38,706 bases of DNA from Aquificales bacterium. Its GTDB lineage: Bacteria > Aquificota > Aquificia > Aquificales > QOAS01. Under the pieces are notes generated by a model. That model was not told the origin of the DNA. It was given only the letters and a program-made list of their open reading frames with translations, and did not search any database. Position 1 is the first letter of the stretch. The number at the start of each line of letters is the position of its first letter. The stretch is from NCBI GenBank assembly GCA_027036735.1, contig JALWDU010000046.1:1-38706 (forward strand). Direction: 5' to 3'. The translations under genes and the position numbers were made by a program. Below are positions 1 through 38,706 of the stretch, in pieces.

Positions 1-112
1 CTATTTTTACCTTTTGTAGGTTAGCCTTAAACTTCCTGGGGTTCCTCTCGCCGGAGAAGGTTACACTTCTACCGAATACGGTATGCTTTCCGCAAACGTA
101 ACATTTCGCCAT
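1..112 (-). CDS. rpmB: 50S ribosomal protein L28, 3'-truncated by window edge
   Basis: Reverse-strand translation from 112: MAKCYVCGKHTVFGRSVTFSGERNPRKFKANLQKVKI; typical L28 N-terminus with CxxC; GGAGG-like RBS upstream. Not in the supplied ORF track. Confidence 0.9.
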   Translation of the reverse strand, partial: MAKCYVCGKHTVFGRSVTFSGERNPRKFKANLQKVKI

Positions 113-190
113 CTCTCTCCTCCCTTTGCAGGTTTGAAAACCGAAAAATTTTATTATCCCATAAAAGGGGCAGAAGCCGGAAGGAAACCC

Positions 191-1237
191 TCAATAGGGA
201 TTTATAACTACGTCGAGTATCCTTTCGAGGGAGGGATACCACTCCAACCGCTTGTAGTCGAAAAATTTGGTATCGGCGTTTATCGCGTAGGGAAAACCGT
301 ATTCCTTTAGGCTCTTTGCCATAAAGCGGGAAAACTCGTAAATCTGCTCCCGGCTGTAGGAACCGCCTCCGGGCGAGCCGTCGGGATACTTGGCTTTGCG
401 GTTGACCTTGTTCCAGTTGGAGGGCATCCACGCACCCACCCAGCAGTAGACGTGGTGGGCGTCGCACCACTGGCGGGCGTATTTTATCTGATTGAGGACA
501 TTTTCCCGCTCCGCGGGGGTTCCGGTCGTCCACTTCTTGGGTTTATTTTTGGGACTGGGTCCCGCCGCGAAGAAGTGCCACTCGACCATAACGTAGGGGT
601 CGTTTTCGGGCAGCTTTAGATATTTGAGGTAGTAGGGTCTCGAGATAACCGGAGGGGTTAGGAATAGTATCCGGTGCGGGTCTATCCTCCTGATGGCGGG
701 TACCACCTTTTGGTAAAACTCGTTCAGGATATCGTATTTCCTGCTAATCCTCCCGGAGGTCTCTATTATCAGGTCGTAGGAAACCTCGTAGGGTGTATCT
801 TTGAGGTATTCGGCCCACCGTTCCCAAACCTTCACGGTGTAATCGAGTGTTTCCCCGTTGGGGTTTTTCCTAAATTTTTCCGCCGTAAGGGTGACGACGG
901 GGATAAGTCCGGCGTCGAGGGAGTCGTTTATTAGGGTTTTTACATATTCGCCGTAGGTGATACCGAGTTCTTTAACCTCCTGGTGGGGCGGAATATCCCT
1001 AACCCTAATGCGGACGGTGGAAAATCCCCTATCCGCAAAGTAGGAGGGGATAGTTATATCCATTTCGCGGTATTTCCAATAAGTTTTCTCCAACCACCGA
1101 AAGGTAGCCCAGTTTACGTTTATCCCTACGCCCAAGAGTTTGTGGTACTCCTTCGGAGGGATGGGGTCGTAGTGAACCCCGAAGGAGGTTCCCACAAATA
1201 AAACCGCCGAAAGGGGTAAAAGAAATTTTTTTCCCAT
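191..1237 (-). CDS. Secreted glycoside hydrolase family 5-like (cellulase-like) protein
   Basis: 348 aa with N-terminal signal peptide; GVGINVNWATFRW, GFSTVRIRVR, VSYDLIIETSG, YVMVEWHFF and YCWVGAW motifs resemble the GH5 TIM-barrel catalytic regions. Confidence 0.7.
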   Translation of the reverse strand: MGKKFLLPLSAVLFVGTSFGVHYDPIPPKEYHKLLGVGINVNWATFRWLEKTYWKYREMDITIPSYFADRGFSTVRIRVRDIPPHQEVKELGITYGEYVKTLINDSLDAGLIPVVTLTAEKFRKNPNGETLDYTVKVWERWAEYLKDTPYEVSYDLIIETSGRISRKYDILNEFYQKVVPAIRRIDPHRILFLTPPVISRPYYLKYLKLPENDPYVMVEWHFFAAGPSPKNKPKKWTTGTPAERENVLNQIKYARQWCDAHHVYCWVGAWMPSNWNKVNRKAKYPDGSPGGGSYSREQIYEFSRFMAKSLKEYGFPYAINADTKFFDYKRLEWYPSLERILDVVINPY

Positions 1238-1248
1238 TGGGGATTAAT

Positions 1249-2481
1249 CTAATGCGATTTTCTCCTCAAGAGGGTGTCTATCACCTTGGCACCTATGAGG
1301 TCGCCCCAAACGTTTACGGCGGTTCTAAACATGTCGAGGAAGCGGTCTATCGCCAGGATAATGGCTATTCCCTCGAGGGGTAGACCGACCGCCGAGAAGA
1401 CCAGGGTCATGGTAACCAGCCCCGCGCTCGGGATACCCGCCGCACCGATAGCCGCCAGCGTTGCCGTTATCAGAATGATAATCTGCTGTTCGAGGGATAG
1501 GTGTATGCCGTAAACGGAGGCTACAAACATCGCGGCGACGGCCTCGTAAAGGGCGGTTCCGTCCATATTGACCGTAGCCCCCAAGGGGAGGACGAAACCG
1601 GCGACCTTCTTGTCAACCCCTGCCTTCTTTTCCGCCACCTCCAACGAAACGGGGAGGGTTGCCGAACTGGAGGCGGTTGAAAAGGCTACCAAAAGGGCTT
1701 CCCTAACCTTGGCGAAATACTCCCAGGGTTTTACTTTGGCAAAGACATAGGCGATTAGACCGAGGTTTACGAAGGCGTGCCAAAAGAGACCGACCAGCAC
1801 GGCGAGGGCGTATTTCCAAAGCTCGGCAAAGGCGGATAAGCCGTGAACGGCGACGTTGTAGTAGACAATGGCGAAAACCCCCAAGGGGGTGAGTTTTATA
1901 ACCCACTGGGCTACGTTTAGGAGGGCGTCGTTCATACCGCTGAAGAAGTTGATAACGGTTTCCTTCCCCTTCAGATTTTGGACGATAGCCAGCACGCCGA
2001 GGGCGAAGAGTATGGTAAAGACGATTATTTGGATAACCTTGCCCTCCGCAAGGGCTTTGAAGATGTTATCGGGGAAGAAGCCGACAAAGAAGTCGTAGAG
2101 GGAGACCTGTTTCGGTTCGAAGTGTCCCGCCGAAGGCGGGGTTATGTTTGTCTCACCTATACCGAAAAAGAGGTTAACCACCACCAGACCGGTCAGCACA
2201 GCGAGGAAGGTTGTAGCCGTATAATAGACGAGGGCTTTTATGCCAAGCTCCTTGAGTTCCTCCATACCCCTTAGGGAGGCGATGCTTACAAATATCGACG
2301 CCATAACGAGGGGTATCGCTATCGACTTTAGCAGGCGCAGGAAGATATCGCCGACAACCTTTAAAGGTTGGGCAAAATTCGGCAATACCACACCGAGGAG
2401 GACGGCGAGGATTACCGCGTAGAGGGTTTGATTTTCAACCTTTCTCCAGTCGAGGAGACCCTTTAAAAATCCTACAACCAT
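1249..2481 (-). CDS. Dicarboxylate/amino acid:cation symporter (DAACS family, GltP/DctA-like)
   Basis: Start corrected to MVVGFLKGLLDWRKVENQ at 2481; contains FSTASSSATLPVSLEVAEKKAGV and ATVNMDGTALYEAVAAMFVA signatures of the family. Confidence 0.9.
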   Translation of the reverse strand: MVVGFLKGLLDWRKVENQTLYAVILAVLLGVVLPNFAQPLKVVGDIFLRLLKSIAIPLVMASIFVSIASLRGMEELKELGIKALVYYTATTFLAVLTGLVVVNLFFGIGETNITPPSAGHFEPKQVSLYDFFVGFFPDNIFKALAEGKVIQIIVFTILFALGVLAIVQNLKGKETVINFFSGMNDALLNVAQWVIKLTPLGVFAIVYYNVAVHGLSAFAELWKYALAVLVGLFWHAFVNLGLIAYVFAKVKPWEYFAKVREALLVAFSTASSSATLPVSLEVAEKKAGVDKKVAGFVLPLGATVNMDGTALYEAVAAMFVASVYGIHLSLEQQIIILITATLAAIGAAGIPSAGLVTMTLVFSAVGLPLEGIAIILAIDRFLDMFRTAVNVWGDLIGAKVIDTLLRRKSH

Positions 2482-2528
2482 CGGTGTTGGGAATTTTAAC
2501 CTCCCTCCGAGGGACAATTTAATAACCG

Positions 2529-3326
2529 ATGACGGAAAGGGTTTACCGATACCTCTTTGAGGTTCCCCAAGAGGGTATTCTGGAGGCTTACGAACATTTC
2601 CCAAACGGGTTTGAGATAGTGGAGACCAAACCCGACGGGGGATATGTGATAGCGGTTTACTCCTCCGAGGGGAAACCCGACGCACCCTTTCCCCTGCTAA
2701 GGGAGGAGGTTGTCGAATACCGCGATTGGAAGGAGTATTACAAACCCATCCGCGTATCGGAGAGGACGGTAATAGTCCCCCCTTGGGAGGTTGAAAATTT
2801 CGTTCCCTCCGGTGGAGAAACGGTTTTGGTGATAAAACCGGGAAAGGCTTTTGGAACGGGACTTCACGAGACGACCCAACTCTCTTTGAAGCTCCTCGAA
2901 ATGGAGGATTTGAAGGGCAAGAGCGTCCTCGACGTGGGTTGCGGTAGCGGGATACTCTCCATATTCGCCGCCAAGAGGGGTGCCGATAGGGTTGTGGCGG
3001 TCGATATAGACCCCCTCGCGGTGGAGGAGACCGAGGAGAATGCGGAACTAAACGGGGTTTCCCAAAAGATAGAGACCCTCGAGGGGGGAGCGGATAAGGT
3101 TGAGGGAACCTTCGACGTGGTGGTCGCAAACCTCGAGATACACATCTTTAGGGAGGTTCTAAAGGACATAGTTCCCAAAATAGGAGGGGTTGGGATTTTT
3201 TCGGGACTCTACAGGGTTGACGAATTAATCGAATTCCTCCAAATGTTGAAGGGGTTCGGTTTGAAACCCTCTTTGGTGGTTGAGAAAAACGATTGGTATG
3301 CCGTGAGGGCGGTCAAAAATGGCTAA
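2529..3326 (+). CDS. prmA: Ribosomal protein L11 methyltransferase
   Basis: KPGKAFGTGLHETTQLSL and VLDVGCGSGILSIFAAKRGA SAM-binding motifs, PrmA-like order. Confidence 0.9.
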   Translation: MTERVYRYLFEVPQEGILEAYEHFPNGFEIVETKPDGGYVIAVYSSEGKPDAPFPLLREEVVEYRDWKEYYKPIRVSERTVIVPPWEVENFVPSGGETVLVIKPGKAFGTGLHETTQLSLKLLEMEDLKGKSVLDVGCGSGILSIFAAKRGADRVVAVDIDPLAVEETEENAELNGVSQKIETLEGGADKVEGTFDVVVANLEIHIFREVLKDIVPKIGGVGIFSGLYRVDELIEFLQMLKGFGLKPSLVVEKNDWYAVRAVKNG

Positions 3327-4131
3327 AAAGGAGCGTATCGACAAGCTGTTGGTTCAAAAGGGGCTGGCTCCGACCCGCGAAAAGGCGCAGGCGCTCGTAA
3401 TGGCGGGGCAGGTCTACGTTGACGGGAGAAAGGTCGAGAAGGCGGGCGAAAGGGTTTCCCCCGACGCCCGGATAGAGGTCAAAGGGGGGATGAAATACGT
3501 TTCCCGAGGCGGGTATAAGCTCGAAAAGGCTCTAAAGACCTTCGGTGTAAACCCGGAGGGTTGGGTCTGCCTCGACGTGGGCGCCTCCACCGGGGGTTTT
3601 ACCGACTGCCTCCTCCAACACGGGGCAAAAAGGGTTTACGCCGTCGATGTGGGAACCGCCCAGCTCGACCAAAAGCTGAGGCAAGACCCACGGGTGGTCT
3701 CCTACGAAAAGACCGACGCGAGAAACCTAACGGAGGAACACATTTCCGAAAAGGTAGACCTAATTACGGTCGACGTATCCTTTATTCCCCTCGAAAAGGT
3801 TTTGCCCTCCGTCGTTCCCTTCCTAAAGGAGGGTGGATTAATAGTAGCCCTCGTAAAGCCGCAGTTCGAACTCTCCCCCAAAGATGTCAAAAAGGGTGTT
3901 GTCAGAGACCCCTCAAAGAGGAGGGAGGCTATAAATAAGGTCGCACACTTTGCGGTCGAAAATTTGAAACTCTCCCTATTGGGGGTTACGAAATCGGCGC
4001 CAAAAGGTCCCAAGGGGAATGAAGAATTTCTCCTGCTCCTCAAAAAGGATGGAAGGGGTTTTGTTCCACCCGATTGGGAAAAAATGGTTGAAGAGGCGCT
4101 GAAGGAGGAAGTTCCGAAAGGGATTGTTTAA
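3319..4131 (+). CDS. tlyA: TlyA family rRNA (cytidine-2'-O)-methyltransferase, S4 domain
   Basis: N-terminal S4 domain (RIDKLLVQKGLAPTREKAQALVMAGQVYVDG), then CLDVGASTGGFTDCLLQ and LVKPQFE motifs. Confidence 0.92.
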   Translation: MAKKERIDKLLVQKGLAPTREKAQALVMAGQVYVDGRKVEKAGERVSPDARIEVKGGMKYVSRGGYKLEKALKTFGVNPEGWVCLDVGASTGGFTDCLLQHGAKRVYAVDVGTAQLDQKLRQDPRVVSYEKTDARNLTEEHISEKVDLITVDVSFIPLEKVLPSVVPFLKEGGLIVALVKPQFELSPKDVKKGVVRDPSKRREAINKVAHFAVENLKLSLLGVTKSAPKGPKGNEEFLLLLKKDGRGFVPPDWEKMVEEALKEEVPKGIV

Positions 4132-4229
4132 TGACCCCTGTGTTCCAACTCGGCAATTTGATATTTTAGAAAAGCTAGCAATAAAGGTATTTGTTTTTTT
4201 TATCTGCTTTTCGGAGATTTCCTCGGCAA

Positions 4230-4358
4230 TCAAGGTTTTTTCAAGTCCGCCAAAAGTTTCAGTAAGGAGAGATAAAACTCCTTAAGGGTAATTTCGTTTT
4301 TCAACCTCTTCTGTTCCAAATCCCTTAAAACCGCATAAAGGTTTTGACTTTCCTTCAT
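4230..4358 (-). CDS. Small ORF (42 aa), hypothetical
   Basis: ATG at 4358 behind GGGGAGGTAGAG RBS; MKESQNLYAVLRDLEQKRLKNEITLKEFYLSLLKLLADLKKP*; not in ORF track because of length. Confidence 0.4.
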   Translation of the reverse strand: MKESQNLYAVLRDLEQKRLKNEITLKEFYLSLLKLLADLKKP

Positions 4359-4436
4359 CTCTACCTCCCCGTTATGGATAAAAACGTTTTACCTCCTACC
4401 TTTCTGACAGCGCAAATGCCAAGATTTTACCAATTA

Positions 4437-5069
4437 ATGGGTTTAAAGGTTGTTCCGGTGGGACCCCTAAAGGTCAACTCAACCCTTTTATACTCCAATG
4501 GGGAGGCTTTTATATTCGACCCCGGTGCGGAGGCTGAGAAATTAATCCGCCTCTTGGAGGGGGAAAATCTAACCCCGAAGGGGATATTTTTGACCCACGG
4601 GCATGTTGACCACTTTGGCGGGGTGAAGACTCTAAAGCGGAGGTTTCCCGACCTTCCGGTCTATATGCACCAAAGCGACCGGTTTTTACTTTCGGACGAG
4701 CTGTGGCCGGGATTTGCCGCCTACCTCGGGGCGGAGCTAAATCCCCCGATAGATATCTTTATCCGCGAAGGGGAAACCTTTAAACTGGGAGACCTATCGG
4801 TGGAGGTTTACGAAACTCCCGGACACACACCGGGGAGTGTGGTCTATTGGGTTCCCCAATTGGAGGTTTTGATAGCGGGAGACCTCCTCTTTAGGGGTGG
4901 GGTTGGTAGATGGGATTTACCCGGTGGGGATTACAACGCTTTGGTAAATTCCCTCAAAAAGGTTTTTAATCTCTTTCCCGACACCGCGAGGGTGATAACG
5001 GGACACTACGACCCAACCACCTTGGGGTATGAGAGAAGACACAACCCCCACCTGAGGGGTATCCTTTGA
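4437..5069 (+). CDS. Metallo-beta-lactamase fold hydrolase (GloB-like)
   Basis: THGHVDHFGG motif, ETPGHTPGSVVYW, IAGDLLF, GH near C-term. Start MGLKVVPVGPLKVNSTLLY preferred over the upstream extension. Confidence 0.9.
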   Translation: MGLKVVPVGPLKVNSTLLYSNGEAFIFDPGAEAEKLIRLLEGENLTPKGIFLTHGHVDHFGGVKTLKRRFPDLPVYMHQSDRFLLSDELWPGFAAYLGAELNPPIDIFIREGETFKLGDLSVEVYETPGHTPGSVVYWVPQLEVLIAGDLLFRGGVGRWDLPGGDYNALVNSLKKVFNLFPDTARVITGHYDPTTLGYERRHNPHLRGIL

Positions 5070-5106
5070 CTTCTCCCCTTTGTGGAATAATTATTATTTT
5101 TCCGTA

Positions 5107-5178
5107 GCCGGCGTAGCTCAGCGGCAGAGCGCGGGCTTCGTAAGCCTGAGGTCGTGGGTTCGAATCCCACCGCCGGCT
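5107..5178 (+). tRNA. tRNA-Thr (anticodon CGT)
   Basis: GCCGGCG/CGCCGGC acceptor stem, anticodon arm CGGGC-TTCGTAA-GCCTG, TTCGAATC T-loop; CCA not fully encoded (CCT follows). Confidence 0.93.
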
Positions 5179-5197
5179 CCTTAAAATGTAGTTCGTA

Positions 5198-5273
5198 GCG
5201 GGCGTAGCTCAGTTGGTAGAGCGGCGGCTTCCCATGCCGCAGGTCGCGGGTTCGAGTCCCGTCGCCCGCTCCA
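5198..5273 (+). tRNA. tRNA-Gly (anticodon CCC), CCA encoded
   Basis: GCGGGCG/CGCCCGC acceptor stem, anticodon arm GCGGC-TTCCCAT-GCCGC, TTCGAGTC T-loop, CCA at 5271-5273. Confidence 0.93.
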
Positions 5274-5288
5274 CTTAAATTAACCCCT

Positions 5289-5768
5289 ATGGGAAGTAGA
5301 GGTTTCTATTTCGCCTACGGTTCCAACACCAATCCCGCCCGCATGGAGGAACGAAAGGTTCCCTTTTACTCCTACAGGGGGGCGATACTCAAAGACCACC
5401 GGTTGGTCTTCAACAAACTCTGCCGCCTCTACGAGGGCGGTTTCGGTTGCGCCAATATAGAACCTTCAAAAGGTGAGGTTGTCGAGGGAGTCCTCTACGA
5501 GGTTGACATCGATAGGGCTATCCCCGTGTTGGATATCTTCGAAGGCTATCCCGACCACTACACGAGGAAGATTGTCGAAGTTGAGACCCCCGAAGGGGAG
5601 ACCTTTAGGGCGGTCGTTTACGTAGCCCACCCCTCCAAGGTGAGGGAGGGACTGAAACCCCACCCCGACTATTTGGCGCACCTTCTCGAGGCGTGCCGGT
5701 TGGGTCTTATGTCGAAGCGCTACTGCGAGAAGCTCCGCAAGTTGATGGAGGAAATCACTTCCCCCTAA
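5289..5768 (+). CDS. Gamma-glutamylcyclotransferase-like (GGCT/AIG2 fold) protein
   Basis: FYFAYGSNTNPARM...R start, GVLYEVD, LDIFEGYPDHYTRKIVEV pattern of GGCT-fold proteins. Confidence 0.85.
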   Translation: MGSRGFYFAYGSNTNPARMEERKVPFYSYRGAILKDHRLVFNKLCRLYEGGFGCANIEPSKGEVVEGVLYEVDIDRAIPVLDIFEGYPDHYTRKIVEVETPEGETFRAVVYVAHPSKVREGLKPHPDYLAHLLEACRLGLMSKRYCEKLRKLMEEITSP

Positions 5769-6711
5769 GGGTTTTCTCCCCGCGAAGCGGGATATAGACT
5801 TTAAAAGAGCTACCCTTCCCCTCCTCGCTCTCGACCTCCACTTTGCCGCCGTGTATTAAGGCGATATGTTTGACTATCGAAAGCCCCAAACCGGTTCCCC
5901 TTATCTCCCTCGAGCGTGATTTATCGACCCTGTAAAAGCGTTCGAAAATCAGCGGTAGGTGTTTCTTCGGAATACCTATTCCCGTGTCGGAGACCTCTAT
6001 AACCCTATACCCCCCTTTGGTGTAGGTTTTCACCCAAACCTTTCCCCCCTCGCGGTTGTATTTAATCGCATTCTCCACGAGGTTTTTGAGGAGTATAAAG
6101 AGCTTGTGTTCGTCGCAGGTGCAGAGGGTATTTTCGGGAACCATGTTTAGGAGGGAAACCTTCTTTCCTTCGGCAACCTCCTTTAGGTTCTGAAAAACCT
6201 CCTCGACCAACCGGTGGAGGTCAACTTCCTCCCAAATAACCTTTCCCTCTTTCGATTCGAGAGCCGCCAGTATCAGTAGGTCTTGAACGAGGGCTTCCAT
6301 CTCCTTCGAACGTTTGAGGATGCGTTCCAAAAATCTCCTCTTGACGGGGTCTTCCTCTTCGTAAAAGAGGGTTTCGGAGATGCTCGCTATAACCGAAATG
6401 GGAGTTTTAAGCTCGTGGGAGACGTTTGCGACGAAGTCCTTCTTAGCCCTCTGATAGGTCTTTAGGGGTGTAACATCCTCCAAGAGGAAGACCCTTTTCC
6501 CCTCCTCCTCGAAGGTTTGGACTTTGAAAAAGTGTCCCTTATATTCCAATTCCCCGTTTTGGAGCTTTAGAAGGTTTTCCACAAAAGGGGTTTCGAAAAT
6601 TCCCCAGTCCCTTAAGGTTTGGTTTGTATAGACGACCTCGCCGAGGGTTTTGTCGTATATGAGAACCCCCAAGGGGGATTTGTCAACTATGGTTTTAAAA
6701 AGTTCCGACAT
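5755..6711 (-). CDS. Sensor histidine kinase, PAS-like N-terminus, no obvious TM (PhoR-like core)
   Basis: H-box FVANVSHELKTPIS, N-box NAIKYNREGG, DTGIGIPKKHLPLIFERFYRVD, GTGLGLSIVKHI. Confidence 0.92.
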   Translation of the reverse strand: MSELFKTIVDKSPLGVLIYDKTLGEVVYTNQTLRDWGIFETPFVENLLKLQNGELEYKGHFFKVQTFEEEGKRVFLLEDVTPLKTYQRAKKDFVANVSHELKTPISVIASISETLFYEEEDPVKRRFLERILKRSKEMEALVQDLLILAALESKEGKVIWEEVDLHRLVEEVFQNLKEVAEGKKVSLLNMVPENTLCTCDEHKLFILLKNLVENAIKYNREGGKVWVKTYTKGGYRVIEVSDTGIGIPKKHLPLIFERFYRVDKSRSREIRGTGLGLSIVKHIALIHGGKVEVESEEGKGSSFKVYIPLRGEKTLRGK

Positions 6712-6731
6712 CGGTATTGAGTATTAAGGTA

Positions 6732-7367
6732 ATGTTCGAACTGGTAATTTTCGACCTCGACGGCACCCTGCTCGATACAGCCCCCGACCTGTATAGGGCT
6801 CTTTGCGATACCTTGAGGGATTACGGTTGCGAGATACCCCCCTTCGGGGAATTTGTGAAGCATATAGGCGGAGGTGCTTACGGATTTCTCCAACCCTTTC
6901 TGCCCCCCGAAAGGTGGGAGGAAGCCCTCTTAAAGCTAAGGCATTACTACCTCACAAGGTATGTCTGCTGTGAGACAAAACCCTTTGAGGGAATAGAAGA
7001 GGTTTTAAAAACCTTAAAGGGGAGGGGTTTAAAACTCGCGGTAGCCACAAACAAGATAACCGAGGGTGCGGAGAGGGTTCTAACCCTTACGGGATTGAGA
7101 CCTTATTTCGACCTCGTCGTGGGTAGGGATTTACCGAAAGAACACAAACCCTCAAAGGAACATATCCTCTACATCACCGAGCGGTTGGGTGTAAAACCTA
7201 AAAATACCCTTGTGGTCGGTGACCGCTCCGACGACGTTATCGCCGGCAAAGAAGCGGGAACAAAGGTAGCCTATGCGCTGTGGGGTTATACCGAACCCTT
7301 AAAGGGGATAGAACCCGACTATTACATAGACCACCCAAGGGAGCTTTTGAAATTAATTTCCCCTTAA
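6732..7367 (+). CDS. gph: HAD-superfamily hydrolase, phosphoglycolate phosphatase-like
   Basis: FDLDGTLLDTAPDL motif I, AVATNK motif II, GDRSDDVIAGKEAGTKVAYALWGY; start at ATG 6732 likely. Confidence 0.88.
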   Translation: MFELVIFDLDGTLLDTAPDLYRALCDTLRDYGCEIPPFGEFVKHIGGGAYGFLQPFLPPERWEEALLKLRHYYLTRYVCCETKPFEGIEEVLKTLKGRGLKLAVATNKITEGAERVLTLTGLRPYFDLVVGRDLPKEHKPSKEHILYITERLGVKPKNTLVVGDRSDDVIAGKEAGTKVAYALWGYTEPLKGIEPDYYIDHPRELLKLISP

Positions 7368-7440
7368 ATGGGAGAGCCTTAAACTTTCCGATTTTTATAA
7401 TAATGAGGTTTTAAACGGGAAAACCCATCGGGAGGAAGAA

Positions 7441-7875
7441 ATGGATATAGGCGTTTTGTTAAACCATACCCTGGTCATTCAGGCTATCCTATTCCTGATA
7501 TTCCTATTTTTGGTCAATCTGATTTACATAAAACCCTACTCGAGGACGGTAGACCAGAGAAACGCCCGCATTTTGGAACTGAACAAGGAGGCCGAGAAGT
7601 TCCGCGAGGAGGCGGCGCACTACCTGAAGGAGGCGGAAAAGATTCTCGCCGAGGCTAGCGCAAAAGCCCACGAGATAATCGAAAAGGCGCGCAAAGAGGC
7701 TAAAGCCGAAGCCGACAGGATTATTGCCGAGGCGGAGCGCGAGGCGGAGGAGAAAATCGAAAAGGCTAAAGCCGAGATAGCGGAAGAGCTCGAGAAGGCT
7801 AAGGCGGAGCTCGAACAAAAGGTCGAGGTTCTCGCCAAAATAATCGTCGAAAAATTCGTCGGGGAGAGGAAGTAA
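7441..7875 (+). CDS. atpF: F0F1 ATP synthase subunit b' (b-type)
   Basis: One N-terminal TM then long Ala/Glu/Lys coiled coil; adjacent to second b subunit and delta/alpha genes. Confidence 0.85.
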   Translation: MDIGVLLNHTLVIQAILFLIFLFLVNLIYIKPYSRTVDQRNARILELNKEAEKFREEAAHYLKEAEKILAEASAKAHEIIEKARKEAKAEADRIIAEAEREAEEKIEKAKAEIAEELEKAKAELEQKVEVLAKIIVEKFVGERK

Positions 7876-8447
7876 TGGGTAAAAAACATATATGGACTTT
7901 AACGGCTCTGCTGATTTCCGCCGGTATAGCCGCGGCGGCGGAGCACGCCGGCGGGGGGCACGAGTTGGAAAGCCCCGCCGTCCTTATCTGGAAGGGTATA
8001 AACATAGCTATAGTTGTCGGGGCACTGGTTTACTTCTTCAAGGACCCCTTCCTCAAGTGGGTTGAGGATTACAAAAACAGCATCCTAAAGAGCGTCCAGG
8101 AAGCCGAGGAGAACCACAGAAAGGCTAAGGAGGAACTCCAGAGGGCAAAAGAGGCTTTGGAAGAGGCTAAGAGGAAATATGAGGAAGGTTTAAAGGTAGC
8201 CGAAGAGACCGCCCAAAGGGAGAGGGAGCAGATAATCGCCCAAGCAAAAGAGGTTGCCGAACGTATTAGGGAGAAAGCCGAAAAGGTTATAGAGATAGAG
8301 ACCAACAAGGCAAAGGAAGAGCTTAGAAAATACGCCGCCGAGAAGGCTATAAGCCTTTCCCAAACAATGCTGAAAGAGGTATTCTCCGACCCCGAACAGC
8401 AGAAACGTTTCGCCGAAAGGATGCTCTCGGAACTCAGCAAAAATTAA
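7875..8447 (+). CDS. atpF: F0F1 ATP synthase subunit b
   Basis: TM segment WKGINIAIVVGALVYFF and long charged coiled coil; overlaps stop of preceding b' gene. Confidence 0.88.
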   Translation: MGKKHIWTLTALLISAGIAAAAEHAGGGHELESPAVLIWKGINIAIVVGALVYFFKDPFLKWVEDYKNSILKSVQEAEENHRKAKEELQRAKEALEEAKRKYEEGLKVAEETAQREREQIIAQAKEVAERIREKAEKVIEIETNKAKEELRKYAAEKAISLSQTMLKEVFSDPEQQKRFAERMLSELSKN

Positions 8448-8458
8448 GGGGGTAAACC

Positions 8459-9004
8459 ATGTCTCGCGGTTCGAATTTGGCAAAAAGGGTTGTTAAAGTC
8501 CTCCTAAACAGATTGGCGGGAAAAACGGAGGAGCAGATAAAGTTCCTCGAACTGCTGAAAACCTTGGACGAACTCTACAAAAAGAATAAAGCCTTTAAGG
8601 ATATCGTTTTGAACGAACAGCTATCCCTATCCGAAAAGGCGGCTATCGTTAAAGAATTCGTCGAAAGGCTCGATATAGAGGATAAGGGGCTCGCCGAAGA
8701 GCTGTTGTTATTTTTGATAAAGCACCACGCCTTTAAATACCTATCCCTGATAATTAGGGCATACCAATACGAGTTGGAAAACGTTCTTGGAACCGCAAAG
8801 GCGGAAGTAATTTCCGCATCCGAACTCCCCGAGGAGTTGAAAAAGAAATTGGTCGAAACCCTCGAAGGGAAATTGAATAAAAAACTCGAAGTGGAATTTA
8901 AAACCGACCCCGACCTTATAGGGGGTTTTGTTGTTAAAACTACCTCTTTTGTGGTGGACGCATCGGTTAAAGACCTTCTAAGGGAACTTGCACTCAAAAT
9001 ATAA
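8459..9004 (+). CDS. atpH: F0F1 ATP synthase subunit delta
   Basis: Size, position between b and alpha, DPDLIGGFVVKTTSFVVDASVKDLLREL C-terminal signature. Confidence 0.92.
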   Translation: MSRGSNLAKRVVKVLLNRLAGKTEEQIKFLELLKTLDELYKKNKAFKDIVLNEQLSLSEKAAIVKEFVERLDIEDKGLAEELLLFLIKHHAFKYLSLIIRAYQYELENVLGTAKAEVISASELPEELKKKLVETLEGKLNKKLEVEFKTDPDLIGGFVVKTTSFVVDASVKDLLRELALKI

Positions 9005-9022
9005 CACTTTGGGAGGTAAAAC

Positions 9023-10552
9023 ATGGCTTTGTCCTATGAAGAGGCTTTGAAAATTTTGGAAGAGAGACTTAAAGAGTTTGAACCCAAGGCTAAATTGGAC
9101 GAGGTCGGTGTCGTTTACTACGTCGGTGACGGTGTCGCCAGGGCATACGGACTCGACAACGTAATGGCTATGGAAATCGTCGAATTCGACACCGGCGTTA
9201 AGGGTGTTGCGTTCAACCTCGAGGAAGACAACGTCGGTATTATCATACTCGGTTCCGAAGCGGGTATTAAAGAAGGTTCTTTGGTTAAGAGAACCGGTCA
9301 AATCCTCTCCATCCCCGTTGGAAAGGGTCTTATAGGTAGAGTTGTTGACCCCTTGGGTAATCCCCTCGACGGCAAAGGACCTATCGAATACGAATACTAT
9401 TCCCCCGTTGAAAAAATCGCACCCGGTATCGTCAAGAGGAAACCCGTTCACGAGCCCCTCCAAACCGGTATTAAGGCTATCGACGCCATGATTCCCATCG
9501 GTAGAGGTCAGAGGGAGCTCATCATCGGTGATAGGAACACCGGTAAAACCACCGTTTGTATCGATACCATTCTCGCCCAGAAACAGCACAACGAACAGAA
9601 CCCCGACGATAAGATTTACGCCGTTTACGTCGTTATAGGTCAGAGGAGAAACGCCGTTGCAAGGCTGGTTGACCTCCTCGAAAAACACGGCGCTATGGAA
9701 TACACCACCGTTGTGGTTGCCGACGCGAATATGGCACCCGCACTGCAATTCCTCGCACCCTTCAGCGGTTGTACGATTGGCGAATACTTCAGGGACAACG
9801 GTATGCACGCGGTCGTCATCTACGACGACCTGACCAAGCACGCCGAGGCTTACAGGGCACTCTCCCTACTTATGAGACGTCCCCCCGGTAGGGAAGCCTA
9901 TCCCGGTGACGTATTCTACCTCCACTCGAGGTTGCTCGAGCGTGCGGCAAAACTCAACGACGAGCTAGGCGCCGGTTCGTTGACCGCACTACCCATCATC
10001 GAGGCTAAGGCGGGTGACGTTACCGCATACATTCCCACCAACGTTATATCTATTACCGACGGTCAGATATTCCTCGAAACCGACCTCTTCAACAAAGGTA
10101 TAAGACCCGCTATTAACGTAGGTATTTCGGTTTCCAGGGTCGGTGGTGCCGCCCAAACCAAAATAATGAAAAAGGTTGCCGGTAAACTCCGTCTAGACCT
10201 CGCTCAGTTTAGGGAACTCGAGGCATTCGTTCAATTCGCGTCCGAACTCGACGAGGCTACCAAGAAGGTCATCGAAAGGGGTATGAGATTGGTCGAACTC
10301 CTCAAGCAGGAACCCTATAACCCCATTCCCTTCGAAAAGCAGGTTATAGCCATTTACGCCGGAACCAGGGGTTACCTCGACGATATACCCGTTGAGGCTG
10401 TTAGAAAATTCGAAAAAGAACTTTACGCTTACCTCGATGCGGAAAAACAAGACCTCCTGCAGAAAATTAGGGAGGTCAAAGACCTCACCCCCGAAATCGA
10501 AGAGGAAATTAAGAAAACCCTCGAAGAGTTCAAGAAAAAATTCGTTCCCTAA
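9023..10552 (+). CDS. atpA: F0F1 ATP synthase subunit alpha
   Basis: [15 protein letters not shown]-loop, [17 protein letters not shown] signature; full length 509 aa. Confidence 0.98.
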
Positions 10553-10605
10553 TAGGTTTTCCCTTTTTCCTTCCGTCTATCGATAAAACTACTAAAGGAA
10601 ATTTT

Positions 10606-10635
10606 TTTGAAGGGAAAATTCCCCTCAAAGTTTTT
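10606..10635 (+). terminator. Putative intrinsic terminator of atp cluster
   Basis: TTTGAAGGGAA-AA-TTCCCCTCAAA stem (one mismatch) followed by GTTTTTG. Confidence 0.55.
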
Positions 10636-11341
10636 GAAGGTTTTCCGCTATCTCCTTGGCGAGGAGCAGGTAATTAAGTTCGCTTTCGAGGTTATTCTTC
10701 GCATCTATTAAAACCTCGATGGGAACAAAACCCCTCTGTTTAATCTTTTCGATAAAAGTTTCGGTGGTTTTTCCCAACAGAAGGGGAAATATCTTGTCTT
10801 GAAAACCTATGTTGGAGAGTATCGACAAAATCTGTTTTTCCTCAAAGGGGTATAGATATCCGCTTAACGGAAACCCTTTTAGTCCGAGATAGTATTCCCA
10901 CCCCTTTAGGATTGTATCCCTTTTTGCCACCGCTAAGGGGATATAAAAGGGTAATTTTTCCCTTAGGGTGGCTATTACTTTATCTGCTTTAGGAGGTTTT
11001 ACATTTCTCACAACCTCCGCCAGGTGGGGATTTCCAAGGATTTCGTCCAAAATTAGGGAAAAACCTTCCGTTAGAAATTCCCCTTTTAGTTCGGTGCAGT
11101 TTGGAATATCCCCACAATTGGAGGAAAGAATAAAAGTTTTTCCCTTTTGGGGAATGGCGGAAAGTATTTGAATTTCCCACTCGGTGGGGTTGGGTATTAA
11201 AAAGAGGGAAATGTCCCCGTCGGCGGGTAAGGGGCGGTCGGTATAGCGGAGACAGATATTACTTTGCGAATCTATCAGATAATCCCGAAGAAGGAGGTAA
11301 AGAAGATAACCTTCGCCGGAGGCGTAAACGTCTATAACCAT
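10625..11341 (-). CDS. Hypothetical protein; weak resemblance to bacterial PGI/PMI-type SIS proteins
   Basis: 238 aa ORF with good context; C-terminal TETFIEKIKQRGFVPIEVLIDAKNNLESELNYLLLAKEIAENL only weakly resembles the bifunctional phosphoglucose/phosphomannose isomerase C-terminus. Confidence 0.55.
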   Translation of the reverse strand: MVIDVYASGEGYLLYLLLRDYLIDSQSNICLRYTDRPLPADGDISLFLIPNPTEWEIQILSAIPQKGKTFILSSNCGDIPNCTELKGEFLTEGFSLILDEILGNPHLAEVVRNVKPPKADKVIATLREKLPFYIPLAVAKRDTILKGWEYYLGLKGFPLSGYLYPFEEKQILSILSNIGFQDKIFPLLLGKTTETFIEKIKQRGFVPIEVLIDAKNNLESELNYLLLAKEIAENLQKL

Positions 11342-11380
11342 AAAAAGTTTATTTTTAATATCAATATTGTTAAAAAGAAG

Positions 11381-12286
11381 TTAACGGATAACTTGCAAAC
11401 CGTAAGACCTTAAAATCTCCCTTAATCTTTCCTCCTTCTCGGGTGGCATTTCGCAAAGGGGTAGCCTGAAGGATTTCTCCTCTATAAGTCCGAGCATCCA
11501 CGCCGCAGTCTTAACCGGTACGGGGTTGGTATCCATAAAAAGGGCTTTAAATAAGGGGAATAACCTGTAATGAATTTCCCTCGCTTTTTTAAAATCCCCT
11601 TCGAGGGCAGCGGAAACCATTTCCTTAACCTCTTTGGGGAGAATGTGATTTGCAACCGATATAACGCCGTCGGCACCGAGGGACATCATCGGGAGGGTTA
11701 GGCTATCGTCTCCCGATAGTATTACAAAATCCTTTCCGAGTTCCTTTTTCAATTCCGAAATCCTATCCATGTTGCCGACGCTCTCTTTGGAACCGACGAT
11801 GTTGGGACACTCCTCTCTCAACCTCTTTAAGGTCGAAACCTCTATCTCCCTGCAGGTTCTACCGGGAATGTTGTAAACGATAATGGGGATATCGACCTCT
11901 TTAGCCAAGGTTTTGTAATGTCTGTAAAGACCCTCTTGGGAAGGTTTGTTGTAATAGGGCACGACGACGAGGGCGGCATCCGCACCCGCTTCTTTTGCAA
12001 AGGCGGTAAGCTCTATAGCCTCGTGGAGGGAATTTGCACCGGTTCCCGCTATAACCGGCACGCGCCCGTTTACGTGCTCCACGGCAACCTTTATAACGTT
12101 TTCGTGCTCTTCGTAGGTCAGGGTGGGGCTTTCCCCCGTAGTTCCGCAGACCAAAATCGCATCGGTGCCGTTTTCTATCTGGTAATCGATGAGTTTCTTC
12201 AACCCTTCGTAGTCAACCTCTTTTCCGTTATTCCTAAAGGGGGTTATTAGTGCGATAACCGAACCTCTAATAGTTTCGTATCCCAT
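11381..12286 (-). CDS. dapA: 4-hydroxy-tetrahydrodipicolinate synthase
   Basis: GSVIALITPF, CGTTGESPTL, YYNKPSQEGLYRHY, YNIPGRT, GSKES, ILSGDDSLTLPMMSLGADGVISV; start MGYETIRG with TAAGGAGGA RBS. Confidence 0.96.
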   Translation of the reverse strand: MGYETIRGSVIALITPFRNNGKEVDYEGLKKLIDYQIENGTDAILVCGTTGESPTLTYEEHENVIKVAVEHVNGRVPVIAGTGANSLHEAIELTAFAKEAGADAALVVVPYYNKPSQEGLYRHYKTLAKEVDIPIIVYNIPGRTCREIEVSTLKRLREECPNIVGSKESVGNMDRISELKKELGKDFVILSGDDSLTLPMMSLGADGVISVANHILPKEVKEMVSAALEGDFKKAREIHYRLFPLFKALFMDTNPVPVKTAAWMLGLIEEKSFRLPLCEMPPEKEERLREILRSYGLQVIR

Positions 12287-12379
12287 TACCGTCCTCCTTA
12301 GGTAGGATTTAAGTTTACCCACAAAAGGGAAGCTTTAGTTTCGCACGGAAATAGAAAAGGCGGAGAGAATAAAGCTTCT

Positions 12380-13570
12380 ATGAAGCTTTGGCTTTTCGGT
12401 CTTTACGGCATAGTCGGTTCCACCGCGGTTGTGGGTGAGAGAGCTATAAAAAAGGGATTGAGCGATACAACAGGTTTGGTTTCCGAATTGCCTATTTTTG
12501 AAAGGTTAAAAGATTACGCCCCCTTGGATTTCGAATTTGGCGGACACGATATAAGGGAAATTGATAAAAACCTCTTCCAAATAGTGGAGGAACACTGGGA
12601 ATTAAACCAACACTTCGATTACAGAATTCTTTTAAAACTCAAAGAGGATTTGGAAAAGATAAGAGCCAAAAAGGGAACTGCATTAAATTGCGGTGAAGGT
12701 GTCTTGGAGGAGTTAAAACCCCTTTCCACCCTTGAGGAGGAGGGTTTAACCCTTTCCCAAATAGTGGAGAGATTGGAAAAAGACCTTTTGGAGTTTGCCG
12801 ATAGCGAAACCGTTGCAATAAATGTCGCCTCCACCGAACCGACCCCCGAATTCGACCCCGAATATCACGCTACCCTGGAGGGGTTTGAAAGGGCTATAGA
12901 GGAGGATAGGAGGGATAAAGTCACGGCATCTATGCTCTACGCCTACGTTTCGCTGAAAAACGGCATACCCTTTGCAAACTTTACCCCCAGCGTTTCGTCC
13001 TCAATCCCCGCCTTAAAAGAGCTTGCCGAACGGGTTGGGGTTCCCCACGCCGGAAACGACGGAAAAACCGGGGAAACCCTGGTTAAAACCACCTTGGCAC
13101 CCATGTTCGCCTACAGAAATCTAAAAGTCTTGGGATGGATGGGTTACAACATTCTCGGAGACCTCGACGGGAAGGTGTTGGCGCACGAGCAGAACAAACG
13201 GAGCAAGATAGTTTCCAAAGATAAAGTTGTGGGCAAGATATTAGGCTACTACCCCTACACCATTACCGAGATAAATTACTTCCCCTCCCTGCAGGACAAC
13301 AAAACCGCCTTCGATTTTATACACTACCAAGGCTTTTTGGGAACTAAGATGAAGTTTTACTTCATTTGGGACGCCATAGACGCAATAGTAGCCGCGCCGC
13401 TCGTTTTGGATATAGCGCGCTTTCTACTCCTGGCTAAGAAGAAGGGACAAAAGGGTGTCGTTAAAGAGCTTGCCTTTTTCTTCAAATCGCCGATGGATAC
13501 CGACGAATACAACACCCACAAGCAGTTTGAAATTCTCAAAAAGTGGTTTGAAACTTTGGTTTCCTCTTAA
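12380..13570 (+). CDS. ino1: Inositol-3-phosphate synthase
   Basis: GLYGIVGSTAVVGERAI, NVASTEPTPE, NFTPSVSSSIPAL, HAGNDGKTGETLVKTTLAPMF, GYNILGDLDG, GFLGTKMKFYFIWDAIDA. Confidence 0.95.
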   Translation: MKLWLFGLYGIVGSTAVVGERAIKKGLSDTTGLVSELPIFERLKDYAPLDFEFGGHDIREIDKNLFQIVEEHWELNQHFDYRILLKLKEDLEKIRAKKGTALNCGEGVLEELKPLSTLEEEGLTLSQIVERLEKDLLEFADSETVAINVASTEPTPEFDPEYHATLEGFERAIEEDRRDKVTASMLYAYVSLKNGIPFANFTPSVSSSIPALKELAERVGVPHAGNDGKTGETLVKTTLAPMFAYRNLKVLGWMGYNILGDLDGKVLAHEQNKRSKIVSKDKVVGKILGYYPYTITEINYFPSLQDNKTAFDFIHYQGFLGTKMKFYFIWDAIDAIVAAPLVLDIARFLLLAKKKGQKGVVKELAFFFKSPMDTDEYNTHKQFEILKKWFETLVSS

Positions 13571-13664
13571 AGGTTTCCTCCTATCTCCCTACACTTTTTA
13601 AGGGTTGTTATTCTCGGATACCTCAAAGGGTATTGCGAAAAAGGAAGGAAACTCAAAAAGTGTT

Positions 13665-14300
13665 CTATTCCTTTATCTTCCTCAAAAAGTTCGCCCTTAG
13701 GTCTTCGCTCTCCTCGTAGAGTCCGTAAAAAGCCTCGGTAACCATATAGGCGTTGCTCTCGTTTACACCCCTTACGGTCATACACATGTGTTTAGCCTTT
13801 ACGTAAACCGCTATCCCCTTAACGGTTGGAAGTAGGTCTAAGAAAGTTTTAACAACCTGTTTGGTGAACAGCTCCTGTATTATGGGACGGCGGGCGAGCC
13901 ACTTTATTATTCTCGGTATTTTCGAAAGCCCGAGGACTTTGTCCTCGGGGATATATTCGAAGTAAACATTCCCAATTATCGGCAAAAAGTGGTGGGAACA
14001 TAGCGACTTTATCTCTATGGGACCCACAAATACGGGAACCTTTTCCACAACTTCGTCCGCCTCCATACTCGAGAGGTCGAAAACCGTCACCGGAGGCATT
14101 GGGGTGAAATTCCCCTCGGTAAATTCGAGAAACATCTTAGCAACCCTTCGGGGGGTGTCGACCATATTGGGGTCGTTTTTCCAATCGAAACCCAAAGTGG
14201 TGAGAAATTCTTCGAACAACCTTTCGAGTTTTTCCCTTCTCCTTTCCAGTTCCTCTTTGGGGAGTGGAAGGTTTTCCCAAGACTTTATCAGTTTTTCCAA
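13665..14300 (-). CDS. folE: GTP cyclohydrolase I
   Basis: VDTPRRVAKMF, SLCSHHFLPIIGNVYFEYIPEDKVLGLSKIPRII, ARRPIIQELFTKQV, KHMCMTVRGV. Confidence 0.97.
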   Translation of the reverse strand: MEKLIKSWENLPLPKEELERRREKLERLFEEFLTTLGFDWKNDPNMVDTPRRVAKMFLEFTEGNFTPMPPVTVFDLSSMEADEVVEKVPVFVGPIEIKSLCSHHFLPIIGNVYFEYIPEDKVLGLSKIPRIIKWLARRPIIQELFTKQVVKTFLDLLPTVKGIAVYVKAKHMCMTVRGVNESNAYMVTEAFYGLYEESEDLRANFLRKIKE

Positions 14301-14377
14301 CCTCGAACCTCCGAAGGGGGAATTTTAAAACCTTCCGCTTAAGGGGATTTATGAATTAAAAAAGAGACCAAAAGGGG

Positions 14378-14620
14378 TTAGCATTTACACTCCTTAACCT
14401 TCAGGGCGCGGAGGAAATCCATTACCGGACACCAGTTGGTAAACGCCGATTGAATTTGGTTGAGAGCCATAAATATCAAAAAGGCTTTCCAAAACCAGTG
14501 GACGCACGCGGCGGGTAGTATCCCTATTAGGGTCACCACCAATAAAACCGAACCGGCTATAAACCTAAGCCAGCGGGACATATCCCAATCCCTAAAGCCG
14601 GCAAATTCCACCTTAAACAT
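14378..14620 (-). CDS. DUF2892/YgaP-like small inner membrane protein
   Basis: 80 aa, two hydrophobic segments, RWLRFIAGSVLL...N...F...CPVMDFLRALKVKEC pattern. Confidence 0.7.
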   Translation of the reverse strand: MFKVEFAGFRDWDMSRWLRFIAGSVLLVVTLIGILPAACVHWFWKAFLIFMALNQIQSAFTNWCPVMDFLRALKVKECKC

Positions 14621-14647
14621 AAGAGCAGTTAATATAACAAACTCCTA

Positions 14648-15121
14648 ATGTTCCGCATAGGATTTGGTTTTGACAGCCACCCCTTCGACCCCGAAGGGGA
14701 TAAACCTTTAAAACTGGGCGGTGTAATTATCTCTAACGAACTTTCCCTAAAGGGGCATTCCGACGCCGACGTTTTGCTCCACGCCATTACCGACGCAATT
14801 TTGGGCGCCTTAGCCGCACCCGACATAGGGGAATTGTTTTCTCCCAAAGACCCTAAGTGGAAAGATGCCCCCAGCGAGATTTTCCTCCGAAAGGCTATCT
14901 ATATGATGGAAGAACTCGGTTATAAGATAGGGAATATCGATTGCACCGTCGTTTGCGATAGACCTAAAATTTCGCCCCACAAGGAGAGGATTGTCGGAAA
15001 CTTGGCGAAACTCCTAAAGGTCGATAGGGGAAGGGTTAACGTAAAGGGGAAAACAACGGAGGGTTTTTGCGACATCGACGGTATAGCGGTATTTTGTAAC
15101 GCCTTGCTGATTAAGGTTTAA
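14648..15121 (+). CDS. ispF: 2-C-methyl-D-erythritol 2,4-cyclodiphosphate synthase
   Basis: RIGFGFDSHPF, LKLGGVIIS, GHSDADVLLHAITDAILGAL, DIGELF, VNVKGKTTEGF. Confidence 0.97.
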   Translation: MFRIGFGFDSHPFDPEGDKPLKLGGVIISNELSLKGHSDADVLLHAITDAILGALAAPDIGELFSPKDPKWKDAPSEIFLRKAIYMMEELGYKIGNIDCTVVCDRPKISPHKERIVGNLAKLLKVDRGRVNVKGKTTEGFCDIDGIAVFCNALLIKV

Positions 15122-15131
15122 TTAACCCTTA

Positions 15132-16073
15132 ATGGGCTTTACCGTTTACTTTTTGAACACCTTCCCTTCCGAAGCCCAAGTTTCGAAAATTTTCCGCCTC
15201 TTTACCGACCTGCTTTGGGACATAGACCAGATAAAGTTTGAAAACGGTTCTTACCGCTCCTTTATAGGGAGAAAGGAAGATATAGTCGTCGTATCGCCGG
15301 AGATAGAGAGTCCTTTCCTCTACCTGGAGGAGTTGGTTTTAGACCATATAAACCTGTTTTTGCCCTTATCCACCGCCAAATGGGGGGAAGTGGAGAAATT
15401 GCTCCAAAGGGTGTGGGAGGAGGAGAACGTTTTCCACAAGAGGTTGTTCGTTTACAGAAGTTATCCCGATGCGGTGGAAAATATCCCGGTGGAAGAACTA
15501 TCCGATAACGTGTTACTCAACGAGAAATATCTTTCGGTAATCTCCGAGGAGAGAATCCCCCTTTTGGAAACCGAAGAGTTCTTTACCTCCGAAGGTGAAG
15601 AGTTGGAGGAGGTAGTCGGAAAACTGCTTAGGAGACGCCGCCTTACCGTATCCACCGCGGAGAGTTGCACCGGTGGTTTGGTAGCCGCCACACTGGTAAA
15701 CGTTCCCGGAAGTAGCGAATACTTCAAAGGTTCGGTTATAGCCTACTCCAACGAGGTAAAGGAAAAACTTTTGGGGGTTAAGAGGGAGACCTTAGAAAGA
15801 TTTGGAGCGGTCAGCCCACAAACCGCCGAGGAGATGGCTATCGGTGTGAGGAAACTCCTAAAGACCGACATAGGTATATCGACAACCGGAATAGCGGGAC
15901 CCGGCGGGGGAACGGCGGAAAAACCGGTTGGGTTGACCTATTTTGCCGTAGCCCATCCGGAGGGGGTTGAGGTATTTAAAAAGGTATTTCCCTACGATAG
16001 GAACCAGAATAGACTTTCGGCTACCTACTACCTGCTTTACCAACTTTACAGAATCCTTAAAAGGGAGCTTTAA
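15132..16073 (+). CDS. CinA-like protein: CinA C-terminal (NMN deamidase-type) domain with divergent N-terminus
   Basis: C-terminal half RRLTVSTAESCTGGLVAATLVNVPGSSEYFKGSVIAYSNEVKEKLLGV...ISTTGIAGPGGGTAEKPVGLTYFA is CinA-C; N-terminal ~165 aa lacks canonical CinA-N motifs. Confidence 0.85.
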   Translation: MGFTVYFLNTFPSEAQVSKIFRLFTDLLWDIDQIKFENGSYRSFIGRKEDIVVVSPEIESPFLYLEELVLDHINLFLPLSTAKWGEVEKLLQRVWEEENVFHKRLFVYRSYPDAVENIPVEELSDNVLLNEKYLSVISEERIPLLETEEFFTSEGEELEEVVGKLLRRRRLTVSTAESCTGGLVAATLVNVPGSSEYFKGSVIAYSNEVKEKLLGVKRETLERFGAVSPQTAEEMAIGVRKLLKTDIGISTTGIAGPGGGTAEKPVGLTYFAVAHPEGVEVFKKVFPYDRNQNRLSATYYLLYQLYRILKREL

Positions 16074-16354
16074 AAGTCCCTCCTTATGTAGAATTCGAGA
16101 AATCCCCCTGTAGGTTCCTCCCAGCGGACTTTTATATTATCGACCCGCGCGAGCGGGGGACCCTTCTTTAAATCCTCCAAAAATTCCTTTAGGAGGACTT
16201 CGTCCCCTTCGGCTACAACCTCCACCCTACCGTCGGGGAGGTTTCTAACCCAACCGGTAAGCCCGTATAAATTCGCCCTCTTTTCGGTGAAATACCTAAA
16301 TCCCACTCCCTGAACCCTACCGGAGATAAAGGCGTGGAGCCTCTTTTCCGCCAT
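16070..16354 (-). CDS. acyP: Acylphosphatase
   Basis: AFISGRVQGVGFRYFTEKRANLYGLTGWVRNLPDGRVEVVAEGD; start at MAEKRL (16354). Confidence 0.95.
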   Translation of the reverse strand: MAEKRLHAFISGRVQGVGFRYFTEKRANLYGLTGWVRNLPDGRVEVVAEGDEVLLKEFLEDLKKGPPLARVDNIKVRWEEPTGGFLEFYIRRDF

Positions 16355-16379
16355 AGGATTTAAATTTAACTTTCGACCC

Positions 16380-17732
16380 ATGTATAGCCTCCGATTGGCG
16401 AAACACCTCAAGGGGAAACATTACGGTCTGCCCCGAACCTTTAGGGGGGTTTCCATAAATTCGAAAACCGTTAGGGGTGGCGAACTCTTTGTTCCACTAA
16501 GGGGTCAAAGGTTTGACGGACACACCTTTATAGGGGAGGCTCTAAAGAGGGGAGCGGTCGGATTTTTCTTTGAGAGGGGTAAGCTCTCGCCGTCCCAAAT
16601 TCAAAAGCTTACCCGCAGGGCTTTTGCTATTGAGGTCGAAAATACCTTTGAAGCCCTAAAAAGGATAGCCCGCCTTCGGCGGGAGGAATTTAGGGGAAAG
16701 GAGATAATAGCCGTCACCGGTTCGGCTGGCAAGACCACTACAAAGGAGCTTATCGCCCACCTGCTGGCAAGCCATTTTGAGGTTTATAAGACACCGGGAA
16801 ACCTAAACTCGCAGATAGGCTTGCCCCTCGCACTCGCAAACGCCGACCCCAACGCCGACTTTTGGGTCTTCGAACTCGGCGCCGACCGAAGGGGAAACAT
16901 CTCCCAGTTGGGGGAACTCTTAAAACCCACCCTTTCGGTGTTAACCTCCGTGGGAAAAGCCCACCTCGAGGGTTTTGGAAACTTTGAAAACCTCCTGTGT
17001 GCGAAGGGTGAAATATTCTTCCCACCGAGTGTAAAGAGAGCGGTTATTCCAAAAGAGGTAGAAGAGTGCTATCGCCACCTTTTGTGGGGAAAGGATTACC
17101 TAACCTTCGGTAAGGGCGGAAATGTTGCGGTATCCCGCTATCGGTTTCTAAAAACGGGAAAGACCCTTATGGAGGTGGAGGATAGAACTCTAGAGGTTCC
17201 TCTTTTGGGTGAGGGAATAGTTAGGGCGACCGAAGCCGCTATAGGTGTTTTGAAAGTATTGGGTTTCCCTTGGGAGGAGTTTATCGAAGCCTTTTCCACC
17301 TTTAGGGGCGAGTGGGGAAGAATGCAACCCCTTTTGGGGGACGGCTATCTGGTTATAAACGATACCTACAACGCCAACCCGCTATCGGTAGCCTCCGCAA
17401 TAAGGACACTCTCGAAGATAGAGGGATACCGCAAACGGGTTTTAATCCTCGGCGATATGCTCGAACTGGGAAGGGAAGAGATAAAGGAACACCTAAAGGT
17501 GGGAGAACTTATAGAGAAATCCCCAATAGGTGAGGTCTATCTATTTGGAAACCTAACGCGGTTTACCTGCAAAGCTATAAAGACCAAAAGGTGTTTTTAC
17601 AGCTCCGATAAAGACCTTCTTAAGGAGCTTTTGGCAAAATTTCACCCACAAAAGGGTGTTGTCTATTTGGTTAAAGGCTCGCGGGGTATGAAGATGGAGG
17701 ATTTTTTACCCGTTTTGGGGATAGAAATTTAA
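16380..17732 (+). CDS. murF: UDP-N-acetylmuramoyl-tripeptide--D-alanyl-D-alanine ligase
   Basis: AVTGSAGKTTTKELI P-loop, PGNLNSQIGLPL, NDTYNANPLSV, VLILGDMLELG, KGSRGMKME. Confidence 0.96.
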   Translation: MYSLRLAKHLKGKHYGLPRTFRGVSINSKTVRGGELFVPLRGQRFDGHTFIGEALKRGAVGFFFERGKLSPSQIQKLTRRAFAIEVENTFEALKRIARLRREEFRGKEIIAVTGSAGKTTTKELIAHLLASHFEVYKTPGNLNSQIGLPLALANADPNADFWVFELGADRRGNISQLGELLKPTLSVLTSVGKAHLEGFGNFENLLCAKGEIFFPPSVKRAVIPKEVEECYRHLLWGKDYLTFGKGGNVAVSRYRFLKTGKTLMEVEDRTLEVPLLGEGIVRATEAAIGVLKVLGFPWEEFIEAFSTFRGEWGRMQPLLGDGYLVINDTYNANPLSVASAIRTLSKIEGYRKRVLILGDMLELGREEIKEHLKVGELIEKSPIGEVYLFGNLTRFTCKAIKTKRCFYSSDKDLLKELLAKFHPQKGVVYLVKGSRGMKMEDFLPVLGIEI

Positions 17733-17765
17733 TGAAGGAAAACGTAAAGGGGATAGAAAGAAAGG

Positions 17766-19076
17766 TTAGAACTGAACTTGGAATGCGAGGGTGAGGTCGT
17801 TGTTGGAATCGTCGTTGCTATTCCTGGGGTCAAAGCCGTTCTTGTCGTAGTCGTAGTGGTTCCATTGGAATACGATTTTTGCGTTCTGACCGGCGAGGTA
17901 GTAGGGTATAGCAATTGCCCACATGTTGGGTTTTACATCTAAGTCACTAGTTTCAACCTTGGTTTTTTGGTATTTGAAGTAAGCACCGAGTTTGCCAAGC
18001 CAGATTTGTTGGTCGAGTAGGGCACCGACGGTGAGGTAGTAAGTCTTAATCTTATCTAAATAAACGACACCATTACCAGTGTCTAAAGGTAGGTTATCGC
18101 CATCGGTGTAAACGTAGCCGGCTTCTACCTTAGGAACGAGAGGCAGACCTTGGTAAGCGAGTTTTTGCTCCCAGTTAGCATCAACAGTCCAGGATTTGAA
18201 GGTGAAGCTTGCGGTTCCGATGTCGAGTTTGCTAGCTCCATAACCAAAACCAAAGGTGAGCTCTTTCTTTTGACCGAAGTAGGTTTCCTTGTGGAGGTAA
18301 CCCTTATCGGCTTGGAAACCGAGGTTAGTGGGGGTGAATTCTACCCTGAAGACGTATCCGAGATTATCTTTACCGCTACCCGCTACAACTTCGCCGGCAT
18401 TGTGGTCACCGAAACCGTCGTAAATACCTACGTAGTATTTAACCATTCCGTTGAGAACGTTACCCCAAACGGTTACGCCGGCATCTCTGGAGAAGTCACC
18501 TTCATCAGTAGTTCCGGTAATAGCTACTGCATTACCGAGGGTGGGACCACCCAATACATTGGAAGTAGTTAGATGTATCTGTGCCGCGGAATTAGCTATG
18601 TTTAAAGTAGGTAAAATTTGGTCTTTGTATGCACCACCAACGGTTACCCATCCATCTTGGGGCATGAAAATGGTGTTGTATCTGTCAACCAAAGTAGCCC
18701 TGGAGAAGGGTACCCTGTAGTAACCCGCCATTACGTTGAGTTCATTTGCGAAGTGGAAGTTGATGAATGCATCCCTAACCTTGGTGGTAGTGGTAGCTTC
18801 GTGGGAAGTTTTTGCACCGGTTACGGCGAAGTCCAAGTTTGCACCGAATTGAACGATGGGGTTGAGTTGACCGCTGAAGTAAACCCTAGCGTTTTGGATG
18901 GTAAAGTCTATAGCGTTGTCCTTACCGCCGTTAGCGGCGTCTTCGAGGGATTGACCGTAGATTTGCAGTTTTAGACCGAAGTTTGCAAAGGTTTGGTCGG
19001 AAACTTTAAGCAAAGCCGCGTTAGCGGTTATGGCGGTTCCGGTAAGGGCTGCGATAGCCAACAATGCCTTTCTCAT
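17766..19076 (-). CDS. Outer-membrane porin-like beta-barrel protein
   Basis: 436 aa with signal peptide (MRKALLAIAALTGTAITANA), alternating beta-barrel composition, C-terminal aromatic ...LTLAFQVQF. Confidence 0.85.
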   Translation of the reverse strand: MRKALLAIAALTGTAITANAALLKVSDQTFANFGLKLQIYGQSLEDAANGGKDNAIDFTIQNARVYFSGQLNPIVQFGANLDFAVTGAKTSHEATTTTKVRDAFINFHFANELNVMAGYYRVPFSRATLVDRYNTIFMPQDGWVTVGGAYKDQILPTLNIANSAAQIHLTTSNVLGGPTLGNAVAITGTTDEGDFSRDAGVTVWGNVLNGMVKYYVGIYDGFGDHNAGEVVAGSGKDNLGYVFRVEFTPTNLGFQADKGYLHKETYFGQKKELTFGFGYGASKLDIGTASFTFKSWTVDANWEQKLAYQGLPLVPKVEAGYVYTDGDNLPLDTGNGVVYLDKIKTYYLTVGALLDQQIWLGKLGAYFKYQKTKVETSDLDVKPNMWAIAIPYYLAGQNAKIVFQWNHYDYDKNGFDPRNSNDDSNNDLTLAFQVQF

Positions 19077-19107
19077 GCTTTAACCTCCTAACGATTTGGT
19101 TAACTAT

Positions 19108-19146
19108 CTGTTAACAGAATTATAGGTTTGCCCTGTTTATCGTCAA
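19108..19146 (-). promoter_or_regulatory. Sigma70-like promoter of porin gene with CTGTTAACAG palindrome near the predicted TSS
   Basis: Minus strand TTGACG-N16-TATAAT followed by TCTGTTAACAG. Confidence 0.7.
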
Positions 19147-19221
19147 CGAATTTTGCGTTTTTGCAAAAGGGGGTGAAAAAGTTTCCAAAAGATCATTGAC
19201 GGAAAAATTTTTTACCTACCT

Positions 19222-20463
19222 TTAAGAGTGTATTAAAAATATGGCGGTTTCCAAAAATAGAAGAAATATCAAAAGCAACCACTTTTTGGGGATTGGAAGG
19301 GCTACCGCAACCAGTGCCAGGATGGTAAGCGGATATATCTCCCACTTGGGGATGGTTGGAGTGTTGATGTAAACCGTTTCGGGGATTGTGCGAAAAACTC
19401 CCTCAAAGAGGTTCGCCGTTAGGTGTTGGACTTCCAAAAGGGGGGTAAAACTCCAAAGGGTTAACCCGTTTAGGAGGGATACGAGTATGAAGGCAACCGC
19501 CAGGGGTGTAAAAATCCATGCGAATAGAAATCCACCGAAGGATAGATAGTGAAAGGTGTATACCAGTAGGGGTGATATCGCGACGCTAACCACCAGTGTG
19601 GCTTCCAAACCCAAGAATTTCCCGAAAAAGTTCCTAAAGAAATTCTCTTCCGGAGTTCTACCTCCGCCGTAGTAAAGGATTAGTGACAGCGAAGCCAAAT
19701 AACTAAGCCAAAAGCCGATATTAAAGACCCAATAGGGAAAGAGTGCTATCCAAAGGATTGCCGCCAAAATCAGGGCTTTAAGGGAACTGTAACGTCTTTC
19801 CAAGATTTTGGCGCTTAAAAAGAGTAAAAACGACATAAAGGCGCGGTAGGCAGGCGCTTTTGGAAAGAGTATTAGAAAGGTGAAAAAGGTAAAGAATGCC
19901 AGAGCAAGCCAATATCTAAGTTTCCACCTCACCGGGAAAATTAGGAAGAAGGTAAAAATTAAGGCGTAGTGGAGACCGGATATAACGATTATGTGGTAAA
20001 TCCCCAAATGGGACATTTTGAGCTTTTCCTTTCGGGAAAACCAGTTTTCTCCGAAAAGGAGGGCGGAACCGAGTTTCTTTTCAAATTTACTTTTTGCGGT
20101 TTTTAAAAATCTCTCCTTTAGAAGAGTATGGATTTTTACCCTCAACCGCTGAAGGGAACTTCTATATATCTTTAGTTTTTCCGCATAAAGGCGGAAACCG
20201 TAGGCTTTTCCCCACACATCAACGGTGTCGGAGACAAAGAGTTTTTTTCCCTTAGGGGGATAGAGCTTGAAGATTAGACCTTTGTCCGTTTTTATATAAA
20301 CCATCCCGTAGGAGGTGTTTATCACTTCCCCCTTTAGGTGGACACTTCCAAAAAGTTTTCCCCTCTTTGTGGGATGCAGTAGGGCGTTGGAAAGCACCGC
20401 AAGGAGGGGAAGGAGGAGGATTAAAGTCCATTTGTGGCGGTAAAGAAATTTTTTCAATTCCAT
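19222..20463 (-). CDS. comEC: ComEC/Rec2-family competence membrane protein, short form
   Basis: HIIVISGLHYALIFTFF motif, multiple TM segments, N-terminal DUF4131-like OB region; no C-terminal beta-lactamase domain. Confidence 0.85.
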   Translation of the reverse strand: MELKKFLYRHKWTLILLLPLLAVLSNALLHPTKRGKLFGSVHLKGEVINTSYGMVYIKTDKGLIFKLYPPKGKKLFVSDTVDVWGKAYGFRLYAEKLKIYRSSLQRLRVKIHTLLKERFLKTAKSKFEKKLGSALLFGENWFSRKEKLKMSHLGIYHIIVISGLHYALIFTFFLIFPVRWKLRYWLALAFFTFFTFLILFPKAPAYRAFMSFLLFLSAKILERRYSSLKALILAAILWIALFPYWVFNIGFWLSYLASLSLILYYGGGRTPEENFFRNFFGKFLGLEATLVVSVAISPLLVYTFHYLSFGGFLFAWIFTPLAVAFILVSLLNGLTLWSFTPLLEVQHLTANLFEGVFRTIPETVYINTPTIPKWEIYPLTILALVAVALPIPKKWLLLIFLLFLETAIFLIHS

Positions 20464-20495
20464 AGGCGGGGTTTAAAAGGTCAAATTTAAACCCA

Positions 20496-21047
20496 ATGGG
20501 GGAGGTATTTAAAAAGGTTTTAACCCGCCAATTGGGAAGGAAGCCCAAGGGAGATTTTAAGGTAATACGTTTGTGTAAATTCGGGTTTCCCCAGGTTATT
20601 AAAAACCCGCCGCTGGTGGACGGAAAACCTTTTCCCACCATATTTTGGCTTACATGTCCCCACCTCGTAAAGGAGGTTTCCCGCCTCGAAGAGGCGGGCT
20701 ATATCTCAAAGTTTGAAGAAAAGTTGAGGAGGGACGAACGCTTTAGGCACCGCTACCTAAAAGCCCACTCCTTCGAAAGGATGTTGAGAAAGCCCTTTAT
20801 TCCCCAAAACTTACCAAAGGTTGTGAAGAAAAAACTCCTATCGGTGGGTGTCGGAGGTATAGAAAACCCCTTAGGGGTGAAATGTTTGCACCTCCACTTG
20901 GCGTCTTATTTGGGAGGTGTTCCCAACCCTATAGGGGAAGAGGTTTCAAAATTAATCCCCTCTTTGGAATGTAGAGATAACTACTGCGGGCGCAGACTTT
21001 TTGATAAGGAAAACCTAAATTTAAAGGGTTATGGGAAGCTTCGATAA
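20496..21047 (+). CDS. DUF501 family protein
   Basis: FPTIFWLTCPHLVKEVSRLEEAGYI and GIENPLGVKCLHLHLASYLGGVPNPIG motifs typical of DUF501. Confidence 0.85.
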   Translation: MGEVFKKVLTRQLGRKPKGDFKVIRLCKFGFPQVIKNPPLVDGKPFPTIFWLTCPHLVKEVSRLEEAGYISKFEEKLRRDERFRHRYLKAHSFERMLRKPFIPQNLPKVVKKKLLSVGVGGIENPLGVKCLHLHLASYLGGVPNPIGEEVSKLIPSLECRDNYCGRRLFDKENLNLKGYGKLR

Positions 21048-21744
21048 GTTGGAGTTTAAGTTAAAGCACGCCGAGAGGACTCTCGTTTTTGAAAAGATAG
21101 GCAACCCCGAAAAGGAAAGGGAATTTGAGATTCGCTCCTTGAGGGATTGGGGTTTCGATTTGCTCCTCGTCTGGCATAGGGGAAAACTTACCTATCTCCT
21201 CCAAAAGGAGGGTTTGAGGGAAAAGGGCGAAACCTTTGTTGAGGAAGAGGAGGAATACACCGTCGAGGAGGTTTTAGAGGAACTTCCAAAGGATACATCC
21301 ATTTTCGCCCGTGTAGAGGAGAGGGACGGGGAGGCTTATATCCTCGTCGAGATTAGGCATATAGAAAAGAAATGGGGTGAGGGAACCCTTATTTTGAACG
21401 TCCCCGCGGCGGAGTTACTAATCGCATTCTTCCGTAAAAAGGGTTTGGACAGACTCTACAACTACGTCGAGAGTGTGGGAATAACGACCGAATTCTTCCA
21501 CCAAAGGGGTCAGCCGACCATTCCCCTACCTTACAAGAAACTCCCCGCAGGGGCTAAGGATTTCATTAAGAGAACTAAAGAGATTTTCGACCTGGTCGGT
21601 TTCGGAAGACTATCGCTCGCCTACTACGGGAAGGACAAAAATAAGGACAGCAAATATAGGGTCTTCCTAACCCTACCTACCGTTGACCTCTTCGACCTCT
21701 GGATTGCCGAAAAGTTGAATAACTCCTTTAAGGTTTTCAAATAA
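21031..21744 (+). CDS. Hypothetical protein
   Basis: 237 aa ORF overlapping DUF501 3' end by 17 bp; no family recognised. Confidence 0.7.
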   Translation: MGSFDKLEFKLKHAERTLVFEKIGNPEKEREFEIRSLRDWGFDLLLVWHRGKLTYLLQKEGLREKGETFVEEEEEYTVEEVLEELPKDTSIFARVEERDGEAYILVEIRHIEKKWGEGTLILNVPAAELLIAFFRKKGLDRLYNYVESVGITTEFFHQRGQPTIPLPYKKLPAGAKDFIKRTKEIFDLVGFGRLSLAYYGKDKNKDSKYRVFLTLPTVDLFDLWIAEKLNNSFKVFK

Positions 21745-21852
21745 AAAACTTCCCCTTTATAGGTTTCCCCATTTTTGGATATTCCCTTTAACGGGTTCTT
21801 TTTTTAGGCGTTTCCCCTTTGAGGTGTATTTCTACTGCAAAACTCCATTTGA

Positions 21853-21881
21853 TTGACATCTTTAATTATCCACCATTTAAT
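21853..21881 (+). promoter_or_regulatory. Candidate sigma70-like promoter in AT-rich desert
   Basis: TTGACA-N17-TTTAAT. Confidence 0.35.
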
Positions 21882-22231
21882 GTCAAGTGTCAAAAATGAC
21901 ATATTACCTTAAGCGTGTCAAAGGGATTTTTTAACCCTTTTGAGGTAAATCAAATCTATTAACTTTGTTAAACCCATTACTTGGTAATTATGTGTGGATT
22001 TAATCCTCTTTTTGGAACACCTATTGCATGAATTCCTTAATTGGTTTGTTTAATTCCACCAATTGTAGGAAGTTTTATGAATTTCTCCCTTAAAAGGGAC
22101 AATTATTTTTGCTGTTTAACTGTTAAATAGTTAAAATTTCTCCCCATTCTTAGGAATAAATCCCAATCAATGTTATGTCAAGTTTTATGGTTTGTATTTG
22201 GTTTTTGTTATAAACCCTTTGAAGTTTGGGC

Positions 22232-22260
22232 TTGACTTTTAACCCTCTTTATGGTATTTA
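22232..22260 (+). promoter_or_regulatory. Candidate promoter reading toward structured element and CRISPR array
   Basis: TTGACT-N17-TATTTA; predicted start ~22266. Confidence 0.45.
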
Positions 22261-22264
22261 TCAA

Positions 22265-22406
22265 AATTGAGTATTGGGTTCGGCTCCTTGGCAACTGAAT
22301 ATTGTCAAGATTTACCAAACCCGCATGGGAGTAGAGTTATCGTTCCCCTCCTACTGCGATGCGGGTTTGAGGTATGTATATACCTATTTGTGGGGTTTTT
22401 CAATTC
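22265..22406 (+). ncRNA. Putative structured RNA / CRISPR leader transcript with three consecutive hairpins
   Basis: AATTGA (22265-22270) complementary to TCAATT near 22401; hairpin CTTGGCAA-CTGAATA-TTGTCAAG (22287-22309); hairpin AAACCCGCAT...ATGCGGGTTT (22317-22368, inner AGTAG/CTACT); hairpin GGTAT-GTAT-ATACC (22371-22384). Confidence 0.4.
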
Positions 22407-22442
22407 TAAAAGTTAGATGTGATGCGACCCTCAAAGCCAAGG

Positions 22443-22710
22443 GTTGCAGTAATGCCCGCTAAATGCGGGATTGCGACCACACGGGGTGGGTTTCCCTTAC
22501 TACCTTTACCTCTATTCCCAGTTGCAGTAATGCCTGCTAAATGCGGGATTGCGACTGATGTAGTATTTTCAGTAATGCATACTTTCTTTTGCATTCCCGT
22601 TGCAGTAATGCCCGCTAAACGCGGGATTGCGACGTGGTAATAACCTCAAAATCCACTAACTCCCCTTGGGGGTTTGTTGCAATAATGCCCGCTAAATGCG
22701 GGATTAAAAC
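22443..22710 (+). CRISPR. CRISPR-like mini-array: four 35-nt repeats, three spacers (43, 43, 42 nt)
   Basis: Repeats at 22443-22477, 22521-22555, 22599-22633, 22676-22710; consensus GTTGCAGTAATGCCCGCTAAATGCGGGATTGCGAC with CCCGC-TAAAT-GCGGG hairpin; last repeat diverged (GTTGCAATAA...GGGATTAAAAC). Confidence 0.88.
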
Positions 22711-22737
22711 TTTTTTCTTATCGAAAAAAGCTTTTAA
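22704..22737. repeat. Inverted repeat capping the distal end of the array
   Basis: TTAAAA-CTTTTTTC-ttatc-GAAAAAAG-c-TTTTAA; overlaps the last 7 nt of the terminal repeat. Confidence 0.7.
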
Positions 22738-22906
22738 AACCTCCAAATCCGTTGAAAATTTTTAGAAAAATCCCGTTCTTGGGGAAAAAAGTTTTGGAAG
22801 TTAACCCCTAAAGGGTGTTGATGGAAACAATCCTTAAATAGGAAATTTTCTATAACCGCCAAAGGTGGTTAAGGTTAAAGGAGAAAACTATAAAGGGTGG
22901 AAAAAC

Positions 22907-23173
22907 TCAAGAAACCGCCTTTTGTTGTTTGTATTGGTTGAATTTAGCCCAAATGAGGTCTTTTAAGTGAAGTTTTTCCCTTTTGAGTTGTTCGAGTTCC
23001 ATTTCGAGAGCGTGGCTCATGGGGTTGTGCTTTTCGAGTTTATCGGTTTTTACGTTTAGTTCGTAGTGTCTGTCAACCCATTCCTTAAATTGTTCGTCGG
23101 TTTCGTAAAGTTCCGTAAAGAGTTTTTTGTCCTCTTCGTTGGTTAGTTCCTTCAAAAAGAGTCCTTTTTTCAT
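22907..23173 (-). CDS. DUF465/YdcH-like small helical protein
   Basis: 88 aa; ELEQLKREKLHLKDLIWAKFNQY C-terminal pattern of the DUF465 family. Confidence 0.65.
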   Translation of the reverse strand: MKKGLFLKELTNEEDKKLFTELYETDEQFKEWVDRHYELNVKTDKLEKHNPMSHALEMELEQLKREKLHLKDLIWAKFNQYKQQKAVS

Positions 23174-23264
23174 CCAAAAACCTCCTTTAGGCTTTGAAGA
23201 AAAACTTAAAACACCAAAATAGGTTTTACAAGTCTTGAAGTTTCAAAAAGAGATTGGATAAGAT

Positions 23265-24293
23265 TTAATCCTTTAAGAGGTTTTTCAGTTTTTCGTAAAC
23301 CTTTGGAAGTTTGTTTAGAACTGCGTAAATTTTCTTCCACCTATCCCACTCCATAGCCGGTAGCAAAGCCCCGTAAACTTTTCCCGACTTTAGGTTTTTG
23401 GTAACCCCCGATTTCGCCACAATGGTAACCCGCTCCCCTATCTTTATGTGGTCGGCGACGCCCACCTGTCCCGCCAAAACGGAGTAGTCCCCTATCTCCA
23501 CACTTCCCGAAAGCCCTACCTGACTGACGAGTATTACACCCCTGCCGAGGCGGTCGTTATGCGCCACCTGAACGAGGTTGTCTATCTTACTCCCCTCCCC
23601 TATACGGGTTTCCTCCAAAAGGGGGCGGTCTATACATGTATTTGCCCCTATTTCGGCGTTGTCCTCTATAACGGTAATCCCAATATGGGGAAGTCTCAAA
23701 TGTTCTCCCTTGTAAGGGACGAAACCGAAACCCTCCTTCCCTACCACCGCACCGGGGTAAATGCGGACATTTTTACCTATAAGGGTGTTTGGAAAAATTA
23801 CCGCATTTGGGAAGATAATTGTTCCATCCCCTATTTGGACGTTATCGCCGATATAACACCCGGGGTAGATTTTGACGTTGTTTCCTATCCTCGTGTTGGA
23901 ACCTATAAATACGAAATCCCCTATGTAGGTGTTTTCCCCTATCTCCACACCTTCGGAGATGGTTGCCCTTTCAGAGATACCGCAGGGGTGATTTTCTGGG
24001 TATATTTCCCTAAGGAGGAGCGCCAAGGCGAGGCGGGGGTTATCCACCTCGAGGACGTTGGTTTTATTTTCCAACCCTTCCAAAGGGAGACCCTTTTTTA
24101 CCACCAAAAGAGTTGGTATTTTCGAAAGCTCCTTCAGGTGTTTTTTCTCGGAAATTACCACCGCACAGGGGTTTTCCACATTTTTTGGGGAACATACGCG
24201 GTCGATATAAACTTTTTCCCAACCCTCTTTTGGTGGGAGGTTTAAAAGCTCCGCCACCCTTTGGAGGGATATTTTTCTACCCTTTGGAGGCAT
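23265..24293 (-). CDS. lpxD: UDP-3-O-(3-hydroxymyristoyl)glucosamine N-acyltransferase
   Basis: Hexapeptide repeats, VGKEGFGFVPYKGEHLRLPHIG, IGANTCIDRPLLEETRIGEGSKIDNLVQVAHN. Confidence 0.96.
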   Translation of the reverse strand: MPPKGRKISLQRVAELLNLPPKEGWEKVYIDRVCSPKNVENPCAVVISEKKHLKELSKIPTLLVVKKGLPLEGLENKTNVLEVDNPRLALALLLREIYPENHPCGISERATISEGVEIGENTYIGDFVFIGSNTRIGNNVKIYPGCYIGDNVQIGDGTIIFPNAVIFPNTLIGKNVRIYPGAVVGKEGFGFVPYKGEHLRLPHIGITVIEDNAEIGANTCIDRPLLEETRIGEGSKIDNLVQVAHNDRLGRGVILVSQVGLSGSVEIGDYSVLAGQVGVADHIKIGERVTIVAKSGVTKNLKSGKVYGALLPAMEWDRWKKIYAVLNKLPKVYEKLKNLLKD

Positions 24294-24353
24294 ACTAAGT
24301 CTTTAGCTTATACCCCAAAGTGGGAATTATGAGAAATAGACCCTCTTAAAGGA

Positions 24354-25133
24354 TTACGTTTCTTTTAGAAGTCCCTCCTCTTTAAGCCACTTTTTAACCT
24401 TTTCGAGTGGGAGCTTTAAAACCTTCGCTATTTTTTCGGGAGACCAGCGGGTGGCTTTGTAGAGGTTTATAACATCCTCGCGGGCCTTTTTTTCCATACC
24501 TTCCAAAAAGAGAGGGTGCTTTTCCACGGTAATAGGCATCTTTTCAACCTCCCTACGGAGTAAATTTAACCTTTTCGGTCTAAGCCCCGCAATGTGCAGA
24601 AGGTAGTTTAGATACTTCTCCCTTTTGGGTTGGGGTAAAGATAGGAATTTGGTTAACAACTCTTTGAGGGTTCTATCTTCGTTTTCCATCCTACAGAGGA
24701 TAGAGAGAACCCAATCGCTCGGCTCATTTGAGGTTAAGAGCAAAGAACAATCAATGTTATTTAGGTCTATTAACCGATATTCAAACCTTAAAGTGTTTGT
24801 TTCTACAATAGGGGACATCCTTTTTAGGGGTTTCTCACCGACATATACCACTGCTTGGTGTGGGATTTTCCCATAGTTTTCCAAAATTAGGAGGTGGTAA
24901 TAAAGCATTCTTAAACCCATCTTGGGGTCGTCGGTTGATTGCAACTCTAGGTGGTAAATTTCTCCCTTATGTTCCACTATTAGGTCTGCTTCCCTTTCAA
25001 ACAACTTTGGGAGTTTTACATCTAAAAACTTCGCCTCTTTAGGGTCGAAAGTTTGATTGAAAACCAAACCCAAGAAGTGGACGGGAATATCCTTTATCAA
25101 TCTCCTTAGAGGGATGTCGTAGGTTTTCGACAT
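24354..25133 (-). CDS. Rpn/PD-(D/E)XK nuclease-family putative transposase-like protein
   Basis: READLIVEHKGEIYHLELQSTDDPKMGLRMLYYHLLI nuclease core; C-terminal HTH-like WSPEKIAKVLKLPLEKVKKWLKEEG. Confidence 0.8.
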   Translation of the reverse strand: MSKTYDIPLRRLIKDIPVHFLGLVFNQTFDPKEAKFLDVKLPKLFEREADLIVEHKGEIYHLELQSTDDPKMGLRMLYYHLLILENYGKIPHQAVVYVGEKPLKRMSPIVETNTLRFEYRLIDLNNIDCSLLLTSNEPSDWVLSILCRMENEDRTLKELLTKFLSLPQPKREKYLNYLLHIAGLRPKRLNLLRREVEKMPITVEKHPLFLEGMEKKAREDVINLYKATRWSPEKIAKVLKLPLEKVKKWLKEEGLLKET

Positions 25134-25178
25134 TTGGAAGGTATTTTCCCTCCCAAGGGAATCTTAAATTCTTAGCTT

Positions 25179-25844
25179 ATGGAGAAGAGGTCTATTATCG
25201 TCCTTCTGTCGGGGGGGATGGATAGTGCAACCCTTCTGTGGTTGGCAAAGAAAGAATTTGAGGAGGTCTATGCGATATCCTTCGACTACGGACAGCGCCA
25301 CCGTGTGGAGCTTGAATACGCTAAGGAGCTAGCTCGTTTAGCGGGTGTCAAAGAGCACTTTATCGTGGAGGTTCCCCACTACCGCGCCATCAAAGGTTCG
25401 GCGCTTATAGACGAGAGCGTTGAAGTCCCTTCGGGGGAGTATCCGGAAAACGAACCTCCGATAACCACCGTTCCGATGAGGAATTTGATATTTCTCTCGA
25501 TAGCTTCCTCCTTTGCCGATGCCTACAGTATTCCCTACATAGGTATAGGGGTTCACGCGCTCGACGTTCCCTATCCCGATTGCCGTCCCGAATTCATAGC
25601 CGCCGCGGAAGCCGCAATAAACGCCGGGTCGGTATACGTGGCGAAAACAAAAAATCGGGTTCACATCTACGCCCCCTTTTTGGGAATGAGTAAAGTCGAT
25701 ATCGCAAAGCTGGGTGTCAAATTGGGTGTTCCCTACGACAAAACCTATTCCTGCTACAGGGGAACCGAACCCCCCTGTGGGGAGTGCCCCACCTGTGTGC
25801 AGAGAGAGGAGGCTCTAAGGGAGGCGGGTTACCGCCGTTCTTAA
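25179..25844 (+). CDS. queC: 7-cyano-7-deazaguanine synthase
   Basis: VLLSGGMDSATLLWLA, SFDYGQRH, VPMRNLIFLSIA, SCYRG..PCGECPTCVQRE. Confidence 0.97.
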   Translation: MEKRSIIVLLSGGMDSATLLWLAKKEFEEVYAISFDYGQRHRVELEYAKELARLAGVKEHFIVEVPHYRAIKGSALIDESVEVPSGEYPENEPPITTVPMRNLIFLSIASSFADAYSIPYIGIGVHALDVPYPDCRPEFIAAAEAAINAGSVYVAKTKNRVHIYAPFLGMSKVDIAKLGVKLGVPYDKTYSCYRGTEPPCGECPTCVQREEALREAGYRRS

Positions 25845-25845
25845 A

Positions 25846-26535
25846 ATGGCAATTGTTATGCTCCGCAAATCTGTAATTTGGTTTCTTACCCCGATACTCC
25901 TCTCCCTCCCTTTTATCTCCTCCTGCGTCAAAGAGGGGGTATCCACCGGCTACGGGCAGGTTGAAAGGGCTTACTGCAACCCCAAATTTGGTGCTTACGT
26001 TCAATTTTGCGATAGCAGGCGTCCCCTCTCCAACCAGGTGCAGGATGGGAGCCTTATCGCAATCGAAGGGAGCCGTAGAACGGTAAAGGTTGCCGCCTAT
26101 TACGACAGCCGTTATACCCTCTGTCTACCCAAAACCTATGAGAGACTTTTCTATCCGGGAGAGTTGGTTAAAGTGGTCACTCTGCGGTGCGGTTATTCCA
26201 AAAATAGACCTTACTGCCCTTGGAAAATTAAGGAAGGGTTGGCTTCCTGGTACGGCTATGGCGACGGTAGCGGAAGGTGGACAGCCTCGGGTAGACCTTT
26301 CAAACCGGAGACCTTCGGTTTGGCAAATAAGGAACTTCCATTCGGGACGCTCGTAAAAATTACCAATTTGGAAAACGGGAAAACGGTTTATGCGGTTGTT
26401 CTCGATAGGGGTCCCTATGTAAAGGGAAGAGATTTTGACCTGTATCCGAAAACCATGAGAGCGTTGGGAGGTATAAAAAAAGGTGTTATTCCCGTTCGGG
26501 TGGAAGTTATACGTTGCGGGTGGCCGACGAGATGA
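25846..26535 (+). CDS. rlpA: RlpA-like lipoprotein (double-psi beta-barrel)
   Basis: Lipobox LPFISSC; GLASWYGYGDGSGRWTASGRPF, LPFGTLVKITNLENGK, VLDRGPYVKGRDFDL. Confidence 0.92.
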   Translation: MAIVMLRKSVIWFLTPILLSLPFISSCVKEGVSTGYGQVERAYCNPKFGAYVQFCDSRRPLSNQVQDGSLIAIEGSRRTVKVAAYYDSRYTLCLPKTYERLFYPGELVKVVTLRCGYSKNRPYCPWKIKEGLASWYGYGDGSGRWTASGRPFKPETFGLANKELPFGTLVKITNLENGKTVYAVVLDRGPYVKGRDFDLYPKTMRALGGIKKGVIPVRVEVIRCGWPTR

Positions 26536-27620
26536 GGGAACGGGAACTCGAAAACTTCCTGAAATTGAGCCTCGTTAAGGGGGTAGGGAACAAATTCCTA
26601 CGCGAGTTTTACAATGTCTTTGGCACCTTTGGCGGTAACTTTGAGGAGAACCTCCAAAGGTTTCTTAAGGAAAAGGGTTCCTCTAAAAGGTTGACGGAGA
26701 TACTTAACCAATTGAAGGCTGGGAATGGTTTTTCCGAACTTTGGACATTTATAAAACGCTTCAACGTTGAGGTGATACCCTTTTACGACCCGCGATACCC
26801 GCGGGAGCTGGAAACGTTAGGGATAAATGCACCGGCCCTATACCTCATGGGGGAGCTTTCTAAAAACGGTTTTGCTATAGTTGGAACCCGAAGGGCATCC
26901 GCCGAGGGTAAATTTAAAACCCGGGAATTTGCCGCCGAACTTGCGGGCAACGGTTACACCGTCATTTCTGGGGGAGCGGAAGGTATTGACCGAAGCGCCC
27001 ACGAAGGCGCCTTAAGTGTTGGGGGAAAAACGGGTGTTATCCTGGGGGAAGGCTTGGCTATCTTCTTAAAAAGAAATGGGGACTTCGCCCGAAAGGTTTT
27101 AAAAAGGGGCGGTTTTATTCTCTCCCAGTTTCATCCACTTACGGTGGGGGCTAAGTGGACATACCCCCAAAGGAATGCATTAATAGCCTATTTCGGTTTC
27201 TACGGAACGCTAATAGTGGAAGCTCCCGAGAGGAGCGGTGCGCTGATAACCGCCGATTACGCTTTGAAATTAAAACGTCCGCTATTTGTATACCTCAACT
27301 GCGTTCGAAATCCCCTATATGCCGGAAATTTGAAGCTGATAAAGGAATGCAAGGCTAAGTTGGTAACCGAACCGGGGGAAATTTTATCCTCCATCGGTGA
27401 TGAGAACCCCCCTACGGGGGAATTTAAGTCGGAAGGAATTGCCGCGGGAAGCGGGGACGAAAGCAGGTTGGTCGAAGTGTTGAGACAAAAGCCAAGGACT
27501 TTTGACGAGCTTGTAGCACTGGTCGGATTGCCGGAGGAAAAACTGCTGGAGCAATTAACCCTTTTGGAGCTGGACGGAAAGGTGGTTCAGGAGGGGGGTT
27601 TTTACCGCTGGGTGGATTAA
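26532..27620 (+). CDS. dprA: DNA-processing protein DprA
   Basis: YPRELETLGINAPALYLMG, AIVGTRRAS, VISGGAEGIDRSAHEGAL, C-terminal winged helix; ATGA overlap with rlpA stop. Confidence 0.95.
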   Translation: MRERELENFLKLSLVKGVGNKFLREFYNVFGTFGGNFEENLQRFLKEKGSSKRLTEILNQLKAGNGFSELWTFIKRFNVEVIPFYDPRYPRELETLGINAPALYLMGELSKNGFAIVGTRRASAEGKFKTREFAAELAGNGYTVISGGAEGIDRSAHEGALSVGGKTGVILGEGLAIFLKRNGDFARKVLKRGGFILSQFHPLTVGAKWTYPQRNALIAYFGFYGTLIVEAPERSGALITADYALKLKRPLFVYLNCVRNPLYAGNLKLIKECKAKLVTEPGEILSSIGDENPPTGEFKSEGIAAGSGDESRLVEVLRQKPRTFDELVALVGLPEEKLLEQLTLLELDGKVVQEGGFYRWVD

Positions 27621-27634
27621 TTTATTCCGATTAA

Positions 27635-28162
27635 ATGACCGTTTACGTATCCACCCTTCCCGAAGGAAAGGATTTCGGTATAGACCTAAAGATGTTTAAG
27701 GAATTTGCCGAAGACCTATTGAAGGTTCTTTGCAGGGAAGATTTGGAACTGAGTTTGGTCTTTACCGGCGACGAACATATCCGACAACTGAACAGGGATT
27801 GGAGGAAAAAGGATAAACCTACCGATGTGCTTTCATTTCCCCAAGATTTTCCCGAAAGGGTTTTTTCCAAAAAATCTCCACTAGAGGAGTTGAAAGAAGT
27901 TCTAAAGGTTTGCAAAGATTGCCACCTCCTGGGGGATATCGTCATTTCGGTCGATACCGCAAAGAGGCAAGCGGAGGAATACGGCGTCCCTTTGGAGGAG
28001 GAGATAAAAAGGCTTATAGTCCACGGATTGGTTCACCTCCTCGGCTTCGACCACGAGAGGTCTAAAACGGACGAGGATAAGTTCCGACGGTTGGAAAAAT
28101 TATTAATGGACGCCGTTAGTAGGGGAGAAACTCTACTTCCCTGCGAAGAGGTAGAAAAGTAA
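27635..28162 (+). CDS. ybeY: Endoribonuclease YbeY
   Basis: LNRDWRKKDKPTDVLSFPQDFPE, LGDIVIS, HGLVHLLGFDHERSKTDEDKF. Confidence 0.96.
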   Translation: MTVYVSTLPEGKDFGIDLKMFKEFAEDLLKVLCREDLELSLVFTGDEHIRQLNRDWRKKDKPTDVLSFPQDFPERVFSKKSPLEELKEVLKVCKDCHLLGDIVISVDTAKRQAEEYGVPLEEEIKRLIVHGLVHLLGFDHERSKTDEDKFRRLEKLLMDAVSRGETLLPCEEVEK

Positions 28163-28270
28163 CTTGCTACCCCTTATCGGTTAACCCCTTCCTTTTACAA
28201 CCCTTGTTGTCCATATAGACGCTTTTTGGAGAACTCCCGTTTGGGGAGAAGGTTAAATTAGTTATTACCC

Positions 28271-28606
28271 ATGGAGAATATCGAACTCAAACTTTTGGAG
28301 GAACTCAACAAACTTCAGAGGTTTGCCCTTAAAACCCCGATAGATTCCAAAAACTTTTGGAGGGATTGGCAGAGCCTTTACACCACCGTAAGGTTTTCGC
28401 AAATAGCCGTAAAATCCCTCCTGGAGGGAGACAACCTCTCCCAAGAGGAGGTCAAACACCTAAAGAGGAAATTGCACCTACTAAGGGAGATAGAAAATTA
28501 CCTAAAGGAATTGCGCGAGGTAGCCCTTCAGGTTAAGGGTTATTCGATATTTTCCCCGGAGGGTAGCGAAGAGGGTAACGACGACCTCGATGACCTACTC
28601 TTTTAA
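28271..28606 (+). CDS. Hypothetical helical protein
   Basis: 111 aa ORF between ybeY and truD; charged, predicted helical. Confidence 0.6.
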   Translation: MENIELKLLEELNKLQRFALKTPIDSKNFWRDWQSLYTTVRFSQIAVKSLLEGDNLSQEEVKHLKRKLHLLREIENYLKELREVALQVKGYSIFSPEGSEEGNDDLDDLLF

Positions 28607-28618
28607 ATTTCCCCTTTT

Positions 28619-29764
28619 ATGTTCCGAATAAAGGAAAAACCTCAGGACTTCTTCGTTAAGGAGCTTATCGACACCCCTTTGGGGGAAAAAGGTGAATACG
28701 CCTACTATAGGCTTAAAAAAATAGACCGCAACACCGTCGATGTGGTTAGGGAGTTGGCAGACCGCTTTAGGTTGCCCGTTAAAAATATCACCTTTGCCGG
28801 GTTAAAGGATAAAAACGCCGTAACGGAGCAATACCTCGCCATAAAGGGGTTAAAAAATCCCCCCCAAATGGTGGAGGGGGATAACTACAAACTCACCTTA
28901 GTAGGTTTTTCCGATAAACCCCTCCAACTGGGGGAATTTAAGGGTAACTACTTCGAAATAGTGGTTCGAAACGTCTCCAAAGCCGAAAGGGAGAGGGCGG
29001 AAAGAAATCTGCCCTTTATAGCCAAATACGGCTTTGCCAACTACTTCGGTGAACAGCGGTTCGGTTCGATAAAAAATGCCAAGGAATTTATAGTCAAGCT
29101 CCTCCTAAGGCACGACTACGAGGGCGCCCTGAAGGAGTATCTCCTCTCCTACAGCGATTGGCGGATGAAACGGAGGCTGAAAAAACTCTGGGGAAATTGG
29201 AGGGAATACCTAAAGGCTATGCCGAAGCAAGCGACCTACGAGAGGAAAGTGGTCGAAGAACTTGCTAAAGGAGTTTCTTTCAAACAGAGCTTTATGGCTC
29301 TTCCAAAAAATGTCCGTTTGATGTTCGCCTTTACATATCAAAGCTATTTGTGGAATAGATTTCTTTACCGCTTCATCGTCAGGTATTTCCCCTACTGCGA
29401 AGTCCCCGCGGGAATAAAGGATTGGACTTACGCCTTTTACAAGGATATGAAAGACCCTATATTTAAGGAGATTAAAGACCTCGAAATACCTTATTTGGGT
29501 ATCGAATATCCGCCGAAAAACCTCAAGGTGAGAAAGGTTATAGAGGAAGTCCTCAAGGAGGAGGGTATCGACGAAAAGCTCCTCAAAGAGGAGCGGATAG
29601 GTATAAAGCTCTTTACCGATGGCGTCAGAAAGGCTATAGCCCTTCCCGAAAATCTCAAAATGGAGAGGTTGGGACGCTCCACCGTTAAGGTCTCCTTTGT
29701 CCTGCCGCCGGGAAGCTACGCAACCGTGTTGCTCCGAAAACTATTTCTCTGCAATAGGGATTGA
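28619..29764 (+). CDS. truD: tRNA pseudouridine(13) synthase TruD
   Basis: FFVKELIDTPLGEKGEYAYYRLKKIDRNTVD, ITFAGLKDKNAVTEQYLAI, FANYFGEQRFG. Confidence 0.93.
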   Translation: MFRIKEKPQDFFVKELIDTPLGEKGEYAYYRLKKIDRNTVDVVRELADRFRLPVKNITFAGLKDKNAVTEQYLAIKGLKNPPQMVEGDNYKLTLVGFSDKPLQLGEFKGNYFEIVVRNVSKAERERAERNLPFIAKYGFANYFGEQRFGSIKNAKEFIVKLLLRHDYEGALKEYLLSYSDWRMKRRLKKLWGNWREYLKAMPKQATYERKVVEELAKGVSFKQSFMALPKNVRLMFAFTYQSYLWNRFLYRFIVRYFPYCEVPAGIKDWTYAFYKDMKDPIFKEIKDLEIPYLGIEYPPKNLKVRKVIEEVLKEEGIDEKLLKEERIGIKLFTDGVRKAIALPENLKMERLGRSTVKVSFVLPPGSYATVLLRKLFLCNRD

Positions 29765-29769
29765 TATAG

Positions 29770-29793
29770 CCCGCGCGGAGCGCGGGGATTTTT
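29770..29793 (+). terminator. Intrinsic terminator after truD
   Basis: CCCGCGC-GGA-GCGCGGG perfect stem followed by GATTTTT. Confidence 0.8.
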
Positions 29794-29819
29794 CGATAAA
29801 AACCTCTAAATTTAAACCC

Positions 29820-30446
29820 ATGGCGGTTATTCAACTTAAAAATCCCCTTTTGGGGCACCTCGTAAACTCTATAAGACCGAAGGATGTAGACCATTTGAGG
29901 TTCAGGGAAACGCTCAAGGCTATAGGAAAAATAGCCCTCCCCTATATGTTGGAGGATTTAAATCTCCAACCCAAGGAGGTCGAGCTCTGGAGCGGACGCT
30001 ACACCTTCGGTTTTTTACCGGAAAGCGAAATAGTGGTTATAGCCGTTTTGCGAGCCTCCTTGCCGATGTTTGAGGGAATGATGGAGGTCTTAAAGGACGC
30101 CCAAGGGGGCTTTATCGCCGCAAAGAGGGACGAAAAGACCCTCCAAAGTCGGATTTATTACAAGAGATATACCTCTTTGAGGGACAAAATCGTATTAATT
30201 CCCGACCCCATGCTGGCAACCGGTGGAACTATGGAACTCGTGTTGGAGGAGGTTTTAAAGGAGAACCCAAAGAAGGTAAAAACCTTGCACTGCGTATCTG
30301 CACCCGAGGGGTTGGAGAGAATTTCAAAGAAGTTCCCCCAAGTGGATATCTACACGATAGCGATAGACCGAGGGTTGAACGAAAACGGATTTATCATCCC
30401 CGGTTTGGGAGATGCGGGGGACAGGGCTTTTAATACGGAAACTTAG
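29820..30446 (+). CDS. upp: Uracil phosphoribosyltransferase
   Basis: MAVIQLKNPLLGHLVNSIR start, VLRASLPMFEGMM, LIPDPMLATGGTMELVLE, PGLGDAGDRAFNT. Confidence 0.96.
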   Translation: MAVIQLKNPLLGHLVNSIRPKDVDHLRFRETLKAIGKIALPYMLEDLNLQPKEVELWSGRYTFGFLPESEIVVIAVLRASLPMFEGMMEVLKDAQGGFIAAKRDEKTLQSRIYYKRYTSLRDKIVLIPDPMLATGGTMELVLEEVLKENPKKVKTLHCVSAPEGLERISKKFPQVDIYTIAIDRGLNENGFIIPGLGDAGDRAFNTET

Positions 30447-30447
30447 C

Positions 30448-30549
30448 TTATTTATAGGCTTTCCTATCTCGGAGAATGGTATAAATTACTATTGCATTCA
30501 TTAATAGGAACCCTAGCAATACTACAAACAAAATCAGTTTGATATCCAT
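30448..30549 (-). CDS. 33-aa single-TM small protein
   Basis: AGGAGG RBS; MDIKLILFVVLLGFLLMNAIVIYTILRDRKAYK*; directly follows 80-aa membrane ORF. Not in supplied ORF track. Confidence 0.6.
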   Translation of the reverse strand: MDIKLILFVVLLGFLLMNAIVIYTILRDRKAYK

Positions 30550-30550
30550 T

Positions 30551-30793
30551 TTAATCCTCCTTACAATCTTCCAATTTATTCGTCATTTGCCATAAGTATA
30601 TAAGTAAGAAAATCCAGGTTATGGAAAACATTAGAAAGCCAGCCAATGCAAAAATAATCAGAAAAAGCTTTGTTTTAGAAAAATGATACGTTAAGAAACC
30701 TACCGCAGAAGCCCAAGCCAGAATAAACCCACTCCATATTTGGAGCAAAGTTTTTAGAATTTCTATTCGATTTTCAATTGTTTTGCATTTCAT
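30551..30793 (-). CDS. 80-aa two-TM small membrane protein
   Basis: ATG at 30793; two hydrophobic segments (LLQIWSGFILAWASAVGFLTYHF; FLIIFALAGFLMFSITWIFLLIYLW); no family recognised. Confidence 0.65.
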   Translation of the reverse strand: MKCKTIENRIEILKTLLQIWSGFILAWASAVGFLTYHFSKTKLFLIIFALAGFLMFSITWIFLLIYLWQMTNKLEDCKED

Positions 30794-30811
30794 TTTTGCC
30801 GTTTAGATGGA

Positions 30812-30887
30812 TGGCGGGGCTGGGAGGACTCGAACCCCCGACCGCGGGATTTGGAGTCCCGCGCTCTACCAACTGAGCTACAGCCCC
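30812..30887 (-). tRNA. tRNA-Trp (anticodon CCA), CCA encoded
   Basis: Minus strand GGGGCTG...CAGCCCC-G-CCA, anticodon loop CTCCAAA, T-loop TTCGAGT. Confidence 0.94.
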
Positions 30888-30917
30888 TGCGGGAAAGACC
30901 AAGGTAAATAATATAAC

Positions 30918-30936
30918 AAAATCCCCGAAGGGGGTC
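30918..30936 (-). terminator. Intrinsic terminator after flavin-reductase-like gene
   Basis: Minus strand CCCC-TTC-GGGG followed by ATTTTG, just past the stop of the 30940..31518 gene. Confidence 0.6.
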
Positions 30937-30939
30937 AAT

Positions 30940-31518
30940 TTAAAGGAGTTCTATCTCGTTGTCCACCACGGTGTAACGCTTTCCGCCCAGCCGTCCGACC
31001 ACACCCTTGGAGGTTTCCAGGAGTTTGGGGTCGTAGTGAAAAGCCACCACCCGCCCGATTATCAAATCCATCGGTGTATCGCCAATCTCTATAAGGCGGT
31101 AAAGTTTGCACTCTAAGGCGGCTTTTACACCCTTAACCCTCGGGGGTTTCACCAGTTTGGAGGGTTCCGTTTGGAGATTCAAAACCTCCACCTCGCTCTC
31201 TTCGGGGGGAAAATCCTTTCCGCTTTCCACCATCGGTTTTAGAAATTCCTCCGTTACGAGGTTGACGACAAATTCCCCCGTTTGGAGGATGTTCCTGGAT
31301 GTATCTTTCCTCCTGCCGTCCCTTCTTCTACCGACCGAAACCATTATCAGTGGAGGTTTGGAGGTTATCCCGTTGTAGAAACTAAAGGGTGCGATGTTTA
31401 CCACCCCTTCCGGAGAAACGGTTGAAATCCATGCGATGGGTCTCGGAACTATAAGGTTAAACATCAGTTGGGCGATTAACTTCTTGTCCTTCGTTTGGTC
31501 GGGAATTAAAAGTTCCAT
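30940..31518 (-). CDS. Flavin reductase-like domain protein (FMN-binding split barrel)
   Basis: NLIVPRPIAWISTVSPEGVVNIAPFSFYNGITSKPPLIMVSVGRR...KDTSRNILQTGEFVVNLV. Confidence 0.9.
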   Translation of the reverse strand: MELLIPDQTKDKKLIAQLMFNLIVPRPIAWISTVSPEGVVNIAPFSFYNGITSKPPLIMVSVGRRRDGRRKDTSRNILQTGEFVVNLVTEEFLKPMVESGKDFPPEESEVEVLNLQTEPSKLVKPPRVKGVKAALECKLYRLIEIGDTPMDLIIGRVVAFHYDPKLLETSKGVVGRLGGKRYTVVDNEIELL

Positions 31519-31574
31519 CGGAAGGAGAGATTAAATCACAACCCCTTAGGCGGGGTAAACCAAAATTCAAACCT

Positions 31575-32153
31575 ATGAGGGTAAAAATCACCCCAAAGGA
31601 TGCCCTTGTGTTGGTCGATATTCAAAAGGATTTCCTACCGGGGGGAGCTCTGCCCGTCCCCGAGGGGGATAAGGTTATAGAACCCGCCAACAGGTATATA
31701 GAGCTCTTTCAAAAGGCGGGCGCGCCCATATTCGCAACCCGCGATTGGCATCCACCCAACCACATATCCTTTAAGGAACAAGGCGGGCTTTGGCCTCCCC
31801 ACTGCGTTCAAAATACAGAGGGTGCAAAATTTCCCAAAGAGCTTAAACTACCACCCGAAGTCTTCATTATCAACAAGGGTGACCGTCCCGAATTCGACGC
31901 CTACAGCGGCTTTCAGGGGACATTGCTCGAAGACCTCCTGAGAGAGAGGGGGGTAAAGAGAATTTTCGTCGGCGGTTTGGCTACCGATTACTGCGTTTTA
32001 AACACCGTATTGGGCGGATTGAATTTGGGATTTCAAGTCTTTTGGCTTTCCGACGCCTCAAAGGGAATAACCCCTGAAGGGGAAAGGAGGGCAGAGGAGA
32101 GGATGCTTTCCGAAGGAGCCGTTAAAGTTGTTTACAATGATTTAACTCTTTAA
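31575..32153 (+). CDS. pncA: Nicotinamidase/isochorismatase family
   Basis: ALVLVDIQKDFLPGGALPV, ATRDWHPPNHISF, WPPHCVQNTEGAKFP, VGGLATDYCVLNTVLG. Confidence 0.93.
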   Translation: MRVKITPKDALVLVDIQKDFLPGGALPVPEGDKVIEPANRYIELFQKAGAPIFATRDWHPPNHISFKEQGGLWPPHCVQNTEGAKFPKELKLPPEVFIINKGDRPEFDAYSGFQGTLLEDLLRERGVKRIFVGGLATDYCVLNTVLGGLNLGFQVFWLSDASKGITPEGERRAEERMLSEGAVKVVYNDLTL

Positions 32154-32251
32154 TGTTTACATTTTTGTAAACCTTTTCCCGTCTTTCCCCGAACCCTTCC
32201 CGCAGGGGGTATGATATAGTTTAGAAACCAAACCTTCTTGGGAGGTAAAGC

Positions 32252-33658
32252 ATGCCCAAATATACACCCGAAGAGGTCTTGGCACAAATTAAAGACCTCG
32301 GCATTAAATTCGTAGACCTCAGATTTTCCGACCCCTTCGGTCAGTGGCAACACCTAACCATTCCCGCCGAAGAGCTTACCCTCGACACCTTTGAAGAGGG
32401 TAGGGGTTTCGACGGCTCCTCCATAAGGGGATGGCAGTCGATTAACGAGTCCGATATGCTCGCAAAACCCGACCCCAATACATTCTTTATAGACCCCTTT
32501 GTACCCGACACCGCAGTTCTCATATGCGATATCTACGACCCCGTAACCGGGGAGAGGTATAAGAGGGATACCAGGTATATAGCCCAAAAAGCCGAGCAAT
32601 ATCTCAAAGAAAGCGGTATTGGAGACACCGCCTACTTCGGACCCGAAGCCGAATTCTTCATTTTCGACAGCGTGGCGTTCGAAGTTGGACCCAACTATGC
32701 CTATTGGAGGGTCGATAGCGAAGAAGGTTGGTGGAATAGAGGCGTTGACGGAACCGGTTACAAAATACCCCACAAACGCGGATACTTCCCCGTGCCTCCG
32801 CTCGACAAGACTATGGAACTCCGTAACGAAATGGTCGAAATCCTCGAACAGCTCGGCATCACCGTTGAACTCCACCACCACGAGGTTGCAACCGCCGGAC
32901 AGGCTGAAATCGACATCAGGTACGACAGCTTACTCAATCAAGCCGATAAGCTCTTTAAATACAAATATGTCGTCAGAAATGTAGCCGCCAGACACGGAAA
33001 ATACGCCACCTTCATGGCTAAGGTTCTCCCCAACGACAACGGTAGCGGTATGCACACCCACTTCTCCATATGGAAGAATGGCGAAAACCTCTTTGCCGGA
33101 AACGGATACGCCGGTCTCTCCGAAATCGCCCTCTGGGCTATCGGCGGTATAATCAAGCACGGTAGGGCTATCGCCGCATTCACCAACCCCACCATAAACT
33201 CCTACCACAGGTTGGTTCCCGGTTTCGAGGCTCCCGTAAGGCTCGCCTACTCCGCGAGAAACAGGTCTGCCGCTATCAGGATACCCATGTATTCCCAAAA
33301 CCCCAAAGCCAAGAGGATTGAGGTTAGGTTCCCCGACGCAACCTCCAACCCCTATCTGGCGTTTGCCGCAATACTCATGGCGGCTATCGACGGTATCGAG
33401 AATAGAATCGACCCCGGCGAACCCTTCGACAAGGATATCTACTCCCTACCTCCCGAAGAGCTCGCCGATATACCCACCCTACCCGGTTCCCTCGAAGAGG
33501 CTATCAAAGCCCTCGAAGAGGACCACGAATTCCTGCTCAAGGGTGGAGTCTTTACCGAAGACCTACTCGAAATGTGGATTGAGAGCAAGAAAGCGGAAAT
33601 CGACGCCCTCAGGTTTACCCCCCATCCCTTGGAATTCGAACTCTACTTCGATATCTAA
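32252..33658 (+). CDS. glnA: Glutamine synthetase type I
   Basis: FDGSSIRGWQSINESDM, FGPEAEFFIFDSV, KVLPNDNGSGMHTHFS, RIPMYSQNPKAKRIEVRFPDATSNPYLAFAA. Confidence 0.98.
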   Translation: MPKYTPEEVLAQIKDLGIKFVDLRFSDPFGQWQHLTIPAEELTLDTFEEGRGFDGSSIRGWQSINESDMLAKPDPNTFFIDPFVPDTAVLICDIYDPVTGERYKRDTRYIAQKAEQYLKESGIGDTAYFGPEAEFFIFDSVAFEVGPNYAYWRVDSEEGWWNRGVDGTGYKIPHKRGYFPVPPLDKTMELRNEMVEILEQLGITVELHHHEVATAGQAEIDIRYDSLLNQADKLFKYKYVVRNVAARHGKYATFMAKVLPNDNGSGMHTHFSIWKNGENLFAGNGYAGLSEIALWAIGGIIKHGRAIAAFTNPTINSYHRLVPGFEAPVRLAYSARNRSAAIRIPMYSQNPKAKRIEVRFPDATSNPYLAFAAILMAAIDGIENRIDPGEPFDKDIYSLPPEELADIPTLPGSLEEAIKALEEDHEFLLKGGVFTEDLLEMWIESKKAEIDALRFTPHPLEFELYFDI

Positions 33659-34416
33659 TCCGTTTCCTTTTTCCTTTCTTCCACTTCGAAACCAAACCTT
33701 TTAAAAATAGACCTCTGACGGAGTAAAAATTCCTCAAAACCGTAAGCCTCCTTCGGGTGTTTGGAAAAAATCGCAACCCCTACCGGTATGGGTTCGACTT
33801 CAACCAAATTGGGGGGAAATTCGACAACTACCGCGTTGGGGAGCTTGTAAGCCAACTCCTTCCAAATAATGGCGGCGTTAATCTGTCCACCCTTCAGGTA
33901 TAGGAGTAACTGGTTCACCGTAGGCGTCCTTACCACGGTGTTCTTCCGAAGCTTCTCCCACAAACCGGCTTTTTGAAGTATTCTTTTGGTAACCCTACCT
34001 ATAGCCGCCTCCCGAGGGTCGGCTATTCCCAAGCGTATCCCCTCCTTTGTCAGGTCGTAAACCGACTTAACTTTTCCCGCAAGGGCTTTCGAAACCACTA
34101 TAACCGGTTTGTGGTAAGCCAAAATCCTCACCGTTTTGGGGTCTATCAAACCCCTTTTTAAAGCCTCTTCCATGTATGAGTAGGCGGCGGGAATATACAA
34201 ATCCCCTAAATGGTTTTCCAATTTGACGAGAAGGCTCCCCGAACCGGCAAAAACTGTTTCCACTTCCCACTTTGGGTTCTTTTTCCGATATAACCCGACC
34301 ACTTCGAGGAAGGGTTCTTTCAACCCCGCGGCGGTGAGGGATACGATTTTCTTATCCCCTCCGCAGGACGTTATTGTTGCCGCAACCAATAGGAGGAAAA
34401 GGATTAATCCCGCCAT
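33655..34416 (-). CDS. Molybdate/tungstate-type ABC transporter substrate-binding lipoprotein (ModA-like)
   Basis: Lipobox ATITSC; AAGLKEPFLEVVGLYRKKNP, FAGSGSLLVKLE, GDLYIPAAYSYMEEA. Confidence 0.82.
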   Translation of the reverse strand: MAGLILFLLLVAATITSCGGDKKIVSLTAAGLKEPFLEVVGLYRKKNPKWEVETVFAGSGSLLVKLENHLGDLYIPAAYSYMEEALKRGLIDPKTVRILAYHKPVIVVSKALAGKVKSVYDLTKEGIRLGIADPREAAIGRVTKRILQKAGLWEKLRKNTVVRTPTVNQLLLYLKGGQINAAIIWKELAYKLPNAVVVEFPPNLVEVEPIPVGVAIFSKHPKEAYGFEEFLLRQRSIFKRFGFEVEERKKETD

Positions 34417-34498
34417 GAAAGGGCAAATATTACGGAAACATCCGGAGGTAGGTATTTAACACCTCCTTAACGGGGAGGGTCTAAAATAGGAAACCCCG

Positions 34499-35359
34499 AT
34501 GGGGAATAGGGAAATCATCCCGAAATCGGTGCTCGTCAGAAGAAAACTGTTCAATATCATCTTTCTCTCCCTAAACTGGTTGGCTGTGGGTATCGGTCTG
34601 TCCATCCTCTTTTGGGTTCTCGGATATCTAACCGTCAAAGGTATCCAGGGATTGAATATAGACCTCTTTACCAAAGTCGGGGGAGACCCAAACGATGGCG
34701 GTTTGTTGCACGCCTTTGTCGGTCACGCCATAATCTCCGCATTGACCGTTCTTATAGGGGTTCCCGTAGGTATTCTTATCGGCATATACCTGTCCGAATA
34801 CGCGCGTTACAGCCGATTGGGGCGGTTTCTCAGCGATGTTAGCGACATTATGCTGGCGGCACCCTCTATAGTTATAGGTGTCTTCGTATATATCGTTTTG
34901 GTCAAACCTTTGGGGAATTTCAACGCCCTGGCGGGTGCGGTAGCCCTCGCCATACTGATGATACCGGTAATATTGAAAACGACCCAAAATATGCTTCTGC
35001 TCGTTCCCGATACCCTGCGGGAAGCCGCAATCGCCCTCGGTGCGCCCAAATGGAAGGTTATACTTTCGGTTGTCCTTCCCGCCGCACGCTTCGGTATTTT
35101 GACCGGTATTATCTTGGGAATAGCGCGGATAATAGGGGAGACCGCCCCCCTACTATTTACCTCCTTTAACAACAACTTCTTGAGCTTCAATATCTTCAAA
35201 CCAATGGCTTCCCTAACTGTAACCATCTATCAGTACGCCCTGTCACCCTTTCCCAACTGGCAAAAACAAGCCTTTGCCGCCGCCCTTATCCTAACCCTGC
35301 TGGTTCTGTTCGCAACACTCCTTGCAAAATTCGTTATAGCCCGCCGCTATCGGGTTTAA
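34499..35359 (+). CDS. pstA: Phosphate ABC transporter permease PstA
   Basis: GLLHAFVGHAIISALTVLIGVPVGILIGIYLSEYAR, APSIVIGVFVYI, REAAIALGAPKWKVILSVVLPAARFGILTGIILGIARIIGETAPLLFTS. Confidence 0.93.
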   Translation: MGNREIIPKSVLVRRKLFNIIFLSLNWLAVGIGLSILFWVLGYLTVKGIQGLNIDLFTKVGGDPNDGGLLHAFVGHAIISALTVLIGVPVGILIGIYLSEYARYSRLGRFLSDVSDIMLAAPSIVIGVFVYIVLVKPLGNFNALAGAVALAILMIPVILKTTQNMLLLVPDTLREAAIALGAPKWKVILSVVLPAARFGILTGIILGIARIIGETAPLLFTSFNNNFLSFNIFKPMASLTVTIYQYALSPFPNWQKQAFAAALILTLLVLFATLLAKFVIARRYRV

Positions 35360-36980
35360 ATCGCTCTTTAAATTTTTGGTATAACCTCCTCTCCCCCTCG
35401 CTCAATGCCGAAAGCATCCTCCTAAAGCTATCCAACTCTTCGGGAGTAGCCTCCCCCCTCTTTACCTTTTCCTCCAAATGGAGAAGTTTTTTGAAAGTTT
35501 CCTCCATAAGGGGTTTGTCGACCGCGAGTATATCCTTTGCGGCTTTAAACCTCTTTTCCAAACCTAGGGTATCCATTTCCAGAAGCCACTTTGGGAGTTT
35601 CTCCTTCCCGTCCCCCCTTAGAATCTCTTCCGCAATTTTCCGCGCTTCCGGTGAGAGGTTTACCGAATTCAAATCCACCCTTTCCTGAAGGTAGAGCAAG
35701 CCGAGCAGAAAATCTATCTCTTGGGGTGAGAGATTGGAGGGAGGTTCGACCCGCTTTATTGGAATAAACTTCCTCTTACCGAAAAGTTGCAAGCCGGTTT
35801 TATCGCGAAATTCCCTTTGCCACAGTTCCGCCTTAACGGGGTCGGAGATTTCCCTTACCAAATCCCTGTAAATTTGAAGGTAAGAATCCCGCTTCGCGGG
35901 GGGAGCTTTTAAAAAGGCTTCGATTAAAAGCTTCTCCAGGGGTTTCGCATCGCCCAACAATTTGCGGAGACCCCTGACCCCCTCCTTCAGGACAAACGAG
36001 TCGGGGTCTTCTCCGGGGGGAAGGGTAACCACATATATGTCCAAGGGAAACTTTAAAAGTCTTTTGGAGGCTTCCACAATAGCCTTTCTGCCCGCACTAT
36101 CCCCGTCGAATAGGAGGATAACCCTTTGGGTGAGTTTTGAAACCAATCTCGCGTGGTGAATGGTTAACGAAGTTCCCAAAGGGGCTACAGAATTGCCAAA
36201 CCCCACCGAATGCAACCTTATAACGTCGAAGTATCCCTCCACCAGTATCAAGAAGTTTTTATCCCTCAAGTAGTCTTTAGCCCTATCTATTCCGAAAAGG
36301 CTCTTCTCCTTTTGAAAAATCTCACTGTTTGGGGAGTTCTTGTATTTCGGCAACTCCCCCTTTAAAGACCTACCCCCGAAGGCGACAACCTTTGAAAGGG
36401 AATTCCTTATGGGAATGGTGACCCTTTCGTGGAAGAAATCCCTATATTTGCCGAAAGAGGTTCTGTAAAAGTGTTTGAGCTGGAGGAGTTCCTCGAAAAT
36501 CCCCTCCCGTTTGGCGAAATCCACACTCCCGTAACCGTTTCCCGCAAATCCCAAAGAGAAATCCCTAACAATGGATGGGGAAAATTTCCTCTCCTTTAGG
36601 AGAAAGTGCTTTGCCTCATCCGATTTTAACAATTCCTCCCTGTAGTATTCGTTAATCTTCCTCAAGGCGGTGTAATACTTCCCCTCCGCTTCCTCCGTTC
36701 CGAAATCGACTTCCAGATTAAACCTCTCCGCGAGCAGTTTGGCGGCTTCCAGATAGGAGATATTCTCGTATTCGGCGACAAACTTTATAACATCCCCTCC
36801 CTTACCGCAGCCGAAGCACTTCCAAATTTGGCGGGAGGGCGAAACGTAGAAGGAGGGGGTGCCATCGGGGTGAAAGGGACAACGGGTGGCGTAGGAATTC
36901 CCGACCCTTTTGAGGGGGAGGTATTCCGATATCACCTCCACTATATCGAGTTGTCTCCTTATCTCGTCGAAAACCGACAT
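35334..36980 (-). CDS. dnaG: DNA primase
   Basis: Zn finger RCPFHPDGTPSFYVSPSRQIWKCFGCGKGGDVI, GFAGNGYGSV, VEGYFDVI, GDSAGRKA. Confidence 0.97.
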   Translation of the reverse strand: MSVFDEIRRQLDIVEVISEYLPLKRVGNSYATRCPFHPDGTPSFYVSPSRQIWKCFGCGKGGDVIKFVAEYENISYLEAAKLLAERFNLEVDFGTEEAEGKYYTALRKINEYYREELLKSDEAKHFLLKERKFSPSIVRDFSLGFAGNGYGSVDFAKREGIFEELLQLKHFYRTSFGKYRDFFHERVTIPIRNSLSKVVAFGGRSLKGELPKYKNSPNSEIFQKEKSLFGIDRAKDYLRDKNFLILVEGYFDVIRLHSVGFGNSVAPLGTSLTIHHARLVSKLTQRVILLFDGDSAGRKAIVEASKRLLKFPLDIYVVTLPPGEDPDSFVLKEGVRGLRKLLGDAKPLEKLLIEAFLKAPPAKRDSYLQIYRDLVREISDPVKAELWQREFRDKTGLQLFGKRKFIPIKRVEPPSNLSPQEIDFLLGLLYLQERVDLNSVNLSPEARKIAEEILRGDGKEKLPKWLLEMDTLGLEKRFKAAKDILAVDKPLMEETFKKLLHLEEKVKRGEATPEELDSFRRMLSALSEGERRLYQKFKERFKPDSGGL

Positions 36981-37036
36981 AGGGGGGAGGTTAATTTTAT
37001 TTCCGTGGTTGGAAAGACATTAACCTTAACCCATTT

Positions 37037-37783
37037 ATGGAACTGCGAAGTCTGTTCGAAACCCACCGGGCGGTTGCCCTCTTTGGGGATAAACCCTTAG
37101 GTGTGAGAAGGGTAAACATCCCACCTCTGGAGGGTTTTGTGGGTGTAAACCGACAAAAGGAGCTGTTGGTCAAAAATACGAAAGCCCTTTTGGAGGGAAA
37201 GCCCTTTAACGACGTTCTCCTTTGGGGGAAGCGCGGGACGGGAAAGAGCTCCCTTATAAGGGCTATGCTGGGACTTTCCCCCTCCCTCCGATTGTTTCAG
37301 GTGGACAAAGACCGTGTTGAGTTTCTGTTTCAATTCTTCGACCTCGCCTGGGATTTGAGACACTTGAAGTTCCTCGTTCTGGTCGACGACCTCACCATTA
37401 CCGGCGAGGGGGAGAGGACAATACGTATATTGAAAACCCTGTTGGAGGGTTCGGTTTTCGAGAGACCCCCAAATGTGGCTATTTACGCCACCTCCAATAG
37501 GAAAAACCTGGCGCCCGACCAATATCTGGAAGGTGTCTATAAGTTCCCGCAGGAAGAGATTGAGGAAAGGTTTTCTTTGGTCGACCGCTTCGGGCTTAGA
37601 ATAGGCTTTACCGATTTCGGTCGCGGGGACTACCTTAGGGCTGTCGAGTATTACTGCAAACAATACGGTATCCCCTTCGGGGAAAGCGTTAAAGGGGCGG
37701 CGCTCGAATACGCCGCAGAAAGGGGATTTAGCGGACGAACCGCCCACCAGTTTGTCCGGTACTTCGCGGCCACACGTTTATAG
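37037..37783 (+). CDS. DUF815-family AAA ATPase
   Basis: GVNRQKELLVKNTKALLEGKPFNDVLLWGKRGTGKSSLI, LVDDLTI, VAIYATSNRKNL. Confidence 0.9.
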   Translation: MELRSLFETHRAVALFGDKPLGVRRVNIPPLEGFVGVNRQKELLVKNTKALLEGKPFNDVLLWGKRGTGKSSLIRAMLGLSPSLRLFQVDKDRVEFLFQFFDLAWDLRHLKFLVLVDDLTITGEGERTIRILKTLLEGSVFERPPNVAIYATSNRKNLAPDQYLEGVYKFPQEEIEERFSLVDRFGLRIGFTDFGRGDYLRAVEYYCKQYGIPFGESVKGAALEYAAERGFSGRTAHQFVRYFAATRL

Positions 37784-38706
37784 ACCCTTTTGAAGTTTTT
37801 CCCTCGCTATCTTCTTTCCCAACTCAACGCCCGGTTGTCCGAATGGATTTACCCCCAAAATCTGGGCGGCAGCTACCGTTGTCAGCATGTAGAGCATAAA
37901 CAGGTAGCCCAAATTAAAGGCGCTGTAGCGGTCAAGTTCTATGGAAACCACCGGTCTACCGGTTTGGATGAGTGCCTCTTTCGTCCCCTCGTAGAGGGCT
38001 TTGAAGATTTCCGAAACCTTTTTGTTTGCTATGTAATCGAAAATCTCCGTTTTTTCCGGTAAGACGGCATCCCACTTTATTTCCCTCGCCTTTACGAACT
38101 GGTAGACCTTGTCGTCGGGACCCTCCCTAAAGAGCTGAACGAGGGAGTGCTGGTCGACCGTGCCCAAAGCCTTTAAAGGGGTTTGCCCCTTACCCCCTTT
38201 GCCCAAACTTTCAGCCCACAGTTGGCTATACCAGAATGAAAAGGGAAACAGATAGTTTCCGTAAGCGAACATAACCGAGATATTCCTTCCCCCGTTTAGG
38301 TAATGTTCCATTTTGAACTTAGCCAACCTTATCGGTTCGCCGTCCTCCGATTGGTCTCTTAGAGCCTCGCGCGCACCCTCCCACAGCTCGTCTATATCGA
38401 AATCGGCGAAAAAGGAGGGCACCAAACCGGTGGAGGTTAAAACCGAAAATCTCCCATCCACATCGGAAGGTATTTCGAAAAACGCACACCCCAAAGATTG
38501 GGCAATACTTTCGAAATTTTTCCCCCTATCGCCGACAAAGATAACCCGTTCCTCCACCGAAAGGTTTCTTTTTCTAAGTTCCTCCAGTACAAGGTTTAGA
38601 AATACCACCGTCTCCAAAGTGGTTCCCGATTTGCTGACGAAACAGAAAACGGTATCACTCCAATCTATGGCGTCCAAAGTTTGCTTCACCAAGGTGGGGT
38701 CTATGT
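37778..38706 (-). CDS. pgi: Glucose-6-phosphate isomerase, 5'-truncated by window edge
   Basis: FCFVSKSGTTLETV, DVDGRFSVLTSTGLVPSFFADFDIDEL, GTVDQHSLVQLFREGP, NPFGQPGVELGKK; frame stays open to the window edge (IDPTLVKQ...). Confidence 0.95.
   Translation of the reverse strand, partial: IDPTLVKQTLDAIDWSDTVFCFVSKSGTTLETVVFLNLVLEELRKRNLSVEERVIFVGDRGKNFESIAQSLGCAFFEIPSDVDGRFSVLTSTGLVPSFFADFDIDELWEGAREALRDQSEDGEPIRLAKFKMEHYLNGGRNISVMFAYGNYLFPFSFWYSQLWAESLGKGGKGQTPLKALGTVDQHSLVQLFREGPDDKVYQFVKAREIKWDAVLPEKTEIFDYIANKKVSEIFKALYEGTKEALIQTGRPVVSIELDRYSAFNLGYLFMLYMLTTVAAAQILGVNPFGQPGVELGKKIAREKLQKGL

Follow-up and report, generated by a model that had tools for sequence, protein, structure and literature searches.

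Binding of NusB and S10 to boxA RNA initiates the assembly of an antitermination complex, which blocks Rho. The structure of the Aquifex NusB-NusE pair has been solved with boxA RNA (PDB 3R2C), and boxA elements located in front of CRISPR arrays, the transcription of which is protected by antitermination, are already known in other bacteria, as summarized in two papers (PMC7862264; PMC12691694) that cite Stringer et al. 2020. Here we describe the region upstream of a CRISPR array in an Aquificales bacterium; the whole stretch of DNA that was analysed, 38,706 nucleotides in length, is referred to as the window. Positions 22232-22442 very probably represent a CRISPR leader whose boxA brings Nus-factor antitermination, protecting the noncoding array from Rho. 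The features discussed below are the following.

22232..22260, + strand: leader promoter, with the -35 hexamer TTGACT at 22232-22237, a 17-nt spacer and the -10 hexamer TATTTA at 22255-22260
22265-22270 and 22400-22405: AATTGA and TCAATT, the proposed enclosing stem
22282..22301, + strand: rRNA-type antitermination signal boxA, GGCTCCTTGGCAACTGAATA, core 22283-22293, with exact matches 5' of 16S in G003 and G004
22287..22309, + strand: hairpin 1, CTTGGCAA/TTGTCAAG, 7-nt loop, with boxA as the 5' arm
22316..22369, + strand: hairpin 2, CAAACCCGCAT/ATGCGGGTTTG, inner AGTAG/CTACT, a long stem between boxA and the array, kept in 20 leaders
22371..22384, + strand: hairpin 3, GGTAT/ATACC, confined to the closest relatives of the window
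22386..22400, + strand: conserved leader block ATTTGTGGGGTTTTT, near-invariant across 15 leaders, with recognisable versions in G004 and G006
22443..22710, + strand: CRISPR array of four repeats, GTTGCAGTAATGCCCGCTAAATGCGGGATTGCGAC, at 22443, 22521, 22599 and 22676, with three spacers

The leader and its copies in the genus

An earlier, sequence-only reading of this region proposed a promoter-linked RNA with three hairpins enclosed in one stem, possibly an ncRNA that reads into the array. The promoter-like site TTGACT-N17-TATTTA and the inverted repeats of hairpins 1, 2 and 3, as well as AATTGA/TCAATT, are all present where that reading placed them. A plain sigma-70 scan did not call the promoter site; its hexamers are kept as TTGAC-N17-TATWTA in the 15 aligned leaders. 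No intrinsic terminator was detected by a terminator scan between the structured segment and the array. The fourth repeat of the array (22676) is degenerate, which places the leader side on the left.

Homologous blocks were searched for at the DNA level in the window's own genome and in 40 relatives. Copies with 95-97% identity were identified in the own genome and in G003, and copies with 73-82% identity in G005 and at ten places in G002. The block is found, at constant length, directly 5' of CRISPR arrays with the same repeat in four species of the genus, and its copies directly precede repeats of this type wherever the contig reaches far enough. The 15 full leader copies align without a single gap across 222 columns and display a fixed order of elements, namely TTGAC-N17-TATWTA, boxA, hairpin 1, hairpin 2, ATTTGTGGGGTTTTT and, at a constant distance, the first repeat, with boxA located between the promoter and the first repeat on the same strand as the array. 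Judging from this sequence context, 22232-22442 is the transcribed leader of the array itself, not an additional ncRNA gene in front of an ordinary leader. Thus, the earlier claim stands in that a structured RNA segment, linked to a promoter and with at least one conserved hairpin, reads into the array, whereas the separate ncRNA gene falls, given that sister arrays are preceded by a block of the same length. At three loci, genes adjacent to sister arrays with this class of repeat were sampled and are not cas genes, and the only Cas1 of the genome adjoins arrays of another repeat type. The most informative element of the leader, an rRNA-type boxA serving as the 5' arm of hairpin 1, was missed by the sequence-only reading.

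The boxA signal in rRNA and CRISPR leaders

The 21-mer at 22281-22301 has exact copies just 5' of the 16S rRNA in two congeners, G003 and G004, that is, the boxA of the window matches the boxA of the rRNA operons in these genomes; another exact copy is found in a CRISPR leader of a different family (G039). The rRNA leader of the window's own genome was not found in its 110-contig assembly. The own genome contains 13 perfect sites of a looser motif, GGNTCNTTGGNAACTNAA, all of them directly before CRISPR arrays (one, in C56, before a single repeat only), with 0 sites for the backwards control; the four sites with one mismatch are not CRISPR arrays. These boxA-preceded arrays represent three unrelated families of repeats: the one present in the window, the GGGATTGAAAC type, the arrays of which adjoin type I-B cas genes, and the AGTGGAATTGAAAC type. 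The distance from boxA to the array in unrelated leader classes ranges from 38 to 240 nt.

Across the order, GGCTCCTTGGCAACTGAATA with at most one mismatch was detected in 24 of 112 genomes, and the backwards control yielded zero matches. The contexts were read for the matches whose downstream stretches were retrieved, sites near contig ends being left unclassified. Where about 200 nt or more is available downstream of such a match, what follows is 16S rRNA (14 contexts), 23S rRNA (G037:1722427) or CRISPR repeats, the latter of at least five unrelated families in the readable contexts; four of the CRISPR cases (L017, L072, L086 and L104) contain only a single or degenerate repeat. The Aquifex-like chromosome G041 (1,551,335 bases) carries 16 boxA sites, which comprise 14 CRISPR loci, one of them with a single degenerate repeat, and two 16S leaders, of which the second was assigned because its 90-nt context is identical. 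The 19-base core of boxA occurs in 30 stretches among 84,980 genomes, 29 of the 30 in Aquificota; the remaining match sits in a coding gene and is due to chance. Where the context is readable, boxA appears to be confined to rRNA and CRISPR loci across the order.

Under the antitermination mechanism, RNA polymerase would start near 22266 and transcribe boxA at 22282-22301; NusB and NusE (S10) would bind the boxA RNA and load the ribosomal antitermination complex of the host; and Rho would then be unable to stop the polymerase along the long untranslated repeat-spacer RNA. What the sequences show is the identity of the leader, the correspondence of its boxA to the rRNA boxA of the lineage, the limitation of boxA to rRNA and CRISPR loci, the conservation of hairpin 2, and the presence of NusB and Rho, both of which are encoded in the own genome; the start of transcription, Nus binding and antitermination itself are inferred. 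Three observations weigh against this reading: boxA in the genus is enclosed in a predicted hairpin, and its binding could be impeded by this at low temperature; with its three spacers the array is short and has little need of antitermination; and the Aquificales boxA departs from the E. coli consensus GYTCTTTAANA at 3 of the 11 core positions.

Several additional features of NusB and of boxA-like sequences were observed. The NusB of this genome (G000:C66:11527-12462; L140:1025-1963, - strand) contains a helical insertion of roughly 160 residues, at about residues 34-196; the NusB frames span 309-322 aa in all seven congeners, whereas those of the 54 genomes searched elsewhere in the order span 134-202 aa. 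The AlphaFold model of the genus NusB (pLDDT 90) is all helical, and only its NusB part matches known structures, the best matches being Aquifex NusB-NusE-RNA complexes. In genomes of family f2 (e.g., L043, L073 and L100), a short G+C hairpin resembling boxB (e.g., AGGGCTACAAAGCCC, GCGGGACGCAAGGGCCCGCC) directly precedes boxA in rRNA and CRISPR leaders alike. The GTTCCTAAT-type array leaders (L046, L100, L101 and L106, and the Aquifex-like L073-L082) have in common the block GGAAATTAACnTTCnTTTC, which is separated from the first repeat by about 50-100 nt. Elsewhere in the own genome, a boxA-like sequence, GGCTCCTTGGCCACTCAA (L193:157-174; G000:C17:35956), is found about 60 nt upstream of an ORF of the RAMP family (PF03787); it is absent from the congeners searched and may be a chance occurrence. 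A repeated element (L194:160-400 and L196; G000:C17 near 43569 and C94 near 60491) measures about 230 nt, contains strong inverted repeats, begins with the boxA-like GGTTCTTTGG(A/G)AACAC and has no match in Rfam.

Structure of the leader RNA

The segment 22266-22405 folds more stably than its shuffled versions (-46.5 kcal/mol, z = -3.0, 1 of 200 shuffles equally good), and the segment from the end of boxA to the array yields z = -5.0, with 0 of 150 shuffles equally good. The z-scores of the homologous leaders of the genus reach only -0.2 to -3.4, so the extreme value is peculiar to the window's own lineage. A scan of the leader region against Rfam returned zero matches at gathering and lax thresholds, with no score above any gathering threshold.

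The model of three hairpins within one stem is only partly borne out by comparison. Hairpins 1 and 2 are kept across the 15 ungapped leaders; hairpin 3 and the outer stem are not conserved, the AATTGA/TCAATT pairing being broken in most of these leaders and the place of hairpin 3 in other relatives being taken by CGATATATATAAC or similar sequences. The stem of hairpin 1 is near-invariant, and its conservation says little because there is barely any variation in the 15 leaders; it is largely lost in G004, and in G006 a different pairing spans the same place. In hairpin 2, the inner stem is swapped for GTTCTAAA/TTTAGAAC in G005:C116, GCAT/ATGC is replaced with GCTTC/GAAGC in G004, and GCATGGCTCTA faces TTAGAGCCATGC in G006. 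Over 20 leaders including the diverged ones of G004 and G006, 10 pairs of hairpin 2 are changed on both sides, compared with 4.4 in shuffles (0 of 500 as high), although the rows are related and the alignment had been fitted to the model; in the 15 close leaders alone, the paired-change signal is no higher than in shuffles. From these alignments, hairpin 2 appears better supported than hairpin 1 as a conserved structure, and it can be considered an additional conserved element of this leader class, with spacing, stability, processing and spacer integration as candidate roles.

A covariance-model search of 112 genomes for homologues of hairpins 1 and 2 retrieved only the genus itself below E = 0.1. 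The GATTGCGAC-type leader of G039, from another family, contains a 15-bp perfect hairpin after boxA (z -3.8); other GATTGCGAC-type leaders fold no better than shuffles, so we claim no order-wide structure.

The overlap of boxA with hairpin 1 raises the possibility of a conditional switch, in which the hairpin hides boxA and antitermination is controlled by temperature or by a hairpin-opening factor. The predicted stability of hairpin 1 is compatible with such a switch (-6.2 kcal/mol at 37 C and marginal stability at 70 C, with the stem open at about 80 C, where hairpin 2 is still predicted to be closed), as are the location of boxA in its 5' arm in 15 of the 15 close leaders, the near-invariance of the 3' arm, which lies outside boxA, and the alternative pairing that covers the same place in G006. 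However, the stem is largely lost in the G004 leaders and absent from rRNA and other CRISPR leaders, and invariance among close paralogues yields no covariation, so that we consider this switch unlikely. A more elaborate, genus-specific version of conditional CRISPR antitermination, with hairpin 1 masking boxA, hairpin 2 taking part and, possibly, the involvement of NusB with its insertion of about 160 residues, is distinctly unlikely.

CRISPR leaders generally direct spacer integration, and the strict conservation of leader length, along with the invariant blocks near the array, would fit a leader that matters only as DNA, a recognition site for integration, with the RNA folds as by-products. 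This interpretation explains neither the exact rRNA boxA that unrelated leader classes have in common at distances of 38 to 240 nt from the array, nor the paired changes in hairpin 2, and we regard it, as an exclusive explanation, as very unlikely; a role in integration can coexist with antitermination.

Highly improbable is a separate functional ncRNA that acts in trans and reads into the array only incidentally: the low folding energy and the retention of hairpin 2 with paired changes would be expected of such a molecule, but every readable copy in the genus lies directly 5' of a CRISPR repeat, there is neither an Rfam match nor a terminator ahead of the array, and two of the four proposed helices are not conserved. 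We reject the separate gene because every readable copy is a leader. A tracrRNA-like anti-repeat, with the 5' arm of hairpin 2 (CAAACCCGCAT) pairing with ATGCGGGATTG of the repeat over 11 nt with one mismatch, is extremely improbable and was rejected, this complementarity being at the chance level (equalled by 33 of 1000 shuffles and 23 of 631 window tiles).

Relationship to described leaders

If the array is indeed protected by Nus-factor antitermination, as we believe, rRNA-type antitermination of CRISPR arrays extends to a deep-branching thermophilic order. The partition in Aquificales is clean: the motif marks rRNA operons and CRISPR arrays, across unrelated repeat families, and almost nothing else, and boxA is thus usable as a practical marker of CRISPR leaders and their orientation in these genomes. 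From this pattern, the transcription of long untranslated RNA would seem generally to require a means of passing Rho, which CRISPR arrays obtain by borrowing the ribosomal signal. No report of boxA CRISPR leaders in Aquificota was found in the literature searched, which covered Stringer et al. 2020 through the papers that cite it.

Compared with the antitermination region of rRNA leaders (boxB-boxA-boxC), the leaders described here contain an exact 20-21 nt match to the boxA of the congeners' 16S leaders, but the CRISPR leaders of the genus lack a boxB-like hairpin before boxA, and what lies downstream is a CRISPR array, not rRNA. As is the case with ordinary multi-array CRISPR leaders, one leader precedes many small arrays per genome, for example, in ten places in G002; here, however, unrelated leader classes of one genome have the short boxA motif in common. 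The closest resemblance is to the CRISPR leaders of Stringer et al. 2020, which contain boxA and undergo Nus-factor antitermination, as far as these are presented in PMC7862264 and PMC12691694: there as here, an rRNA-type boxA is located between the promoter and the first repeat. Compared with that account, the present leader has the Aquificales version of boxA, GCTCCTTGGCA, a hairpin that overlaps boxA, and a long conserved hairpin between boxA and the array. The boxA leader is, then, of a known kind in a new lineage, and one leader class additionally has a hairpin after boxA.
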